A stretch of DNA of 64,000 nt, from positions 1 to 64,000 of the forward strand of contig CABZAV010000001.1 in NCBI GenBank assembly GCA_902523885.1, in the 5' to 3' direction. Of this stretch, positions 1 to 64,000 are shown piece by piece. Both the position numbers and the translations under genes were made by a program. The stretch comes from an uncultured SAR86 cluster bacterium. GTDB taxonomy: Bacteria > Pseudomonadota > Gammaproteobacteria > Magnimaribacterales > AG-339-G14. The notes beneath the pieces were generated by a model that searched no databases, was not told where the DNA came from, and saw only the letters and a program-made list of their open reading frames with translations. Position 1 is the first letter of the stretch. The number at the start of each line of letters is the position of its first letter.

Positions 1-473
1 TAAAAGATGAAAAACCTATATTTGGGGCAATATATATTCCTGTTAAAAAGACTTTTATCGTTGGAGGTATAGATTTTAAAGCTTTTAGTGAAAAAAATGG
101 TGAAAAGAGAGACTTTAAAACTTTTTTCTCCAGAGAAACTTGTCGAATAACAATAAGCAAGCAGCATCAAACCGATGAAGAAGAAAGATTCATAGGTTTT
201 TTAAAAAATAAGTTTAAAAAAGTAGAACTTTTTCCTGCAGGAAGCTCTCTAAAAATTTGCTTAGTTGCTAGTGGCGATTGCCATATCTACCCACGTTTTG
301 GTGACGTTGGTCAATGGGACATTGCAGCAGGACACGCTATATTAAAAGCTTCAGGAGGGAACATTCTGGACTTGAATATGAATGAAATTAAATACAATAC
401 TGAAAGAACTTTTAAAATAAATGGATTTTATGCCTTATCAAATGAAGCATTTTTTAGTCAAATTATTCAATAA
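1..473 (+). CDS. cysQ: CysQ-like 3'(2'),5'-bisphosphate nucleotidase, 3' part
   Basis: Only the C-terminal about 156 residues lie in the window; the gene enters from the left edge and stops with TAA. The visible part carries the inositol-monophosphatase superfamily tail: GSSLKICLVASGD, YPRFGDVGQWD (the WD aspartate is a metal ligand) and AAGHAILKASGG. These match CysQ better than SuhB. CysQ removes the 3'-phosphate of PAP left over from sulfate assimilation and works in the cytoplasm or at the inner membrane. The metal-binding N-terminal half cannot be checked. A 73-base spacer separates it from rpoH. Confidence 0.8.
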   Translation, partial: KDEKPIFGAIYIPVKKTFIVGGIDFKAFSEKNGEKRDFKTFFSRETCRITISKQHQTDEEERFIGFLKNKFKKVELFPAGSSLKICLVASGDCHIYPRFGDVGQWDIAAGHAILKASGGNILDLNMNEIKYNTERTFKINGFYALSNEAFFSQIIQ

Positions 474-546
474 AATCAATAATTTATGTAAAATAATATC
501 TTTTTATATGCAAATAACGCATTTTTAGGTATAAAATTCGTTTTAT

Positions 547-1398
547 ATGGGTAGACAACTGCAACCAATGGATATTTTAGCCCCAGGTCAAAACCTGGAG
601 TCATATCTATCTTCTATACAAAACATAGCTATTTTAACGCCAGAACAGGAAAAAAAATTAGCTGAAGACCTTTATTATAACGATGACCTCGAAGCAGCGC
701 GTCAATTGGTTATGGCTCATCTTAGATTTGTAGTTCACATCGCCAGAGGATACGCAGGATACGGATTACCTCAAGCAGACTTAATTCAAGAAGGAAATGT
801 AGGACTTATGAAAGCAGTTAAAAAATTTAATCCAGAGGTAGGAGTTAGGCTAATATCCTTTGCAGTGCACTGGATTAAATCTGAAATGCATGAATACATA
901 ATTAAAAATTGGAAAATAGTTAAGGTTGCTACGACAAAAGCCCAAAGGAAGCTTTTTTTCAATCTTAGAAGTCAAAAGAAAGAATTAAATTGGTTAAATC
1001 CTGAAGAGATTAAAGTCATATCCGAAGAACTAGGTGTCGATGAAAAATCTGTTAAAGAAATGGAATCAAGGCTTTCTTCATCTGACTTGTCATTCGATCC
1101 TCCAACTGAGGCCAGTGATGAACAAGCCGCATTCAGTCCATCGGGTTTCTTAGCAGATGATACGTGCGATCCTGCTGACATAGTAGAGAAAGAAGATTCT
1201 GATGATTTCAGTTATGAAGCTCTTCATAAAGCAATGGAAGAACTTGATCCTAGAAGTAAAGAGATACTTGTTGACAGATGGTTAGAAGAACAAAAGCTTA
1301 CTCTTCATGAACTAGCAGATAAGTACGGCGTCAGTGCTGAAAGGATAAGGCAAATAGAAAAAGCTGCAATGGAAAAAGTTAGAAGCTTTATTTCCTAA
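547..1398 (+). CDS. rpoH: RNA polymerase heat-shock sigma factor RpoH (sigma 32)
   Basis: 283 residues, the usual RpoH length. Region 2 has HLRFVVHIARGYAGYGLPQA, DLIQEGNVGLMKAV and FAVHWIKSEMHEY. The RpoH box QRKLFFNLRSQKK, which separates RpoH from other sigma-70 factors, follows. Region 4 ends in a helix-turn-helix (LADKYGVSAERIRQIEKAAM). It directs polymerase to chaperone and protease promoters during heat shock. A TATAAAAT-like -10 lies just upstream, but no clear ribosome binding site is seen. The first ATG is used; a second ATG seven codons in is possible. thiS follows after 14 bases, so thiS-thiG-trmB may be read through from here. Confidence 0.97.
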   Translation: MGRQLQPMDILAPGQNLESYLSSIQNIAILTPEQEKKLAEDLYYNDDLEAARQLVMAHLRFVVHIARGYAGYGLPQADLIQEGNVGLMKAVKKFNPEVGVRLISFAVHWIKSEMHEYIIKNWKIVKVATTKAQRKLFFNLRSQKKELNWLNPEEIKVISEELGVDEKSVKEMESRLSSSDLSFDPPTEASDEQAAFSPSGFLADDTCDPADIVEKEDSDDFSYEALHKAMEELDPRSKEILVDRWLEEQKLTLHELADKYGVSAERIRQIEKAAMEKVRSFIS

Positions 1399-1412
1399 AA
1401 ATTTGATATCAA

Positions 1413-1622
1413 ATGACTAAAATTAAGATACTTCTTAATGGCGAATCTCGTGAGGTCCCTGAAGATTTATCAATTAAAGAGCTTTTTAAATTTTTGGAGC
1501 TATCTGAAAAACATTGTGCAGTGGAAATTAATAAAGAAATAATTTTTAAAACCAACTGGGATAAGAGGCTGCTTATCAATGAGGATAAGGTAGAGATAGT
1601 AAGAGCCATAGGAGGCGGCTAA
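1413..1622 (+). CDS. thiS: ThiS sulfur carrier protein for thiazole synthesis
   Basis: 69-residue ubiquitin-fold protein ending in GGG, so it has the C-terminal Gly-Gly that is adenylated and converted to thiocarboxylate to donate sulfur to ThiG. The N-terminus (KIKILLNGESREVPEDLSI) is typical of the ThiS beta-grasp fold. It sits directly before thiG with a 2-base gap, the common thiSG arrangement, which supports translational coupling. No TPP riboswitch is seen upstream: only 14 bases separate it from rpoH. The activating ThiF and the ThiH or ThiO dehydroglycine source are not in this window. Confidence 0.93.
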   Translation: MTKIKILLNGESREVPEDLSIKELFKFLELSEKHCAVEINKEIIFKTNWDKRLLINEDKVEIVRAIGGG

Positions 1623-1624
1623 TT

Positions 1625-2410
1625 TTGGAAAAAGATCCCTTAATTATTGCAGGGAAAACATACAATTCTCGGTTACTTGTTGGTACGGGAAAATACTCAA
1701 GTGAAAAACAGGCTTTAGAAGCTATAAAAGCTTCAAATTGTGAAATCGTTACAGTAGCTATTAGAAGAGTAGAGCTAGATTCTGAAAACAAATCTGACTC
1801 AATTCTAAATTACATAACGCCTGAAAAATATAAAATCCTACCAAATACTGCTGGATGCTTCAGTGCTAAAGAGGCGATTCGAATAGCCTGTTTAGGCAGA
1901 GAGTTATTAAATGGTGAGAATTTAATCAAACTAGAAGTTTTAAAAGATAAGGAAACTCTTATGCCTTTAATGAGTGAAACTGTCGTTGCTGCAAAAGAAC
2001 TTGTTTTACTTGGTTTTGAAGTTATGGTGTATTGCACGGACGAAATTGACTATGCTATCAACCTTGAAGATATAGGTTGTGTTGCAATTATGCCTTTAGC
2101 TTCTCCGATTGGTTCTGGACAAGGAATCATAAACCCCGATTCTATAAATAAAATAATTGAAAAAATTTCATGCCCAGTAATTATTGATGCAGGAATTGGA
2201 GCTGCATCAGAAGTCTCAGTTGCTATGGAAATGGGCTGTGACGGTGTCTTATTAAATACTGCTATAGCGAAGTCCAATAATCCAGTGTTAATGGCTGAAG
2301 CAATGAGAGATGCAGCAATAAGTGGGCGCAAATGTTTTCTAGCAGGCAGAATACCTGTAAAAAAAATAGCTGATCCAAGCTCTCCAACCAAAGGGATAGT
2401 TGATTCTTGA
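1625..2410 (+). CDS. thiG: Thiazole synthase ThiG
   Basis: 261-residue TIM-barrel enzyme that condenses deoxyxylulose phosphate, dehydroglycine and ThiS-thiocarboxylate into the thiazole phosphate of thiamine. Family motifs: YNSRLLVGTGKYSS at the N-terminus, MPLASPIGSGQGI and the glycine-rich phosphate-binding stretch IIDAGIGAASEVSVAMEMGC. The start is a TTG two bases after the thiS stop, and no ATG fits the family N-terminus. The final TGA overlaps the TTG start of trmB. Seen: motifs and order. Inferred: coupled expression with ThiS. Confidence 0.96.
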   Translation: MEKDPLIIAGKTYNSRLLVGTGKYSSEKQALEAIKASNCEIVTVAIRRVELDSENKSDSILNYITPEKYKILPNTAGCFSAKEAIRIACLGRELLNGENLIKLEVLKDKETLMPLMSETVVAAKELVLLGFEVMVYCTDEIDYAINLEDIGCVAIMPLASPIGSGQGIINPDSINKIIEKISCPVIIDAGIGAASEVSVAMEMGCDGVLLNTAIAKSNNPVLMAEAMRDAAISGRKCFLAGRIPVKKIADPSSPTKGIVDS

Positions 2411-3066
2411 AAAATTCTATCAAAAGTTTTTCTAAAGCAAGGTCACGTTCTTCAATAAAAAACAAAAGGCTTCTTTCGATAGCAGATAAAACAATTATTT
2501 GGTCTGAAGAGAACTTTATAGACTTTAAATTTTTGTTCAATGATCCTGCTAAGTTAAATTTGGAAATCGGATTTGGCGATGGAATTTTTTTAATTGATCA
2601 ATCTTTAAATAATCTAGATGAGTCTTTTATCGGTATAGAAGTATTTGAATCTGGATTAACGAATACTTATAAAAAAATAAAAAAGTCTAATTTAAAAAAC
2701 CTAAAACTAATCAACGGAGACGTGATTCAAATTTTATCTACAAATAAAAGTAAAAACTTATTTGATTTGATCATTATTCTTTTTCCGGATCCTTGGCCAA
2801 AATCGAAACACAAGAAAAGACGATTACTTAAAAGTGATTTTTTTATAGTTTTGCAATCTTTGCTTAAAAAAGACGGGAAGATCATCATAAAGACTGATTG
2901 GCAGGACTATGCTGAGGAAATTAAAGAGACTTTGAATAAATTAGACTACCAACATACTCATATTTATGAAACAAGCAACTTGAAAGAGCTCAAAACCAAA
3001 TATGAAAAAATTGCATTAAAAGAAAACAGATCAATTAATAAATTTTTGATTCCTTCAATAAGGTAA
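2407..3066 (+). CDS. trmB: tRNA (guanine-N7-)-methyltransferase TrmB
   Basis: 219-residue SAM-dependent methyltransferase that makes m7G46 in the variable loop of tRNAs. It shows the SAM-binding motif LEIGFGDG and the TrmB hallmark FPDPWPKSKHKKRRL. The start is a TTG whose last two bases are shared with the thiG stop (TTGA), so translation is probably coupled. The N-terminus is basic and low in complexity. Its 3' end overlaps the convergent rdgB by 32 bases, an unusually deep tail-to-tail overlap even for this compact genome. Confidence 0.94.
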   Translation: MKNSIKSFSKARSRSSIKNKRLLSIADKTIIWSEENFIDFKFLFNDPAKLNLEIGFGDGIFLIDQSLNNLDESFIGIEVFESGLTNTYKKIKKSNLKNLKLINGDVIQILSTNKSKNLFDLIIILFPDPWPKSKHKKRRLLKSDFFIVLQSLLKKDGKIIIKTDWQDYAEEIKETLNKLDYQHTHIYETSNLKELKTKYEKIALKENRSINKFLIPSIR

Positions 3067-3625
3067 TCATCTTTAAAGTGGACATAGTTCGATGACTTAT
3101 TCTCATTCTTTCAGTTTTGGAGATTTCAGCTAAGGTTAAATTAGAGTTTTTTACTTGAAATATTGGGTCATAACCAAAGCCGCCTTTACCTTTGGGAGAA
3201 TCTATAATTTTTCCAAATAGCTCTCCATAAGAAAAAAAAGGATTTTTCAACTCAGGGTCCAAAAAAGACAAGATAGAAACAAATTTGGCAGATCTATTTT
3301 TTTTTAGACTTATTTCTTTTAATAATTTTTGGTTATTCAAAGAATCATTACCTTTTTCACCAGCATATCTAGCAGAAAAGATTCCTGGAGCTCCGTCTAA
3401 AGACTCCACCTCTAATCCAGAGTCATCTCCAAGAGAGGGAAGCCCCGTTATCTCAGCAGCATACTTTGCTTTTATGAAAGCATTCTCTTCATAGCTGTTT
3501 CCAGTTTCAGCAATATCCTTACTGCTAAATTTAGAAATAGGTATGAGTTCGATATTTGTGTTTTTAAATAAATAGTTAAATTCTTTTAATTTTCCAGAAT
3601 TTCTTGAAGCCAGAACTATTTTCAA
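3035..3625 (-). CDS. rdgB: dITP/XTP pyrophosphatase RdgB (HAM1 family)
   Basis: 196-residue house-cleaning enzyme that hydrolyses non-canonical purine NTPs such as dITP and XTP to monophosphates, keeping them out of DNA. Motifs: VLASRNSGKLKEF at the N-terminus, GDDSGLEVESLDGAPGIFSA with the metal-binding acidic residues, and GFGYDPIFQV. The start is a TTG overlapping the metW stop (TTGA), so it is the last gene of the minus-strand run from efp. Its C-terminal coding overlaps trmB on the other strand. Confidence 0.95.
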   Translation of the reverse strand: MKIVLASRNSGKLKEFNYLFKNTNIELIPISKFSSKDIAETGNSYEENAFIKAKYAAEITGLPSLGDDSGLEVESLDGAPGIFSARYAGEKGNDSLNNQKLLKEISLKKNRSAKFVSILSFLDPELKNPFFSYGELFGKIIDSPKGKGGFGYDPIFQVKNSNLTLAEISKTERMRISHRTMSTLKMITLLKESKIY

Positions 3626-4209
3626 GATTTTTTTTCTAGTTTGTAAACCGCAATTTCAGCAAATAAGTTCGGAAAAAAATTGGACAAAAAAGTACTTTCG
3701 CCAGAAGCTTTTATTAATTTTTTTTCTGAGATTTTTATGTTTGAGTTTTCACATAAAGATTCAAAATCCTTTAAAGAACATAAATGAAGATTGGGAGTTG
3801 AATACCAAGAATGCGGCAAGGCTGAAGATACTGGCATTTTACCCGTTAAAAAAAGCTGTAACCTACATTTAAAGTTAGCAAAATTTGGAATACTCACAAT
3901 ACACTCTTTACCTATCCTGATGATTTCAGACAAAGCTAGATCGGGCCTTTTTAATGCTTGAATGGATTGACTCATCAAAACCAAATCAAAAGATTGGTCT
4001 CCAAAGTTACTTAAACCTTGATCAATATCCTGTTCAATAACATTTAATCCTTTTGATAAACTAAGTTGAATATTTTTTTCAGAAATATCCACTCCAAGTC
4101 CGTTAATATTCAATTCTTTTTTTAGTTCAAAGAGCATTGAACCATCACCACAGCCAAGATCTAGGATATGAGAGTTTTTAGGAATCCATTTATTAACTAT
4201 TTTATACAT
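3622..4209 (-). CDS. metW: MetW, methyltransferase-fold partner of MetX
   Basis: 195-residue Rossmann-fold methyltransferase-like protein with the SAM-type motif ILDLGCGDGSML. MetW sits beside metX in many proteobacteria and is needed there for homoserine acylation in methionine synthesis; its own catalytic role is not settled. The first 8 coding bases overlap the end of metX, and its stop overlaps the rdgB start. The tight metX-metW pairing is the main support for the name; the fold alone would not give it. Confidence 0.92.
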   Translation of the reverse strand: MYKIVNKWIPKNSHILDLGCGDGSMLFELKKELNINGLGVDISEKNIQLSLSKGLNVIEQDIDQGLSNFGDQSFDLVLMSQSIQALKRPDLALSEIIRIGKECIVSIPNFANFKCRLQLFLTGKMPVSSALPHSWYSTPNLHLCSLKDFESLCENSNIKISEKKLIKASGESTFLSNFFPNLFAEIAVYKLEKKS

Positions 4210-5302
4210 CCGAATTCAAAAAGGTTTTGATAGTATTGACGTATCTATTATCTGGAAACAAAAATCCATCATGCCCCTGAAAAGATTCAATATTTACGTA
4301 ACTGACAGGTTTTTTTGCTGCCACTAAAGAATTTACAATTTCTTTAGATCTTTTAGGCGAAAATCTCCAGTCTGAAGAAAAAGAAATTATTAGAAAATTT
4401 GACTTTGTTTGTTCGAGACTAGAAATTAAGTTTCCATCGAAATATTTAGCAGGATCAAAGTAATCTAATGCTTTTGTCATTAATAAGTAAGTATGAGCAT
4501 CAAACTTATCTGAAAAATTGTCTGCCTGATATCTTAAATAGCTCTCTACTTCAAACTCAACATCATAGCCGTATTCAATTTTTTCTTTTTTTAAATCTCT
4601 ATCAAATTTTTCCTTCATTACTTCTTCTGACAGATATGTAATATGACCTAACATTCTAGCTAAGCCAAGACCTCTTTTCGGATGATGAGTACCTTTTTCA
4701 AAATCCGGATCATTTACAATTGCCTGTCTTGCAACTTCGTTAAAAGCTATATTCTGAGCACTTAATTTTGGAGCAGCCGCAATAACAATTGATTTTTCGA
4801 CTAAATCAGGATAATCAATAGCCCATTGAAGTGCTTGCATGCCTCCCAAACTACCCCCTGCAACAGCAAGCCAGCGGTCAATTCCTAAATAAGACCTTAA
4901 TAAATTTTGGCTGTTGATCCAATCTTTAACCGTCACTAATGGAAATTCTTTTCCAAACTTTTCATTTGTCAAAGGGTTAATGCTTGAAGGCCCAGTTGAG
5001 CCATGGCAACCGCCTAAATTATTCAGAGAAACTACAAAATACTTTTCAGTATCAAATGCCTTCCCAGGCCCAATCAATTCATTCCACCAGCCAGGCCGCT
5101 TATCATTTTCATTACTTAAACCAGCGGCGTGATGATTTCCACTCAAAGCATGACATATAAGAACAGCATTGTCCTTTTTATCAGAAAGTTTTCCATATGT
5201 TTCATATATAAGCTCAAAGCCATCTAGTCTTTTGCCAGATTCGAGTGAAAATGTATCTTCAAATAAAAAAATCTCAGGTTCAATTATTCCTAATTCGCTC
5301 AT
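4202..5302 (-). CDS. metX: Homoserine O-acyltransferase MetX
   Basis: 366-residue alpha/beta-hydrolase acyltransferase for the first committed step of methionine synthesis. The nucleophile elbow is AGGSLGGMQALQW (Ser), with the triad completed by Asp in FSSDWRF and His in QGHDGFLFP. The N-terminal LICHALSGNHHAAG forms the oxyanion region. Whether the donor is acetyl- or succinyl-CoA cannot be read from motifs here; MetW-linked proteobacterial MetX enzymes are often succinyltransferases, so annotations of acetyltransferase should be treated with care. It abuts yggT with no spacer. Confidence 0.93.
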   Translation of the reverse strand: MSELGIIEPEIFLFEDTFSLESGKRLDGFELIYETYGKLSDKKDNAVLICHALSGNHHAAGLSNENDKRPGWWNELIGPGKAFDTEKYFVVSLNNLGGCHGSTGPSSINPLTNEKFGKEFPLVTVKDWINSQNLLRSYLGIDRWLAVAGGSLGGMQALQWAIDYPDLVEKSIVIAAAPKLSAQNIAFNEVARQAIVNDPDFEKGTHHPKRGLGLARMLGHITYLSEEVMKEKFDRDLKKEKIEYGYDVEFEVESYLRYQADNFSDKFDAHTYLLMTKALDYFDPAKYFDGNLISSLEQTKSNFLIISFSSDWRFSPKRSKEIVNSLVAAKKPVSYVNIESFQGHDGFLFPDNRYVNTIKTFLNSDV

Positions 5303-5857
5303 TTAAAATAATATTGGTAAGTTCATGCTGAATCTTAAATTATCTAAAATTCTATCAATTTGGATTAATAAAAAGAAAACAATAATTGGAGAAAAATCCA
5401 TACCTCCAAAGTTAGTTAGTCTCTGAAAAGGCTTCAAAAGAGGTTGAGTTATATTATGACAAATACTTAGAAAAGGGTTATTAGAGGTCGGCGCTACCCA
5501 ACTTCCAATAATTGAAATAAAAAGTGAGAATCTTAAAATTTGAGAAATTAAAAAAAATAAGCTCAAGATAGACCAAGAAATAGCGTTTACTAAATCAAAG
5601 TCCATTTCTTTACTGGAACTAAACAAATAAAAGGAAATAAACTTTAGATCGATAATCCAAAAGATACAGGCTAAGTCTATTCCAAACATAATGGGTAAAA
5701 ATATCCTAAATGGTCTACAGAAGGGGTCCAAGGTAGAAAAAGATAGTTTTACGATTGGATTGAGAAAACTAATCTCAAAAAATCTGAATAACAAATAAAA
5801 AGAAAAAACAATTGCTAATAAATTTGTCAATACTGAAGAGGCATAAAGTGGATCCAT
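5303..5857 (-). CDS. yggT: YggT family integral membrane protein
   Basis: 184 residues, strongly hydrophobic, with two YggT repeats: an N-terminal membrane block (LTNLLAIVFSFYLLFRFF) followed by PIVKLSFSTLDPFCRPFR, and a second with SWVAPTSNNPFLSICHNI and TQPLLKPFQRL. The Pro-rich loop after each first helix is the family signature. The molecular function is unknown; the gene commonly sits with proC and yggS, as here, and has been linked to osmotic tolerance and envelope processes. It lies 3 bases after proC. Confidence 0.9.
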   Translation of the reverse strand: MDPLYASSVLTNLLAIVFSFYLLFRFFEISFLNPIVKLSFSTLDPFCRPFRIFLPIMFGIDLACIFWIIDLKFISFYLFSSSKEMDFDLVNAISWSILSLFFLISQILRFSLFISIIGSWVAPTSNNPFLSICHNITQPLLKPFQRLTNFGGMDFSPIIVFFLLIQIDRILDNLRFSMNLPILF

Positions 5858-5860
5858 TTT

Positions 5861-6643
5861 TTAATCTCCTAAAGCCTTAGATTTAAGAATTGCTTCATTT
5901 ATAGCCTCTTCCCATATTTTTTCTATTCCCTCAGAATTTATCCTATTAAGAGCTGCCTCAGTAACACCTCCTTTTGACGCAACCATTTCTATGATGTCCC
6001 CAAATTTATTACTTTCGTTAGATTTATGTATATAAGAAGTACCTTCCAATATATCTCTTATCCAGGGTTCAGGGTCAATAAAACCATGTTCTTTTGCAAT
6101 TTTAGACAAAATGTTTGATAGGTGGCTTATAAACGCAGGCCCAGCGCCAAAAATTGAAGTAAATGCATCGAATTGTTTTTCTTCTATTTTTAAGCATCTT
6201 CCTAAGATATTTAAAACATCTATGGCATTGTTTTTATCTATATCCAAATCAGTATAGAGAGCAATTGGACTTGAACCACTACTAATTCCAAGAGTAGGCA
6301 TTGCTCTAATAATATTTTCATGACCTCCCAACATAGTTTTCAGCTTATTAAACTCAAGTCCGGCAACAAAAGAAATTATCAATTGATCGGATAAAAGATT
6401 TTTAAGTTGATGCAAAATTTCCTCAACTTTATTAGGCTTAATTGTTAAAAAAATTATTTCTGACCTATCCGCTAGATCCTTTATTTCACTATATTTAGCG
6501 CCTAAATCTATTATTCTCTGATCTTCAAAAGGATCATTTACGAGCAAAAGAAACTCACCAGCTAATTTTTCAATAGCATGTCTTCCTAAATTCCCAGCTC
6601 CGATAAAGCCTATTGTTTTATTTTTATTAATTTCTTTCACCAA
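5861..6643 (-). CDS. proC: Pyrroline-5-carboxylate reductase ProC
   Basis: About 260 residues; catalyses the last step of proline synthesis, NAD(P)H reduction of pyrroline-5-carboxylate. The N-terminal dinucleotide-binding motif is TIGFIGAGNLGRHAIEKL, and the C-terminal dimerisation domain has the family signature around MVASKGGVTEAALNR. The longest start is TTG; the very next codon is GTG, which is equally plausible. The start region overlaps the end of yggS by about 14-17 bases. Family and context agree, so only the exact first codon is uncertain. Confidence 0.94.
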   Translation of the reverse strand: MVKEINKNKTIGFIGAGNLGRHAIEKLAGEFLLLVNDPFEDQRIIDLGAKYSEIKDLADRSEIIFLTIKPNKVEEILHQLKNLLSDQLIISFVAGLEFNKLKTMLGGHENIIRAMPTLGISSGSSPIALYTDLDIDKNNAIDVLNILGRCLKIEEKQFDAFTSIFGAGPAFISHLSNILSKIAKEHGFIDPEPWIRDILEGTSYIHKSNESNKFGDIIEMVASKGGVTEAALNRINSEGIEKIWEEAINEAILKSKALGD

Positions 6644-7277
6644 AGATTCCTGTTCCTATTCTAATCATTGTTGAGCCATTTTTAATGGCTAACTCAAAGT
6701 CATTACTCATTCCCATCGAAATTTCATTAGCACCTTTGAAATTTTTATTTAACTCAATTGCAATTTGCTTTGTTTTAGCAAACGAAACTTCAGTTAATTT
6801 TGAGTCTGTCGTATTTTTAGGTATCACCATAATTCCTTTTAAATTTAAGTTAGGCAGAGAAATAATTTTTTTAGCTAAACTATAAATATCACTTTCATTA
6901 ATGCCGTTTTTACTTTTTTCATCATCAATATTAACTTGAATGAGGACATTTATTGATTTGTTAAGAGGGCAATTATCGTTCAAAAGCTTTGCAACCTTAT
7001 ATCTATCAACTGTGTGAACCCAGTTAAAATTTTTTGCAATTTCTTTGCATTTATTAGACTGTATTTTCCCAATAAAGTGCCAACTTATATTTAAATGTTC
7101 AAGAATAGAAATTTTTGCTTGGGCTTCTTGTAAGTAGTTTTCTCCAAAATTTAATATTCCATTTTCATAAGCTTTTTCTATCAAGTCAGCAGGCTTTTTT
7201 TTGCTAACGGCAATAATGGTCGTATCACTATTTATAATTTTTTTTAAGTTAGAAATATTTTTCTTGATATCAATCAC
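6627..7277 (-). CDS. yggS: YggS family pyridoxal phosphate homeostasis protein (PLPBP)
   Basis: 216-residue PLP-binding TIM-barrel protein without a known catalytic reaction; it buffers PLP and affects B6 and amino-acid balance. The PLP lysine lies in IIAVSKKKP, followed by FGENYLQEAQAKI and WHFIGKIQSNK, all classical YggS motifs, and the phosphate-binding end is SMGMSNDFELAIKNGSTMIRIG. It uses a GTG start overlapping the argS stop by one base (TAGTG). proC-yggS-yggT is a conserved gammaproteobacterial cluster. Confidence 0.95.
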   Translation of the reverse strand: MIDIKKNISNLKKIINSDTTIIAVSKKKPADLIEKAYENGILNFGENYLQEAQAKISILEHLNISWHFIGKIQSNKCKEIAKNFNWVHTVDRYKVAKLLNDNCPLNKSINVLIQVNIDDEKSKNGINESDIYSLAKKIISLPNLNLKGIMVIPKNTTDSKLTEVSFAKTKQIAIELNKNFKGANEISMGMSNDFELAIKNGSTMIRIGTGIFGERN

Positions 7278-8923
7278 TACATTTTCTCTGGAGTTTCTAT
7301 TATCAATACGTCCATTCCACTTTTGATAGTTTTTTTAATTGCTAGTAGCAAGGTAAATTTTGCATTTCTTAATTTTTGGTCGTCATTAATAATAGTTTCA
7401 GAATTATAGTAAGAATGAAATTTTGAGGCTAAATCTCTTAGATAAAAACATATAGGATGTACCTCGTAATTTTTACAGCATTGTTCAATGATAATTTTAT
7501 AATCTTCTAAAGAAGAGATGATTTCTAACTCTGATTTATTCTCTAAAAGATCTAAGTTGTCGATACCTTCTTTAAGATCAAAAATCATTTCTCTCTTTTT
7601 TAACTCTTTTTCTAAACTACAAATTCTTGCATAGGCATATTGAATATAATAAACAGGATTATTTTTGTCCTGACTTATCGCAAGATCTATATCAAATTCC
7701 AGAGCCTGATCACTTTTTTTTGTTAAATAAAAAAATCTAGCAGCATCAACTCCAACCTCTTCTAAAAGTTGATTTAAAGTTACAAAATCCGCCGATCTTG
7801 TCGACATGGATATTTTCTTGCCTTTTTTAATCAAAGAAACAAATTGAATAAATATTGTTTTTAAATTTTCAGGGTTAAGCTTTAGCGCCTCAATTGCCGC
7901 TTTTACTCTTGGAAGGTAGCCGTGGTGGTCTGATCCCCAAATATTAATTAGTTCATCATAATTTCTTTGAAATTTATCTTTATGATATGCAATATCAGAT
8001 AAAAAATAAGTTTCTTGATTATCAGATCTAATTAAAACCCTATCTTTGTCGTCTCCAAACTTCGTTGATTTAAACCAAAGTGCGCCTTCTTTTTCAAAAG
8101 AATGATCACTTTTTAAATCTTCTAAGACCTCTCGTATTTTATTTGCTTTTTTATCATATAAATAACTCTCTGAAAAAAAAGAATCAAAATTTACTTTAAA
8201 GTTATTTAAAGTTTCTTTGATGCCAAGCATCATTTCATTAATTATTAAATCAATAAATTCCTTCTCATTTTTTATTTTTATAAACGTATCTTTTTTAAGA
8301 TTTTTAATTTTAGATGCCAGCTCGTCTATATATGAACCTTTGTAAAAATTTGTACTGTCTATTTTTGATGTGTCTATATTAAATTTTTCTAAATACTTCA
8401 TATGGACGCTATCAGCTAAGATTTTTGTCTGTAAACCCTGATCATTTACGTAATACTCCTCCGTAACCTTATTGCCAGATTTTTTTAGCAAATAACTTAA
8501 CGCCGAACCAAAAGCAGCCCCTCTTCCATGTCCTACATGTAATGGCCCTGTGGGGTTCGATGAAACATACTCAATTAAAATATTTTTTTTATTTTTTTCT
8601 TTATATGGAAAAAAAGACTCTTTGTTATCTAAGAGTTCTTTTAAATATTTTAAATTAGCTTTTTTGCTCAAAAAGAAATTTATAAAGCCAGGTCCAGCTA
8701 GTTCTATTTTCTCTATCCAATCCTCTTTTGAGAATGAGTTAATTATTTTTTTTGCCAATTCTTTTGGGTTCTCTCCTCTTTTTTTGGCTTCAATCATTGC
8801 AATATTAGAACTCCAGTCTCCATGTTCTTCAGATTTTGTTTTGACTATTTCGATAGATAAATCTTTACTTTCATAAAGGTCATTAATGGCAGACACAAGC
8901 AATTCATGAATTTTATCTTTCAT
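7277..8923 (-). CDS. argS: Arginyl-tRNA synthetase
   Basis: 548-residue class I aminoacyl-tRNA synthetase charging tRNA-Arg. The HIGH-type signature is in NPTGPLHVGHGRGAAFG and the KMSKS-type loop is KKISMSTRSADFVTL. The N-terminal Arg-tRNA-synthetase-N domain and a C-terminal anticodon-binding DALR domain, ending in the typical Met, are both present. Its ATG overlaps the efp stop as ATGA, so efp and argS are translationally coupled. Confidence 0.97.
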   Translation of the reverse strand: MKDKIHELLVSAINDLYESKDLSIEIVKTKSEEHGDWSSNIAMIEAKKRGENPKELAKKIINSFSKEDWIEKIELAGPGFINFFLSKKANLKYLKELLDNKESFFPYKEKNKKNILIEYVSSNPTGPLHVGHGRGAAFGSALSYLLKKSGNKVTEEYYVNDQGLQTKILADSVHMKYLEKFNIDTSKIDSTNFYKGSYIDELASKIKNLKKDTFIKIKNEKEFIDLIINEMMLGIKETLNNFKVNFDSFFSESYLYDKKANKIREVLEDLKSDHSFEKEGALWFKSTKFGDDKDRVLIRSDNQETYFLSDIAYHKDKFQRNYDELINIWGSDHHGYLPRVKAAIEALKLNPENLKTIFIQFVSLIKKGKKISMSTRSADFVTLNQLLEEVGVDAARFFYLTKKSDQALEFDIDLAISQDKNNPVYYIQYAYARICSLEKELKKREMIFDLKEGIDNLDLLENKSELEIISSLEDYKIIIEQCCKNYEVHPICFYLRDLASKFHSYYNSETIINDDQKLRNAKFTLLLAIKKTIKSGMDVLIIETPEKM

Positions 8924-9489
8924 TTGTTAACCCTACTTTGGTACTCATTGGTTCTGGTATCTACTTTAATAAAGTCACCTTCTTCAATAAAAAGTGGAAC
9001 CTTTACTTCAAGACCATTAGATAATTTTGCTGATTTAAGAGTGTTTGTTGATGTATCTCCTTTAAATCCAGGCTCAGTTTCTAAGACATCTATCTCTGCA
9101 AAAGTTTCAAGTTCGATTGAGACCAAAGTATTTTCCCACATCGCTATCTCATATTTCTCGCCTTCTTTGATCCACAAACTTTTAGGGCCGAGCAATGTTA
9201 AATCAAAACCAGTTTGTTCATAATTAGTTAAATTCATGAAAATCGCATTATTTCCCTCTTTGTAAAGATATTGCATTTCAATTGAAGATATATCAGCTTT
9301 TTCAACCGATTCTCCAGTTTTAAAGGTTTTATCAAGCACACGTCCATTAAGTAGACACTTATATTTAACTCTCATTACAGCTTGCCCTTTTCCTGGTTTA
9401 TGAAAATCATTTTCAATGATTTCACATAATTCTTTATCAATTATTATTTTTAAACCCGCTCTAAATTCATTGGTACTTACTTCAATCAT
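8920..9489 (-). CDS. efp: Translation elongation factor P
   Basis: 189 residues, full EF-P length with KOW-like, central OB and C-terminal OB domains. It relieves ribosome stalling at polyproline. The loop FHKPGKGQAVMRVK places Lys34 at the site beta-lysylated in E. coli. The modifying enzymes EpmA/EpmB are not in this window, so the modification state is unknown. It is the first gene of an eight-gene minus-strand run and faces away from the TonB operon across a 176-base spacer. Confidence 0.96.
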   Translation of the reverse strand: MIEVSTNEFRAGLKIIIDKELCEIIENDFHKPGKGQAVMRVKYKCLLNGRVLDKTFKTGESVEKADISSIEMQYLYKEGNNAIFMNLTNYEQTGFDLTLLGPKSLWIKEGEKYEIAMWENTLVSIELETFAEIDVLETEPGFKGDTSTNTLKSAKLSNGLEVKVPLFIEEGDFIKVDTRTNEYQSRVNK

Positions 9490-9550
9490 TTTAATTTCAA
9501 TATTCTTTTGCTAAAAACTTAATACTATGTTTAAAAATTATTACTTAAGG

Positions 9551-9579
9551 TTGCAAATAAAGTTTTTAAAACTTAAAGT
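9551..9579 (+). promoter_or_regulatory. Candidate sigma-70 promoter for the TonB operon
   Basis: TTGCAA at the -35 position, a 17-base spacer, and TAAAGT at -10 (4 of 6 matches). It lies in the only sizeable non-coding stretch upstream of the DUF3450 gene. An AGGGG ribosome binding site 5 bases before its ATG fits a leader of about 80 bases. This is pattern matching in an AT-rich region, so false positives are easy. Confidence 0.35.
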
Positions 9580-9585
9580 ACTGCC

Positions 9586-9597
9586 CTACAATTGTAG
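9586..9597. promoter_or_regulatory. 12-bp perfect palindrome, possible operator
   Basis: CTACAATTGTAG is a perfect palindrome starting six bases after the candidate -10 of the DUF3450-TonB operon, where a repressor would block initiation. It does not resemble a Fur box. No regulator gene is adjacent, so the binding protein is unknown. Confidence 0.35.
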
Positions 9598-9665
9598 TTT
9601 ACATAAGGATAATTAAGTTTTTGTTGTTTTTCTTTTAAAAAAAACTTTAAATTTTAGGGGATTCT

Positions 9666-10427
9666 ATGACCAACAATTTATTCAAATTTATTTTGCCTAT
9701 AGCTTTGACTTTTTCATTAACTGTCGCTGCTCAATTAGATTCTGTTCTTGAAGTGAATAAAGAGAGAACTACTGCTGCTACTACTTCTCAGGCAAAAATT
9801 GATTCAACTCAAATCAAGACAGATAAAGCTGCCACTGAATACAAAAGTGTCAGTAAACAAATTGAAGGTCTTAAAGTTTATAACGCTCAAAAAAGAAAAC
9901 AGATTAAAAGACAAAAAGAGCGCATGGTTGAAATTGAAAAAACAATGAAATATGCATCTGTCTTACAAAGACAAATACCACCATTAGCAAGAAGAATGCA
10001 TTCGGGCTTAGATCAATTTGTTAAATTGGATTTGCCTTTTAACACTGGCGAGAGAACTGAAAGACTTAAATTTATTAAGGACGCATTGGATAACCCCACT
10101 GTTTCTCCTGCTGAAAAACTAAGACAAGTTTTGGAAGGTTTTAATATTGAAGCTGAGTATGGAAGAAAAATAGATACTTATAAAGATACTGTTTTAATAG
10201 ACGAACAGGAGCGAGATGTAAATATTCTTAGAATAGGTAGATTAGTGCTGGCTTATCAAACCTCAGATATGGACGAAACTGGTATTTGGAATAAAGAAAC
10301 TAATTCTTGGGAAAGTCTACCTGGACGTTATAGGGGTGTTGTTAGGGATGGTATCAGCATGGCTAAAAAATTAAAAACTGTTGATATGTTAGAACTTCCT
10401 GTACCTGCAGCGGAGGCAGTTCAATGA
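9666..10427 (+). CDS. DUF3450 periplasmic coiled-coil protein of TonB cluster
   Basis: 253 residues. A signal peptide (residues 1 to about 22, ending SLTVAAQ) is followed by a long charged coiled coil (about 25-105), then a globular part with LPFNTGERTERL and a C-terminal WNKETNSWESLPGRYRGVVR, typical of DUF3450. In marine gammaproteobacteria this family regularly precedes a two-ExbB TonB system and is thought to help couple it to the envelope; its mechanism is not known. The stop overlaps the next start as ATGA. A clear AGGGG lies upstream. Confidence 0.88.
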   Translation: MTNNLFKFILPIALTFSLTVAAQLDSVLEVNKERTTAATTSQAKIDSTQIKTDKAATEYKSVSKQIEGLKVYNAQKRKQIKRQKERMVEIEKTMKYASVLQRQIPPLARRMHSGLDQFVKLDLPFNTGERTERLKFIKDALDNPTVSPAEKLRQVLEGFNIEAEYGRKIDTYKDTVLIDEQERDVNILRIGRLVLAYQTSDMDETGIWNKETNSWESLPGRYRGVVRDGISMAKKLKTVDMLELPVPAAEAVQ

Positions 10428-11821
10428 AAAACATCATTTTAAAAATACTTCTATTTGGGGCTCTGTCTTTTTCTTCTTTCGGTTTAATAGCTCAAGAAGA
10501 AAAGCCTCAATCTCAAGCTTTAAGCCTTGATGAGCTTCTAGAGCTTGTAAAATCTGGAAAATTTGCAGAAAGCGAAGAAGCAACTAAAAGAGAAAATAGA
10601 TTTAATAGAGAAAAGAATAGACAACAAACATTATTAGCAAATGCTAAAGCGGAAAGAGCAAAATTAGAGTCAATTGCAACATCACTTGAAGCGACTTTTG
10701 AGGCCAATGAGGCGAAATTAAATCTATTGGAAGATCAGTTAAAAACGAGATTGGGTTCTTTATATGAGACATTTGGTCATTTACAAGGAGTAGCGTCTGA
10801 TACCGAAGACTACTTTAAAACGGCTATTACTTCTGGTCAGTTTGGAAAAGATAGAGAAGTCTTTTTAGGGGATCTTGCTAAAAAGATGGGAGAGGGAGTT
10901 AGCGTAGCAACAATTGAAGAAATAGAAGAGCTTTGGTATGAATTATCTAGAGAATTAGTAGCTTCAGGTAGTGTAGAAAAATTTAAAGCTACGGTGATTG
11001 ATAACGACGGAGAGTCAACTGTTGAAGACGTTGTAAGAATAGGAAACTTTAATGCTGTCGCAGAAGGTAAATATCTAACATATTTGTCTAAAAGAGGAGC
11101 TTATGAAACTTTACCAAGACAGCCCGGACGATATTTAGATGGTACTTATGATATTTTCGATGAAGATTCTGGTTTTGTGCAATTTGCTGTTGATCCTACT
11201 GGCCCTCAGGGAGGAGCATTATTAGTAAATTTAATTTCTTTGCCTTCATTTTTCGAACAAATTCAGTATGGAAGGATTACAGGTTATACAATCATTTTAT
11301 TATTCTTGATCGCAATAGGAGTTTTTGGTTGGCGTTTCTACGCTTTATTTACAATTAATGGTGCTGTTAAAAAACAAGCTGCGGGTGAAAGAACAGTAGA
11401 AAATCCTTTATCAAGAATTTTTGCTGTAGCAGATCAAAATAAAACTGATACAGAGACGTTAGAGCTCAAACTCGCTGAACAGATTTTAATTGAACGAGCG
11501 GAAATAGATCAGTATATATGGGTTGTTAGATTGATTGCAGTTATTTCTCCTCTTTTAGGTTTATTTGGGACAATTATTGGAATGATAAATACTTTCCAAG
11601 CGATAACTCTATTTGGCACCGGCGATCCTAAAACTATGGCTGGTGGGATTTCTGAAGCATTGGTCACAACTATGTTGGGACTAATGTGTGCAATACCAGC
11701 AACATTCATGGCCGCAGCACTATCTAATTATTCTAAAGGCATACTCGCTATTTTGGAGGAGCAAAGTACAGGTATGGTTGCAGTAAGAGCCGAAGAAACA
11801 AATACCAGTGGGTCGCTTTAG
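10424..11821 (+). CDS. TtpC-like MotA/TolQ/ExbB proton channel protein with periplasmic coiled coil
   Basis: 465 residues. Signal peptide (1 to about 23), coiled coil (about 50-110), a periplasmic domain, one membrane helix near GYTIILLFLIAIGVFGWRF, and a C-terminal ExbB/TolQ channel domain with ISPLLGLFGTIIGMINTFQ and ISEALVTTMLGLMCAIPA. This is the TtpC architecture of the Vibrio TonB2 system, where it is an extra inner-membrane part needed for energy transfer from the proton gradient to TonB. It sits between DUF3450 and ExbB, the expected order. The periplasmic region also contains a LPRQPGRYLDGTYD segment resembling the WESLPGRYRG part of the DUF3450 neighbour. Confidence 0.88.
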   Translation: MKNIILKILLFGALSFSSFGLIAQEEKPQSQALSLDELLELVKSGKFAESEEATKRENRFNREKNRQQTLLANAKAERAKLESIATSLEATFEANEAKLNLLEDQLKTRLGSLYETFGHLQGVASDTEDYFKTAITSGQFGKDREVFLGDLAKKMGEGVSVATIEEIEELWYELSRELVASGSVEKFKATVIDNDGESTVEDVVRIGNFNAVAEGKYLTYLSKRGAYETLPRQPGRYLDGTYDIFDEDSGFVQFAVDPTGPQGGALLVNLISLPSFFEQIQYGRITGYTIILLFLIAIGVFGWRFYALFTINGAVKKQAAGERTVENPLSRIFAVADQNKTDTETLELKLAEQILIERAEIDQYIWVVRLIAVISPLLGLFGTIIGMINTFQAITLFGTGDPKTMAGGISEALVTTMLGLMCAIPATFMAAALSNYSKGILAILEEQSTGMVAVRAEETNTSGSL

Positions 11822-11830
11822 AGTTTAATT

Positions 11831-12355
11831 ATGTCTTGGTTTTTTAACCTTCAAGATACTCTTTTTTCTTTTTTAGAAAAAGGCGGAGGTGTAGTATTGA
11901 TTATAAGCTTCCTTGTTGTTTTGATGTGGTTCTTTATTTTTGAAAGGATTTGGTACTTTAGATTCGTACATCCTGCTGTTGAAAAAGAAACCATTGAAGA
12001 ATGGTCAAAAGTATCGGCACATAAATCTTGGAAAGGACATATGGTTAGGGCAATGTTGATTTCTAAGGCTAACTTAAAAATTAAAAGCAATTTAGAATTA
12101 ATAAGAGTAAGCATAGCAATTGCTCCTTTGTTAGGACTTTTTGGAACTATTGTTGGGATGATTGAAGTATTTCATATTCTTGCTGTTACTGGAGGTGGAG
12201 ATGCCAAAGCTATGGCTGGAGGTGTGGCAAGGTCAACTATTCCCGCAATGGCTGGCTTAATGGCAGCTATTCCTGCAAGTATTGCGGCAAGATGGTTGGA
12301 GCAGAATGCTAAGAAAAAGTCAGATTTAGTATCAGAACATTTAACTTACGAATAA
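11831..12355 (+). CDS. exbB: ExbB biopolymer transport proton channel protein
   Basis: 174 residues, compact ExbB/TolQ family member with an N-terminal membrane helix (GGVVLIISFLVVLMWFFIF) and two more at IAPLLGLFGTIVGMIEVF and STIPAMAGLMAAIPASIAA. With ExbD it forms the proton-driven stator that energises TonB. It is shorter than E. coli ExbB, as in TonB2-type systems. The second MotA/TolQ/ExbB protein of the operon, it starts 9 bases after the TtpC-like gene. Confidence 0.92.
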   Translation: MSWFFNLQDTLFSFLEKGGGVVLIISFLVVLMWFFIFERIWYFRFVHPAVEKETIEEWSKVSAHKSWKGHMVRAMLISKANLKIKSNLELIRVSIAIAPLLGLFGTIVGMIEVFHILAVTGGGDAKAMAGGVARSTIPAMAGLMAAIPASIAARWLEQNAKKKSDLVSEHLTYE

Positions 12356-12361
12356 TATCAA

Positions 12362-12772
12362 ATGAGAAGATCGTTAATAAGTCAAGCAGTAGAAGAAGCA
12401 GAAGAACCAAACATTACTCCAATGTTGGACGTGGTATTCATTCTTCTTATTTTTTTTATTGTTACTGCAAATTTTATAAAAGATCCGGGTCTTGAAATTA
12501 ATAGACCCGATTCAGAAACGGCCGAGATTACAGAAAATGCTGCTATTCTTATAGCTATTGGACCAGCCGGCGAAATTTATATGGATGGAAGAAGAATCGA
12601 TGTCCGTCAGGTCAAAGCAAACGTCATTAGATTAATGGCTGAGAATCCTCAAGGAGCAGTTGTAATGCAAGCCGATGAAAAAGCTACAGCTGAAAAAATA
12701 ATTGCCGTAATGGATGAAGTTAGAGAAGCTGGCGTTATTGATATTTCAATTGCATCAGAACCTAATTTTTAA
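12362..12772 (+). CDS. exbD: ExbD biopolymer transport protein
   Basis: 136 residues: short cytoplasmic head, one membrane helix (VVFILLIFFIVTANFI) and a periplasmic domain. The proton-relay aspartate lies in NITPMLDVVFILLIFF, the invariant ExbD/TolR motif. It works with ExbB in the inner membrane. Its TAA stop overlaps the TonB ATG by one base. Confidence 0.94.
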   Translation: MRRSLISQAVEEAEEPNITPMLDVVFILLIFFIVTANFIKDPGLEINRPDSETAEITENAAILIAIGPAGEIYMDGRRIDVRQVKANVIRLMAENPQGAVVMQADEKATAEKIIAVMDEVREAGVIDISIASEPNF

Positions 12773-13494
12773 TGATTCAAAAAATATTAAATTATTTAAA
12801 AAAACTCATTCCCATTGATCTAGATTCTATGGTTTTAGAATCCTCAGAAAATGAATCAAATGTTTATCAGAAATATGGAGTTGCAGCAGCAGCTGGTACA
12901 GCAGTTGCCTTATTTTCTCTATTTTTAATGGCTTTTTTAATTGCAACTGGAGAAGTTCAATTAGATGAAATTAAAACGAGAAAAATCGTTGATATCGTTA
13001 TGCCGCAAAGAGATCCAGAGTTGTTTGATAGTGTCGAGAGGCCAGAAGAAGCTGAGCCTGAGCCCGAGCAAACTCCTCCAGATGTCGATATAGAAAATAT
13101 CGATGACGTTTTGGATGATGCCTTAAATTTGAATTTTAGATTTAAAGCCAAAAGGCAAGGAGTATTTGCTGACGGTTCGTATGTGCCAATTTTTCAAGTG
13201 CCTCCTCAATATCCAAGAAGGGCTATGGAAAGGGGCATAGAAGGCTGCGTTTTATTAGAATACACAGTTACAATAGCTGGTGCGGTCTCAGATCCAAAGA
13301 TTATAAAGGCTATTCCACCAAATATATTTGACAGAGCAGCAACAAGAGCAGCGTTAAGATATAAATATAAACCTCTAATAAGAGATGGGGTTGCCGTTCC
13401 TGTAGAAGGCGTTAGACAAAGAATTACTTTTGTTTTAGAGTCTGTAGAGAAAGGTCCAGGATACATTCCGGAAAATTGTAGGGGTCAAATGTAA
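12772..13494 (+). CDS. tonB: TonB energy transducer (TonB2 type)
   Basis: 240 residues: cytoplasmic N-terminus, one membrane helix (about 40-65), a short acidic proline-containing linker (EEAEPEPEQTPPDVD) and a C-terminal TonB domain with PPQYPRRAMERGIEGCVLLE and YTVTIAGAVSDPKII. The linker is much shorter than in E. coli TonB, as in TonB2 proteins. It spans the periplasm to energise outer-membrane TonB-dependent receptors, none of which is encoded here. The start overlaps the ExbD stop. Confidence 0.93.
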   Translation: MIQKILNYLKKLIPIDLDSMVLESSENESNVYQKYGVAAAAGTAVALFSLFLMAFLIATGEVQLDEIKTRKIVDIVMPQRDPELFDSVERPEEAEPEPEQTPPDVDIENIDDVLDDALNLNFRFKAKRQGVFADGSYVPIFQVPPQYPRRAMERGIEGCVLLEYTVTIAGAVSDPKIIKAIPPNIFDRAATRAALRYKYKPLIRDGVAVPVEGVRQRITFVLESVEKGPGYIPENCRGQM

Positions 13495-14885
13495 TGAAAA
13501 TCTTTAGAATCTTTTTAACTTTAATTGTTTTATCGTTTTTTTCTTTAAACGCTTTAGTTCAGGAAAAAAAGGAAGAATATAATTTTCCAGGATTTACCTT
13601 AAAAAAATGTTTAGCAGATTATGAAATTCAGAGATCAAATATAAGAAGAGTAGCTAAACTTCCTAGTAGAGCTGCTCAGAAGTATTTGAAAGCGCTATAT
13701 CCTGCTTTAGAGGCAGACGATTTAGTTGTTGCTAAAGCAACTTTGGATGAAATGAATTCGGATAAAGATATCTCCGAAACAGATAAAGCACAGATGTATT
13801 ATTACTATGCTTATGTTTACTTTAGTGAAGACAATTTAAGAAAAGCTAAACAATCTTATAAATCTTTTCTTAATATTGAAGGTGCAGATCCTAGATTAAA
13901 ATCAAATGTTATTTTTAGCTTAGCTCAAATAGCTTACACAGAAGAAAATTACAAAGAAGCAATTAAACTTTTAAAAGAGTGGCTTTCTAATGAAGCAAAC
14001 CCAAGCTCAACAGGTTTTGACATTATTGCTGCTTCTCACTGGCAATTAAAAAATAAAAAACTAGCTCTTAAAAATGCAGAAGCAGGCTTATGCGTTGCAA
14101 AGGCAAATAAATCAAAACCTAGAGAGTCAACATATAACCTTTTGTTAGCTTTGTATAACGAAGGTGAAGAAACAAAAAAAATGTTGGAGCTTTATGAAGA
14201 ATTAGTAATATTTCATCCAAAGAAAAAGTATTGGACTCAATTATCTGGAATTTATGGAGAACTTAAACAGGAAAGCAACCAACTTACTGCATTAGAAGCT
14301 GCATTTGACCAAGAACTATTAGATAAAAAAAACGAATATACAGCTCTTTATCAGTTACTAATGAGAGCGGAAGCTCCTTATAAAGCTGCAAAAGTAATGG
14401 ATTATGGTATCAAGAATGGTTTCGTCAAGGATGATGAAAAACATCTAAAAATGCTTGCTCAGGGATGGCACATGGCTCAAGAATTAGAAATTGCAGAGCC
14501 AATATATGAACAAGCAGCCAAAAAATCTGAAGAGGGCGAACTTTATGTTTTTCTAGGCCAAATTTATCTAGCGACTGACAGGTACGACCTTGCAAAAAAA
14601 ACTTTAAAAGAGGGTTTGAAAAAAGGAAAGTTAAAGGATCCAGTCACAGTTAACATTTTATTAGGACAAGTTTCTTACGAACAACAAAATTTTGAAGATG
14701 CTACAAAGTTCTTCCGAACAGCTTTGGATCGTTTGACGGATTTAAAAATCAAAGATAAGAAGCTGCTAGAAAAGAGACAAGATAAATTGAGATCTCAAGC
14801 ACTTACTTGGCTCACCTATACCGAAAAAGAAGCAAGAAGAGTCAAGACCCTTGAACTCAGAAGAAAAGACTTAGAAGAAAGCTAG
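13494..14885 (+). CDS. Periplasmic TPR protein closing the TonB operon
   Basis: 463 residues with an N-terminal signal peptide (about 1-22) and multiple tetratricopeptide-like helical pairs, for example AQMYYYYAYVYFSEDNLRKA, VIFSLAQIAYTEENYKEAI and GQIYLATDRYDLAKKTLKEG. TPR proteins usually hold protein partners; in this conserved cluster it probably scaffolds the TonB machinery in the periplasm. The ATG overlaps the TonB stop. The stop codon shares four bases (CTAG) with the convergent folA stop. A specific function is not known. Confidence 0.85.
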   Translation: MKIFRIFLTLIVLSFFSLNALVQEKKEEYNFPGFTLKKCLADYEIQRSNIRRVAKLPSRAAQKYLKALYPALEADDLVVAKATLDEMNSDKDISETDKAQMYYYYAYVYFSEDNLRKAKQSYKSFLNIEGADPRLKSNVIFSLAQIAYTEENYKEAIKLLKEWLSNEANPSSTGFDIIAASHWQLKNKKLALKNAEAGLCVAKANKSKPRESTYNLLLALYNEGEETKKMLELYEELVIFHPKKKYWTQLSGIYGELKQESNQLTALEAAFDQELLDKKNEYTALYQLLMRAEAPYKAAKVMDYGIKNGFVKDDEKHLKMLAQGWHMAQELEIAEPIYEQAAKKSEEGELYVFLGQIYLATDRYDLAKKTLKEGLKKGKLKDPVTVNILLGQVSYEQQNFEDATKFFRTALDRLTDLKIKDKKLLEKRQDKLRSQALTWLTYTEKEARRVKTLELRRKDLEES

Positions 14886-15370
14886 GCTTTTCTTAAATAC
14901 TCCTCTAATTTGCAAGAAATACCGCTTTTCTCATCCAAAAATTCCTGTTCGCTTGCTACTTGCCAATTATTCCAATTTATATCGGGGAAAAATGCGTCAC
15001 CTTTAAAATCTTTCAACACACGAGTGATCATTAGAGAAGTTGCCCAAGGTTCAAACAATTCATAAATTTTTGAACCCCCAATAATAAAAACTTCCTGATT
15101 TAATTCTTTGATTAAATTCAAAGCTTCTTTTTCATCAAAAACTATTTCAACTCCCTCTTTTTGATAATTAGTATCCTTAGTCATCACTATGTTTGTTCTG
15201 TTGGGCAAGGGCCTGCCAATTGAATCGAAGGTTTTTCTTCCCATCAAAATTGTATGTCCTGAAGTTAGTTGCTTAAATCTTTTCAAGTCCTCTGGAATAT
15301 CCCATGGTAAAGAGTTCTTTTTGCCAATAACGTTATTAGATGCAATAGCTGCAACGATAGTAATCTTCAT
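14882..15370 (-). CDS. folA: Dihydrofolate reductase
   Basis: 162 residues, normal bacterial DHFR length. It reduces dihydrofolate to tetrahydrofolate with NADPH. It shows VAAIASNNVIGKKNSLPWDI, the active-site acid in PEDLKRFKQLT, HTILMGRKTFDSIGRPLPNR and FIIGGSKIYELF. It directly follows thyA with a one-base overlap, so the enzyme that makes dihydrofolate (ThyA) and the one that recycles it are co-expressed. Confidence 0.97.
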   Translation of the reverse strand: MKITIVAAIASNNVIGKKNSLPWDIPEDLKRFKQLTSGHTILMGRKTFDSIGRPLPNRTNIVMTKDTNYQKEGVEIVFDEKEALNLIKELNQEVFIIGGSKIYELFEPWATSLMITRVLKDFKGDAFFPDINWNNWQVASEQEFLDEKSGISCKLEEYLRKA

Positions 15371-16164
15371 TAAACGGCTATAGGTGCAGAAATAGAAGGG
15401 TGACTTTCATAATTTGTAATTTCGATATCTTCAAACTTGAAATCAAATATATTTTTTATTTCAGAATTTAATTTTAACTGCGGTAATATTTTTGTATCTC
15501 TTGATAATTGAAGTTTAGCTTGATCAAGGTGGTTTAAATAAAGATGAGCATCTCCAAAGGTATGAACAAATTTTCCTGCTTTTAAATTGCAGACATGAGC
15601 GACCATATGAGTTAACAAAGCATAAGAAGCAATATTAAATGGCACTCCTAGAAAAATATCTGCGCTTCTTTGGTATAACTGACATGAAAGCTCTTCATTG
15701 GCAACATAGAATTGAAAGAGAGAATGACATGGCGGTAAAGCCATTTCATCTACTAATGCTGGATTCCAGGCACTTACAATGTGTCTTCGAGAATCAGGGT
15801 TAGTCTTAATTCCTTGAATTAAATTTTGAATTTGATCGATAGTACCGTTATTTCCATCAGGCCAAGATCGCCATTGAGCACCATAGACAGGTCCCAAATC
15901 TCCTTTTTCATCTGCCCACTCATCCCAGATAGAAACTCCATTTTCTTTTAAGTAAGAGATATTAGTTGAGCCTTGAAGAAACCATATTAATTCATGCACA
16001 ATTGATTTTAGGTGAACTTTTTTAGTAGTAACTAATGGAAATCCATCGGATAGATTGAATTTCATTTGATGACCAAAAATACTTAAAGTTCCTGTTCCTG
16101 TTCTGTCAGATTTTTTCTGACCTTCATTTAATACTTTTTGCATCAAATCAAGATATTGTTTCAT
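15370..16164 (-). CDS. thyA: Thymidylate synthase ThyA
   Basis: 264 residues, the E. coli ThyA length. It methylates dUMP to dTMP with methylenetetrahydrofolate. Catalytic Cys lies in [12 protein letters not shown]; other family motifs are [37 protein letters not shown] and [15 protein letters not shown]. Its start overlaps the lgt end by 17 bases. lgt-thyA-folA is a recurring gammaproteobacterial order. Confidence 0.98.
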
Positions 16165-16951
16165 TTTTATTTCTATAACTTAGGAAGATTAATAATAAAC
16201 CAATTATAACCATCGGAGTGGAAAGTAATTGACCTCTTGTAATTATATCTAAAAAATCAAAACCTATATGTGAATCTGGCATTCTAAAAATCTCAGTAAA
16301 AATTCTAAATGATCCATAAAGGGCTAGAAACATTCCGGAAATAAATATTTTTGGTTTAGGTTTTATTACTAGCAAATTAAGAATTATAAAAAGTACTACT
16401 CCTTCAAAAAATGCTTGATAGAGTTGCGAAGGATGTCTGCTAATTTGAAGCGGATCACTCCAAAAAATCATTCCCCAAGGTAAATCTGTCGGCCTGCCAA
16501 GCAGTTCACTGCCTAAGAAATTTCCTATCCTCACAAATCCTAGACCGATAGGAAATGCCAATGCAATGTGATCAGCAAGATCAAAAAAACCTATATTAAG
16601 TTTTTTTGAAAAAATAAAAAAAGAAATAAGAACTCCTATAAATCCTCCATGAAACGAAAGACCACCTTCCCAAATTCTTAAAATAGATAGTGGATCCGCA
16701 AAAATTCGGTCTATTCCATAAAAGAACATATATCCCAATCTGCCGCCAATAATTGCGCCAAGAACTCCATAAAATAAAAAGTCATCTACATCATTTTTAT
16801 CGAAAGGAGTTTTTTTGGTCACCATTTTTTTTGAGTACCAAAGAATGCCAAATATTGCCATAAGCCAAGTGATTCCATACCAATGAATTGGCCACCACCC
16901 AATTAGAGGCAGAGGAATATATAAAGCAACAGGATCGATATTAATAATCAT
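16148..16951 (-). CDS. lgt: Prolipoprotein diacylglyceryl transferase
   Basis: 267 residues, inner-membrane enzyme with about seven helices that attaches diacylglycerol from phosphatidylglycerol to the lipobox Cys of prolipoproteins. Signature: [20 protein letters not shown], preceded by [11 protein letters not shown] and [14 protein letters not shown]. Directly abuts the TSUP permease upstream and overlaps thyA downstream. Confidence 0.96.
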
Positions 16952-17748
16952 TAAAAAGTAATATATATAATTCTTAAAGCTACTAAAATCACCAAAATGG
17001 AAAAGGCAATTTTTAAAGAATTTCCTTCAATTTTGTTCGAAATGTTTGCACCCAATTTGGCAAAATAAATACTTGAAAGTCCTGCAACTATTATTGCGGG
17101 AATGAATACTGAACCATACACATAATCTATCTGTTTAAGTTTTTCCGGAGCAAATAAAATAGCTCCAATGAGACCCGATATGGCAAAAAAGAAACCCATC
17201 AAAGACGAAGTACCAATTGCTTCATGTATTTTCAAACCTCTAAATTGAAAATAAGGAACCATTAAAATTCCTCCACCAATTCCTACGAAAGAAGTAATCA
17301 ACGCAATAAATCCACCAACAAAAAATAATTCAATTTTTCTAATAGAGTTATCACTATTTTTTGGAGAAAAATTAAAAATTAGCTGAATAGCTGCCAATAA
17401 CATCGATATTGCAATAATAATTTGCAAACTCTCACTAGCTATATTGGCAGCTATGTATCTTCCAAAGATGGTTGAAAAAAAAGCAGCTAAAAACATATAT
17501 TTCACAATTTCTAAATTTATATTTCTATTCTGATAATGGGTATATGCAGCCATAGGAATCGTAATTGCCATAGTTCCCATTGACGATCCTGTAGCGAGTA
17601 AAGGAATGAACTCAGGTGGGAAGTCTAAATAATTAAAAAGAAAGATATATGCTGGTACTAATATTATTCCGCTGCCGATCCCAAAAAAACCAGATAATAA
17701 TCCAGCAAATATACCGAGCAATACCAAAGGGATAAAGATCTCAATCAT
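16951..17748 (-). CDS. TSUP (TauE/SafE) family membrane permease
   Basis: 265 residues with about eight hydrophobic helices in two halves, each opening with a glycine-rich motif: LLSGFFGIGSGIILVPAYIF and FVGIGGGILMVPYFQF, the TauE/SafE signature. These proteins export or import small organosulfur or organic anions such as sulfite, sulfoacetate or taurine products; the substrate cannot be told from sequence. First gene of the TSUP-lgt-thyA-folA run, divergent from the NRDE gene across 56 bases. Confidence 0.88.
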   Translation of the reverse strand: MIEIFIPLVLLGIFAGLLSGFFGIGSGIILVPAYIFLFNYLDFPPEFIPLLATGSSMGTMAITIPMAAYTHYQNRNINLEIVKYMFLAAFFSTIFGRYIAANIASESLQIIIAISMLLAAIQLIFNFSPKNSDNSIRKIELFFVGGFIALITSFVGIGGGILMVPYFQFRGLKIHEAIGTSSLMGFFFAISGLIGAILFAPEKLKQIDYVYGSVFIPAIIVAGLSSIYFAKLGANISNKIEGNSLKIAFSILVILVALRIIYITF

Positions 17749-17804
17749 GAGTAGTCATTATCGCTTATCTCTGACCTCTGATAAACTTAAGTTTTTTTCC
17801 GTCT

Positions 17805-18575
17805 ATGTGTTTAATTTTGCTTGCGACAAAGCCTACTAAAAAATATAAATTTGTTATGGCATCCAACAGAGACGAATTCTACTCTCGTCCTACAGAATCT
17901 GCTCATTGGTGGAAAGAGCCGCAAGGTTTTTTGGCAGGAAAAGATTTAGAGCAAGGCGGAACATGGATGGGGGTTTCAAAAGACGGAAAATTTGGTGCCG
18001 TAACAAATGTAAGAGAATTTTACGAAAAAGATTACTTAGAAAAAAAATTTTTATCTAGAGGAGATTTAGTTAAAAACTTTTTTATGTCTGATATAAATAT
18101 TGATGATTATCAAAATTCTATAAATTACGAAAAGTACTTAGGATTCAATTTAGTTTTATCTGACTTTAGAAAGATAAGTATCTGTTCTTCCCAAGGAAAA
18201 GAAAATTTAAAAAAAACAGAAAAAATATTTGTTATAGGTAATAAATCGTTTCACACAAGTTCGAATAAATTAACTACCGCAAAAAAAGATTTCGAAGATA
18301 TTTTGGACTCAAATTTTACAAATGATGACCTGTTAAACTTAATGCAATCTCCAGAGGAATTTTACAATTTTGATCAAAAAACCTTAAGTAATAATCATGG
18401 ATCAGAATTTTCCGCCAGATTTATAAAATCCTCAATTTATGGAACTAGATCAACTACTGTTATGACTCTAGATAATAACAATCAAGTTGAAATTAAAGAG
18501 CAGTTGTATAATTTGAGAGGAGAAAAAGGAAAAATAAAAAAATTTAAATTTAAAATCTCTGATGCAAGAAAGTAA
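17805..18575 (+). CDS. NRDE (TANGO2) family protein
   Basis: 256 residues starting MCLILLATKP and carrying KFVMASNRDEFYSRP, the Asn-Arg-Asp-Glu motif that names the family, followed by GGTWMGVSKDGKFGAVTNVR. TANGO2-type proteins have a Cys right after the initiator Met and an Ntn-hydrolase-like fold; human TANGO2 has been linked to lipid and heme handling, but the bacterial role is not settled. Its end overlaps rppH by 14 bases. Confidence 0.88.
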   Translation: MCLILLATKPTKKYKFVMASNRDEFYSRPTESAHWWKEPQGFLAGKDLEQGGTWMGVSKDGKFGAVTNVREFYEKDYLEKKFLSRGDLVKNFFMSDINIDDYQNSINYEKYLGFNLVLSDFRKISICSSQGKENLKKTEKIFVIGNKSFHTSSNKLTTAKKDFEDILDSNFTNDDLLNLMQSPEEFYNFDQKTLSNNHGSEFSARFIKSSIYGTRSTTVMTLDNNNQVEIKEQLYNLRGEKGKIKKFKFKISDARK

Positions 18576-19032
18576 AGAAGGCTATAGACCTAATGTTGCT
18601 ATGGTAGTCATCAATAGTCAAAAAAAGGTTTTGATTTGCAGAAGGAGGAATACAAAAACATGGCAGTTTCCACAAGGTGGAATAGACAAAGGCGAAGATA
18701 TTAAAAATGCAATGTATAGAGAACTTCTTGAAGAAGTAGGTCTCAAAAAAGAAGAGGTAGAGTTTGTTGGTCAATCTGCTGAAACGATATTTTATGACAT
18801 TCCAAAAACAATTAGATCAAAAGTTTTAGGTGGAAAATTTAAAGGACAAGAACAAAAATGGTTTTTACTTAAATTAAAAAAAGATAACCAACAAATAAAA
18901 TTAGATAATGAGGATTTTCCAGAATTCGATAAATATGAATGGGTTTCTTATTGGCAACCAATAGACAGAATAGTTGATTTTAAAAGAGAAGCTTACCGGA
19001 AAGCATTGAGTGAATTAAGATTTTTAATATGA
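18562..19032 (+). CDS. rppH: RNA pyrophosphohydrolase RppH
   Basis: 156-residue Nudix hydrolase that converts the 5' triphosphate of mRNA to monophosphate and so triggers RNase E decay. It has the RppH N-terminus GYRPNVAMVVINSQKKVLIC, then WQFPQGGIDKGED and the Nudix box ending AMYRELLEEVGL. The WQFPQGG motif separates RppH from other Nudix proteins. Stop overlaps the next start as ATGA. Confidence 0.95.
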   Translation: MQESKEGYRPNVAMVVINSQKKVLICRRRNTKTWQFPQGGIDKGEDIKNAMYRELLEEVGLKKEEVEFVGQSAETIFYDIPKTIRSKVLGGKFKGQEQKWFLLKLKKDNQQIKLDNEDFPEFDKYEWVSYWQPIDRIVDFKREAYRKALSELRFLI

Positions 19033-19673
19033 AAACTGTAATTTTTGACCTAGACGATACTCTCTTATGCGGAGATAGTGAATTTAAATGGGCAGAATTC
19101 ACAGTGGAAAAGGGCTTCATAGATAAAGAACTTTACATAAAAAAAATAACTGAGTTCGAAAATGACTACAGGGCAGGAAAGATGGACTTTGAAGCTTATT
19201 GTGTATTCTTGCTTAATCCTTTGATTGGTAAATCAACTCACGAAATAAATTTCCTAGTAAAAGACTTTATAAATCAATATGAAAAAACATTAATTGATTC
19301 TTTGTCTTACGAACTTTTAGAGAGACATGAAAATGATCAAAAAATTATTGCTTCAGGCTCCTTAAATTTTATTGTTAAGGGTTTTTCTGATTTTTTTTCC
19401 GTAGATACTTTTTTTGGAACACCCTTAGAAATAGTAGATAACAAAGTTACAGGTAATTTAGCTGGAGTTCCTACTTTTGCTGAGGGTAAATTAAGCACTA
19501 TGCAAAAATGGAGCGAAGAAAATAATTTTCAATTGGAGGAGGCTATTTTTTATACCGATTCAATAAATGATCTCCCTCTCGTAAAAGCTTGTAAAAATAG
19601 TATTATTATTTCACCGGATGCCAAACTAGAAAAATATGCAAAAGAAAATTCTCTTGAAATAATATATAGATGA
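19029..19673 (+). CDS. HAD-IB family phosphatase (SerB-like)
   Basis: 214 residues. Motif I is VIFDLDDTLLCGDSEFKW with the nucleophile Asp in DLDDT; motif II is IIASGSLNFIV (Ser); motif III/IV is YTDSINDLPLVKA. The cap has helical HAD-IB character. Such proteins beside rppH in gammaproteobacteria are annotated as phosphoserine- or histidinol-phosphatase-like; the substrate is not evident. Translationally coupled to rppH (ATGA). Confidence 0.85.
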   Translation: MKTVIFDLDDTLLCGDSEFKWAEFTVEKGFIDKELYIKKITEFENDYRAGKMDFEAYCVFLLNPLIGKSTHEINFLVKDFINQYEKTLIDSLSYELLERHENDQKIIASGSLNFIVKGFSDFFSVDTFFGTPLEIVDNKVTGNLAGVPTFAEGKLSTMQKWSEENNFQLEEAIFYTDSINDLPLVKACKNSIIISPDAKLEKYAKENSLEIIYR

Positions 19674-19680
19674 AAATCAA

Positions 19681-20898
19681 ATGAAAAAAGAAGAAAGAAT
19701 AGCTCTTGAAAAAAAATATAAAAGCTTTAAAAAACTCAAACTTAGTCTAGATTTAACAAGAGGAAAACCTTCTTCTGAACAACTAGATTTTTCAAATCTT
19801 GTTATGAGTAATTTAAAAACTAAACGAGACTATAAATTTGATAATACAGATATAAGAAATTATGGAGAAATTGATGGGCTTCCGTCGGCAAAAAAAATTG
19901 GATCCTTTCTACTGGATATTAAGCCAAAAAATATAGTTGCCAATGGAACAAGCAGTTTGAGTCTTGCTGCATTTATGTTGCAAACACTTTTCTTTAAAGG
20001 CAACGGAGATGGACCATGGAAAAATAAAAAAAAGATTTCTGTAATATGTCCAGTGCCTGGATACGATAGACATTTTGCCTTATTTGAAGAAATGGGAATA
20101 AACATGATTCCAGTGCCTTTAACTGGAAAGGGTCCAAATATGGACAAGGTTGAAGAAATAGTTTCAAAAGATAAAAGTGTTCGGGGAATCATCTGTGTTC
20201 CTAAGCACTCAAATCCAACTGGCGAAACATATTCTAACGAAACAATTATCAGATTGGCAAAATTGCCTAAAAAGGGGAATAAGGATTTCATGATTTTTTA
20301 CGACAACGCCTATTCAGTTCATGACTTCAGTAAATCACCTAAACTTTTAAATATTTTTAAACAATGTGAAAAGTTTAAAACTGCTGACAACATATCTTTA
20401 TTTGCAAGCACCAGCAAAATAACATTTGCAGGCTCAGGTATTGCTTTTATTGGAGGATCTGAAAAAACACTAAACAATTTTCTGTCTTATTTAGGAAAAA
20501 TAATTGTTGGGGCAGATAAAATCAATCAAGCAAGACATGTAAAATTTTTGAAAGGCACGAAAGCATTGACTAAGCACATGGATAATTTAGCAACTGTGAT
20601 TAAACCTAAGTTTGAAATTGTTGAAAATTATCTATCAAAATTACCTGATGGCTATGCAACTTGGAGTAGTCCGACTGGCGGATATTTTGTTTCTTTTAAT
20701 TCAAAGCCTGGAAAAGCAAAAAAAATATATGAGCTTTGCTTGGATGCTGGATTAAAACTTACTCCGGTTGGCTCTACGTTTCCATATAAAAAAGATCCTG
20801 AAAATCAAAATATTAGACTTGCCCCAACACAAGTGAAGAACTCTGATTTAAAAAAGGCTATGGATTTATTTGTTACGGCAGTCTGTTTAGCAGGTTAA
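19681..20898 (+). CDS. PLP-dependent aminotransferase, aspartate aminotransferase-like (class I fold)
   Basis: 405 residues. LSLDLTRGKPSSEQLDFSN near the N-terminus is the signature of a distinct aspartate aminotransferase group (the corynebacterial-type family, sometimes mis-annotated as MocR or GntR). Other motifs: KHSNPTGETYSNET, the Asp in FMIFYDNAYSVHDF, and the PLP lysine in FASTSKITFAGSGIAF. It likely transaminates aspartate/glutamate; substrate range is inferred from the family. The stop shares four bases (TTAA) with convergent hspQ. Confidence 0.88.
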   Translation: MKKEERIALEKKYKSFKKLKLSLDLTRGKPSSEQLDFSNLVMSNLKTKRDYKFDNTDIRNYGEIDGLPSAKKIGSFLLDIKPKNIVANGTSSLSLAAFMLQTLFFKGNGDGPWKNKKKISVICPVPGYDRHFALFEEMGINMIPVPLTGKGPNMDKVEEIVSKDKSVRGIICVPKHSNPTGETYSNETIIRLAKLPKKGNKDFMIFYDNAYSVHDFSKSPKLLNIFKQCEKFKTADNISLFASTSKITFAGSGIAFIGGSEKTLNNFLSYLGKIIVGADKINQARHVKFLKGTKALTKHMDNLATVIKPKFEIVENYLSKLPDGYATWSSPTGGYFVSFNSKPGKAKKIYELCLDAGLKLTPVGSTFPYKKDPENQNIRLAPTQVKNSDLKKAMDLFVTAVCLAG

Positions 20899-21239
20899 TT
20901 TCTGACACCTTGCAAAATCTCATAAGAATTATCTTTGAATGGCCCAAAGTTACTCGACACATCTGGGTGAGAGACAGGCTCGTTGGAGATATCTGCTAAT
21001 AAATTTTGTTGAGAAACATAAGCTGTGTAGAAGACATCCTCGTTCTCTGCAAATACATGGTAAAAGGGCTGATCTTTTTTCGGTCTAATTTGTGCTGGAA
21101 TGCTTTGATACCATTCCTCTGTATTGTTGAATTCCGGGTCGACATCGAAAATTACACCTCGGAAATCTAAGAATTTATGTCTGACTACTTGGCCTATGGC
21201 AAAGTTAGTCTCAATTATTTCTTTCATTTTTATATCCAT
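20895..21239 (-). CDS. hspQ: Heat shock protein HspQ
   Basis: 114 residues. Core motifs FAIGQVVRHKFLDFRGVIFD, DVDPEFNNTEEWY, FYHVFAENEDVFYTAYVSQQ and VSHPDVSSNFG match HspQ (YccV), a small hemimethylated-DNA-binding-fold protein that acts as a Lon specificity factor in enterobacteria. The first ATG is used; a second Met four codons later is also possible. Lies 38 bases after zapE on the same strand. rpoH is in the same window, but no clear sigma-32 promoter was found. Confidence 0.92.
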   Translation of the reverse strand: MDIKMKEIIETNFAIGQVVRHKFLDFRGVIFDVDPEFNNTEEWYQSIPAQIRPKKDQPFYHVFAENEDVFYTAYVSQQNLLADISNEPVSHPDVSSNFGPFKDNSYEILQGVRN

Positions 21240-21277
21240 ATCTTACACTATTTTATTTAGTGCCATTTAAAAAAAAT

Positions 21278-22330
21278 TCAAGGCTTATGAGCTTCTTTTA
21301 AATATTCTTTTGATTGCATTTCTATAAGCCTGCTCTCGGTTCTTTTATATTTCTCCATAAGTTTATTTCCTGTATAAATTTTCGAAATGTCTGTATCTGC
21401 TGATATGATTATTTTCACTTTTCTGTCGTAACACTCGTCAATTAAACTTATAAATCTTCTTGCCTGATCATCAGAAGTAATAACAGGAACATCGGAAATT
21501 AAAACATTATGGAATTCTTTGGCAATTTCAATGTAATCTGCCGCACTTCTAGGAGATGAACATATATCATCAAAGTCAAACCAAATAGTGCCCTCTGAAC
21601 TTTTAACAGTATTTACTTTTCTTTCTAATATTTTAATAGGACCACTTTCTACATCTTTAGATTTTGAAAGAGAATTAAAAGCATTTTGCATGTTAACTTC
21701 CGATTCTTTTCCAAGAGGCATAAAAAGGAGTTTGGTCTGCTCCAAAGTTCTTAGACGATAATCGCTTTTAGAATCAAGGAAGTAAATTTCACAATTTTTT
21801 TCTATTGATTCTATTGCTGGGATGAATAATTTTCTTTGCAGGCCGTTTGCATATAAATTTTTTGGTTCTATATTAGAAGTAGTAACAAGACAAACGCCAG
21901 AGGCAAAAAGTTCAGTCATGAATTTCCCTAAAAGCATTGCATCTCCAATATCCTCAACAAAAAATTCATCAAAACACAATACTTTATATTTTCTTGCAAG
22001 TTGCTTAACAACTTTTTTAATTGGGTCTTTTTGACCTACTAATTTATGGAGTTCATTATGAAGATTATTCATAAATCTATGAAAGTGTAACCTTATTTTT
22101 TTCTTCGTTTTTAGATTGTCGAAGAAAAGATCCATTACAAAAGTTTTACCTCTTCCTACTTTCCCGTGAATATAAAGGCTTTTAGAGTTTTTTTTCTTTT
22201 TAAAATTAAAAAAGGCATCAGACTTATTTAACTCTTCAAGGCGTGATTCTAATTTTTCTATTAAAGCGAGCTGGAAATCATCCAGCTCAATTTTTCTTTC
22301 TTCAACAGACTGTAAATAAGTTTTTTTCAG
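21278..22330 (-). CDS. zapE: Cell division ATPase ZapE (AFG1 family), CTG start
   Basis: 350 residues if started at a CTG. Reading the frame upstream of the first Met (position 22135) recovers KKTYLQSVEERK and LDDFQLALIEKLESRLEEL, which align with ZapE N-termini, then SLYIHGKVGRGKTF, the Walker A motif. Without this part the protein would lack its P-loop. Walker B is VLCFDEFFVEDIGDAM. No ATG, GTG or TTG lies in frame before the P-loop; the best start is the CTG that overlaps the upstream gene's stop as CTGA, like the ATGA and TTGA overlaps elsewhere here. ZapE is an ATPase at the division ring, and AFG1 relatives act in protein quality control. Confidence 0.88.
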   Translation of the reverse strand: MKKTYLQSVEERKIELDDFQLALIEKLESRLEELNKSDAFFNFKKKKNSKSLYIHGKVGRGKTFVMDLFFDNLKTKKKIRLHFHRFMNNLHNELHKLVGQKDPIKKVVKQLARKYKVLCFDEFFVEDIGDAMLLGKFMTELFASGVCLVTTSNIEPKNLYANGLQRKLFIPAIESIEKNCEIYFLDSKSDYRLRTLEQTKLLFMPLGKESEVNMQNAFNSLSKSKDVESGPIKILERKVNTVKSSEGTIWFDFDDICSSPRSAADYIEIAKEFHNVLISDVPVITSDDQARRFISLIDECYDRKVKIIISADTDISKIYTGNKLMEKYKRTESRLIEMQSKEYLKEAHKP

Positions 22331-22614
22331 TTTACGCTTTTATGAACAGTTATCTCTGGTGCGCCATCTAAAAAGGGAGCTAAAGCCATACCTAAAGTCG
22401 CAAAATGCTCTGTCTGAGTATGGTTGGCATGAGCTTCTTCTGTTTGATAAAGTTCAATCATCATTATTGTTAAAGGGTCATCCGTTTCATGCATTTCGTA
22501 ATAAAAACAATCTGGTTCATTTTCAGCTACTGCTTTAACAAGATTTCCCATCGCCTCAATAAAATTATCTCTTTCTCCATCTTTAATTTTTAATTTCGCT
22601 ATTGCTCCAATCAT
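22327..22614 (-). CDS. Antibiotic biosynthesis monooxygenase (ABM) domain protein
   Basis: 95 residues forming one ferredoxin-like ABM domain: MIGAIAKLKIKDGERDNFIE, AENEPDCFYYEMHETDDPL, ELYQTEEAHANHTQTEHF. Such proteins include YgiN-like quinol monooxygenases and small cofactor-free oxygenases or stress proteins; no substrate can be assigned. Good ribosome binding site (AGAGG) before the ATG. Its TGA overlaps the CTG start proposed for zapE. Confidence 0.85.
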   Translation of the reverse strand: MIGAIAKLKIKDGERDNFIEAMGNLVKAVAENEPDCFYYEMHETDDPLTIMMIELYQTEEAHANHTQTEHFATLGMALAPFLDGAPEITVHKSVN

Positions 22615-22687
22615 TTTTTTCCTCTTTTTGTTATTATTATTTTTTAAACCTTTTAAGTATAAACATTAATTAGAGTTGGAGAAAACA

Positions 22688-23305
22688 ATGATTAAAATTT
22701 GGGGAACTGAGGCATCAAGAGCACTAAGACCTATTTGGACAGCAGAAGAAATGGGCTTAGATTATGAATTAACAATGATGCCATTTCCTCCGAGAGTCTT
22801 TATGAAAGAATATTTAGATGTAAATATGTTAGGGACCATTCCTTATTTAATCGATGGCGATGTAAAGATGACCGAATCGGTGGCAATGTCCCAGTATTTG
22901 GTAGAAAAATACGGTCCTACAGATCTTAGAGTAATGCCAAATGAAGCCGATTATCCTGCATATTTAAATTGGCTTTATCATTCTGATGCAACCTTAACTT
23001 TTCCTCAAACAGTGGTCCTTAGATACAAACTTCAAGAACCAGGCGTTGCTGATGCTGCCGTAGAAGGTTACAGCAGATGGTTTGTTTCAAGATGTAAATT
23101 ACTTGAAACAGCTTTAGAAGATAAAGAATATCTTTGTTCAAACCGATTTACTATTGCAGATATTTGCGTAAGTTATGCCTTTGTTGTTGCAGAATCGTTA
23201 GGCATACATCAAGCATTCAAACCAAACATAAAAAGATATACCGAGATGCTCTTTGAAAGAGAAGCCTTTAAAAAATCTAAAGCTTTTAAATTCGAAGAAA
23301 ACTAA
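22688..23305 (+). CDS. Glutathione S-transferase family protein
   Basis: 205 residues. N-terminal thioredoxin fold (IKIWGTEASRALRPIWTAEE, then GTIPYLIDGDVKMTESVAMSQYLVEKYG with the cis-Pro and the glutathione-binding E-S pair) and an all-helical C-terminal domain containing FTIADICVSYAFVVAESLG. I chose ATG 22688 over an upstream TTG because GGAG sits six bases before it. GSTs conjugate glutathione to electrophiles or isomerise ring compounds. The stop shares CTAA with the convergent DUF1295 gene. Confidence 0.88.
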   Translation: MIKIWGTEASRALRPIWTAEEMGLDYELTMMPFPPRVFMKEYLDVNMLGTIPYLIDGDVKMTESVAMSQYLVEKYGPTDLRVMPNEADYPAYLNWLYHSDATLTFPQTVVLRYKLQEPGVADAAVEGYSRWFVSRCKLLETALEDKEYLCSNRFTIADICVSYAFVVAESLGIHQAFKPNIKRYTEMLFEREAFKKSKAFKFEEN

Positions 23306-24174
23306 TTTTTTTTAGGTGGGAAAGGCACTAAAACAGAAGTTCTTTCTAAGTAATCAATATAAGCCGGATCATCTTTCCATTTTTTATATCCTCTTGATTC
23401 AAGCATCGTTATTCCGCTGATTCTAGTAAGAAGAAAGACGACAAAAATAGGAGATATCAAAGCCACTAATTGCCATCCAATTAAAACAGGAAAAGCTATT
23501 ACAGCTATGCCAATCCACAAGACCATTTCTCCAAAATAGTTAGGGTGGCGTGACCAGCTCCAAAGACCAACGGTAATAAAACTATCTTTATTAGCTGGAT
23601 CATTTTTAAAATTTGTTTTTTGTTGATCAGCAATAACTTCTATGGAGAAACCAAATATCCATATTAAAGTTCCTATAACTGCAAAAATGTCTATGGCCAT
23701 TTTCGCTTCAGAAGTAATAGCTGCTAAAGCCATAGCTAAGGTAAGAAATACCCACAATCCTTGGATTGTCCAAGTCATTAAAAACCACCAGAAGTCTTTT
23801 TTCATAAGATCGAATCTTCCATCACTGCCTGCTTTTTTCACTCTTATAAATAGGAAAGAACCAAGACGAAAAGCCCAAATCCAAACAAATAAAGCTAATA
23901 AAATATCCCTTAAAGAAATGTCTACAGTAAAAAGAATGGCTAAAAGCGTAACAGAAACATAAGTTAGAGAACCTGTTAGATCAAAATAATGTTCCGTTTC
24001 AAAAATATATGAGGGAATAAATACCAACCACTGAGCTAAAAATATAAATGCACAACAAAAATAAATTAGCGAGATCCCGGAAATATTAACACTGCCTTGG
24101 TTGATTCCAATAGCAACTAAAACAGCTAGTAAAATACTTATAAAGATTGAAGGAATAGTGATTTTTTTTGACAT
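23302..24174 (-). CDS. DUF1295 (steroid 5-alpha-reductase-like) membrane protein
   Basis: 290 residues with about seven to eight hydrophobic helices. The C-terminal signature WSRHPNYFGEMVLWIGIAVI plus WKDDPAYIDYLERTSVLVPF identifies DUF1295, related to steroid 5-alpha-reductases and isoprenylcysteine methyltransferases. Members are predicted NAD(P)H-dependent reductases of lipophilic enones; the substrate is unknown. It faces away from the nitronate monooxygenase gene across 79 bases. Confidence 0.85.
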   Translation of the reverse strand: MSKKITIPSIFISILLAVLVAIGINQGSVNISGISLIYFCCAFIFLAQWLVFIPSYIFETEHYFDLTGSLTYVSVTLLAILFTVDISLRDILLALFVWIWAFRLGSFLFIRVKKAGSDGRFDLMKKDFWWFLMTWTIQGLWVFLTLAMALAAITSEAKMAIDIFAVIGTLIWIFGFSIEVIADQQKTNFKNDPANKDSFITVGLWSWSRHPNYFGEMVLWIGIAVIAFPVLIGWQLVALISPIFVVFLLTRISGITMLESRGYKKWKDDPAYIDYLERTSVLVPFPPKKN

Positions 24175-24253
24175 GTTAAAATTTTCTAAATTGATATAGA
24201 ATTTCCCCTCAAAAGATATTAACCTAATATTTTAAATTGAGGGAGTAAAAAAT

Positions 24254-25399
24254 ATGAAATCACCAATATGTGAAATGCTGGGAGCTGAGTTTCCTTTAGT
24301 TGCTTTTAGTCATTGCAAAGATGTCGTTGTTGCAGTTTCAAAAGCTGGTGGAGTTGGTGTTTTGGGAGCAGTAGGTATGTCTCCTGAGATCTTAGAACAA
24401 GAACTAAATTGGATTGATGAGAGAATTGATGGCAAGCCTTATGGTGTTGATGTTTTAATTCCAAACAAAATGTTGGGTAAAGGCGAAGAATTTAATGCTC
24501 AAAAATTAGCCGACATGATTCCGCAAGAATATAGAGACTTTAGAACAGATGTTTTGAAAAATCATGATATCGACGCACCAGAACTTAGAGAAAGCGAAGG
24601 AGATATGGCTGCCTCTGGATTTGCGCAAAACACAGCTGATCAGGGCGCAAAAGCATTATTAGACGTTGCCTTTTCTCACCCAATAAAATTAATTGCTAAT
24701 GCTCTTGGAGTTCCACCGGAATGGATGGTTAAAATGGGTAAGGACAATGATGTGAAAGTAGCTGCTCTTTTAGGGACTAAAGAACATGCAATTGCTCAAG
24801 TTAAGGCTGGCGTTGACATCTTAGTTGTGTCTGGAACAGAAGCTGGTGGACACTGTGGAAGCGTTTCAACTATGGTTTTGGTTCCAGAGGTACACAGAGC
24901 TATTCAGCCTTATGGCGATGTTCCTATCTTAGCTGCTGGTGGTATTGTAACTGGAGAGCAAATGGCTGCTTCTATGGTTATGGGAGCTTCAGGAGTTTGG
25001 ACTGCTTCTGTTTGGCTTACAACTGCTGAAGCTGAAACTCATCCGATCGTAAAAGAAAAAATGTTGCAAGCAAGTTCTAGTGATACTGTCAGATCTAGAA
25101 GCCGAACAGGAAAACATTCTCGACAACTAAAATCTTCGTGGACAGATGCTTGGGAAGCAGAAACTGCCCCTGAGCCTTTGCCAATGCCTCTTCAGCCAAT
25201 GGTAGCTGAACCAGCTTTAGCAAAGGTCAATAAACTAGCTGAAGGCGGACATGATGGAGCAGTAAATCTAGCTACATACTGGGTCGGGCAAGGAGTTGGT
25301 TTAATGACTCAAAGCTTATCTGCTGGCGCAGTTGTCCAAGAATTTAAGCAAGATTTTATCAATGCTTACGAAAGATTCGAGGGCTTTTTACAAGATTAA
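24254..25399 (+). CDS. Nitronate monooxygenase-family FMN flavoprotein
   Basis: 381-residue FMN TIM barrel of the NMO/2-nitropropane dioxygenase family: VSKAGGVGVLGAVGMSPE at the N-terminus, then LVVSGTEAGGHCGSVSTMVL with the conserved GTEAGGH, and PILAAGGIVTGEQMAAS for phosphate binding. The family oxidises alkyl nitronates or propionate-3-nitronate; some members are enoyl reductases, and the physiological substrate here is unknown. A ribosome binding site (GAGGG) precedes the ATG. Its stop shares TTAA with the convergent COQ4-like gene. Confidence 0.87.
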   Translation: MKSPICEMLGAEFPLVAFSHCKDVVVAVSKAGGVGVLGAVGMSPEILEQELNWIDERIDGKPYGVDVLIPNKMLGKGEEFNAQKLADMIPQEYRDFRTDVLKNHDIDAPELRESEGDMAASGFAQNTADQGAKALLDVAFSHPIKLIANALGVPPEWMVKMGKDNDVKVAALLGTKEHAIAQVKAGVDILVVSGTEAGGHCGSVSTMVLVPEVHRAIQPYGDVPILAAGGIVTGEQMAASMVMGASGVWTASVWLTTAEAETHPIVKEKMLQASSSDTVRSRSRTGKHSRQLKSSWTDAWEAETAPEPLPMPLQPMVAEPALAKVNKLAEGGHDGAVNLATYWVGQGVGLMTQSLSAGAVVQEFKQDFINAYERFEGFLQD

Positions 25400-25914
25400 G
25401 TCGAATGAGATCCTGACCAGATTACTTTTTTAAGATCTCTTTCTTCGGGCGAGAGAATTTTAATTCCGAATTCTTTTCTTAAGTCGCAAATTTTTTTATC
25501 TAGAAATTCTTCTGGATGCTTAAAAGGCCACCTTTTTTTCATTTTTCTAGTATTTTTAAATGCAATTTTTAGTTTAGTGGGAATTACATTTTTATATATC
25601 TCAAGAAATTTAAATATACCGACTTCTTTTAGTAACTTTTTTTGGAGATCCTTTATTCCAGGAAGTTTTGTGTAGGAATATAAATAACTAAATTTGTAAG
25701 AACAGCCCAACAATAACCATGTGTCTAATAGGGCTTCTTCTTCTAAAGAAGTGTCTAGACCAAAAATTACGTGCGAAGCATCATGATCTCTTACTAATGT
25801 AGAATCTTTAAGATCCTTAAGAGGTATTTTATTATTTTCAACTAAATAGTTTTCGTAAACTTCTATACCTTCTCTTAAGGTAAGTTCACAATCTTGATTT
25901 TGATAAATTAACAT
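25396..25914 (-). CDS. COQ4-like HDxxH-x11-E protein
   Basis: 172 residues, not a confident family match, but residues 44-60 give HDASH followed eleven residues later by Glu60, exactly the metal-binding HDxxH-x11-E motif of COQ4. The context RDHDASHVIFGLDTSLEEEA resembles the COQ4 stretch in spacing and hydrophobic pattern. COQ4 is required for coenzyme Q biosynthesis in eukaryotes; bacterial relatives are poorly described. The rest is mostly helical and basic toward the C-terminus (NTRKMKKRWPFKHPEEFLD). It is shorter than typical COQ4. It could be a distinct family sharing the fold. Confidence 0.5.
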   Translation of the reverse strand: MLIYQNQDCELTLREGIEVYENYLVENNKIPLKDLKDSTLVRDHDASHVIFGLDTSLEEEALLDTWLLLGCSYKFSYLYSYTKLPGIKDLQKKLLKEVGIFKFLEIYKNVIPTKLKIAFKNTRKMKKRWPFKHPEEFLDKKICDLRKEFGIKILSPEERDLKKVIWSGSHST

Positions 25915-25952
25915 CTTGGCAAAATTAATAAATTCTTAAGTTTTAGTCAATA

Positions 25953-26711
25953 TTAATGATTCCACCATGCTTGGTCAGAAAAAGCTCTTATGTCAATTTC
26001 ATGAGTCCAAGTGGATTTTTTTTGCTTAGCTACAAATAAATAAGTTTCGGCAACTTCTTCAGGCAAAATCATCCCATTTTGACCTTTTTGTTCTTTGAAT
26101 TTTTCAAAAAGTTCAGGGCCCAACATTTTTCCTAACGTGTCTGGTGCATCTACCGCCCCATCAATTATTACATGAGCAACATGAATACCATCTTTTGAGA
26201 ACTCAGCATTTAATGACTGACAAAGCATTCTTCTGCCTCCCATAGCAGCAGCATGAGAATGCTGACCTTTATTTCCTCTCACGGCTGAAGTTGCAGATGT
26301 AACAATAATATTACCTGTTTGTCTTTCTTTCATTTTTGGTGTCACAACTTGAGCGAGTCTAAATAATCCGAAAGTAGCCATTCGCCAGCCCATCTCAAAA
26401 GCTTTATAGCTTGTTTCTGCTAGAGCTCGATCTCCTATTTGAGCTCCTATGTTATAAATAACAGTATCAATTGGACCAATTTCTGACTCAACCTTATTCA
26501 CTAAATCCTCAATGGAGTTTTCATCAATTACGTTTAGTAAAGAACCCGAGGCTTTTCCTCCTGAATCTTCAATTTCTTTGATTAATGTTTCTAAACCCTC
26601 TTTGTCAGTGCGCCTTGCTAAGTAAGAGTGATAACCATTTGAAGCGAATTTCTTTGCAACAGTTCCTCCAATTCCTGCTCCTGCACCAATTACCAAGCAA
26701 ACCTTTTCCAT
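25953..26711 (-). CDS. Short-chain dehydrogenase/reductase-family protein, catalytic Tyr and Lys replaced
   Basis: 252 residues with the SDR Rossmann motif VIGAGAGIGGTVAKKFASNG and the YNIGA equivalent of NNAG. The active-site YxxxK is replaced: where Y-A-A-A-K is expected the protein has H153-A-A-A-M157 within GQHSHAAAMGGRRMLCQSL. Ser139/Ser142 remain. The HVIIDGAVDAPDT region matches a subgroup of SDRs that already lacks Tyr. It may bind NAD(P) without classical SDR catalysis, or use another proton donor. It lies 3 bases after the alcohol dehydrogenase gene, so they are probably co-transcribed. Confidence 0.82.
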   Translation of the reverse strand: MEKVCLVIGAGAGIGGTVAKKFASNGYHSYLARRTDKEGLETLIKEIEDSGGKASGSLLNVIDENSIEDLVNKVESEIGPIDTVIYNIGAQIGDRALAETSYKAFEMGWRMATFGLFRLAQVVTPKMKERQTGNIIVTSATSAVRGNKGQHSHAAAMGGRRMLCQSLNAEFSKDGIHVAHVIIDGAVDAPDTLGKMLGPELFEKFKEQKGQNGMILPEEVAETYLFVAKQKKSTWTHEIDIRAFSDQAWWNH

Positions 26712-26714
26712 ATT

Positions 26715-27761
26715 TTACTTGTGAGTTAAAGAAACAAGACCACGGAGTTCTCCGGATTTCATTTCTTTAAGGGTTCTGTAGGCCTCTGATACGTCTCTAG
26801 ATTCTACTTCGACAGGTTCAATTTTTCCTGCTGAGACTAACTTCATTAAATCTTTCATCTCTCCTAAGCTGCCAACATAAGAACCCATTATTTTTTTTTC
26901 GGTTAGAGTTAAAAGAGGTAAAGGTATAGTTAATTGTCCTCCAAAAAGGCCAACAATAACTTGCTTACCTCCTCTACTAAGGCATTGATAACCCAAATTT
27001 ACGGAAGCTTCTGCTCCGACAAAATCCACTATCGCTTTGGCTCCGCCTCCGGTAGCTTCCATAATTTGGTTAGCAGCGTCTTCAGATGAAGAGTTAATGG
27101 TTAAAGAAGCTCCCAAATCTCTTGCTACTTTTAATTTTTCATCATCTATATCTACGACAATAGGATTTATTCCATATGCAGCTTTGGCAATTTTTAATGC
27201 TAATAATCCCAAGCCTCCAGCACTTACAATGATAAGAGAATTATCTCGAGTATAGGGTTCGGCTTTTCTTAGGGCACTGAAAGCAGTGAGACCTCTGCAA
27301 GCATAACTTCCTGCAAGACTATCTGGAGTATCTCCAGCATCAAAAAGGTATTGTTCTCCTGGAATCAAAACGTGATCTGCATAACCTCCGCTTACATTAA
27401 TTCCAATATTGCTATTGTTCATACAATAATGAGTTTTATCGTTATTACATAGTTCGCAATCCCCACAGCCAATCCAAGGGTAAACCACGTATTTTTCACC
27501 AACTTTTACCTTTGAAACCTCTTCACCTACTGCTACTATTTCTCCAAAAACTTCATGACCCATTGTGAGCGGTTCTAGAAGGGGAGTAGGAAGTTTGGCT
27601 CCACCACCTAAATCAAAATAACCATCGTGTATATGAACATCTGAATGACAAACTCCACAAGCGATAGTTTTTATAAGAACTTCATTTCCTTTGGGTGTAG
27701 GCGTTTCGATATTTTTTTCTTCTAATGGTTTTCCATTTTCTGTGACTTGATATGCTTTCAT
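26715..27761 (-). CDS. Zinc-dependent alcohol dehydrogenase (MDR family)
   Basis: 348 residues. Catalytic zinc site: CGVCHSDVHIHDG (Cys) and TMGHEVFGEIVAVGEE (His, Glu). Structural zinc site: GCGDCELCNNDKTHYC. The NAD(P) motif is IIVSAGGLGLLALKIAK. It oxidises alcohols or reduces aldehydes; the substrate is unknown. Heads the alcohol dehydrogenase-SDR pair, and the DUF1330 gene ends up to 14 bases upstream on the same strand. Confidence 0.92.
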   Translation of the reverse strand: MKAYQVTENGKPLEEKNIETPTPKGNEVLIKTIACGVCHSDVHIHDGYFDLGGGAKLPTPLLEPLTMGHEVFGEIVAVGEEVSKVKVGEKYVVYPWIGCGDCELCNNDKTHYCMNNSNIGINVSGGYADHVLIPGEQYLFDAGDTPDSLAGSYACRGLTAFSALRKAEPYTRDNSLIIVSAGGLGLLALKIAKAAYGINPIVVDIDDEKLKVARDLGASLTINSSSEDAANQIMEATGGGAKAIVDFVGAEASVNLGYQCLSRGGKQVIVGLFGGQLTIPLPLLTLTEKKIMGSYVGSLGEMKDLMKLVSAGKIEPVEVESRDVSEAYRTLKEMKSGELRGLVSLTHK

Positions 27762-27775
27762 TTTATTAGTTTACC

Positions 27776-28090
27776 TTATCTTGTCGGCATTGCTTTTATG
27801 ACGGTTAAATTTTTTAACTCAGTTGCCGGCCTCCTATAATTTTCTGCTAATTCTTGATAGCTGTTCGATGAAAACCAATTATTCATCTCTTCTTCTGATG
27901 GAAAGGTCCACATTATGACACGACCTTCTATGGGGGAAGTTCCCTCCAAATGGATAGATTTATCATCCATAGTAATGAATTCACCATTGTGCTCCTTGAG
28001 AGTACCAAAAAAACCTTTTTCGTAATTTCTGAATAACTCCGCGTCTTCTATTTCAAGATTTGCGATGCAATAAACTCTAGTTTGAGACAT
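27776..28090 (-). CDS. DUF1330 family protein
   Basis: 104 residues forming a dimeric alpha+beta barrel-type domain: YCIANLEIEDAELFRNYEKG, EFITMDDKSIHLEGTSPIEG, RVIMWTFPSEEEMNNWFSSN and SYQELAENYRRPATE. DUF1330 proteins are structurally like ABM and EthD domains; no function is established. It lies in the same strand run as the alcohol dehydrogenase, SDR and MarR genes and may act on the same small molecule. Confidence 0.85.
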   Translation of the reverse strand: MSQTRVYCIANLEIEDAELFRNYEKGFFGTLKEHNGEFITMDDKSIHLEGTSPIEGRVIMWTFPSEEEMNNWFSSNSYQELAENYRRPATELKNLTVIKAMPTR

Positions 28091-28155
28091 TTCTACTCCA
28101 TTTATTAATAAAGAGTATAAACAAAAAATAAAATAAAAGTTATGAAATTGGAGAG

Positions 28156-28644
28156 TTAAATTTTGTCTTCAGACCAATCTAAAAAGTCTTTTAACTCTTT
28201 GGGAGATAAATTTGAAAGCTCAGCAGTATCTTCAGAATCTAAATGAAACAGCTCTGCACCTTTTTTTGTTAGTTTTATATATGCCTTTAGTAAATGAGTA
28301 CTTTTCTCAGTAGCATGATATTCAACAACTCTTCTATCCTTGCCTGGTTTTTTTTCTAAGTAACCAACGATGACCGATTTTGATAAAAAACGCTCTATGC
28401 TTCGAATATTCAAGTCAGTTACACCTGTTAAATCACTTATCGTAAAGAAACCTTTTTTTATATGACAATCCATTATCACCATCCTTATAAGATCATATCT
28501 AATGTCTTGAGTATAAATATTATCCCAGCCATATTTTTCGGACATCTCTCTGAAAAGATTATATTTTTCAATATTAAATTCCAACATAAGGTCAGAGAAA
28601 CCTTTGAGCTTTTTTAACGTTTTGGGATTATTAAAAATTTCCAT
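28156..28644 (-). CDS. MarR-family transcriptional regulator
   Basis: 162 residues with a winged helix-turn-helix: FFTISDLTGVTDLNIRSIER followed by FLSKSVIVGYLEKKPGKDRR, VVEYHATEKSTHLL and a helical C-terminus, the MarR layout. MarR proteins usually repress nearby detoxification or efflux genes and release DNA on binding a phenolic or oxidant. It heads the DUF1330-alcohol dehydrogenase-SDR run, with an inverted repeat upstream of its own start, so self-regulation is likely. Confidence 0.85.
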   Translation of the reverse strand: MEIFNNPKTLKKLKGFSDLMLEFNIEKYNLFREMSEKYGWDNIYTQDIRYDLIRMVIMDCHIKKGFFTISDLTGVTDLNIRSIERFLSKSVIVGYLEKKPGKDRRVVEYHATEKSTHLLKAYIKLTKKGAELFHLDSEDTAELSNLSPKELKDFLDWSEDKI

Positions 28645-28675
28645 ACCACTTCCTTGTAGATTATCACAGCTTAAC

Positions 28676-28696
28676 TTGTAAGTATCTTTCTTACAA
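28676..28696. promoter_or_regulatory. Inverted repeat TTGTAAG-N7-CTTACAA, candidate MarR operator
   Basis: Perfect 7-bp arms with a 7-base spacer, centred about 42 bases upstream of the MarR-family start, between it and the end of the outer-membrane-like gene. Size and TTG/CAA ends suit a MarR dimer. I did not see the same motif upstream of the other genes of the block. Confidence 0.45.
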
Positions 28697-28706
28697 ATCG
28701 TCTTAA

Positions 28707-29753
28707 TTAAAATGACATCTGATAACCAATGATCAACTTGTTGTTATTCTTCATTTGCAAGCCATTTTTATTAGTATTTAAAGAAAATAAGTACTCAATT
28801 CCTAATCTAATGTGTTCTTTTTGAAAAAAATTGAAAATTTTATTCACACCTAAGCCAAACTCAAGTTCGTTTCCTCCATAGTTCAGAGGGTTAGCAGATT
28901 GAACAGGAGATTTTATTTCTAAACTTGATCCAGATAAATTTTGTTTTTTCGTAAAAAGTAGCCTAATTGAAAGTGCTAAAGAATCATCATATGATTTTTG
29001 AAGCCACGAGGATATTTCTAGTTTATCGCCGAAGGACCAATCTTTCTCTCTAATAACTGAATATTTTTTTATTTGAGATCCTAAAACTAACCCATTAAAA
29101 CCTCTATTATTAGTTAATGCAGTGATTAATTTTGTTGATTCATCCATTTGCATGAAGTAGGGCATAGTCATATTCATATAGGTATTCATGGGAGTTAGCA
29201 TTGAGTCTTGGTTATTATTTTTACCAATAGATTTATCTATTCCAAGTTCTAGATGCCACCTATTATCATTCGTTTCTGTTAGTTTAAATAATGCAGAAAA
29301 GGAAAAATTTGAAAGATCGTCTAAACCAGTTTGAAAATTACCTAAATAAGCTCTGTCCATCGCACCTTTATAAGTATTTGAGGTCATTTTATTTTTCATA
29401 AACATCAGCATGCCCATGTAAGTTAGGTTATCGGAGTAAGCATACATACCTCCTACCATCATCATTTGCATATCCATTTTTTGAGGAACCACGCTCAAAT
29501 AAGTGGGAGCATTTGGCATTGATGCAAAAGGATTAATTTGGCTTGTTATAATTTCTTGGTCAGAAATTGAGTTGTTATGCAAAGTGTTACCTTTCATTTG
29601 CATGGCTGAATATCTTATAGAAATCATTCTTTCATTAGTTTTATGATAATGATCTCCCATCACGCCAATAGGCGCATGACCAGTTGCACTAGTAGCAGAG
29701 GATAAGTTTATAAAAAACAAAGAAACAAACGATAGAAATAGTTTTTGACCCAT
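28707..29753 (-). CDS. Met/His-rich outer-membrane-like protein, possible metal role
   Basis: 348 residues with a signal peptide (to about SSATSATG). After it comes GHAPIGVMGDHYHKTNERM, a motif found in Met/His-rich predicted outer-membrane proteins often linked to metals. Stretches such as QKMDMQMMMVGGMYAY and TPMNTYMNMTMPYFMQMDES are very rich in Met. Alternating-residue strands and a terminal Phe (IIGYQMSF) suggest a beta-barrel. I chose the second ATG because GGAGGGGG lies just before it; a first ATG is four codons upstream. Function unproven; copper handling is one idea. Not clearly co-transcribed with the MarR gene downstream. Confidence 0.7.
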   Translation of the reverse strand: MGQKLFLSFVSLFFINLSSATSATGHAPIGVMGDHYHKTNERMISIRYSAMQMKGNTLHNNSISDQEIITSQINPFASMPNAPTYLSVVPQKMDMQMMMVGGMYAYSDNLTYMGMLMFMKNKMTSNTYKGAMDRAYLGNFQTGLDDLSNFSFSALFKLTETNDNRWHLELGIDKSIGKNNNQDSMLTPMNTYMNMTMPYFMQMDESTKLITALTNNRGFNGLVLGSQIKKYSVIREKDWSFGDKLEISSWLQKSYDDSLALSIRLLFTKKQNLSGSSLEIKSPVQSANPLNYGGNELEFGLGVNKIFNFFQKEHIRLGIEYLFSLNTNKNGLQMKNNNKLIIGYQMSF

Positions 29754-29795
29754 TACCCCCTCCATAGAACTTGGGCATTCTATCCTAAAATCAGT

Positions 29796-30536
29796 TCATT
29801 CTTCCCAATTGAATTTTGGTAGGGCGTGGATTGCACTATCCAACTGTTCTGCCCAAATAGAAGAAAGTTCTTTGAAGAAAGGAGAGTCTAATTTTAACTG
29901 ATCTTGAAAATTCAAATTAATTTGATCTTTTTTGAAAACAACAAAATCTATAGGCGGGCCAACGGTTAAGTCACTCTTCATTGTCGAATCAAAGGATAAT
30001 AAAGCTGCTCTGGCAGAATCTCCCAGTGGCGTATTAGGAACAATCATTCTATCTAAAATCGGTTTTCCATATTTTGTTTCGCCTATTTGTATAAAAGGTG
30101 TTTCATCAGCAACATAGATAAAATTTCCTTCTGGATAAACTAAAACTAAGTTAGGTTCTTGGCCTTTAATTTGCCCGCCAATAATAAAATGAGAGCCCAA
30201 AAGGGCAGTGCTTTGATCGATTTGTTCCGTTGGATCATGATTTTTTGACTGTTGTTCAATGCTTATTTTTCCAACATAGTCGGCTACCGCTTCAATATCT
30301 TCGCAGAGGTTTAAGTTGATTTCAGTGTTGTAATCTTCTAGGTCTTTTTCTATTTGATGATAAACGGCTTGCGAGGTGGCTAAATTGCCTGCAGTTAAGA
30401 TAACGAAAGCTCTATCACCAATATTGTAAGTATACATTTTTGTATAAGATCCAATATTATCCAAACCAGCATTGGTTCTAGAATCTGAGGCAAAAACTAA
30501 ACCCTCTTCAACTTTTATGGCGAGACAGTAAGTCAT
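29796..30536 (-). CDS. Anbu, proteasome-like Ntn-hydrolase protease
   Basis: 246 residues. The N-terminus MTYCLAIKVEEGLVFASDSR is that of Anbu (ancestral beta subunit, COG3484): Thr2 would become the N-terminal nucleophile after Met removal, with Asp18 in FASDSRTNAG and Lys33 in YTKMYTY. Anbu is related to HslV and 20S beta subunits and assembles into a helical or ring form; its natural role is not established. It usually clusters with an ATP-grasp, an alpha-E protein and a transglutaminase; the first two lie divergently next door, the third is not in the window. Confidence 0.9.
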   Translation of the reverse strand: MTYCLAIKVEEGLVFASDSRTNAGLDNIGSYTKMYTYNIGDRAFVILTAGNLATSQAVYHQIEKDLEDYNTEINLNLCEDIEAVADYVGKISIEQQSKNHDPTEQIDQSTALLGSHFIIGGQIKGQEPNLVLVYPEGNFIYVADETPFIQIGETKYGKPILDRMIVPNTPLGDSARAALLSFDSTMKSDLTVGPPIDFVVFKKDQINLNFQDQLKLDSPFFKELSSIWAEQLDSAIHALPKFNWEE

Positions 30537-30631
30537 ATGTTATTTTTTTGAGCAATTGACGCTTTGTTTTAGAACAAAAAAACAATCAATTAGCTGTTAT
30601 ATTTAATAGTTATAAATATTATAAATTTTTT

Positions 30632-32074
30632 ATGAAAATTTCTTGGAAAAAATATCCCAGTTCTTCTTTTTACGATGAATATGTTACACCACAAAACACT
30701 TTAAGGGGACATTCTAAAAAAATTGGAACTTTTTTGGAATCTTTATCAATAGAAGATTTAAAAGAAATAAATTTAGCAACTGAGACGGCTATTAAGTCTA
30801 TGGGAATTTCATTCAGAGTCTACTCCGATGAAGCAGACGATGGACAGGATAGAATGTGGCCATTAGATTTTATTCCAAGGTTAATTCGACAAACTGAATG
30901 GCAACAAGTTGAAAAAGGATTGAAACAAAGAGTCAAAGCTCTAAATATGTTCATTGAAGATTGTTATAACAAACAAAACTTTTTAAATGAAAGTGATATA
31001 GATAAATCTTTGGTATTAGATTCTCCTGCTTACAAAAAGTATTGTGTTGATGTGAAGCTAAAACACAACACTTGGTCGCATATTTGCGGATCAGATCTTA
31101 TTAAAGCTCAAGACGGGAAGTTTTATGTTTTGGAAGATAACTTAAGAGTTCCATCGGGTGTAAGTTACATGTTGGAAAATAGAATGATTATGAAAAGAGT
31201 CTTTCCTGAATTATTTTACCAATATGGCGTTACTCCTATAGATGCTTATCCGACTAAGCTTTATGAAACTTTGGCTTCGGTTAGCAATTCAAGATCTAAA
31301 AATCCTGAGATAGTTTTACTTACTCCCGGTATGTTCAATTCTGCATATTATGAACACTCCTTTTTGGCACAACAAATGGGAATAGATTTGGTTGAGGGCA
31401 GAGACTTGATAATTGGTAAAGAAGGTTTCGTGTATAAAAAAACAATTGAGGGATTAGTAAAAGTCGATGTGATTTACAGAAGGATTGATGATGATTATCT
31501 TGACCCTGATCAGGGCAATCCTAAATCTGCCATCGGTGTAAAGGGGTTGATCAAGGCTTGGCAACAAAAGAAAGTTGCCATTGTAAATTCTCCTGGTTGT
31601 GGAATTGCTGATGACAAAGCAGTTTATGCCTTTGTTCCGAAAATGATTAAATATTTTTTAAACGAGGAGCCAATCATTAGAAATATAAAAACTTTCCTCC
31701 TTACAAACAAAGAACACAGAGATCACGTTTTTAATAATTTTAAAGATATGGTGATAAAGCCCGTTGCAGAATCTGGCGGTTATGGAATTGTGATAGGCAA
31801 AAATTGTAGTAGATCAGAAAAAGATTCAACTATAAGAAAAATAATGAACAACCCAAGGAATTTTGTTGCTCAACCCTTAATATCGTTATCAACTACTCCT
31901 ACTTATTCTGGAGAAAGCCTTGAGCCAAGACATCTTGATCTGAGGCCTTTCATCTTATCTGGAGAAAAACAATATGTAACTGTGGGTGGGCTAACCAGAG
32001 TAGCGCTTAAAAAAGGTTCCACAGTTGTCAATTCTTCACAAGGAGGAGGCAGCAAAGACACATGGATAGTTTAA
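30632..32074 (+). CDS. Circularly permuted ATP-grasp protein of Anbu locus
   Basis: 480 residues. It matches the circularly permuted type-2 ATP-grasp family (formerly DUF404/DUF407): WPLDFIPRLIRQTEWQQVEK, FYVLEDNLRVPSGVSYMLEN, VIYRRIDDDYLDPDQGNPKS and MVIKPVAESGGYGIVIG. Such enzymes probably ligate a carboxylate to an amine using ATP, by analogy with peptide ligases, but no reaction is proven. It is followed with no gap by the alpha-E protein. A TATAAAT-like -10 lies in the 95-base divergent spacer. Confidence 0.9.
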   Translation: MKISWKKYPSSSFYDEYVTPQNTLRGHSKKIGTFLESLSIEDLKEINLATETAIKSMGISFRVYSDEADDGQDRMWPLDFIPRLIRQTEWQQVEKGLKQRVKALNMFIEDCYNKQNFLNESDIDKSLVLDSPAYKKYCVDVKLKHNTWSHICGSDLIKAQDGKFYVLEDNLRVPSGVSYMLENRMIMKRVFPELFYQYGVTPIDAYPTKLYETLASVSNSRSKNPEIVLLTPGMFNSAYYEHSFLAQQMGIDLVEGRDLIIGKEGFVYKKTIEGLVKVDVIYRRIDDDYLDPDQGNPKSAIGVKGLIKAWQQKKVAIVNSPGCGIADDKAVYAFVPKMIKYFLNEEPIIRNIKTFLLTNKEHRDHVFNNFKDMVIKPVAESGGYGIVIGKNCSRSEKDSTIRKIMNNPRNFVAQPLISLSTTPTYSGESLEPRHLDLRPFILSGEKQYVTVGGLTRVALKKGSTVVNSSQGGGSKDTWIV

Positions 32075-32998
32075 ATGCTAAGTAGAGACGCAGAGCATTT
32101 GTATTGGCTCACAAGATATGTCGAGAGAATAGAAAATACTGCCAGAATGATAAATGTTCATTCTGAGTTAATGTTAGATTTCCCCGGCGATCAATCTTTG
32201 GGATGGAAACCAATTATTCAAACTATGGATTCAAAAAAATTTTTCAAGAAAAGATATTCAGAATATAGCGAAATAAGTGCCGTTAAATTTTTGGGGGATG
32301 ATAAAGAAAATGTAAATTCTATAATCTCTTCTTTAGATATGGCTCGATATAATGCCAGAGCTATCAAAGATGATTTGCCAAGGTCTGCAACAGAGCAACT
32401 CAACAATTTATTCAATGAATTTAGTGGTGGAATGGCTTCTTCTTCTAGCAGAAGAAGACGAGCAGCCTACATTTACAATGCTATTTCTGGCGCTCAAAGA
32501 TTTTTTGGAATCATTTCCGATAACTTTTCCAGAGGATATGCTTTCGAGTTCATGAGGTTGGGAAGATTTGTAGAGAGAATAGACATGATTTCAAGAATTA
32601 TAGATAGTTTGTGTATAACAAAATCAAAGGAGCAAACTCATGACTTTCCAACTTTAGAATGGGTAAGCATGCTTAGAACGTTATCTGCTCACGAATCTTT
32701 CAGAAAAGAAATACGAGGAGAAATAGAGAGAGGCGATGTAATAAATTTTCTTTTGAAGAATGAGAATTTTCCAAGATCGATTTATAGATGCCTTTCCATA
32801 ACAGAAAAAAGTCTCACGTTTCTGCCGAACAATGCTAACGTTCTTGAAGTAGTGAAAAAATTGAATACTAGAGTATTTTCGGCAAAGTTAGAGAGCTATG
32901 ATGACAACCAGCTTCATAATTTTTTAGACTACTTACAAAGAAGAATTCATCTCCTAGACGAACATATTCATAAAAACTATTTTCACAATCACTTATAG
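32075..32998 (+). CDS. Alpha-E domain protein (DUF403) of Anbu locus
   Basis: 307 residues, mainly helical. Family motifs: MLSRDAEHLYWLTRYVERIE and NTARMINVHSELMLDFP at the N-terminus, then YAFEFMRLGRFVERIDMISR, the internal repeat of the same ER-rich helix. DUF403/alpha-E proteins nearly always accompany the ATP-grasp family above, and often a transglutaminase. The function is unknown, but a peptide-ligase partner or amide-forming role has been suggested from gene context. It starts on the base after the ATP-grasp stop. Confidence 0.9.
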   Translation: MLSRDAEHLYWLTRYVERIENTARMINVHSELMLDFPGDQSLGWKPIIQTMDSKKFFKKRYSEYSEISAVKFLGDDKENVNSIISSLDMARYNARAIKDDLPRSATEQLNNLFNEFSGGMASSSSRRRRAAYIYNAISGAQRFFGIISDNFSRGYAFEFMRLGRFVERIDMISRIIDSLCITKSKEQTHDFPTLEWVSMLRTLSAHESFRKEIRGEIERGDVINFLLKNENFPRSIYRCLSITEKSLTFLPNNANVLEVVKKLNTRVFSAKLESYDDNQLHNFLDYLQRRIHLLDEHIHKNYFHNHL

Positions 32999-33006
32999 AC
33001 AGAATT

Positions 33007-33216
33007 ATGAATCTTGGAATATTTATTATTGGGGCTCTTACTTTTATTATTGCTTTTTCTTTTTTTAAGTTTTCTGCTTTTCGTAAAACCAAAAATGATC
33101 AATCCTCGTGGCCAAAATTACTCTCTGTTTTTGTAGTTGACTATCTTGTCCTTGTTCTTGGAGTTTTAGCAAGTGGAATACTATTTATATCTATTTTTAA
33201 TATGGCGCATGGATAA
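33007..33216 (+). CDS. Small two-helix membrane protein, unknown
   Basis: 69 residues, ATG 9 bases after the alpha-E stop, so it could be the last gene of that operon. Two hydrophobic segments (about 3-20 and 40-65) flank a basic loop with KFSAFRKTKNDQSSWPKLLS, consistent with a hairpin in the inner membrane. I do not recognise a family. The ribosome binding site is weak. It could be spurious, but the strong membrane pattern and position favour a real gene. Confidence 0.5.
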   Translation: MNLGIFIIGALTFIIAFSFFKFSAFRKTKNDQSSWPKLLSVFVVDYLVLVLGVLASGILFISIFNMAHG

Positions 33217-33235
33217 ACATATGAGTGAAATAAGA

Positions 33236-34198
33236 CTAATTTTTGCTAAAAGTATCGGTAGCTTCGATTAATAGCTCTGTAATTTCTTTTTCAAAAGCTG
33301 AATGTCCAGAAAAAGGTGCAATTTTTAGTTCAGCTTCAGGCCATTTTGAATAAAGTTCGTAAGCAGTGGTGGATGGACAAACTACGTCATACCTTCCTTG
33401 AATTATTACTGCCGGTATGTGCCTGATCGGATCTATGTTATCTATAAGTTGATTTTCGTAATCTAAAAAACCTTTATTAACAAAATAGTGATTTTCAATG
33501 AGCGCAAATGCAAGAGCAAATTCTGCATTTACAGAATCTTTGACAGCACTTGGGTTGTGATTGATAAAACTTGCAGATGCTTCCCACTTAGACCAAGCTT
33601 TAGCAGCTGAAAGCTTTTTTTCTTTGTCTTCACCATTAAAAATTTTTCTATAGGCGTCAATTAGATCAAATCTTTCTTTTTCTGGAATCTCACTGATAAA
33701 TCCTTGCCAAGCTTCAGGATATATTTCACTTGCTCCATATTGATAAAACCACTTTAGTTCTTTTTCTCTCAGCATAAAAATTCCCCTCAGAACAAGTTCA
33801 GTAACTTGTTCGGGATATTTTTGGGCGTAAGCTAGGGCAAGAGTACTTCCCCAAGAGCCTCCGAAAACAAGCCATTTTTCTATTTGTAATTTTTTTCTTA
33901 TAGATTCAATATCATCTACAAGGTGCCAGGTTGTATTTTCCTCTAAGCAAGTATGAGGTTTACTTTTACCACAACCTCTTTGATCAAAAAGAATTATTCT
34001 ATATTTTTTTGGATTGAAAAATCTTCTCGATAGTTTTCCAGCTCCTCCACCAGGTCCTCCATGTAAAAAAACTGCAGGTTTACCTTTAGGATTTCCACAC
34101 TGTTCGTAATAAATTTCATGAACCCCTTTTTTGATATAGCCTGAGTTAAACGGCTCAATAGATGGATAAAGTTTTCTTTCTTTTTTGAAAAATTTCAC
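33236..34198 (-). CDS. pip: Prolyl iminopeptidase
   Basis: 320-residue alpha/beta-hydrolase of family S33 that removes N-terminal proline from peptides in the cytoplasm. The N-terminal HGG oxyanion motif is VFLHGGPGGGAGKLSRRFF, the nucleophile elbow is VFGGSWGSTLALAYAQKYPE, and the triad Asp and His are near IIQGRYDVVCP and FSGHSAFE. It follows the tRNA-Phe gene on the same strand. Confidence 0.95.
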   Translation of the reverse strand: MKFFKKERKLYPSIEPFNSGYIKKGVHEIYYEQCGNPKGKPAVFLHGGPGGGAGKLSRRFFNPKKYRIILFDQRGCGKSKPHTCLEENTTWHLVDDIESIRKKLQIEKWLVFGGSWGSTLALAYAQKYPEQVTELVLRGIFMLREKELKWFYQYGASEIYPEAWQGFISEIPEKERFDLIDAYRKIFNGEDKEKKLSAAKAWSKWEASASFINHNPSAVKDSVNAEFALAFALIENHYFVNKGFLDYENQLIDNIDPIRHIPAVIIQGRYDVVCPSTTAYELYSKWPEAELKIAPFSGHSAFEKEITELLIEATDTFSKN

Positions 34199-34254
34199 TG
34201 AAATATTTTATCTGAAGTTTCTGGTCTGTACCTTAAAAAGGATTTAAAATTTCG

Positions 34255-34330
34255 TGGTGCCCAGAGGTGGAATCGAACCACCGACACAAGGATTTTCAGT
34301 CCTTTGCTCTACCAACTGAGCTATCTGGGC
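34255..34330 (-). tRNA. tRNA-Phe (GAA)
   Basis: 76-base cloverleaf read on the minus strand. Acceptor GCCCAGA pairs with TCTGGGC; the D-loop stem is GCTC/GAGC; the anticodon loop CTGAAAA holds GAA; the T arm is GGTTCGATTCC; discriminator A and CCA are encoded. A TATAAA-like -10 lies about 18 bases upstream of the mature 5' end (34347-34352). Confidence 0.97.
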
Positions 34331-34384
34331 AAAAAGAGAAAACGATTTTATATAACTTTGTCATAATAAACAAAATAAAGTTCT

Positions 34385-34447
34385 AAGAGGACTAAAGTTT
34401 TCGATATAGCAATCATAGGAGCGGGAGCAGAAGAATTATCTATTTAA
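34385..34447 (+). pseudogene. Fragment of a flavoprotein N-terminus
   Basis: After an AAGAGG motif the frame reads KVFDIAIIGAGAEELSI then TAA. VFDIAIIGAGA is the start of an FAD/NAD-binding Rossmann fold, as in many flavin oxidoreductases. No start codon remains and the frame ends after about 20 residues, right before the sugar transporter gene in the same frame. It looks like the leftover 5' end of a lost gene. A chance match is possible given its shortness. Confidence 0.35.
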
Positions 34448-34459
34448 ATAGGGGGAAAA

Positions 34460-35800
34460 ATAAATACTAATTTAGTAAGTAACAAGGTAAGAGTTGGTTA
34501 TGGAATCGGTGATTATGCAATTTGTCTCTATTGGAGTGGCGTAGGACTTTATTTGTTATATTTTTACACAGATGTAGTAGGAATTTCACCTTTACTGGCT
34601 GGTTGGATTTATGCTTTAGGAATAGGCTGGGATGCAATAACAGATCCATATATGGGTTTTATTGCTGAAAGGACCAGGACCAAAATGGGAAGTTATCGAC
34701 CATACATATTGTTTGGCTCTATTCCTTTGGCCTTATCCTTCATTTTACTTTTTTGGGTACCTCCCTTTGAAGGGACATTTTTATTTGTTTTTCTGATCAT
34801 AGCGAATATTTTTCATAGGACTTGTTTTACTATTGTGAGTGTTCCTTATAGCTCTCTGACTGCAAGAATCTCTGACGACAGTGAAGAAAGAACAAAACTA
34901 ACTACAGCTAGAATGTTGGGTGCCTCTTTTGGAACTCTAACTATTTCTGCTCTTGGATTTCCAATCGTTAATTGGTTTGGAAGGGGCGAAGAATCTTTAG
35001 GTTTTGTCTATTTAGGAACTTGTTCTGGGCTTGCTGCAGTTTTAATTTTAGCAATCACAGTAAAAACAGTTAAAGAAAGAAATTTTGATATAGAGATCTC
35101 AAAATTACCCAATTTCTCTGAAGTAAGTAAGTCAATTGTTAAGAATTATGCATTTTTGATTGTATTTGCTTCTACTCTTACTTTAATTACAACTTCTATT
35201 ATGTTTAATAAAAATTTAATTTATTACACTAAATATGCATTAGGTTTGCATGATTACCAAGGATTGATTTTAGGAGTGAGCAGTGCGTCTGCTTTTCTTG
35301 CCATACCCGTTTGGGCTTACTTCGCACTGAAAATAGGAAAAAGAAATTCCTGGTTGATTTCTATGATTCTATTGGTATTTAGTTTTTTGTTTTTTTATTT
35401 ATATCCAATTAAAAATTTATTAGAGCTTTTAATCGTTTTAGTAGTTTTAGGAATTGGCAATGGCGCCACTGGAGTATTATTTTGGTCTATGTTACCCGAT
35501 ACAATCGAATACGGAGAATGGAAGACAGGCGTAAGAACAGAGTCTTCTCTATATGGCTTTATGACCTTTGCACAAAAAGGTGGAATAGCTATCTCAGCAC
35601 TTATTTTAGGAATGCTTTTAACGAATATAGGATTTATTCCAAATACAGTTCAATCAGAAGAGACTTTGGAAAGTTTAAAAAGCCTGATGACTTTTATTCC
35701 CCTGGCAGGAGTAGTTTTGAGTTTGATTTTGGTATATTTCTATCCTATAGATTCTAAATTTCATAAGAAATTAATTAGAGAAATTAATGAAAGAAGTTAA
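34460..35800 (+). CDS. GPH/MelB-type sugar:cation symporter, non-standard start
   Basis: About 446 residues, twelve predicted helices. The open frame upstream of the first usable TTG (34553) reads NKVRVGYGIGDYAICLYWSG into YFYTDVVGISPLLAG, the conserved GPH N-terminus; starting at the TTG would cut helix 1. No ATG, GTG or TTG lies in frame before this, only ATA at 34460 four bases after GGGGG, as if ATG had mutated. Other family motifs: WDAITDPYMGFIAERTRTKM and FWSMLPDTIEYGEWKTGVRT. It would import a sugar or glycoside with H+ or Na+. It overlaps the fusion gene downstream by 14 bases. Confidence 0.82.
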   Translation: MNTNLVSNKVRVGYGIGDYAICLYWSGVGLYLLYFYTDVVGISPLLAGWIYALGIGWDAITDPYMGFIAERTRTKMGSYRPYILFGSIPLALSFILLFWVPPFEGTFLFVFLIIANIFHRTCFTIVSVPYSSLTARISDDSEERTKLTTARMLGASFGTLTISALGFPIVNWFGRGEESLGFVYLGTCSGLAAVLILAITVKTVKERNFDIEISKLPNFSEVSKSIVKNYAFLIVFASTLTLITTSIMFNKNLIYYTKYALGLHDYQGLILGVSSASAFLAIPVWAYFALKIGKRNSWLISMILLVFSFLFFYLYPIKNLLELLIVLVVLGIGNGATGVLFWSMLPDTIEYGEWKTGVRTESSLYGFMTFAQKGGIAISALILGMLLTNIGFIPNTVQSEETLESLKSLMTFIPLAGVVLSLILVYFYPIDSKFHKKLIREINERS

Positions 35801-37772
35801 ATGGGGAATAATTGCTGCAGGAAGTATTGCTAACGCTTTTGCGCATTCAATTAAATACTCAGAAAATGCAATGCTTTCTTGTGTGCTTGGTAGAAATGAA
35901 GAAAAAGTTAATTCCTTTGCTGAAAAACATAATTGTCAGCCATATTTAGATTTAGAATTATTTCTTGATTCCGACATCGAAGCGGTTTACATAGCCACCC
36001 CACATGATTCTCATTTTCATTATTCAATGGAAGTGATTAAAAGAAAATTACATGTTTTGTGCGAAAAACCTTTGTCTGTGAATTCAATAGAAGCAATGAT
36101 TTTAATGAATGAAGCAAAAAAAAATGATGTTTTCTTGATGGAGGCTTTCATGTATAGAACTCATCCTCAAACATTTGAAATCTTGAAGATTTGTAAGAAA
36201 TATTTAAAGGAAACAAATGTGAAAATTTCAAGCTCTTTTGGGTTTGATGCTCCAGTAGACAAAAGTCACAGATTAAGAAATCCTAACTTGGCTGGAGGAG
36301 CAATATTAGATGTTGGTTGTTACCCTTTGTCTATGGCTAGGCTAATCGCTGGAGCTATAAATGATGAGCAATATTTAGATCCTAAAAGCATCGAGGTAAA
36401 AGGATCTATAGATTCAACAGGAGTAGATAACAAGTCTAGCGCTAATTTGATATTTAACGATAATATTTCAGCTTACATTGAAACGTCGATAAATGAAGAG
36501 TTACAAAATAACCTAATTATTAAATCTGACAAAGTTGAAGTTGAAGTTTCTGAACCTTGGCATTGCGGACAATTTCAAGAGGGCAAGTATTCAATTAAGT
36601 TAAATCTCGAAGGCAAAAAAACCATTATTTCTAACAGAGACGAAGTAGGTCTTTTTACCAGGGAAATTAATGAGGCGTCTAAATGTATTTTGCAAGGAGA
36701 TTCTGAATCTTCATTAATGTCTCATAAAGATAGTTTTGGTAATATGCTTTGGCTAGAAAAGTGGTATTTAGAAACAGGGGTCAAATATCCTCAAAATATA
36801 GTTGAAAAGTCTCCAATATTTTCTTGTCGATATGAGCCAGTAGCTAAATTAGCTAAGTCTGAGATTGATGACGTTTCAAAGAAAGGCTCAAGATTAGTAT
36901 TTGGTTGTGATAATCAAACTTCTCAATTACATGCGTCAACAATGTTTGATCATTTTTATAACAATGGTGGAAACATTTTTGATACAGCTTATATTTACAA
37001 TGACGGAAAATCTGATGAATATTTAGGAGAGTGGATCAATACAAATGGGCTTTCAAAAGAGATAATAGTTCTTGGAAAAGGAGCTCATACGCCACATTGC
37101 GAACCTAAATTTATTAAACAACAATTAGAAGAGTCTTTAGAAAGATTGAAGCTTGAATCGTTAGATATATATTGTTTGCACAGAGATAATTTAGATATAC
37201 CAGTTGAGGAATTTATTGATGCCTTAAATGAAATTCATTCAGCAGGGCTCGTTTCTACAATTGGAGCTTCGAATTGGACTTTAGAAAGATTTGATAATGC
37301 TAACAACTACGCAAAGAAAAATGAAAAAATTGGTTTTAAAGTTTTGAGTAACAATTTCAGTTTAGCCAATATGAATAAACCTGTTTGGCCTGGATGTGTA
37401 AATTGTAGTGAACAATATCTAAATTATTTGTTTGAAAATGATATATATCTTTTTCCATGGTCTAGTCAGGCTAGGGGTTTTTTCTTGGAAAAAGATCTCT
37501 ATCCTAAGGCAGCTCATGTTGCAAATCCGTCTCTAGAAGAAGAGCAAAGGGTTTGGCATGATGAAATAAATTTATCAAGAAGGAAAAAATGTTTTCAGCT
37601 TTCTGAAGAGTTAGGATGCCTGCCAATAGAATTAGCACTTGCTTATGTTATAAACAAAAACCCTAATATTTTTCCTTTAGTTGGACCAAGATCTGTTTAT
37701 GAGTCAGAAAGTTGTATGAAAGCTTCTTTGATTACTCTTGATGACGAACAAATGAATTGGCTAACCTCATAA
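35787..37772 (+). CDS. Gfo/Idh/MocA oxidoreductase fused to aldo-keto reductase
   Basis: 661 residues, two enzymes in one chain. Residues 1 to about 340 form a Gfo/Idh/MocA protein: WGIIAAGSIANAFAHSIKYS (NAD(P) motif), catalytic-site EKP at 93-95 in HVLCEKPLSVNS, and AGGAILDVGCYPLSMARLIA. Residues about 365-661 form an aldo-keto reductase: Asp399 and Tyr404 in FDTAYIYNDG, Lys431 in LGKGAH, His465 in YCLHRDN complete the tetrad. Such a pair could carry out successive redox steps on a sugar. Context with the transporter and GH3 supports carbohydrate use; the substrate is unknown. Confidence 0.92.
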   Translation: MKEVKWGIIAAGSIANAFAHSIKYSENAMLSCVLGRNEEKVNSFAEKHNCQPYLDLELFLDSDIEAVYIATPHDSHFHYSMEVIKRKLHVLCEKPLSVNSIEAMILMNEAKKNDVFLMEAFMYRTHPQTFEILKICKKYLKETNVKISSSFGFDAPVDKSHRLRNPNLAGGAILDVGCYPLSMARLIAGAINDEQYLDPKSIEVKGSIDSTGVDNKSSANLIFNDNISAYIETSINEELQNNLIIKSDKVEVEVSEPWHCGQFQEGKYSIKLNLEGKKTIISNRDEVGLFTREINEASKCILQGDSESSLMSHKDSFGNMLWLEKWYLETGVKYPQNIVEKSPIFSCRYEPVAKLAKSEIDDVSKKGSRLVFGCDNQTSQLHASTMFDHFYNNGGNIFDTAYIYNDGKSDEYLGEWINTNGLSKEIIVLGKGAHTPHCEPKFIKQQLEESLERLKLESLDIYCLHRDNLDIPVEEFIDALNEIHSAGLVSTIGASNWTLERFDNANNYAKKNEKIGFKVLSNNFSLANMNKPVWPGCVNCSEQYLNYLFENDIYLFPWSSQARGFFLEKDLYPKAAHVANPSLEEEQRVWHDEINLSRRKKCFQLSEELGCLPIELALAYVINKNPNIFPLVGPRSVYESESCMKASLITLDDEQMNWLTS

Positions 37773-40199
37773 CAAAATATCTTTCTTTAGTTCTATTTGC
37801 TCAGAAGAAGAACCTATACTAATTGTGTAGGTTCCAGGTCTTACGATCCAATCTTTTTCTTGAATATCCCAGTAAGAAAAGCTTCTTTTATTTAAAGTTA
37901 GCTTTAATTCAATTTCACTATCTTGCTTTATGAAAACTTTCTTGAATGATTGCAGTGATTTTAAAGGCTCATCTTTTTCTGCATTAGAAAATGAAACATA
38001 GCACTGAGCAACTTCGCTACCGTCCATCATTCCCTCATTTTTTAATTTAAATTTACATTTAATGTTGTAATTATCATTTTTAATAAGCTCTAGATTTGAA
38101 AAAGAAAAATCTGTATAAGATAGTCCAAATCCAAAGGGGAAGAGGGGCTTAATGTCCTTCTTTTCATACCACCTGTGGCCGACTAAAAGCTTTTCTTCAT
38201 AATCCATTTGAGAGTTCTTTCCTGGATAGCAACCAAATGCGGGTGTATCTTCAATTTTTTTTGGAAAAGTTGTTGGAAGCTTCCCTGACGGATTCACTTT
38301 CCCAAATAATAGGTCAGCTAACGAGTTTCCATATTCTTGCCCACCAAACCATGACTGTAAAACTGCTTTGCTCTTATTCAACCATGGCATTGAGACAGGA
38401 GAGCCGGAATTTAATACAACAACAGTATTCTTATTTGCCTCTAAAATATTTTCTATTAACTGATCTTGATTTGCTGGAAGGCTGAGGTCAGCTCTGTCAT
38501 TTCCTTCAGTTTCCCAATCAGAATTAGTACCAACAATTAAAATGACAGTGTCAGCATTTTTGGCAACTTCAACAGCTTCCTCTAAAAGGTTCGTTTTTTC
38601 AGGAGGCATACAACCAAAATGAATGGCAGGAAATCTTCCTTCAAAGAAATATTCAACTTCAAATTTATAACTCTTATCTTTCTCAAGATTAATTGAGTTC
38701 CTTTTTGCAGCAGTAGCTAAAGAAAAGAAAGCTTCTCCGGGAAAGGTTTCATTCCAATTATCTATTAAGATATTTCCATCAATCTTTATTTTGCTGAGGC
38801 CAATTCCAAAAACTTCGAATTCGTGATCTCCAGATACATCAGGTGAGTAATTACAAGAAAACCTAACGATAACAGAGGGACGATCCTCTCTATTAATAAT
38901 ATCTTTTGCAAACCCTTCAAAAATCCAAAATTTATTTCCCTTTAAAACTTCTGAATTAATTAATTTATCGTCCTTGATTTCTTTATCAAAAAACTCAACC
39001 AAAAATCCTTCTTCAGGGTTTAAAAAGAGTTTTTCATCTAATTTAGGTAAAAATTTATTTGTCTTTGTTCCTTCTGCATATGAAATTGAAAAATTATCAG
39101 AAAATCTTTCTTTCAAAGCATCGTATGGATGTATTTGATAGTGAGGCTTTAAACTAGCACTTCCACCACCAATAATCTGACTATTTTTCGCATTCGGACC
39201 AATTACTGCTAATTTTTTTATTTTATTTTCATCAAACGGAAGAACATTTTCATTCTTTAATAAAACCATACCCTCACAAGCAACGTTTCTAAGAAGCTGG
39301 TTATGAGATTGTCTAATATTGCTTTTCTCAGGCTTATTTTCTGGCGAATTGAACCTTCCTGAAAATTCTCCTATTCTTAATATTCTCATTACTTTGTCAT
39401 TGATAATTTCTTCCTCAACCAATCCATCTGATATCGCACTTAATAATTTTTCTCCCCAAGTATTTCCAGGTCCAGGCATTTCAAGATCTAATCCCCCATT
39501 GGCATTTTCAATAGTTTCTAATGCAGCTCCCCAATCACTAACTACATATCCATCAAAACCCCATTCTTTTTTTAAAATATCAACCAAAAGTTCTTTATGC
39601 GAACTGCAATAAATATTATTTAACTTATTGTATGCAGACATTACTGATTTGGATTTTCCTTCTATAACTCCCATTTCAAAGGGTAGTAAATAAACTTCTC
39701 TTAATGTTCTTTCATCAACATTTGAGCTTACTGTATGCCTTTCGAATTCAGTATCATTGGCAATGAAGTGTTTTAAACAGGCTGAAACATTCTTAGACTG
39801 AACACCTTTCACATAAGCTGTAGCTAATTTGCCGACTAAAAAAGGATCTTCAGAGTAATTTTCGAAATGCCTACCACCAAGCGGATGCCTATGAAGATTA
39901 ATTGTTGGACCCAATAAAACATCAACATCTTTATCTTTAGCTTCGTCTCCTAAGGCTTCTCCAATCTCAGAAAATAGGTCTTCATTCCATGTAGAGCCCA
40001 TAAGGATTGGGCAAGGAAAGCAGGCAGATGATTTTCCGGAATTACCATCACCTCTAATGCCGTTAGGACCATCGGACATTTTAATGCTGGGAATATTTAG
40101 TCTTTCTATTTTATTTGTATACCAACTGTTAAAACCGCTCAGCAAACTAATCTTTTCTTCTAGGGTTAATTCGTTAACAATTTTGTCTATACCAATCAT
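37767..40199 (-). CDS. GH3 beta-glycosidase with inserted PA14 domain
   Basis: 810 residues without a signal peptide, so probably cytoplasmic. Order: N-terminal GH3 barrel with KMSDGPNGIRG, GRHFENYSEDPFLVGKLA, CLKHFIANDTEFERH, nucleophile Asp222 in GYVVSDWGAALE; then the C-terminal GH3 domain split by a PA14 insert (about 385-530, FSCNYSPDVSGDHEFEVFG); then WETEGNDRADLSLPANQDQL with the likely acid/base region, and a fibronectin-III-like tail. Most similar enzymes are beta-glucosidases; PA14 usually shapes the active site for oligosaccharides. Convergent with the fusion gene, sharing six bases. Confidence 0.93.
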   Translation of the reverse strand: MIGIDKIVNELTLEEKISLLSGFNSWYTNKIERLNIPSIKMSDGPNGIRGDGNSGKSSACFPCPILMGSTWNEDLFSEIGEALGDEAKDKDVDVLLGPTINLHRHPLGGRHFENYSEDPFLVGKLATAYVKGVQSKNVSACLKHFIANDTEFERHTVSSNVDERTLREVYLLPFEMGVIEGKSKSVMSAYNKLNNIYCSSHKELLVDILKKEWGFDGYVVSDWGAALETIENANGGLDLEMPGPGNTWGEKLLSAISDGLVEEEIINDKVMRILRIGEFSGRFNSPENKPEKSNIRQSHNQLLRNVACEGMVLLKNENVLPFDENKIKKLAVIGPNAKNSQIIGGGSASLKPHYQIHPYDALKERFSDNFSISYAEGTKTNKFLPKLDEKLFLNPEEGFLVEFFDKEIKDDKLINSEVLKGNKFWIFEGFAKDIINREDRPSVIVRFSCNYSPDVSGDHEFEVFGIGLSKIKIDGNILIDNWNETFPGEAFFSLATAAKRNSINLEKDKSYKFEVEYFFEGRFPAIHFGCMPPEKTNLLEEAVEVAKNADTVILIVGTNSDWETEGNDRADLSLPANQDQLIENILEANKNTVVVLNSGSPVSMPWLNKSKAVLQSWFGGQEYGNSLADLLFGKVNPSGKLPTTFPKKIEDTPAFGCYPGKNSQMDYEEKLLVGHRWYEKKDIKPLFPFGFGLSYTDFSFSNLELIKNDNYNIKCKFKLKNEGMMDGSEVAQCYVSFSNAEKDEPLKSLQSFKKVFIKQDSEIELKLTLNKRSFSYWDIQEKDWIVRPGTYTISIGSSSEQIELKKDILL

Positions 40200-40210
40200 T
40201 TAATACCTAG

Positions 40211-40486
40211 TTACTTTAAATCCTGAGGAGAAAAGCCTTCAGGTTGATCTGTTGCATCATTGGATAAAAACTTCTCTAACTGTTCGTTTAAGTATTTTCT
40301 TGATGAGCTGTCAGCCAAGCTAAGCTGTTTTTCGTTTATTAACATTGTTTGAAGAGCAAGCCATTCCTGCCAAGCTTGCTTTGAAACAGAATTGAATATT
40401 TCCTCTCCATTAGGACCAGGATAAGGAGGTCTATCCATTTTAGGCAATTCTTTTTTAAATTTTCTACAAAAAACCGTATTACTCAT
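40211..40486 (-). CDS. yggX: YggX, Fe(2+)-trafficking protein
   Basis: 91 residues. MSNTVFCRKFKKELPKMDRP with its conserved Cys7, then YPGPNGEEIFNSVSKQAWQE and WLALQTMLINEKQLSLADSS are diagnostic. YggX protects Fe-S enzymes from oxidants, and it commonly follows mutY, whose product has a [4Fe-4S] cluster. The ATG overlaps the mutY stop as ATGA. Confidence 0.96.
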   Translation of the reverse strand: MSNTVFCRKFKKELPKMDRPPYPGPNGEEIFNSVSKQAWQEWLALQTMLINEKQLSLADSSSRKYLNEQLEKFLSNDATDQPEGFSPQDLK

Positions 40487-41505
40487 AAATGATTTTCTAA
40501 AATTATCTTTACCGGTTTAGGTATTCCCATCTTAACTGATTCCTTTTTATTTACCCAAACGAATCCTCTTCTGTCAATTGGAAGTCTGTCTTTATTTTCA
40601 AGGAAATATTTTTTTGTAAAAATAGAAAGTTTCTGATGAGACAAATTATGAACTATCAATGGAAGAGATTCTTTTTCTTCAAGCAAGTTAAATTTTTCAC
40701 AATTTAAACTATTTGCTTCTGGAAAAAGCCATAAGTTTTGCCAAATACCTTTATTGGCATTTCTTTTTAATAAAACCTTATCTTTTGAAGCAATAAGAAG
40801 CCAATTTATATTTTTTTCTTTTTTTTGACTTTTATAAGCTTTTACAGGAATCATATTTTGCAGATTCAATTGAAAAGACTTGCACTTTTTTTGAATTGGA
40901 CAATTTTTACATGTTGGATTAATCGGGGTACATATCATTGAACCTAAATCCATAATTCCTTGCGAATAGGTGCGAAAATTATTTCTTGGCAATAACTCAG
41001 CTGCGAACTTTTTTAATTCTTTTTGCGTCTTAGAATGGTTGATTGGTGACTTACTTCCTAAAACCCTCAATAAAACTCTTTTGACATTTCCATCTAAAAT
41101 TATTCCTGGTTTGTCAAATGCAAGAGTTAAAAGGGCGCCAGCAGTTGATTCACCAATACCCGGAAGCTCAATAAGTTGTTCATAATTTTTGGGAATTGAG
41201 CCGTTATATTTTTGATGAATAATTTTTGATGCCTGATGAATATTTTTCGCTCTAGTGTAGTAACCGAGACCAGACCAATTTGCCAAAACTTTGTCTAAAT
41301 CACTTTTTGCTAGTGATTTAATTGAAGGAAAAGAATTAATAAATTTATGAAAATAAGGAATTACCGTTTTTACTTGAGTCTGTTGAAGCATAATTTCAGA
41401 AATCCAAATGTGGTATGGACTTTTTGCTTGCCATGGCAAATTGTTTCGACCATTAATTTTTTGCCAGGAAATAATTTTTTTTGAGAAGTAGGGCATCTTG
41501 TGCAT
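40483..41505 (-). CDS. mutY: Adenine DNA glycosylase MutY
   Basis: 340 residues. It removes adenine mispaired with 8-oxoguanine. HhH-GPD motif: ELPGIGESTAGALLTLAFDK with the catalytic Asp in ILDGNVKRVLLRVLG; the [4Fe-4S] cysteines follow C-x6-C-x2-C-x5-C in CTPINPTCKNCPIQKKC. The N-terminal WQAKSPYHIWISEIMLQQTQ is typical. The C-terminal Nudix-like domain for 8-oxoG recognition is present (about 225-340). Coupled to yggX; divergent from hisB across 43 bases. Confidence 0.97.
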   Translation of the reverse strand: MHKMPYFSKKIISWQKINGRNNLPWQAKSPYHIWISEIMLQQTQVKTVIPYFHKFINSFPSIKSLAKSDLDKVLANWSGLGYYTRAKNIHQASKIIHQKYNGSIPKNYEQLIELPGIGESTAGALLTLAFDKPGIILDGNVKRVLLRVLGSKSPINHSKTQKELKKFAAELLPRNNFRTYSQGIMDLGSMICTPINPTCKNCPIQKKCKSFQLNLQNMIPVKAYKSQKKEKNINWLLIASKDKVLLKRNANKGIWQNLWLFPEANSLNCEKFNLLEEKESLPLIVHNLSHQKLSIFTKKYFLENKDRLPIDRRGFVWVNKKESVKMGIPKPVKIILENHL

Positions 41506-41524
41506 TTTAACCTTTTACGTCCGC

Positions 41525-41530
41525 TATAAT
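41525..41530 (+). promoter_or_regulatory. -10 element for hisBHAF
   Basis: Perfect TATAAT 18 bases before the hisB ATG, with a GAGGA ribosome binding site between them. The -35 is poor (TTGTGC at a 21-base spacing is the best seen). Expected start near 41537 leaves a leader of about 12 bases, so no room for a his leader peptide attenuator. Confidence 0.5.
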
Positions 41531-41548
41531 AGAATCTTTGAGGAATAG

Positions 41549-42136
41549 ATGAGAAACGCTAGCATAGAAAGAAATACTAAAGAAACGCAAATTAGCATTA
41601 GTCTTGAATTAGACGGTTCAGGAAAAAGCTCCCAAGATGTAAATCTTCCTTTTTTTGCGCACATGTTAGATCAAGTAGCTAAGCATGGCTGTTTCGATAT
41701 TGATCTAAAGGCGACTGGCGATTTAGAAGTCGATGCTCATCACACGGTAGAAGATATAGGTATCACTATGGGAGATGCTTTCAACCAAGCTCTTGGGGAT
41801 AAAAAAGGAATAACAAGGTATGGTCATGCTTATGCACCACTTGATGAAGCCTTATCAAGAGTAGTGATAGACTTTTCAGGACGTCCCGGTCTTTTATGGG
41901 ACGTCAATTTCACAAAACAAACGATCAATGACTTCGATTTGCAATTGCTAAGAGAATTTTTTCAAGGTTTTACTAATAAGTCTTTGGCAACGATTCATAT
42001 TGATAATTTAAAAGGTGAAAATGCTCATCATCAAGCTGAAACAATATTTAAAGCATTCGCTTTGGCTTTAAAACAGTCTTGCTCAATTGACGAACAAAAA
42101 TTAGATCAAATTCCCTCAACCAAGGGGAGTTTATAG
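41549..42136 (+). CDS. hisB: Imidazoleglycerol-phosphate dehydratase HisB
   Basis: 195 residues: the stand-alone dehydratase, not the E. coli-type fusion with histidinol phosphatase. Metal-binding signatures [18 protein letters not shown] and [20 protein letters not shown] are both present, and the N-terminus is [20 protein letters not shown]. It makes imidazole-acetol phosphate, step 7 of histidine synthesis. Begins the hisB-hisH-hisA-hisF operon; the other his genes are elsewhere. Confidence 0.97.
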
Positions 42137-42148
42137 CCGGAATTAAAT

Positions 42149-42766
42149 ATGAAAGTAGGCGTCATTGATTATGGTGCGAGTAATATCTTTTCAGTTGTAA
42201 GGGCATTAAATAGTTTAGGCGCTTCTACAAAAATCGTAAAAACACCTGAAGATTTTAAAAATATAGACAAGTTAGTTTTTCCTGGGCAAGGTTCTATGGG
42301 CTCATGTTCAAAGAAATTATCAGAAAATAATTTAAGAGATTCTTTAATAGATGCCTTAAATAACTTTCCTTTTTTGGGAATATGTTTGGGACTGCAAATA
42401 TTATTCTCAGAAAGTGAAGAAAGTGAGGGCGAAAAAGGATTAAATATTTTTTCAGAAAAAATTGAGAAATTTAGCGAATTTGAAGATAAAACCTTAAAAA
42501 TACCTCACATGGGATGGAACCAAGTTGAGATCAGCCAAAACCATTTTTTATTTAAAAGCATAAAATCAAATGAAAACTTTTATTTTGTTCACTCTTTTGC
42601 TTCAAAAGAAGCTAATCAAAATGAGATATTCTCGAAAACTTTTCATGGAGAAATTTTTAATTCCGCAGTTGGAAAAGATAATATTTTTGCAACACAATTT
42701 CATCCAGAAAAAAGTGGAAAGTCTGGATTAATGATATTAAAAAATTTTTTAGATTGGAAAATTTAA
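42149..42766 (+). CDS. hisH: Imidazole glycerol phosphate synthase glutaminase subunit HisH
   Basis: 205-residue class I glutamine amidotransferase that feeds ammonia to HisF. The nucleophile Cys is in PFLGICLGLQILFSESEESE; the triad His-x-Glu is in ATQFHPEKSGKSGLMILKNF. N-terminal VIDYGASNIFSVVRALNSLG is typical. It lies 12 bases after hisB and one base before hisA. Confidence 0.96.
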   Translation: MKVGVIDYGASNIFSVVRALNSLGASTKIVKTPEDFKNIDKLVFPGQGSMGSCSKKLSENNLRDSLIDALNNFPFLGICLGLQILFSESEESEGEKGLNIFSEKIEKFSEFEDKTLKIPHMGWNQVEISQNHFLFKSIKSNENFYFVHSFASKEANQNEIFSKTFHGEIFNSAVGKDNIFATQFHPEKSGKSGLMILKNFLDWKI

Positions 42767-42767
42767 T

Positions 42768-43493
42768 ATGTTACCTATTCCAGCAATAGATATTCAAAGT
42801 GGAAAATGCGTTAGGTTAAAAATGGGTAACTTAGATAGCGCGAAGATTTATTATGAGAATCCTCTCGAAGCAGCAGAATTTTGGATTGAAAAGGGAACAA
42901 AAAGACTACATATTGTCGATCTTGACGGAGCTTTAAAAGGTGCGTCTGTTAATTTCTCTGTGATTCTAGAAATTAGAAATTCTTTCCCAGACATAGAAAT
43001 ACAACTAGGAGGTGGAATAAGAAGTTTTGAAACAGTTAAAAAATATATAAACAATAAAATAGATTTTTTAATACTAGGAAGTGCGGCAATTAAGAACAAA
43101 TCTTTTTTTAAAGAAGCTTGCACAAATTATCCAAATCAAATTATTTTGGGCCTTGATGCAAAAAAAGGTTTCATATCCACAGAAGCCTGGACGGAGTCTT
43201 CGGAGATAAGAGCTGAAGATTTGATAAATGAATATTCTTCTTTGCCAATTAACTCAATTATTTATACAGATATAAGTAAGGACGGAATGTTAGAGGGTCC
43301 AAATGTAGAAGAAACTCAAGAATTAGCAGATTTTTCAAATATTCCAACAATTGCATCGGGCGGTATACGAAATCTTAATGATTTAATAAAACTCGAAAAA
43401 ACTAAAAAAATATTTGGCGCAATTTGTGGAAGGTCATTGTACGAAGGTACTCTAGATCTGGAGGAAGCTATGAATTTTTTTAAGAAAAAATGA
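42768..43493 (+). CDS. hisA: ProFAR isomerase HisA
   Basis: 241-residue TIM barrel that opens the ribose of ProFAR. PAIDIQSGKCVRLKMGNLDS carries the N-terminal catalytic Asp; the C-terminal Asp is in IIYTDISKDGMLEGPNVEET. IQLGGGIRSFETVKKYI and PTIASGGIRNLNDLIKL hold the phosphate. Its stop overlaps the hisF start as ATGA, so expression is coupled. Confidence 0.95.
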   Translation: MLPIPAIDIQSGKCVRLKMGNLDSAKIYYENPLEAAEFWIEKGTKRLHIVDLDGALKGASVNFSVILEIRNSFPDIEIQLGGGIRSFETVKKYINNKIDFLILGSAAIKNKSFFKEACTNYPNQIILGLDAKKGFISTEAWTESSEIRAEDLINEYSSLPINSIIYTDISKDGMLEGPNVEETQELADFSNIPTIASGGIRNLNDLIKLEKTKKIFGAICGRSLYEGTLDLEEAMNFFKKK

Positions 43494-44248
43494 GCGTTAC
43501 CATTAGGATCATTCCTTGTTTAGATGTCAGAAATGGCAGGGTAGTGAAAGGAATAAATTTTGAAGATATAGTTGATGCTGGCGATCCTGCAGAAGCTGCG
43601 AAAAGGTATGACATAGAAGGTGCAGATGAAATCTGTATGCTTGATATAGATGCCTCGTATGAAGCGAGATCAACGACATTAGACACTGTAGAAAAAATAG
43701 CTAATCAAGTCTTTATTCCATTTACTGTCGGTGGCGGCATTAAAAGTGTTAAAGATGTCGAGGTCTTGCTTAGATCTGGAGCTGATAAAGTTTCTATAAA
43801 TACTTCAGCAATAATTAACCCAAAACTTATAGAAGAAGCTTCTAAAGAGTTTGGTTCTCAATGCATTGTCGTAGCCATAGATGCAAAATTTAATGGAAAA
43901 AATTGGAGCGTTTATACCCATGGCGGTAAAAATAAAACAGAATTAGATGCATTATCTTGGTCAAAAAATGTTGAGCAATTGGGCGCTGGAGAAATTTTAA
44001 TGACTTCAATGGATAAAGATGGAACTAAATCAGGCTTTGATAACAATTTAAATGAAACTTTGGCGAATAATCTTAATATACCGCTAATTGCTTCTGGTGG
44101 TGCTGGAGAACTAAATCATTTAGTAGATGCAATAAAAATAGGAAAAGCAGATGCAGTTTTAGCCGCTAGCATCTTTCATTACAAAGAAATTTCAATTAGA
44201 AAAGTTAAAGAAGTGCTGAAAAGAGAAAGCTTAGATATAAGACTATAA
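43490..44248 (+). CDS. hisF: Imidazole glycerol phosphate synthase cyclase subunit HisF
   Basis: 252-residue TIM barrel partner of HisH. N-terminal RIIPCLDVRNGRVVKGINFE and FTVGGGIKSVKDVEVLLRSG, with Asp11 in CLDV and the second catalytic Asp in EILMTSMDKDGTKSGFDNN. It closes the imidazole ring, giving IGP and AICAR. Ends within six bases of the convergent gpmA stop, with no visible terminator. Confidence 0.97.
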   Translation: MSVTIRIIPCLDVRNGRVVKGINFEDIVDAGDPAEAAKRYDIEGADEICMLDIDASYEARSTTLDTVEKIANQVFIPFTVGGGIKSVKDVEVLLRSGADKVSINTSAIINPKLIEEASKEFGSQCIVVAIDAKFNGKNWSVYTHGGKNKTELDALSWSKNVEQLGAGEILMTSMDKDGTKSGFDNNLNETLANNLNIPLIASGGAGELNHLVDAIKIGKADAVLAASIFHYKEISIRKVKEVLKRESLDIRL

Positions 44249-44869
44249 ATCTTTCCTTTTAAATCTAGAATCAGTTGAATAGCTGAACAAAATAGGTTCT
44301 CCAGTTTCTATTTCAACTTTTACAATTTCACTAGGAGATATTTCTTCTAGAGACATAATGAGAGATCTGAGAGAATTCCCATGAGCGCAAATTAAAATAT
44401 TATTTCCATGTTCTACTAAAGGTTTTATCTCCTCTTCAAAATAAGGTAAAACCCTATCAGCAGTATCCTTCAAGCTTTCTCCCCCTGGGGGAGGTGTATC
44501 AAACGATCTTCTCCAAATATGAACTTGGTCTTCTCCCCATTCTTTTTTCGCTTCGTCTTTATTTAATCCTGACAAATCTCCATAATCTCGTTCATTCAAA
44601 TTTTGACTTCTTGTTTTTATAATTTTTTCTGTTTCTAATTGATTCAAAATAATTTCACCTGTTTCCTGAGCTCTAATTAATGCGGAGGTAAAATAATAAC
44701 TGAAATCAATATTTAAATTTTTTATTCTTTTCCCAGCGAGCTCAGCTTCCTCTATACCTTTTTCTGTTAAAGGAGGATTTTTCCATCCGGTAAATAAGTT
44801 TTTTTCGTTCCATTCACTTTGACCATGTCTTATCAAGACGAGATAAGAAAGATTTTTTTCTTTATTCAT
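44243..44869 (-). CDS. gpmA: 2,3-bisphosphoglycerate-dependent phosphoglycerate mutase GpmA
   Basis: 208 residues. The phosphohistidine motif is LVLIRHGQSEWNEKNLFTGW, followed by NPPLTEKGIEEAELAG and the second His in ILICAHGNSLRSLIMSLEEI. LNERDYGDLSGLNKDE is characteristic of dPGM. It interconverts 3- and 2-phosphoglycerate in glycolysis and gluconeogenesis. It is somewhat shorter than the 250-residue E. coli enzyme, as in many bacteria. Divergent from the rhodanese gene. Confidence 0.93.
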   Translation of the reverse strand: MNKEKNLSYLVLIRHGQSEWNEKNLFTGWKNPPLTEKGIEEAELAGKRIKNLNIDFSYYFTSALIRAQETGEIILNQLETEKIIKTRSQNLNERDYGDLSGLNKDEAKKEWGEDQVHIWRRSFDTPPPGGESLKDTADRVLPYFEEEIKPLVEHGNNILICAHGNSLRSLIMSLEEISPSEIVKVEIETGEPILFSYSTDSRFKRKDL

Positions 44870-44906
44870 AGTTATAAGTTTTATTTCAGTTTATGATACC
44901 CGTCCT

Positions 44907-45314
44907 ATGCCTTATTTTGTTCAATTTTTAATAGATAACTGGTTCATAGTGATACCTTTAATCGTTTCCATATCAGTATTTTTAAGAATTGAGAATGTTC
45001 GAAAGGCCTCTATATTAGACCCGCAACAAGTAATTTTGTACTTAAATAGAAAAGATGCGTTATTGATAGATATTAGAAATAATAAAGAATATTCAGAAGG
45101 AAAAATTAGCCAAGCAAAACATGTAGGCCCTGATATTGAATTATGTAAAAAAGAGATCAATAAAATATCTGATAAACCTATAATAATAGTCTGCCAAAAT
45201 GGAAATTATTCTTCAAGGATGGCTGCAGATTTAAAAAAGGAAAACATTAGTGTTTTTATTATGAAAGGAGGAATAAATTCATGGCGAAATGAAAATTTGC
45301 CTTTAATCTCCTAA
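44907..45314 (+). CDS. YibN-like membrane-anchored rhodanese
   Basis: 135 residues: an N-terminal membrane helix (QFLIDNWFIVIPLIVSISVF) followed by one rhodanese domain. The active-site loop is VCQNGNYSSRMAADLKK, with a persulfide-forming Cys, and the flanking LLIDIRNNKEYSEGKI and FIMKGGINSWRNENLPL fit. YibN-like proteins often sit near a phosphoglycerate mutase, as here. The role of the anchor is unknown; sulfur transfer or membrane-protein insertion support has been suggested. The stop shares CTAA with ntrC. Confidence 0.85.
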   Translation: MPYFVQFLIDNWFIVIPLIVSISVFLRIENVRKASILDPQQVILYLNRKDALLIDIRNNKEYSEGKISQAKHVGPDIELCKKEINKISDKPIIIVCQNGNYSSRMAADLKKENISVFIMKGGINSWRNENLPLIS

Positions 45315-46708
45315 AGATCTAGTTCATTCATTTTTCTTGCTAAAGTATTTCTGCCCCAACCCAAAAGATTTGCTGCCTCACTTTTTTTTCCTTTAGTAGC
45401 TTTCATAGCAACTTTTATCATCGTTTTTTCAAAAACTGGTATGGTTGAATTAAGAATATGATCGTCTCCATTTGATAATCTCTCAGTGGCCCAAATCTCT
45501 AGCAAGTCGTTCCAAGTTAACTCAGGTCCTTTTTTTTGAATTAATAAATCATTAGGTAAATCGCTGATTGTTATCTCTTGAGCTGAAGATAAAACTGTGA
45601 GTGAATGACAAAGATTTTGAAGCTGTAAAACGTTTCCAGGCCATATTAAGTTTGAAAAAAGATCTATAACCTCATCGGTTAAAATTTTAGTTTCCGATTT
45701 AGTTTCTTTGGAAAATTTATCAAAAAAATATGCAGCAAGTAACGGTATGTCCTCTTTTCTTTCTCTCAAGGCAGGCATTGGAATCCTTATTACATTAAGT
45801 CTGTGAAAAAGGTCTTCTCTAAATGCTCCAGTTTTAACTTTTTCATTCAAGTTTTGATTAGTTGCCGCAATTATTCTTACATCTACTGTAATAGGTTCAC
45901 TTCCTCCAATTCTATAAAATTCTCCACTGGACAGGACTCTCAAAATTCTAGTTTGAGTTTCATAAGGCATGTCTCCAATTTCATCTAAGAATAAAGTTGC
46001 TTTATGAGCTTGCTCAAATCTTCCAATTTTTTTCTTTTCTGCTCCCGTAAAAGCACCTTTTTCATAACCAAATAGCTCAGACTCTAATAATTCAATTGGA
46101 ATATCAGCCATGTTTAGAGAAATAAGTTTTTTGTCTGCTCTCTCGCTGTGTTCGAAGATAGCTCTCGCTACCAGCTCTTTTCCTGTCCCAGATTCTCCAA
46201 CCAATAATACTGTTGAATCTGAATGAGATAACTTACCGATAGAATTGAAAAGATCTTGCATTGCAGGAGATTTACCAATAATTTTTCCTTTATCCAAAGT
46301 GATTTCATCTTCTTTATTTCTTTTTTTTGATCTAATTTTTCTTTCATCCAGAGCTTTTGATATTTTTGATATCGCGTCATTTAAATCAAATGGTTTAGCT
46401 ATGTAATCCCAAGCTCCGTTTTCAAAAGCGTCTACTGTAGTATCCAAGTCTGAATGAGCAGTCATCATAATAACTGGTATGTTTGAAAATTCATTTTTAA
46501 AAGTATCTAAAAGATCCATACCATCTCTGCCAGGCATTTTTAGGTCTGTTAAAAGCACATTGGGTTTATCTAGGTCAAGTTGATTTACAACTTCATTTCC
46601 GTCCTCAAAAACAGACACTTCAAACCCTGCGTCAACCAAACCTTTTTCTAAAACAAATCTTATTGATTCATCATCGTCAGCAACCCAAACTTTTTTTGAC
46701 TTAGACAT
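45311..46708 (-). CDS. ntrC: Nitrogen regulatory response regulator NtrC
   Basis: 465 residues. Receiver domain with VWVADDDESIRFVLEKGL and the phosphoacceptor Asp in VLLTDLKMPGRDGMDLL; sigma-54 activator AAA+ domain with Walker A VLLVGESGTGKELVARAI, the sigma-54 contact loop ELFGYEKGAFTGAEKKKIGR, and LFLDEIGDMPYETQTRILRV; C-terminal Fis-type HTH KSEAANLLGWGRNTLARKMN. It activates nitrogen-scavenging promoters with sigma-54. Its start overlaps the ntrB end by 8 bases. Confidence 0.95.
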   Translation of the reverse strand: MSKSKKVWVADDDESIRFVLEKGLVDAGFEVSVFEDGNEVVNQLDLDKPNVLLTDLKMPGRDGMDLLDTFKNEFSNIPVIMMTAHSDLDTTVDAFENGAWDYIAKPFDLNDAISKISKALDERKIRSKKRNKEDEITLDKGKIIGKSPAMQDLFNSIGKLSHSDSTVLLVGESGTGKELVARAIFEHSERADKKLISLNMADIPIELLESELFGYEKGAFTGAEKKKIGRFEQAHKATLFLDEIGDMPYETQTRILRVLSSGEFYRIGGSEPITVDVRIIAATNQNLNEKVKTGAFREDLFHRLNVIRIPMPALRERKEDIPLLAAYFFDKFSKETKSETKILTDEVIDLFSNLIWPGNVLQLQNLCHSLTVLSSAQEITISDLPNDLLIQKKGPELTWNDLLEIWATERLSNGDDHILNSTIPVFEKTMIKVAMKATKGKKSEAANLLGWGRNTLARKMNELDL

Positions 46709-47792
46709 TTAAAACCTCCGCATTTTCTTCTTTGAAACTTTCTTCGGGGAAAGGGATCAAAATTGAAAAATTAGTTCCGCTCGAATCACTAGAACATTCG
46801 ATAGAACCATGATGTTGATTTATGATTCCTTTTGCAATTGCAAGGCCAAGACCCGAAGCAACTTTCTTGGTTGAAACTAAAGGAAAAAATATTGAGTCTA
46901 TGTATTCCTCTGGAATACCCGGTCCATTATCAATAAAATCAATCTCACATGCAGTTTTGTAAAAGCTACCATTTATAATCACTTCTGATGCAACCCTAGT
47001 TCTTACCGTAATTTTTGTCCCAACTTTTGTTTTAATCATTGCTTCAATAGAATTCCTAGTCAGGTTATAAAAGACTTGCATAATAAGTGAAGAGTCAATG
47101 TTAACTAAAGGCAAACTGGGATCATAATCTCTAATAAACTTTATGTCTTTGCTATCAAGAGAGCTAATAAAGTCAGGTAATTTTTCTAGAACAACATGAA
47201 TATTTTCTTTTGCCAAGCTGAGTTGAAATTGTTTTTCCGAAACTTGATTAACAATATTTGTAATTCTGTCAGATTCTCTAGAGATAATATCTAAAAGTTC
47301 TTGATTTTCTTTAGTTTTAAGTTTGTTTGAAAGCAATTGTGCTGCTCCTTTGATACCGCTTAAAGGATTTTTAATTTCATGGGCTAATCCTTTAGAAAAG
47401 GCCGCAGTTATTACTCCACCAGTAGATTTCCTTCTAGCCTTTTTTTCTAAAATTTGTTTTTCAGCATCAAAAAATTCAAATACTATCGATTCACTTTCCT
47501 CTCCTAAATAATAAGCAACAAAAGAACATTTTTTCTTCAAGCCTCCTTCTAAAAAAAGAGTTGTAATGTGTCTTTTGAGATAGGTTTTCTTCTCTAACAG
47601 ATCGAGAAGTTCAAGATTATTAGTTGGTTTTTCAATAAAAACATCATGAATCAATTTACCTTCACATTTTTTTGATGTTGTATTTAAGAAGTCTTCAGCT
47701 GAACTATTTATAAACAAAACTTTTAAATCTTTATCAGTAATAAGTAATTTTGATGAGATCTTTTGTAAAGCTGTTTCTAAAGATTTTTGCAT
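46701..47792 (-). CDS. ntrB: Nitrogen regulation sensor kinase NtrB
   Basis: 363 residues, soluble. N-terminal PAS domain (about 1-110, LLITDKDLKVLFINSSAEDF), the H-box LAHEIKNPLSGIKGAAQLL, and an HATPase with LTRNSIEAMIKTKVG, IDNGPGIPEEYIDSIFFPLV and ASGLGLAIAKGIINQHHG. It phosphorylates NtrC when nitrogen is scarce, usually under PII control; no PII gene is in the window. Lies 107 bases after glnA, the classic glnA-ntrB-ntrC order. Confidence 0.95.
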   Translation of the reverse strand: MQKSLETALQKISSKLLITDKDLKVLFINSSAEDFLNTTSKKCEGKLIHDVFIEKPTNNLELLDLLEKKTYLKRHITTLFLEGGLKKKCSFVAYYLGEESESIVFEFFDAEKQILEKKARRKSTGGVITAAFSKGLAHEIKNPLSGIKGAAQLLSNKLKTKENQELLDIISRESDRITNIVNQVSEKQFQLSLAKENIHVVLEKLPDFISSLDSKDIKFIRDYDPSLPLVNIDSSLIMQVFYNLTRNSIEAMIKTKVGTKITVRTRVASEVIINGSFYKTACEIDFIDNGPGIPEEYIDSIFFPLVSTKKVASGLGLAIAKGIINQHHGSIECSSDSSGTNFSILIPFPEESFKEENAEVLNV

Positions 47793-47813
47793 TATTTAAG
47801 AAAGTTTAAGCAA

Positions 47814-47872
47814 ATCTCAGACACTGGTTTACAGACTTTATAGTCTTCCTATGATGCCTGTGAATCTGAGAT
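47814..47872 (-). promoter_or_regulatory. Structured intergenic element between glnA and ntrB
   Basis: A nested inverted repeat: outer 8-bp arms ATCTCAGA / TCTGAGAT, directly extended by CACTGG / CCTGTG (one mismatch after a two-base bulge), and an inner hairpin AGACT-TTAT-AGTCT. In the glnA-ntrB transcript it would fold into a long stem-loop. No U-tract follows, so a processing or attenuation site is likelier than a simple terminator. Confidence 0.45.
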
Positions 47873-47899
47873 CAACTCATTTCACTTTTCTCCAAACTT

Positions 47900-48880
47900 T
47901 TACTTTGTCAGAGTCCCTACAATATGAGAAAGAATCTTGTAAGGATCTGCATTAGAAGCTGGTCTTCTGTCTTCTAGATATCCATTCCAATCATGCTCTA
48001 CGGTATAAACTGGGATTCTAATACTCGCTCCTCTGTCGCTTACGCCATAAGAAAACTCAGTAATTTTTTGAGTTTCATGCAGTCCAGTAAGTCGCATATC
48101 GTTATCAGAACCATATGAAGCAATACCTTCATCATGGACAGCACCAAGTTTTTCACAAATTGATGAGAATAATTCTTCTGATCCTTTTGTCCTCATTTCA
48201 TCGTTAGAAAAATTACTGTGCATACCGGAACCATTCCAATCTCCTGTTTTAGGTTTTGGATGAAGATTCACTCCAACACCATATTCTTCTGCAATCTTGA
48301 ATAGGAGGTATCTACTAATCCATAGATCATCTGCAGCTTTAATACCTTTTCCAAAACATTGATATTCCCATTGACCTAAAGCAACTTCAGCATTTGTTCC
48401 AGTCAAAGTAATTCCAAGATCAAGACAAGCTTGTAAATGAGCATCGGAAATTTCTCTTCCTACTACATTTCCAGCACCAACCCCACAGTAGAATTCTCCT
48501 TGTTCTTTAGGAGTACCATCTTCCCATCCTAAAGGCTCACCAGTTTTTGGATCGGTAAAAAAGAATTCCTGTTCAAATCCGAACCACCATTCATCAGTTA
48601 CTACCTCAGCAGCAGCAGCTCTAAAATTAGATGGATGTGTTGTATGATCAGCTGCTTGAACTTGAGTAAGAACCAAATCATGTCCATTAGGATTAGAATA
48701 AGTTTGAACCGGAAGAAGCAAGCAATCTGAACTTCCACCTTCCGCCTGTTGTGTTGACGAACCATCAAAAGACCAATCAGGAGCTGTGTCCTCATCTGTT
48801 GCCTTAACTTTGCTTCTCATATTAGCTTCTGGCGTGTAGCCGTCCAGCCATATATATTCGTATGTTTTGAAATCTGCCAT
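47900..48880 (-). CDS. glnII: Type II (eukaryote-like) glutamine synthetase
   Basis: 326 residues, too short for the usual bacterial GSI (about 470). Motifs are those of GSII: YIWLDGYTPEANMRSKVK, PDWSFDGSSTQQAEGGSSD, WWFGFEQEFFFTDPKTGEPL, GTNAEVALGQWEYQCFG and DRGASIRIPVYTV. It makes glutamine from glutamate, ammonia and ATP. The adenylylation Tyr system of GSI does not apply. A strong ribosome binding site AAGGAG lies before the ATG. It occupies the glnA position ahead of ntrBC. Confidence 0.95.
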   Translation of the reverse strand: MADFKTYEYIWLDGYTPEANMRSKVKATDEDTAPDWSFDGSSTQQAEGGSSDCLLLPVQTYSNPNGHDLVLTQVQAADHTTHPSNFRAAAAEVVTDEWWFGFEQEFFFTDPKTGEPLGWEDGTPKEQGEFYCGVGAGNVVGREISDAHLQACLDLGITLTGTNAEVALGQWEYQCFGKGIKAADDLWISRYLLFKIAEEYGVGVNLHPKPKTGDWNGSGMHSNFSNDEMRTKGSEELFSSICEKLGAVHDEGIASYGSDNDMRLTGLHETQKITEFSYGVSDRGASIRIPVYTVEHDWNGYLEDRRPASNADPYKILSHIVGTLTK

Positions 48881-48945
48881 AATTTTTTCTCCTTCTTAAT
48901 TACAGTTTTTAAACGAAAAGTTATATTATCAAATTAAATGTAACT

Positions 48946-48992
48946 AAATAGTGCAATTATTGTATTATTTTAAAGCTTAAATTGCACTATTT
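48946..48992. promoter_or_regulatory. 13-bp inverted repeat with TGCACTA half-sites upstream of glutamine synthetase
   Basis: AAATAGTGCAATT and AATTGCACTATTT are perfect 13-bp inverted arms 21 bases apart, centre to centre 34 bases (about three DNA turns). Each arm includes the TGCAC/GTGCA core of NtrC sites; read as 17-mers, positions 48938-48954 and 48984-49000 match a TGCACCA-N3-TGGTGCA pattern at about 12 and 10 positions. No -24/-12 sigma-54 promoter (GG-N10-GC) was found beside it, so the mode of control is open. Confidence 0.45.
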
Positions 48993-49558
48993 TAGATCAA
49001 AAAATCCAAAATATAGGGTATTTTGCTTTCAAAGTTATTAAATTTGTGTGAACCTTGACTTTCAAGGCATAAATGACTGTTTCTATAATAATAAATTGTA
49101 TCGAAATGATTTAATACTTCATCCTCAAGTTGAATAAAAGATAAATGATTAAGGGGATTATTTAAATTCTTAATTTTAATTTTATTTAAAAAATCATACA
49201 TTTCCTTTGTGAAATAGTAATTTTCTCTAGTTTGAAAATTTTGGTGCTTGCCAATAAGACTTTTCATCTTTAATAAATGATTCGGTACAACAGGATTAAT
49301 ATTTACAGACTTTAAATTATAAGTATCAGAAAAATAAGTGGCATAAAAACCCCCTAAAGAGCTTCCTAAAATAGAAACATTAAAATTACTATTTTCAAGA
49401 ATTTTTAAGATATCTTCTATTGCTTCTTTTGGAGATACTGGAAGATTAGGTAAAATAATTTCAGTTTTTAAATTTTTTACAAATTCAGAATTTTTGAAAA
49501 TTTGTGCTTTACTTGAATTAGATGAGGAATTAAACCCATGGAGGTATAAAATTTTCAA
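48992..49558 (-). CDS. yqiA: YqiA-like esterase (alpha/beta-hydrolase)
   Basis: 188 residues. N-terminal ILYLHGFNSSSNSSKAQ and the nucleophile elbow VSILGSSLGGFYATYFSD match YqiA, an esterase of palmitoyl-CoA and nitrophenyl esters. Asn-Pro (VNINPVVPN), an Asp near LSFIQLEDEV and His in SQGSHKFNNF complete the expected pattern. Overlaps yqiB by 29 bases. In E. coli yqiB, cpdA and yqiA precede parE; here cpdA and nudF are missing from the set. Confidence 0.88.
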   Translation of the reverse strand: MKILYLHGFNSSSNSSKAQIFKNSEFVKNLKTEIILPNLPVSPKEAIEDILKILENSNFNVSILGSSLGGFYATYFSDTYNLKSVNINPVVPNHLLKMKSLIGKHQNFQTRENYYFTKEMYDFLNKIKIKNLNNPLNHLSFIQLEDEVLNHFDTIYYYRNSHLCLESQGSHKFNNFESKIPYILDFLI

Positions 49559-49982
49559 GTGATCTTCCAGATTCTTTACAAATTGTTAAAAACTTATTGA
49601 GAAATGAATTCCATTGATATTTTTCATCTTTAGTAAATCCAAATTTTTTCTGACTTGGAAGAATCGAAATTAAACTTTGATGAAAACCTTGAAATCTTAT
49701 TACTTCGCACATTTTAGCTTCGTGGTATAAACGAACTTCAATTTCAATTTCTTTTGATAATTCACCAGAAAAACAGACTTTAATATCAGAAGTAAATTTT
49801 GAGATTTTGTTTAGACTAATGGACACTTCATTTAATTTTGAATTTTCCATCGGCAACCCAAAAGAAAAAAATCTCTCTTGATTTAAACTTGGTAAAACTT
49901 GAGAGAATAAAAGATAATTCTTTTCACAAATAAAATGAAAGCTTTTAAGTTTGGAATATTTTTCTTTATCTTCCATTTTCAT
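49530..49982 (-). CDS. yqiB: YqiB-like DUF1249 protein
   Basis: 150 residues. Sequence matches DUF1249/YqiB at IEVRLYHEAKMCEVIRFQG and the C-terminal DEKYQWNSFLNKFLTICKES. No catalytic residues are apparent and the function is unknown. Its pairing with yqiA, as in enterobacteria, supports the call. The N-terminus begins MKMEDKEKYSKLKSFHFICE; a second Met (codon 3) could also be used. Confidence 0.85.
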   Translation of the reverse strand: MKMEDKEKYSKLKSFHFICEKNYLLFSQVLPSLNQERFFSFGLPMENSKLNEVSISLNKISKFTSDIKVCFSGELSKEIEIEVRLYHEAKMCEVIRFQGFHQSLISILPSQKKFGFTKDEKYQWNSFLNKFLTICKESGRSLENFIPPWV

Positions 49983-50011
49983 AGTCTACTTATAAAATCT
50001 TTATTTTTAAA

Positions 50012-50719
50012 TCAGTCATGAGACGTCCATAGCACATTAGCAACTATTGATCTATAAGGCTTCCAAGAATTAGCCATTTCAGACATTTCTATTTCATTGG
50101 GCCTTAAATCTAAATTTTTTACTTCTTTCAAGGCAGCTTGTAAACCTAGATCTTTAACTGGCCAAATATCTTTTCTTCCAAGTGATGCTAGCATATAGCA
50201 ATCAGCGGTCCATTCGCCTATGCCTTTAATTTCACACAATCTATTTTTTAAAGCATCGTCACTTAGTTTGTGCAAAGATCTAAAAGATAATTTTCCAGAA
50301 GAAATTTCATTAGCTAAAATTTTACAATAATTAATTTTAGGGCCGCTCAGACCAGTTTTTTTTAAATCAGAATTTTTGATTTTTAAAAATTCTTTGGGTG
50401 AAAAAATTGGCATAAGTATTTTGATTCTTAAGAAAACTGCTCTAGCTGAAGCAACAGAAAGTTGTTGTTCCGTTATCAATCTAATCAATCCTTCGAAGCC
50501 TCTTGGCCTTCTGAAAGCTCTAAACTTGGGATATTTCAAAAACAAATCTTTAAGATCTTTATCTATTTTCGAAAGATAGATAATTTCTTCTTTGTAAGGA
50601 TGATCTCTAAACAGATTTGAAAGGGAGATATTTTTTTGCTTCTTTAACATATCTTTTAATTTGGGATTCTTCTCTAAGGACAAAATCTTCAATTGCTGTT
50701 CTAAATTTTTCATCAGCAA
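50012..50719 (-). CDS. AlkA-type DNA-3-methyladenine glycosylase (HhH-GPD)
   Basis: 235 residues from the longest start. FEGLIRLITEQQLSVASARA, then the helix-hairpin-helix EIKGIGEWTADCYMLASLG and the catalytic Asp in DIWPVKDLGLQAALKEV identify an AlkA-like alkylpurine glycosylase of base-excision repair, in the compact form without the N-terminal AlkA domain. The first 37 codons overlap the FemAB-like gene; an ATG at 50650 (23 codons in) would cut the overlap to 44 bases and still keep the domain. Start therefore uncertain. Confidence 0.9.
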   Translation of the reverse strand: MLMKNLEQQLKILSLEKNPKLKDMLKKQKNISLSNLFRDHPYKEEIIYLSKIDKDLKDLFLKYPKFRAFRRPRGFEGLIRLITEQQLSVASARAVFLRIKILMPIFSPKEFLKIKNSDLKKTGLSGPKINYCKILANEISSGKLSFRSLHKLSDDALKNRLCEIKGIGEWTADCYMLASLGRKDIWPVKDLGLQAALKEVKNLDLRPNEIEMSEMANSWKPYRSIVANVLWTSHD

Positions 50720-51752
50720 TCCAATGTGCAGAAAAAGTTTCTACTGGTTTAAATCCTCTTTTAATTTTGTGCTCTCCCTGAACACCTGGATCAAATTTTT
50801 TTAAATTATTTTCAATACAAAAATCTATTCCCTGATAATAGCAGCATTCAAAGTGGAGACAATCAAACTCTTCATTGCACCCCCAATATCGACCATAAAG
50901 ATTCTCCTTGTCTTTAAAAAATAACGATCCTCCGACAACATGTTTTGTTGTTTTTTCATTAGCCATCATCAAAACTATATTATCTGCTATAAACTTTGGG
51001 GCATTTAAAAAAAATTCTTTTGATAAATAACCTTCATGACCACTCCTCTTTAAATTTGTTGATAAATAAAAATTATAAAAATTATTCATTAATTCATCAT
51101 TTAAATCAGCGCCAGAAAAATGATGCACCTCAAGATTTTGACTGGATAATTTCTTTCTCTCTTTCTTAACATTTTTCCTATGTCTAGCTCTAAAAGAATC
51201 TAAATAGTCATCAAAACTACTATAGCCTTCGTTGAACCAAATAAATTGAGCATTCTTTCTTATACTCAAATCGTTTTCTTGATAAGACGCTATTTCGCCG
51301 TCATCGGGAAATAAGATATGCCACGAAGAAATATCATTCGATTTAGAAATACTTTTAATGCCTTCTAAAATAATAGGAAGAATATCTTTTTTGCTATAAG
51401 TGTCTTTAATTATCACCCTTGGGCCAGTTGCAGGAGTATAAGGGATGGAACTTACTAATTTAGGATAATAATTAATTCCATGATGATAAAAAGCATTTGC
51501 CCAGGAATGATCAAAAACGAATTCACCTTGAGAATTATTCTTAAGATAAAGAGGCATTGCAGCTACTAAATTATCTTCATGTTCCAAAGTTATATGCATC
51601 GGAACCCATCCTGATGAAATTCCAGTAGAACCGGTAAGTTCCAAAAGTTTTAAAAATTCATATTTCAAAAAGGGATATTCATTTTTAGGAGCAAGGCTGT
51701 CCCATTCATTTTTGTTGATTTCATTTATTGATTTATTGAATATTATTTTCAA
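50607..51752 (-). CDS. FemAB/GNAT-like N-acyltransferase (COG3146)
   Basis: 381 residues. Members of this family (formerly DUF482, 'peptidogalycan biosynthesis' in databases) share motifs visible here: ATGPRVIIKD, WHILFPDDGEIAS, FDDYLDSFRARHRKNVKKER, GRYWGCNEEFDCLHFECCYY and GEHKIKRGFKPVETFSAHWI. A double GNAT fold is expected; some members are called lysine-type acyltransferases, but no reaction is established. The C-terminus runs 113 bases into the DNA glycosylase frame. Starts on the base after ubiA ends. Confidence 0.88.
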   Translation of the reverse strand: MKIIFNKSINEINKNEWDSLAPKNEYPFLKYEFLKLLELTGSTGISSGWVPMHITLEHEDNLVAAMPLYLKNNSQGEFVFDHSWANAFYHHGINYYPKLVSSIPYTPATGPRVIIKDTYSKKDILPIILEGIKSISKSNDISSWHILFPDDGEIASYQENDLSIRKNAQFIWFNEGYSSFDDYLDSFRARHRKNVKKERKKLSSQNLEVHHFSGADLNDELMNNFYNFYLSTNLKRSGHEGYLSKEFFLNAPKFIADNIVLMMANEKTTKHVVGGSLFFKDKENLYGRYWGCNEEFDCLHFECCYYQGIDFCIENNLKKFDPGVQGEHKIKRGFKPVETFSAHWIADEKFRTAIEDFVLREESQIKRYVKEAKKYLPFKSV

Positions 51753-52604
51753 TTAATTTAGACCTATATAAAAAGAAATAAAAATTAAAACGCCTACATA
51801 ATTATTTTTTTTAAAAAAATCAAAAAAAGTGTCAGGGTTATTCTCATCTATCATATTAATAGAATAAATTAGAAAAAATCCATTTATGATAGAAAAGATA
51901 TAAAAGTATAAATTTATATTTTCAATAAACCCTATTACTAATATCAAAAAAAAGTTAATTAAACTTCCCAACCAAATTATTAATTTTTCATTTCCCTTAA
52001 AAAAGATAGCAGAATTTCCTATGTTTAAAAGTTGATCGTCATCTCTATCAGTCATTGCATAAGCTGTATCGTAAGATAATATCCAACAAAAATTTGCAAG
52101 CATTAGAATAAAGGCGATTAAAGGTATTTCATTTATAGAAGCTGAGAAAGCCATTGGTATTCCTCCAGAAAAGACAATACCTAAAACTATTTGTGGAATT
52201 TTTATTATTCTTTTAGCGAGAGGATAAAAAGCAACTAATATTGCAAGCGACGTTGCAACCAAAAAGCTGAGGAAATTTAAAAAAATAAGTAACAGAGCAG
52301 ATAACGATAATAAGAAAATAAATAAAGATAGTGCTTCGAAGTTGTTAACTTTTCCTGTCGCTAAAGGCCTCGTACTAGTCCTAAAAACTTTTTTGTCTAT
52401 ATCTTGATCAAAGTAATCATTTATTACACAGCCTGCTGACCTCATCAAAAAGGCTCCTATACAAAAAACTATTAATAAACAAATTTCAATTTTTCCGTTT
52501 CCTGCGATTGTTAATGCTGTCAATGTAGGCCATAACAATAAAAAAGTTCCAATCGGCCTGTCAGCTCTCATTAGAAGTAAATAGTTTTTTATAGAATTTA
52601 TCAC
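51753..52604 (-). CDS. ubiA: 4-hydroxybenzoate polyprenyltransferase UbiA
   Basis: 283 residues, about nine helices. The two Asp-rich Mg2+ motifs are CVINDYFDQDIDKKVFRTST (with RPLATGKV after it) and TAYAMTDRDDDQLLNIGNSA. The N-terminal MRADRPIGTFLLLWPTLTAL is typical. It prenylates 4-hydroxybenzoate in ubiquinone synthesis at the inner membrane. ubiC, often adjacent, is absent here; rubredoxin lies divergently upstream. Confidence 0.95.
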   Translation of the reverse strand: MINSIKNYLLLMRADRPIGTFLLLWPTLTALTIAGNGKIEICLLIVFCIGAFLMRSAGCVINDYFDQDIDKKVFRTSTRPLATGKVNNFEALSLFIFLLSLSALLLIFLNFLSFLVATSLAILVAFYPLAKRIIKIPQIVLGIVFSGGIPMAFSASINEIPLIAFILMLANFCWILSYDTAYAMTDRDDDQLLNIGNSAIFFKGNEKLIIWLGSLINFFLILVIGFIENINLYFYIFSIINGFFLIYSINMIDENNPDTFFDFFKKNNYVGVLIFISFYIGLN

Positions 52605-52648
52605 AGTGATATATAATTTTATTTCAATAGCTTAACAATATTTATATT

Positions 52649-52840
52649 ATGGAAGAATTTAAAAAATGGGAATGTATAGTCTGTGGTTGGATTTATGATG
52701 AAGAGCAAGGATTGCCAGAAGAGGGTATTGAACCAGGAACAAAATGGGAAGATGTTCCTGTAGATTGGGTTTGTCCGGATTGCGGAGTGGGTAAAGAAGA
52801 TTTTGACATGGTCCCATTAGAAGGTGGAAAAAGTTACTAA
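52649..52840 (+). CDS. Rubredoxin
   Basis: 63 residues with two CxxCG iron-binding knuckles, WECIVCGWIYDEEQGLPEEG and WVCPDCGVGKEDFDMVP. A one-iron electron carrier. Common partners are alkane hydroxylase or a rubredoxin reductase; neither is near. It is divergent from ubiA and precedes the symporter by 2 bases, so they share a transcript. The electron donor and acceptor are not evident. Confidence 0.97.
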   Translation: MEEFKKWECIVCGWIYDEEQGLPEEGIEPGTKWEDVPVDWVCPDCGVGKEDFDMVPLEGGKSY

Positions 52841-52842
52841 AA

Positions 52843-54084
52843 ATGTCTTTCACAAAAAGAATCTTACTAGCTATGTTTTTGGGTATTTCCTTTGGTAGTT
52901 TAGTTAATACTTTTCAAAATTTCTTTTTTATCGAACTTATTTATACTTATTTAGTTTCAGGATTATTTGATGTACTAGGACAAATTTTTATAAGCCTTTT
53001 AAAACTTTTAGTGGTTCCTTTAGTTTTTGTATCTCTCGTATGTGGAGTGAGTCAGGTCTCTTCTGGATCTCAATTAGGCTCGATCGGAATAAAGTCTGCT
53101 TTACTTTATGTTTTTACAACTTCTTTTGCTATCTTTAGTGCTTTATTAATTGCTTCATTTTTTACTCCTGGCGATGGGATAAATATCGAGTCCGTTAATA
53201 CTTTTTCGGCACCGGATTCACCTTCTATTAAGGAAACTTTAATAAATATTTTCCCTACAAATCCGGTGAATGCAATGTCAGAAGGCAACATGTTGCAGAT
53301 AATTGTATTTGCTCTTTTATTTGGATATGGCCTTTTAAAAATTGGCGAAAATGGAGAGAAAATAAAAATTTTTTTTGAAAATCTTTATCAAATAATTTTA
53401 CAGATTGTAAATATCGTAATTTTAATATCACCAATTGGAGTTTTTTGTTTGATCTTTAATATATTTGCGACATTAGGAATAGAAATCATTACAGATTTAA
53501 TTGAGTATTTTTTAATCTTGACTTTTATATTGATTTTTCATGCCTCTTTCACTTACAGCATAATTCTTAGTTTTTCGAAACTTAACCCTTACATTTTTTT
53601 TACAAAGATGCGAGAAACAATGTTGTTTGCTTTTAGTACTTCATCAAGTAGTGCCACAATGCCAATAACACTTAAAACAGTTGAAGAAAAACTTGGTGTA
53701 GGAAAATCTGTAAGTTCTTTTTGTGTTCCTTTAGGAACCACCATAAACATGGATGGCACTGCAATCATGCAAGGAGTTGCTACAGTATTTATTGCTCAAG
53801 CATTTTCTATAGATTTGTCTTTCACAGAATATTTGATGGTTGTTTTAACAGCAACTTTGGCTTCAATTGGAACTGCAGGCGTACCAGGTGTGGGATTAAT
53901 TATGCTGGCAATGGTCTTACAACAGGTAGGTTTGCCTGTTGAGGGTATTGCTTTGATTATTGGCGTGGATAGGTTGCTGGATATGATTAGGACGGCAGTA
54001 AATGTTTCCGGAGACGCAATGGTTTCTTGCATAGTTGCAAAATCAGAAAATAAATTAGATGAAGAAATTTTTAACCAAGTTTAA
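52843..54084 (+). CDS. Dicarboxylate/amino acid:cation symporter (DAACS, GltP-like)
   Basis: 413 residues, about eight helices plus two re-entrant hairpins. Signatures: AFSTSSSSATMPITLKTVEE (HP1, serine-rich), PLGTTINMDGTAIMQGVATV (helix 7) and ASIGTAGVPGVGLIMLAMVL (HP2), then DRLLDMIRTAVNVSGDAMV with the substrate-binding Asp/Asn. It imports glutamate, aspartate or C4-dicarboxylates with Na+ or H+; which one cannot be read from sequence. Confidence 0.95.
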   Translation: MSFTKRILLAMFLGISFGSLVNTFQNFFFIELIYTYLVSGLFDVLGQIFISLLKLLVVPLVFVSLVCGVSQVSSGSQLGSIGIKSALLYVFTTSFAIFSALLIASFFTPGDGINIESVNTFSAPDSPSIKETLINIFPTNPVNAMSEGNMLQIIVFALLFGYGLLKIGENGEKIKIFFENLYQIILQIVNIVILISPIGVFCLIFNIFATLGIEIITDLIEYFLILTFILIFHASFTYSIILSFSKLNPYIFFTKMRETMLFAFSTSSSSATMPITLKTVEEKLGVGKSVSSFCVPLGTTINMDGTAIMQGVATVFIAQAFSIDLSFTEYLMVVLTATLASIGTAGVPGVGLIMLAMVLQQVGLPVEGIALIIGVDRLLDMIRTAVNVSGDAMVSCIVAKSENKLDEEIFNQV

Positions 54085-54140
54085 TCAATGAAATTGACTC
54101 TTCTTTCTGTTAAATTAACTTTTTTCTGGAGGAGAAACTT

Positions 54141-56126
54141 ATGGGTTCTATGTTAATTATTCCACCATTGTTTGGAATGGCAGGATTATTGGTTGCACTT
54201 TTAATATACTTTGTGGTTCTTAAATACGATGTTGGAACAGATAAAGTAAAAAAAATTGCAGATCAGATACACCTTGGTGCGATGGTATTCATGCGAAGAG
54301 AGTATTCATATCTTTTTCTTTTTGTTTCCGTTTTAATCATTCTTTCATATTTGGCATTAGGTCTTAATACTGCAATAGCTGTTACTGCAGGAGCAATTTC
54401 ATCTTCTCTTGCAGGTTGGTTGGGAATGTTTTCCGCAACAAAAGCAAATTCTAGAACAGCTACGGCAGCAGCTAATCAAGGTGCTAAAACAGCTTTATCT
54501 ATAGCTTTTTATGGAGGATCAATCATGGGTCTTTGCGTTGCTTCTTTAGGTTTAGTGGGTTTAGGCGGTCTTTATTTTTATTTTGGAGGAGATCCAGATA
54601 CGGCAAGAGCAATAGAAGGATTTGGAATGGGAGCTTCTTGTGTAGCTTTATTCTCAAGAGTAGGAGGAGGAATTTTCACAAAGAGTGCGGATGTTGGAGC
54701 TGATTTAGTAGGAAAAATAGAAGCAGGCATTCCAGAAGATGATCCAAGAAATCCAGGAGTTATAGCTGATAACGTCGGAGATAATGTTGGTGATGTAGCT
54801 GGAATGGGTTCGGATATTTTTGAATCCTATTGTGGGGCAATGATCGCTTCAATAGCAATTGCTGCAACCCTCGATGATTCTGGAAGAATGCTTTTACCTC
54901 TAGCACTTGCATCAATAGGTTTGATTTCATCTATTCTAGGAATACTTATTGTTAAGGCCGCTTCATCTCTTGATGCTGATGTGGCTTTAAGGACTGGAAC
55001 AATAGGTTCGGCTGTCATATTTATAATTATTGCCTTCTTCCTGACTCAATCCATGTTAGGAGAGGACGGACTAAATGTTTGGTTGGCTGTCTTAACTGGT
55101 GCTGTTGGAGGAGTTTTGATTGGTTTGATCACAGAATACTATACTGGCAGCAAGCCGGTTGAAAATATAGCAAAATCAGGAGAAACAGGCCCAGCTACGG
55201 TCATGATCACCGGACTGGCTGTCGGAATGCAATCTGTTGTAATACCGATATTAGTTTTAGCTTCGATAATTTGGATTTCAACCTACTTAACAGGTTTATA
55301 CGGAGTTGGAATTGCTGCAGTAGGTATGCTTGCTACTGTCGGAATAACAATGGCAATTGATGCTTACGGACCAGTTGCAGATAACGCCGGCGGTATAGCT
55401 GAAATGGCTGGTATGGGAGAAGAAACAAGAAAGATAACGGACTCATTGGATGAGGTAGGAAATTCTACCGCAGCTATAGGAAAAGGTTTTGCAATCGGCG
55501 CAGCAGCTTTAGCTGCTCTGGCAATCATTGCAGCTTTTGTAGAAACAATTGCTCACAGCAGAGGAGGCGAATTTGTTTTATTACTTTCGGATCCTAAAGT
55601 CTTAGTGGGAATGTTTATTGGTATTTCTATTCCATTTTTAATTTCTTCTATAACAATGACTGCAGTGGGTGATGCAGCATTTGAAATGATTAATGAAATT
55701 AGAAGACAGTTCAAAGAAATACCAGGACTTTTACAAGGAAATGCTGAACCGGATACAGCAAAATGTGTAGACATTGCAACTTCAGCCGCACTAAAAAGGA
55801 TGTTACTGCCGGGAATCGTAGCAGTCTCTGCTCCTGCAGTTGTTGGGTTTGGTCTTGGAGCTGAATCTTTAGGAGGAATGTTAGGTGGAGGTCTTATTGG
55901 TTGTGTATCTATGGCTTTAATGATGGCAAATGCAGGGGGTGCATGGGATAACGCTAAAAAATATATAGAAAAAGGAAATCTTGGAGGTAAAGGTACTGAC
56001 ACCCATGCTGCAGCAGTAGTTGGCGACACTGTAGGAGATCCTTTCAAAGATACTTCTGGACCATCTATGAATATCTTAATAAATGTTATGGCTATAGTGA
56101 GCTTGGTAATTTCTCCACTACTTTAA
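54141..56126 (+). CDS. hppA: Membrane-bound pyrophosphatase, K+-dependent type
   Basis: 661 residues, about 15-16 membrane helices. The PPi-binding motifs include [40 protein letters not shown] and [19 protein letters not shown]. It couples PPi hydrolysis to H+ (or Na+) pumping. The signature [19 protein letters not shown] has Ala and Gly at the two positions that are Lys and Thr in K+-independent enzymes, indicating the K+-dependent class. H+ versus Na+ specificity is not decided here. A strong GGAGGAG ribosome binding site precedes it. Confidence 0.95.
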
Positions 56127-56130
56127 ATTA

Positions 56131-56156
56131 AAAAGCCGATTTAAAATCGGCTTTTT
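56131..56156. terminator. Bidirectional rho-independent terminator hppA/recG
   Basis: AAAAGCCGAT-TTAAA-ATCGGCTTTTT: a 10-bp stem with A-tract before and T-tract after, so it can work on both strands. It lies 4 bases after hppA, and its right arm reaches the recG stop codon. The clearest terminator in the window. Confidence 0.9.
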
Positions 56157-58260
56157 ATTGAGCAGCTATTAAATTTTGTTTATTACCTACCCATCTCTTC
56201 ATTAGAATTTCTACTTCATTTGGTGAAGAAATAAGAATGTTAGCAAGTTTTTCAGCGCTATCTAAATGATGAGCATCCCTCATTAAATCAGCTATTTTAA
56301 GTTCCATTCCTCCAGATTGTTTAGTTCCTAAAATTTCTCCTGAACCTCTTATTTTCATATCTATTTCAGAAATTTTAAAACCATCAGTTGTTTCTTTCAT
56401 AGCTGCCATTCTAGACTCAGCAAGTTCTCCAAGCTTTCCTTGATAAAGAAGAACGCAATGAGCATTCATATCTGGACCTCTTCCTACTCTCCCTCTTAGT
56501 TGATGTAATTGAGATAATCCTAGTCTTTCTGCATTTTCAATAATCATTAAGCTAGCATTTGGGACGTCCATTCCAACCTCGATAACAGTCGTACAAACAA
56601 GGACATCTATCTTCCCAGTTCTAAAATCTTCAATGACTGAATCTTTTTGAGATTTGTTTAATTTGCTATGTACCAAACCAACCTTTAGGTTTTTGCTTTT
56701 TTTTGAAATCCAATCTTTTGCTGATTCTGCCGCTTGAACGTCAAGACTTTCAGATTCTTCGATCATTGTGCATAGCCAAAAAGCTTGATTCCCTTCAGAG
56801 CATATTATTTCAAGCCGCTTAACCAGGTCATCTTTCTTATCATTTGACATGACTGAAGTAATAACGGGATTTCTTCCTGGAGGCATTTCATCAATTTTAG
56901 AGACACTGAGGTCTGCGAAAATGGTCATAGCCAAAGTTCTGGGTATAGGTGTTGCAGTCATAAAAAGCTGATGAGGTAAGAGCTTTTCTTTTGATTTTTG
57001 AAGCATTTCAAATCTTTGCCTAACACCAAATCTTTGCTGCTCATCAACAACAACAAGAGATAGATTTTTCATTGACACTCTTTCTTGAAAAACTGAATGT
57101 GTTCCAATAAGGATTTTTGTTTTTCCAGAACGTAAATTTTGATCTATTTTTTCCCATTCTTTCTTTTTTGTTTTTCCAGTTAGTAGTTTGATTTCGATAT
57201 TTTCACTTGAAAACCACATTGAGAAATTCTTGAAGTGTTGTTCCGCCAAGACCTCTGTGGGGCAAAGAAGAACTGACTGAAGATCACTTTTAGCGCAAGT
57301 CAACATTGCTGCAGCGGCAACCACAGTTTTTCCTGACCCTACATCTCCTTGAACAAGCCTTCTCATCGGCCTGGAGTTTTTCATATCTTCTTGAATTTCT
57401 TCAATAACTCTCCCTTGGGCATTTGTGAGGGAAAAGGGAAGACACTTGTAAAATGAAATTAATAATTCCTTATTATAATTAATGCTAGCCGCTTTCATTT
57501 CATCTACTTTTTTAGTTGAGATTTTCACTCCAATCAAGTTTGTAATTAATTCTTCGATAATTAGTCTTTTCTGAGCAGGATGTTCAAATTGTTTAATTTT
57601 AATAATATCGTCGTCAATAGAAGGGTTGTGAATTATTTTTAATGCCTCTTTTATAGATAGATTTGAAATTTTTTCATTCAAGAAAGTTTTATCTATATTT
57701 TCTTCATTTAAATTGGATTCGTTAATCTTTTCGATGCAATTTTTAATAATATTTCTCAATCTATATTGAGTAATTTTGCTGGATCCTAAGGAATATACTG
57801 GCGTAAGAGTATCATCAAGCGGTGGTCTGAATTTAGAATTAAAGATTTTATAACTTGGATGAAAGACTTCTAATTTATTTCCGGAGTTTCTTACAACTCC
57901 ATAAAGCCTTACAGATAGACCTTTTTCAAAAGATTTAGCTTGTTGTTGTGAAAAGAAAAATAATCTTACTTGTAAAAATCCAGTTCCATCAGTAATTCTT
58001 GCAAAAAAAGCTCTTCTGCCTGGATAATAAATTTTACTCTCTATTATTTCTCCTTCGACTTGAAAAGGTTGACCAGGTACTAAATCTTTAATTTGAGTAA
58101 GTTTTGTTCTATTTTCGTAACTTTTAGGAAGTAAAAAAAGCGCATCTTCCACAAAATTAATACCTATTTTCTCTAATTGAGATTTTATTTTGGGACCAAC
58201 TCCTTTTATTTTATCTATTGGAGAGTTTAAAGAATTATTTTCCACTTCCTTTATAAGCAA
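56155..58260 (-). CDS. recG: ATP-dependent DNA helicase RecG
   Basis: 701 residues, full length. N-terminal wedge/OB domain (about 1-150, VEGEIIESKIYYPGRRAFFA), helicase motif I VQGDVGSGKTVVAAAAML, motif II LVVVDEQQRFGVRQRFEML, MTATPIPRTLAMTIFADLS, and motif VI RLGLSQLHQLRGRVGRG. It remodels stalled forks and Holliday junctions. The long form begins at TTG inside ridA (26-base overlap); a GTG five codons later is possible. Member of the gmk-rpoZ-spoT-ridA-recG run. Confidence 0.97.
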   Translation of the reverse strand: MLIKEVENNSLNSPIDKIKGVGPKIKSQLEKIGINFVEDALFLLPKSYENRTKLTQIKDLVPGQPFQVEGEIIESKIYYPGRRAFFARITDGTGFLQVRLFFFSQQQAKSFEKGLSVRLYGVVRNSGNKLEVFHPSYKIFNSKFRPPLDDTLTPVYSLGSSKITQYRLRNIIKNCIEKINESNLNEENIDKTFLNEKISNLSIKEALKIIHNPSIDDDIIKIKQFEHPAQKRLIIEELITNLIGVKISTKKVDEMKAASINYNKELLISFYKCLPFSLTNAQGRVIEEIQEDMKNSRPMRRLVQGDVGSGKTVVAAAAMLTCAKSDLQSVLLCPTEVLAEQHFKNFSMWFSSENIEIKLLTGKTKKKEWEKIDQNLRSGKTKILIGTHSVFQERVSMKNLSLVVVDEQQRFGVRQRFEMLQKSKEKLLPHQLFMTATPIPRTLAMTIFADLSVSKIDEMPPGRNPVITSVMSNDKKDDLVKRLEIICSEGNQAFWLCTMIEESESLDVQAAESAKDWISKKSKNLKVGLVHSKLNKSQKDSVIEDFRTGKIDVLVCTTVIEVGMDVPNASLMIIENAERLGLSQLHQLRGRVGRGPDMNAHCVLLYQGKLGELAESRMAAMKETTDGFKISEIDMKIRGSGEILGTKQSGGMELKIADLMRDAHHLDSAEKLANILISSPNEVEILMKRWVGNKQNLIAAQ

Positions 58261-58621
58261 TAGCTTCTATTTCAATGGAACTATTTTTAGGAAGTTTAGA
58301 GACCTCAAAAGCCGCTCTCGCTGGATAAGGTTTTTCAAATAATTCGCTCATAATTTCGTTCACTTTTTCAAAGTTATCTAAATTATCCAATAAAATAGTT
58401 AACTTAATTACATCTGAAAAATCCATATCAGCTTCACTGAGAATTTTTTTTATATTTGTAAAAACCATCTTTATTTGATTATCTATACCTTCAGCCATCT
58501 GCATGTTCTTTGGGTCTAATGCAATCTGACCCGAAACATAAAGAAAATCATTAATAAGAACAGCTTGAGAATAGGTTCCAATAGCAGATGGTGCATTATC
58601 GGTAGAAATTATTTTCTTCAT
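58235..58621 (-). CDS. ridA: RidA reactive-intermediate (enamine/imine) deaminase
   Basis: 128 residues. VNDFLYVSGQIALDPKN-like strand (here LINDFLYVSGQIALDPKNMQ), the catalytic Arg in PYPARAAFEVSKLPKNSSI and the terminal IEIEAIAYKG identify the YjgF/YER057c/UK114 family. It hydrolyses 2-aminoacrylate and related imines before they damage PLP enzymes. The ATG overlaps the spoT stop as ATGA. spoT-ridA pairing recurs in gammaproteobacteria. Confidence 0.95.
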   Translation of the reverse strand: MKKIISTDNAPSAIGTYSQAVLINDFLYVSGQIALDPKNMQMAEGIDNQIKMVFTNIKKILSEADMDFSDVIKLTILLDNLDNFEKVNEIMSELFEKPYPARAAFEVSKLPKNSSIEIEAIAYKGSGK

Positions 58622-60786
58622 TTAGAAATTAACTCTAATTTTTGGTCTTGATTATGAATTCTTGAAACTGACATAACATGATTTAATCTTCTCAATCTTC
58701 TCATAATTTTTGCAAGGTGTTGTCTATCTTTAACTTCTATTACAACAAACATTTGAATTGACGTTCCTGCAGGTGGATCCATTCTGAAGTTCACAATATT
58801 TGAATTAGCTTCGCTAATAGATGCAGATATTTCCGCGAGGAGACCAGGTCTATCATCTGAAATAATCTTTATTTCTACAGAAAAGTCACCAACTACATCT
58901 TTTTCCCATTGCACGGGTGCACAATGAGCTGGATCTTTTCTCAAAGCTGTCATATTTTTGCATCGCTCAGTATGAATTACGATACCTTTCTGATTGGAAA
59001 AATGAGCAATAATGTTATCTCCTGGTATAGGTTTACAACATGCAGCATAAGAAAGAACCAATCCCTCAGAACCACTAATTTGTATATTTGAAAATTCAAT
59101 TAAATCTTTTTGATCATAATCTAAAAATTGAATGATTTGATGCGCAACTACTAAACTAGATCTCTGTCCTGATCCAATCTGCTCTAATAATTCTCTTACA
59201 CTTTTTACATTTATTGCATCTAAAAGTTTGCTCATACGGGCTTTTGGAACATTTCTGAGCTTAATTCGGTGCGGTCTTAAAGATTGTTCTAATAAATTTT
59301 TTCCATATTTTCGCGCTTTGGATGCTTTTAAGTTTTTTGTTGAATTTCTAATAGCGCTTCTAGCTCTGGAAGTCCTAACAAATTCTAACCAAGCAGGATT
59401 TGCCTGAGGATATTTGTCAGTAATGATATTAATTGTTTGTCCACTCTCGAGAGGAACACTAAGAGGTGCTAAGTTTTTATTAATTCTGCAACCTTTACAA
59501 TGAAGTCCGATATCGGAATGAACAGCAAATGCAAAATCAATGGGTGTTGAGTCTTTCGGAAGTTCAACAATATCTCCATTTGGAGTAAAAACATAAATCT
59601 CATTCGGAACTAAACCAGTTTTTATCACATCAATAAAGTCCTGAGGATCATCAATATTTTTTTGAACTTCTACTAAAGTATTCACCCATCTTCTAGCTCT
59701 AGATTGTGCTGGATTATCTGCATGACCTGTTTTATAGAACCAATGTGCTGCAACTCCAAATTCGGCTAATTCGTCCATATCATGAGTTCGAATTTGGATT
59801 TCAACAGGAAGCCCGTCAAAAGTCATAATTCCAGTGTGTAAAGATTGATAGGAATTTGACTTGGGTATTGCAATATAATCTTTAAATCTTCCTTCAATCG
59901 GTTTAAAGGAATTATGTAATATACCAAGAACTTTGTAGCAATCCATCGCATCATCAATAGTAATTTTAAAAGCGTATACATCCATTACTTCTTCAAGTGA
60001 TTTGGATTGCTTTTTCATTTTTTTGAAAATTCCATATAAATGCTTTCTTCTGCCATGAACTTGGCAAGAAATCTCGTTTTCAATCATTTTTTCTTTGATG
60101 GAACTTTCAATTTTTGAAAGAATTTTTTTTCTTCCTTTTGTTTTTTTATCAATTGCATTTTTTAAAACTTTGCTTCTAAGAGGATTTATCACCTCAAAGG
60201 CAATGTCTTCTAATTCTCTATAAATTTGATGCATACCCAATCTGTGAGCAATTGGAGCATAAATTTCTAAAGTTTCTAGAGCAATTCTTTTTTGTCTTTC
60301 CTCACTTAAAAATTTAAGAGTTCTCATATTATGTAATCTGTCTGCAAGTTTCAGAACAATTACTCTGATATCTTGCGACATGGCAAGAACCATTTTTTGA
60401 AAATTTTCTGCTTGCTCTTCTTGCTTTGAATTTAAGGAAATTTTATCTAACTTACTTACGCCATCTACTAGTTCCGCAACATTTGAATTAAACTCTTTCT
60501 TCAAGAAAGACTTTGGAATTCCTGAATCTTCAATAACATCATGTAACATTGCGGCGGTAAGACAATCTTCATCCATTTTAAATTTAGCCAATATTTCTGC
60601 CACTGCAACTGGGTGAGTAACGTAAGGATCTCCACTGGATCTAAATTGACCTGAATGTGCATTTGCAGCATAAAGATAAGCTTTATTAACTTGCTCGAGT
60701 TGAGAATTATTTAGATAAGAGCTTAAATTCTTATTTAATTTTTGTAATGATTTTTCATTTGTAACCATAGTTACAAATTTTAGCAA
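58618..60786 (-). CDS. spoT: Bifunctional (p)ppGpp synthetase/hydrolase SpoT
   Basis: 722 residues. The HD hydrolase domain is intact (LTAAMLHDVIEDSGIP, with VLKLADRLHNMRTLKFL). The synthetase has HGRRKHLYGIFKKMKKQ and RFKDYIAIPKSNSYQSLHTG, carrying the RxKD motif of bifunctional enzymes rather than the ExDD of RelA. TGS (about 385-445), a conserved Cys-rich region (SYAACCKPIPGDNII) and a C-terminal ACT domain follow. It sets ppGpp level in response to starvation. The ATG may be the first or the seventh codon. Confidence 0.96.
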   Translation of the reverse strand: MLKFVTMVTNEKSLQKLNKNLSSYLNNSQLEQVNKAYLYAANAHSGQFRSSGDPYVTHPVAVAEILAKFKMDEDCLTAAMLHDVIEDSGIPKSFLKKEFNSNVAELVDGVSKLDKISLNSKQEEQAENFQKMVLAMSQDIRVIVLKLADRLHNMRTLKFLSEERQKRIALETLEIYAPIAHRLGMHQIYRELEDIAFEVINPLRSKVLKNAIDKKTKGRKKILSKIESSIKEKMIENEISCQVHGRRKHLYGIFKKMKKQSKSLEEVMDVYAFKITIDDAMDCYKVLGILHNSFKPIEGRFKDYIAIPKSNSYQSLHTGIMTFDGLPVEIQIRTHDMDELAEFGVAAHWFYKTGHADNPAQSRARRWVNTLVEVQKNIDDPQDFIDVIKTGLVPNEIYVFTPNGDIVELPKDSTPIDFAFAVHSDIGLHCKGCRINKNLAPLSVPLESGQTINIITDKYPQANPAWLEFVRTSRARSAIRNSTKNLKASKARKYGKNLLEQSLRPHRIKLRNVPKARMSKLLDAINVKSVRELLEQIGSGQRSSLVVAHQIIQFLDYDQKDLIEFSNIQISGSEGLVLSYAACCKPIPGDNIIAHFSNQKGIVIHTERCKNMTALRKDPAHCAPVQWEKDVVGDFSVEIKIISDDRPGLLAEISASISEANSNIVNFRMDPPAGTSIQMFVVIEVKDRQHLAKIMRRLRRLNHVMSVSRIHNQDQKLELISK

Positions 60787-60807
60787 AATGAGAGCTTAAC
60801 TGAAGGA

Positions 60808-61068
60808 TTATAAGTCTTCGTCAGAAATAAGTTGATCTGAGAGCTCTTCTTCCAAGGCGTCAAAATTGAAGCTATCTATGTTATCGAAAGTCACTAAACC
60901 CGCAGCTATTTCTCTTAACGCTATAACAGTAGGTTTGTCGTCTTCAGGATCAACAGTAGGTTCTCTTCCATCTACAGCCAGTTGTTTCACTCGTTTAGCA
61001 GCAAGTTTAACCATCTCATAACGATTTGGTATTTGTTTTAAGCAATCTTCTACAGTAATTCTGGCCAT
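60808..61068 (-). CDS. rpoZ: RNA polymerase omega subunit
   Basis: 86 residues: [39 protein letters not shown] and [20 protein letters not shown]. It helps assemble the beta' subunit and, in proteobacteria, forms part of a ppGpp site on polymerase. Its place between gmk and spoT, 21 bases before spoT, is conserved and links ppGpp sensor and target. Confidence 0.96.
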
Positions 61069-61095
61069 AATTTGGAAAGAATTCTACTTAAATTG

Positions 61096-61725
61096 TCACT
61101 CTAAATCTAGTAAGTTTTTAGTTAATTTGCTTGATACTCTTGATTTAAATTCGTTAACTTTTTTTTTGTTGAAAATAATGTCTTTTAAATCGTCCAAAGC
61201 TTTTTTGAATTCATCATTTAATATTAAAAAATCAAAACTCAAACATTTAGTAACTTCTGTTTTAGATTCAGAAAGTCTTTTGGAAATCGTATTGTCGGCG
61301 TCTAAAGCTCTGCCTCTCAGTCTGTCTTCCAAATCTTTATAGGAAGGCGGAATTAGAGAAATTAAAAAAGCATTAGGAAATATTCTTTTGATACTTTCTG
61401 CTCCTTGCCAATCAAGTTCCAAAATTATATCTGAGATTTGTAATTGATCATAAACGAACTTTTTGTCTGTTCCGTATAGATTTCCAAATACATTAGCTGT
61501 TTCAACAAAATCATTTTTCTTTTCTTTCTTTAAAAATTCTTCTTTCTCAATAAAAAAGTAATCTTTTCCCTCAATGTCTCCTGGTCTTTTTTTTCTAGTA
61601 GTATGTGAAATCGACATTACAATCTCTTTTGTTCTATCGTCATCAAAAAAAGCTTTCAAAAGACTAGTCTTTCCACCTCCAGATGGACTAGAAATTACAA
61701 AAAGATTGTGGAGATTTTTATTCAT
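61096..61725 (-). CDS. gmk: Guanylate kinase
   Basis: 209 residues. P-loop FVISSPSGGGKTSLLKAFF, then SISHTTRKKRPGDIEGKDYF for GMP binding and IILELDWQGAESIKRIFP. It phosphorylates GMP to GDP. First gene of the minus-strand run to recG; divergent from pyrE with only 29 bases between the starts. Confidence 0.96.
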   Translation of the reverse strand: MNKNLHNLFVISSPSGGGKTSLLKAFFDDDRTKEIVMSISHTTRKKRPGDIEGKDYFFIEKEEFLKKEKKNDFVETANVFGNLYGTDKKFVYDQLQISDIILELDWQGAESIKRIFPNAFLISLIPPSYKDLEDRLRGRALDADNTISKRLSESKTEVTKCLSFDFLILNDEFKKALDDLKDIIFNKKKVNEFKSRVSSKLTKNLLDLE

Positions 61726-61754
61726 TAATGCAAAAATTCTTATTAAGAGATTAT

Positions 61755-62306
61755 ATGCAACCTTTTCTAGAAAAAGCTATTGAATTAAATGCGCTTAAGT
61801 TTGGTGATTTCACCCTCAAGTCGGGAATGAAGAGCAATTATTTTTTTGATATTTCTTCTTTTTTTAGAAATGACTCTTTAAAGATTTTATCGGATTTTTA
61901 TGTTGAAAAATTGATAAGTGAAAAATTGGACTTTAATGTGATTTTTGGACCAGCTTATAAAGGTATTCCCTTGGCGAGTGCCGTAGGTATTAGTTATTAT
62001 GAAAAAACTGGCAAAATAATTGACTTAGTTTTTGATCGAAAGGAAATTAAAGATCACGGTGAAGGCGGCAGTCTTATTGGCACATTAAAATCTAAGAAAG
62101 TTTTAATAATCGATGATGTTTTGACTGCAGGCACTGCAATTAAAAGCAGTTTAAAAATAATTAACAAAGAAAAAGCCGATCTTTCTGCCGTTATGGTTGC
62201 ATTGGACAGAGAAGAAAAAGATGAAAACAATAATTTCTATCGAGATAATCTTAGTAAAGAAGGAATAAAAATATTTTCAATAGCAAAAATATCAGAATTA
62301 AATTAA
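61755..62306 (+). CDS. pyrE: Orotate phosphoribosyltransferase PyrE
   Basis: 183 residues from the ATG preceded by AAGAGA; a longer frame begins 27 bases earlier and would almost touch gmk, so the inner start is preferred. Motifs: ALKFGDFTLKSGMKSNYFFD, FGPAYKGIPLASAVGISYY, the catalytic loop EIKDHGEGGSLIG and PRPP-binding VLIIDDVLTAGTAIKSSL. It adds ribose phosphate to orotate in pyrimidine synthesis. Confidence 0.95.
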   Translation: MQPFLEKAIELNALKFGDFTLKSGMKSNYFFDISSFFRNDSLKILSDFYVEKLISEKLDFNVIFGPAYKGIPLASAVGISYYEKTGKIIDLVFDRKEIKDHGEGGSLIGTLKSKKVLIIDDVLTAGTAIKSSLKIINKEKADLSAVMVALDREEKDENNNFYRDNLSKEGIKIFSIAKISELN

Positions 62307-62313
62307 TTAAATA

Positions 62314-62907
62314 ATGTTTACTGGAATCGTTCAATCAAAGTCTTTAAAAGCAAAATTAACCAAAAAGAGTTTTGGAGTAGAGCTTTCTGTTTCAGTAGAA
62401 AACGGCTTTACAAAAAATTTAAAAAAAGGGGACAGTATTGCAGTTAATGGCGTTTGCCTTACTGTTTGTTCTTTTTCAAAAAAAATAATTAAATTTGAGA
62501 TCATTCATGAGTCTCTAAGATTATCAAATTTAGTCAAAAATATTTCAATGCCTTTAAATTTGGAAAGATCTTTAAAAATGGGAGAAGAAATAGGAGGGCA
62601 CTTAGTATCGGGACACGTTCATTGCATGGGAAAAGTTAAAGAATTCAAAAAAGGAAAAGAAAAAATTCTTACAATTTCGAAACCATCCTTAGTTAAAGAA
62701 TATATTTTTCAAAAAGGATATGTTGCTATCAACGGAATAAGTTTAACGGTATCAAATTCAACAAATTCTAATTTTAGTGTCTCTTTAATTCCAGAGACAA
62801 TTGAAAGAACTAATTTATCAGAGATAAAAAAAGGGGATTACTTAAATATAGAAGCAGATCAACAAACCATTACAATTGTAGAAACTGTAAAAAAAATAAA
62901 AAATTAA
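62314..62907 (+). CDS. ribE: Riboflavin synthase alpha subunit
   Basis: 197 residues with two lumazine-binding repeats, beginning MFTGIVQSKSL; the first repeat has SIAVNGVCLTVCSF and the second GYVAINGISLTVSNS, and IGGHLVSGHVHCMGKVK is typical. It dismutates two lumazines to riboflavin. Lies 7 bases after pyrE, not with other rib genes. The stop shares TTAA with yqeY. Called ribE (or ribC in E. coli). Confidence 0.95.
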   Translation: MFTGIVQSKSLKAKLTKKSFGVELSVSVENGFTKNLKKGDSIAVNGVCLTVCSFSKKIIKFEIIHESLRLSNLVKNISMPLNLERSLKMGEEIGGHLVSGHVHCMGKVKEFKKGKEKILTISKPSLVKEYIFQKGYVAINGISLTVSNSTNSNFSVSLIPETIERTNLSEIKKGDYLNIEADQQTITIVETVKKIKN

Positions 62908-63353
62908 CTCAAAGCTTTTTTTACTTCGGAGCTGATATATCCAGCGTCGGCCTTTCCGGATGTCAATTCTTTAAGCACTCCCATTACCTTGCCCATATCT
63001 TTCATTGATTCAGCATTTGTTTCTGAAATAACTTTCTTTACCAAAATATCAATTTCTTCAACGCTAAGCTGTTCTGGCATAAATTCCTGAATAATTAATA
63101 TTTCATCTTTTTCTTTTTTTGAAAGCTCTTCTCTGCCAGCAGATTCAAATTGAGATATTGAATCTTTTCTTTGTTTAATCATTTTCTCAAGAATTTCTAT
63201 GCATTCTTTATCATTCAATTCTTCTTTTTTACTAATTTCTTCAACTTGAAATGCGGAAACTACCAGTCTTAAAGTAGTTGTTCTAAATTTATTTCCTTCT
63301 TTCATAGAAAGAGAAACTTCATGCTTAATTGAAGCTTTGATATTTTCTGTCAT
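62904..63353 (-). CDS. yqeY: YqeY/GatB-like domain protein
   Basis: 149 residues: VSLSMKEGNKFRTTTLRLVV, EILEKMIKQRKDSISQFESA, FMPEQLSVEEIDILVKKVIS and DMGKVMGVLKELTSGKADAG. This helical domain resembles the tRNA-binding tail of GatB; its own function is not proven. It follows rpsU by 6 bases, as in the macromolecular-synthesis region of many bacteria, but dnaG and rpoD do not follow here. Confidence 0.92.
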   Translation of the reverse strand: MTENIKASIKHEVSLSMKEGNKFRTTTLRLVVSAFQVEEISKKEELNDKECIEILEKMIKQRKDSISQFESAGREELSKKEKDEILIIQEFMPEQLSVEEIDILVKKVISETNAESMKDMGKVMGVLKELTSGKADAGYISSEVKKALS

Positions 63354-63359
63354 TTTTTT

Positions 63360-63578
63360 TTAGAATCTGGCTCTTAGGGGAGGCATTGTTCCCATTTTTC
63401 TTTTTTTAGAGGCTCTTTTTACTGCAGCAGCAGCTTTTCTTTTTCTAACTGAAGTTGGTTTTTCATAGAATTCTCTTTTTCTAACTTCAGCAATAATCCC
63501 AGCTTTGTCACATGATCTTTTAAATCTGCGTAATCCTGCATCGAATGATTCTGTTTCTTTTAACTTAATAACTGGCAT
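63360..63578 (-). CDS. rpsU: 30S ribosomal protein bS21
   Basis: 72 residues starting at the inner [22 protein letters not shown]; an upstream extension of the frame has no homology. [20 protein letters not shown] and [20 protein letters not shown] match bS21, with a basic tail. It is needed for initiation on natural mRNAs. Divergent from tsaD and first of rpsU-yqeY. Confidence 0.96.
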
Positions 63579-63597
63579 AGTAATAAATAAGCTCGCA

Positions 63598-63626
63598 ATT
63601 CTAGCTATGATTAGAATATTTTGCAA
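63598..63626 (-). promoter_or_regulatory. sigma-70 promoter for rpsU-yqeY
   Basis: On the minus strand: TTGCAA at -35, 17-base spacer, TAGAAT at -10 (5 of 6), 19 bases before the rpsU ATG. TTGCAA is its own reverse complement, so the same box could also serve as -35 for divergent tsaD, though a matching -10 there is weak. Confidence 0.6.
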
Positions 63627-63665
63627 AACATTTAAGAGTCTATTTCTATCTGTTAAGATTTTGAT

Positions 63666-64000
63666 ATGCAAATTCTGGGAATAGAAACTTCTTGTGATGA
63701 GACAGGGATAGCACTTTATGATGACAATACAAATCAATTTATTTTCGAGTCTTTGTTTAGCCAAGCTGCAAAACATAATTTATTTGGTGGCGTAGTTCCA
63801 GAATTAGCCGCTAGAGATCATATTAATAAATTATTGCCGTTAATTGACGAAGAATTTTCTTCGAAAAATATTGATTTGAAAAATATAGATGCCATTGCTT
63901 ATACCAAAGGTCCAGGACTAAGAGGCCCACTTATGGTTGGTACTGCTTTTGCAAAAGCTCTAGCTTTTAGCTTGAATATTCCAACAATTCCTATACACCA
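63666..64000 (+). CDS. tsaD: tRNA N6-adenosine threonylcarbamoyltransferase TsaD, 5' part
   Basis: The first 111 residues; the gene runs off the right edge. [20 protein letters not shown] is the TsaD N-terminus with its ATPase (ASKHA) motif, followed by [19 protein letters not shown] and [20 protein letters not shown]. With TsaB/TsaE it transfers threonylcarbamoyl to A37 of ANN-decoding tRNAs. The metal-binding HxxxH further on lies outside the window. tsaD beside rpsU divergently is the common arrangement. Confidence 0.96.

Follow-up and report, generated by a model that had tools for sequence, protein, structure and literature searches.

A widespread fusion of Gfo/Idh/MocA and aldo-keto reductase domains in a core SAR86 locus, and its possible role in sugar conversion

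SAR86 is an abundant, uncultivated group of ocean bacteria with very small genomes. A three-gene locus of this group encodes a protein of 661 residues in which a Gfo/Idh/MocA oxidoreductase is joined to an aldo-keto reductase (AKR). This fusion is widespread in bacteria, being core to much of SAR86, common to rhizobial plasmids and present in at least six further phyla, and it is without an assigned function in the sources searched. The reading towards which we lean, tentatively, is that the locus is a catabolic module for an unusual sugar, imported as such or released from a glycoside, in which the fusion acts as a redox-neutral converter, probably an epimerase working via a keto-sugar, with recycling of NADP(H) and a central hexose as the product.

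The SAR86 locus

The window (the whole stretch of 64,000 nucleotides analysed) carries three adjacent genes, identified from open reading frames and profile searches and all present as an earlier note on this DNA had described them:

34460–35800, plus strand: GPH (glycoside-pentoside-hexuronide:cation) symporter (TIGR00792, PF13347)
35787–37772, plus strand: Gfo/Idh/MocA–AKR fusion, 661 aa (Pfam domains, alignment, structure model)
35787–36806, plus strand: Gfo/Idh/MocA half of the fusion, residues 1–340 (PF01408/PF22725, alignment, 2o48 fold)
36807–36881, plus strand: linker, residues 341–365 (lowest conservation in the fusion)
36882–37769, plus strand: AKR half, residues 366–661 (PF00248, alignment, 7utf/8hwn folds)
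37767–40199, minus strand: GH3 with PA14 and Fn3-like domains, 810 aa (PF00933, PF01915, PF07691, PF14310)

The fusion starts inside the end of the symporter gene (a 14-base overlap, 35787–35800) and is convergent with the GH3 gene, which it overlaps by 6 bases. The symporter belongs to the GPH family according to TIGR00792 (337.8 bits for a cut-off of 231.35) and also matches PF13347 (E 4e-97). Inspection of the sequence revealed no ATG, GTG or TTG at the natural start of its frame; an ATA codon at 34460 lines up with the ATG of relatives, and translation probably begins at this codon (34460–34462). The glycosidase matches both GH3 domains and PA14 above the Pfam cut-offs, and no signal peptide was found, by eye, at its N-terminus (MIGIDKIVNELTLEEK), in agreement with the earlier description of a signal-less GH3 with PA14. 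D222, in the motif VVSDWG, is presumably the nucleophile. The best NCBIfam model for this protein is a beta-glucosidase (595.1 bits, below the cut-off of 1300), and its specificity is not assignable to a named type, because the equivalog cut-offs for beta-glucosidase Celf_0468, arabinopyranosidase and xylosidase were not reached.

The locus had previously been called an island, a misleading term if acquired DNA is meant, because GC content is even (0.31–0.36 across the whole 30–45 kb region of the window) and the same his-gene neighbours flank the block in three genera of one SAR86-order family. Horizontal acquisition was rejected on these grounds; the locus is a core SAR86 trait, with a GC content matching that of its surroundings.

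Structure and conservation of the fusion protein

The N-terminal half is a member of the Gfo/Idh/MocA family, PF01408 and PF22725 together spanning residues 5–239 (72.6 bits vs 24 for the Rossmann N-domain, 32.7 vs 27 for the C-domain), and the C-terminal half belongs to the AKR superfamily (PF00248 at residues 375–659, 160.9 bits vs 24). Sixty-five fusions were aligned, from 56 of the 80 places listed in the search described below, eight plasmid loci and the window. The catalytic residues K94 (of EKP), D175 and Y179 in the Gfo/Idh half and the tetrad D399, Y404, K431 and H465 in the AKR half are each present in 65/65 sequences, bearing out the earlier statement that both halves retain their key residues; the H-R-D-N, S-N-W and W-S-S motifs of the AKR half are also invariant. 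The linker has a mean majority fraction of 0.38, vs 0.55 and 0.63 in the halves. Given the invariance of both catalytic sets in all 65 fusions, which come from at least seven phyla, neither half is decorative. The last residue of strand 2, R36, occupies what we take, by analogy, to be an NADP-type position in the Gfo/Idh fold; it is kept in 61 of the 65 fusions, and both halves could therefore share one cofactor pool.

The AlphaFold model is confident and consists of two domains (pTM 0.92). The best solved fold for the Gfo/Idh half is dimeric dihydrodiol dehydrogenase 2o48 (Z 42.5, rmsd 1.7, residues 3–337), other good matches being KijD10 (Z 39.0), aldose-aldose oxidoreductase 5a02 (Z 38.0) and glucose-fructose oxidoreductase (GFOR) 1rye/1h6d (Z 36.4). 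These enzymes have the fold, the EKP lysine, the Asp and the Tyr in common with the fusion, but are only 15–25% identical to it, and none of the chains among the structural matches listed spans both halves. The alignment of the Gfo/Idh half extends to model residues 573–581 of the AKR half in 19 of 50 structural rows, hinting that an AKR loop may be packed onto the Gfo/Idh half in the model. The AKR half (residues 353–661) matches the solved AKRs 7utf and 8hwn (Z 34.0), and its top PDB sequence match is IolS. It shares the barrel fold and the Asp-Tyr-Lys-His set with IolS, AKRtyl and DepB, the deoxynivalenol (DON) 3-epimerase AKR (an AKR by the title of its solved structure), but identity is about 22%, and the motifs H-R-D-N, S-N-W and W-S-S-Q set it apart in a subfamily of its own that includes unfused proteins of Listeria and Enterococcus. 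The Gfo/Idh half does not reach the NCBIfam equivalog cut-offs for levoglucosan dehydrogenase (52.7/650), D-xylose 1-dehydrogenase (67.3/350) or IolG (64.2/355); filing either the GH3 or the Gfo/Idh half under a named specificity was rejected, every score being below its cut-off.

Distribution and gene neighbourhoods

The fusion is a single reading frame, full-length and free of stops in 40 of the 61 genomes of the SAR86 order, the window's own included. The 661-residue protein reported from the window is thus real, and chance, a frameshift or an assembly artefact was rejected on this count and on the seven residues invariant in 65/65 sequences. As so many genomes keep it full-length, the fusion probably marks a carbon source on which SAR86 depends. 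Within SAR86, it is present in 39 of 40 GH3-bearing genomes (Fisher tests on these sets ignore relatedness); in 11 genomes of one genus of the order, the fusion and GH3 are both present though unlinked. The link of the locus to GH3 and glycosides made in the earlier note holds within SAR86 but not in general, since relatives of the window's GPH or GH3 were found at 0/36 non-SAR86 loci, in the stretches fetched around the fusion.

The search returned 578 confirmed related places, 80 of which were listed, the phylum and class samples being evenly drawn genomes rather than counts of all species. At least six other phyla contain full-length fusions with 36–41% identity. The fusion is also found in 190 rhizobial plasmid records, identity in the rhizobial operons being 35–39% over its full length. 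The reservation of the earlier note, that the fusion might prove common and already assigned, applies in its first part (at least 80 listed of 578 places, and the plasmid records), but not in its second: records annotate the protein only as 'aldo/keto reductase', 'Gfo/Idh/MocA family oxidoreductase' or 'oxidoreductase', and no literature assigning it a function was found in the sources searched. In a tree of Gfo/Idh sequences, 54 fused rows are separated from 13 unfused ones (of 14; L166 was left out) on one branch with a support of 60 and some long branches, a topology compatible with a single origin of the fusion. No adjacent unfused Gfo/Idh and AKR pair, as an intermediate, was found at the 14 unfused Gfo/Idh loci.

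The order of genes in the rhizobial operons is a regulator (AraC/ROK), a CUT1 sugar ABC importer and, last, the fusion, usually with no other enzyme. ABC genes adjoin the fusion in 9 of the 10 rhizobial plasmid loci examined (the exception being S. medicae) and in 8/8 genomes of one family, and a CUT1 ABC importer is also found beside it in the Paucibacter type. The rhizobial operons encode the same enzyme as SAR86 in a different setting, with an ABC importer and GH42 or no glycosidase, as opposed to GPH and GH3. The glycosidase differs between lineages: SAR86 has GH3, Rhizobium tumorigenes has GH42 and the Paucibacter-type cluster has a GH63-like MGH1 domain. A TIM-barrel (PF01261) gene adjoins the fusion or lies one gene past it in Phyllobacterium and G756, and Paucibacter has a similar frame. 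Beyond SAR86 and rhizobia, many fusions have no adjoining sugar genes, their neighbours including SRAP, PhyH, LpxA and TatC. Across 127 neighbour proteins from 36 loci (L081, L085 and 34 distant fusions; open reading frames being longest-frame calls rather than gene predictions), no shared partner emerged from Pfam and NCBIfam apart from SRAP, PhyH, Gfo/Idh and LpxA genes in small numbers. Unfused sister AKRs, with 33% identity and the same motifs as the AKR half, are found in Listeria and Enterococcus, within sugar operons of the PTS or ABC type; the partner of the AKR is not always Gfo/Idh, because the gene adjoining these sister AKRs is annotated 'sugar phosphate isomerase/epimerase'.

Possible functions

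In the proposed module, the GPH symporter would bring in a glycoside or sugar, and cytosolic GH3 would free the sugar from the glycoside where needed. The Gfo/Idh half, with NADP+, would oxidize one ring hydroxyl to yield a keto-sugar, and the AKR half, with the same NADPH, would reduce the ketone with a different stereochemical outcome, or at a carbon that has been rearranged, to give a common hexose that glucokinase would pass to central metabolism. The net reaction would be a redox-neutral isomerization or epimerization on a single polypeptide. A glucokinase match (PF02685) was obtained in 32 of 37 genomes. As most rhizobial operons lack any additional enzyme, the fusion may complete the conversion by itself, and keto-sugar epimerization fits best because most of the operons examined consist of a transporter and the fusion alone. 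The coupled oxidation and reduction of a sugar suggested by the earlier note is upheld in part, as regards the fusion, the conservation of both active sites and the link to sugar uptake (GPH; CUT1 ABC; PTS or ABC for the sister AKRs); the reaction chemistry, cofactor cycle, step order and substrate are those we infer. Against a converter stand the unfused sister AKRs, which have an annotated isomerase/epimerase gene beside them in place of Gfo/Idh, the many fusions outside SAR86 and rhizobia without sugar genes, the S. medicae fusion without ABC genes, the absence of R36 from two SAR86 members and the lack of a GPH match in 7 of 42 SAR86 fusion genomes. A further reading, possible but rather doubtful, is that one chain, with the oxidation and reduction halves built into it, epimerizes unphosphorylated sugars (or glycosides of these) while recycling its cofactor.

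To our knowledge, DepA is not a Gfo/Idh protein. The epimerization of deoxynivalenol by DepA and DepB nevertheless resembles the proposal, in that a ring ketone is formed by oxidation and an AKR then reduces it to the epimer, DepB converting 3-keto-DON to the 3-epimer with NADPH (PMC6056672); the two proteins are separate there, and the substrate is a mycotoxin rather than a sugar. In the levoglucosan pathway (LgdA-LgdB1-LgdB2-LgdC), a sugar carbon is likewise oxidized, acted on and re-reduced: LgdA oxidizes levoglucosan at C3 and LgdC reduces 3-keto-glucose, with cofactor regeneration proposed (PMC7676230). Four proteins are involved in that pathway, whereas here a single protein carries an AKR reductase, in a locus without a lyase.

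Glucose-fructose and aldose-aldose oxidoreductases carry out dismutation within one domain. The fusion could similarly be an aldose dismutase, the Gfo/Idh half forming a lactone by oxidation of an aldose at C1 and the AKR half using the NADPH to make a polyol from another aldehyde or from a ketose. The K/D/Y set, in place of a histidine, speaks for this alternative, since these C1-acting enzymes also have Tyr rather than His at the equivalent of position 179, as do the high ranks of 2o48, 5a02 and 1rye/1h6d among the folds and of D-xylose 1-dehydrogenase, the best NCBIfam model though far under its cut-off. We nevertheless consider it unlikely: the second domain would be superfluous, the 3-ketoreductase KijD10 fits the fold as well, and in the annotated loci neither a lactonase nor a gluconate gene was seen beside the fusion, the exception being an SMP-30/gluconolactonase-family gene 6 kb off in S. 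medicae.

GH3 hydrolases normally work without a keto group, and this weighs against a split route that we judge just as improbable, in which the Gfo/Idh half would oxidize the intact, imported glycoside at C3, a glycosidase or TIM-barrel lyase would cleave the resulting keto-glycoside and the AKR half would reduce the keto-sugar set free to glucose or galactose. The PF01261 genes near some fusions, the annotated isomerase/epimerase gene beside the unfused AKRs and the same logic, with separate enzymes, for levoglucosan (PMC7676230) are consistent with such a route, but SAR86 has no such lyase gene beside the fusion, nor do most of the rhizobial operons examined.

AKRs are often broad carbonyl reductases, and many fusions sit among unrelated genes, as would be expected if two unrelated activities, such as a sugar dehydrogenase and a carbonyl-detoxifying AKR, had been fused for co-expression without a shared intermediate. 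This seems improbable to a greater degree, given the seven catalytic residues invariant across 65 fusions, the position of the fused rows on one side of a branch of the Gfo/Idh tree (support only 60) and the recurrence of AKR relatives beside three kinds of importer (GPH, ABC, PTS). An inositol-epimerizing enzyme feeding the inositol pathway, suggested by IolG among the weak Gfo/Idh profile matches and IolS as the best PDB sequence match of the AKR half, is highly improbable, as the known route is not evident in SAR86: PF04962 (the KduI fold, taken as covering IolB) is present in 0/37 genomes of the order, and in 6/14 control genomes.

If the redox-neutral converter is the correct reading, a one-protein route of sugar epimerization would be available, of use for rare-sugar production, and an epimerase would let a bacterium add a new sugar to its diet by means of a single transporter and a single enzyme. 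The question is testable, because the same enzyme lies in sugar operons, each with a regulator of its own, in Sinorhizobium and Rhizobium, both of which are amenable to cultivation and mutagenesis; the sugar supporting growth through the rhizobial operon may point to the class of substrate used by SAR86.

Genes of the locus and the predicted fusion protein

The earlier note had placed a GPH symporter, a Gfo/Idh-AKR fusion (a Gfo/Idh/MocA oxidoreductase joined to an aldo-keto reductase) and a GH3 glycoside hydrolase at one locus, and open frames and profile matches confirmed all three genes:

34460-35800, + strand, GPH symporter (profile matches)
35787-37772, + strand, Gfo/Idh-AKR fusion, 661 residues (Pfam domains)
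37767-40199, - strand, GH3 with PA14 and Fn3-like domains (Pfam domains)

The GPH and fusion frames, both on the + strand, share 14 bases, an overlap suggestive of translational coupling; the fusion and GH3 are convergent, with an overlap of 6 bases. No signal peptide is visible in the GH3, as had been claimed. Pfam assigns residues 5-239 of the fusion to Gfo/Idh/MocA domains and residues 375-659 to the aldo-keto reductase. The top NCBIfam models for the GH3 and for the Gfo/Idh half all scored well under their cut-offs, leaving neither with an assignable specificity.

Both halves were said to keep their key residues, and this holds across 65 aligned fusions: K94, D175 and Y179 of the Gfo/Idh half and the catalytic set of the AKR half (D399, Y404, K431 and H465) are the same in every one; R36 is found in 61. 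The mean majority fraction in this alignment is higher for the AKR half (0.63) than for the Gfo/Idh half (0.55), and lowest for the linker, residues 341-365 (0.38). Judged from sequence, both halves look active. An AlphaFold model (49-row alignment) had a mean pLDDT of 94.4 and a pTM of 0.92; the fold of its residues 3-337 corresponds to that of dimeric dihydrodiol dehydrogenase 2o48 (315 residues aligned, Z 42.5, rmsd 1.7), and that of its residues 353-661 to AKRs related to deoxynivalenol (DON) conversion (279-282 aligned, Z 34.0, rmsd 2.0-2.1). No single chain covering both halves appeared among the structural matches listed. The Gfo/Idh structural alignment runs on to residues 573-581 in 19 of 50 rows; this is a lower-confidence loop within the AKR half, and the extended alignment hints that it packs at the place of the C-terminal tail of free-standing Gfo/Idh members.

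Distribution and gene neighbourhoods

The fusion is real and old. It is full-length and free of stops in 40 of the 61 genomes of the order (the window's own counted), at 46-100% identity, with fragments at contig ends in two more. A scan of the named collection confirmed 578 related places, the best 80 of which sort into 44 SAR86-type loci and 36 others, the latter including two labelled OCS116 and Rhodobiaceae; the window's close relatives there are SAR86 cluster bacteria, which identifies the host as SAR86. Among the matches listed, distant fusions (36-41% identity) occur in other Gammaproteobacteria, Roseateles, Paucibacter, Chloroflexota, Planctomycetota, Verrucomicrobiota, Spirochaetota, Abditibacteriota and Candidatus Omnitrophota. 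The fusion is found in 190 plasmid records (E <= 1e-100), every one rhizobial. Full-length fusions in 12 of 398 genomes of an even phylum sample, and fusions in 2 of 369 genomes of an even class sample, indicate a patchy distribution outside SAR86 and rhizobia. The OCS116- and Rhodobiaceae-labelled fusions group within the SAR86 clade in the Gfo/Idh tree, reflecting either gene transfer or mislabelled bins.

Where upstream sequence sufficed, GPH lies directly upstream on the same strand in 39 of 43 SAR86-type loci; where downstream sequence sufficed, a convergent GH3 is next to the fusion in 31 of 43 and within 6.5 kb in 37. None of the 36 other loci has a relative of either gene in the stretch covered. 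Across the 61 genomes, the fusion is present in 42 (fragments counted), GH3 in 40 and both in 39; all 35 genomes with GPH have the fusion (Fisher p ~2e-11 for fusion/GH3 and ~2e-10 for fusion/GPH, relatedness ignored). Eleven genomes of one genus (g3) keep both GH3 and fusion with the GH3 elsewhere in the genome, so that the link is independent of adjacency. Against it stand three fusion genomes without GH3 (completeness 60-78%) and one GH3 genome without the fusion; seven fusion genomes have no GPH match. Of 37 genomes, 32 have a match to the glucokinase family and none has one to the KduI/IolB family. Three loci of SAR86 family f2 have a TonB-dependent-receptor-like gene no more than about 10 kb from the fusion; in two of them, several small genes in a row and DPDLQGTW-type proteins (no Pfam match) occupy the space between. 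This receptor-like gene is a possible outer-membrane intake for the fusion's substrate.

Plasmids of Rhizobium, Sinorhizobium, Phyllobacterium and Neorhizobium have the fusion behind a CUT1-type sugar ABC transporter, itself preceded by a regulator that is either AraC-like (helix-turn-helix) or of ROK type. ABC genes adjoin the fusion in nine of the ten named plasmid loci examined, the exception being S. medicae, with only a regulator beside it. They also accompany it in 8/8 genomes of one family (order altered in L149); a ninth genome, from another family, has no ABC match. R. tumorigenes has a GH42 beta-galactosidase inserted between transporter and fusion, and Phyllobacterium an extra TIM-barrel gene. 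A Paucibacter-type cluster continues after the fusion with genes for a Gfo/Idh protein, a TIM barrel, an ABC transporter and a GH63-like MGH1 hydrolase; GcvPA-like, GcvPB-like, NAD-kinase-like and SDR genes are also present in this Roseateles/Paucibacter-type cluster (L143, L107, L111; families were matched on L143 and, for a single gene, on L107). Other distant fusions are surrounded by unrelated genes.

Unfused relatives exist. A Listeria AKR shares motifs and 33% identity with the fusion's AKR half, and an Enterococcus faecium AKR is 53% identical to the Listeria protein; both lack the Gfo/Idh half. The former lies between genes for a PTS, a glucosamine-6-phosphate deaminase and a sugar phosphate isomerase/epimerase, and the latter precedes genes for an isomerase/epimerase and a sugar ABC transporter, beyond which come a PTS and an alpha-mannosidase. 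The AKR subfamily thus follows sugar uptake over GPH, ABC and PTS systems. Two contigs filed as Listeria phage (OR848304.1, OR847069.1) carry the gene set of a Listeria monocytogenes record (99.7% over the AKR, with hemG-like and PTS genes near) and are probably host DNA.

Proposed role of the fusion

In most of the rhizobial operons the fusion is the sole enzyme, accompanied by a regulator and a transporter, and the simplest reading is therefore that the fusion alone turns an imported sugar into an ordinary one. In SAR86, a cytosolic GH3 would first free this sugar from a glycoside. If one chain oxidises and then reduces the sugar, both halves plausibly drawing on NADP(H), the net result would be a redox-neutral isomerisation or epimerisation. 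Separate-enzyme precedents are DepA/DepB, the two-step epimerisation of DON (PMC6056672), and the levoglucosan pathway proteins LgdA-LgdC (PMC7676230). There are two main rivals. The Tyr-type Gfo/Idh site, and the matches of this half to the aldose-aldose and the glucose-fructose oxidoreductase, speak for an aldose dismutase; TIM-barrel neighbours, present in some lineages, speak for a part in a split 3-keto-glycoside route.

Every part belongs to a known family. The earlier note had considered that the joined architecture might be common and already assigned; it is common, being widespread in bacteria, and no assigned function was found in the literature searched. Records usually annotate it as 'aldo/keto reductase' or 'Gfo/Idh/MocA family oxidoreductase'. 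SAR86 polysaccharide genes are treated in PMC8371827, in passages that do not mention the fusion.

Start codon of the GPH gene and a probable gene remnant upstream

The GPH gene has no ATG, GTG or TTG start at 34445-34465. The codon aligned to the ATG of two relatives (L028, L049) is ATA in the window and in L026/L042, which are one and the same genome, and ATT in L022, L004, L023 and L027, each preceded by a G-rich, Shine-Dalgarno-like stretch; L024 has ATG and L025 is ambiguous. The pattern suggests that an AUU/AUA start is conserved within the window's genus. Upstream, a short remnant, VFDIAIIGAGAEELSI* (~34397-34447, +), matches, on inspection by eye, the N-terminal end of a DAO-family FAD-dependent oxidoreductase. 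Six relatives have such a gene, presumably LhgO-like, upstream of GPH, and the window seems to have lost it. In one f2 genome (L183, G040), the gene for translation initiation factor IF3 seems to begin with ATA; five f1 relatives (L173, L175, L179-L181) use ATG.
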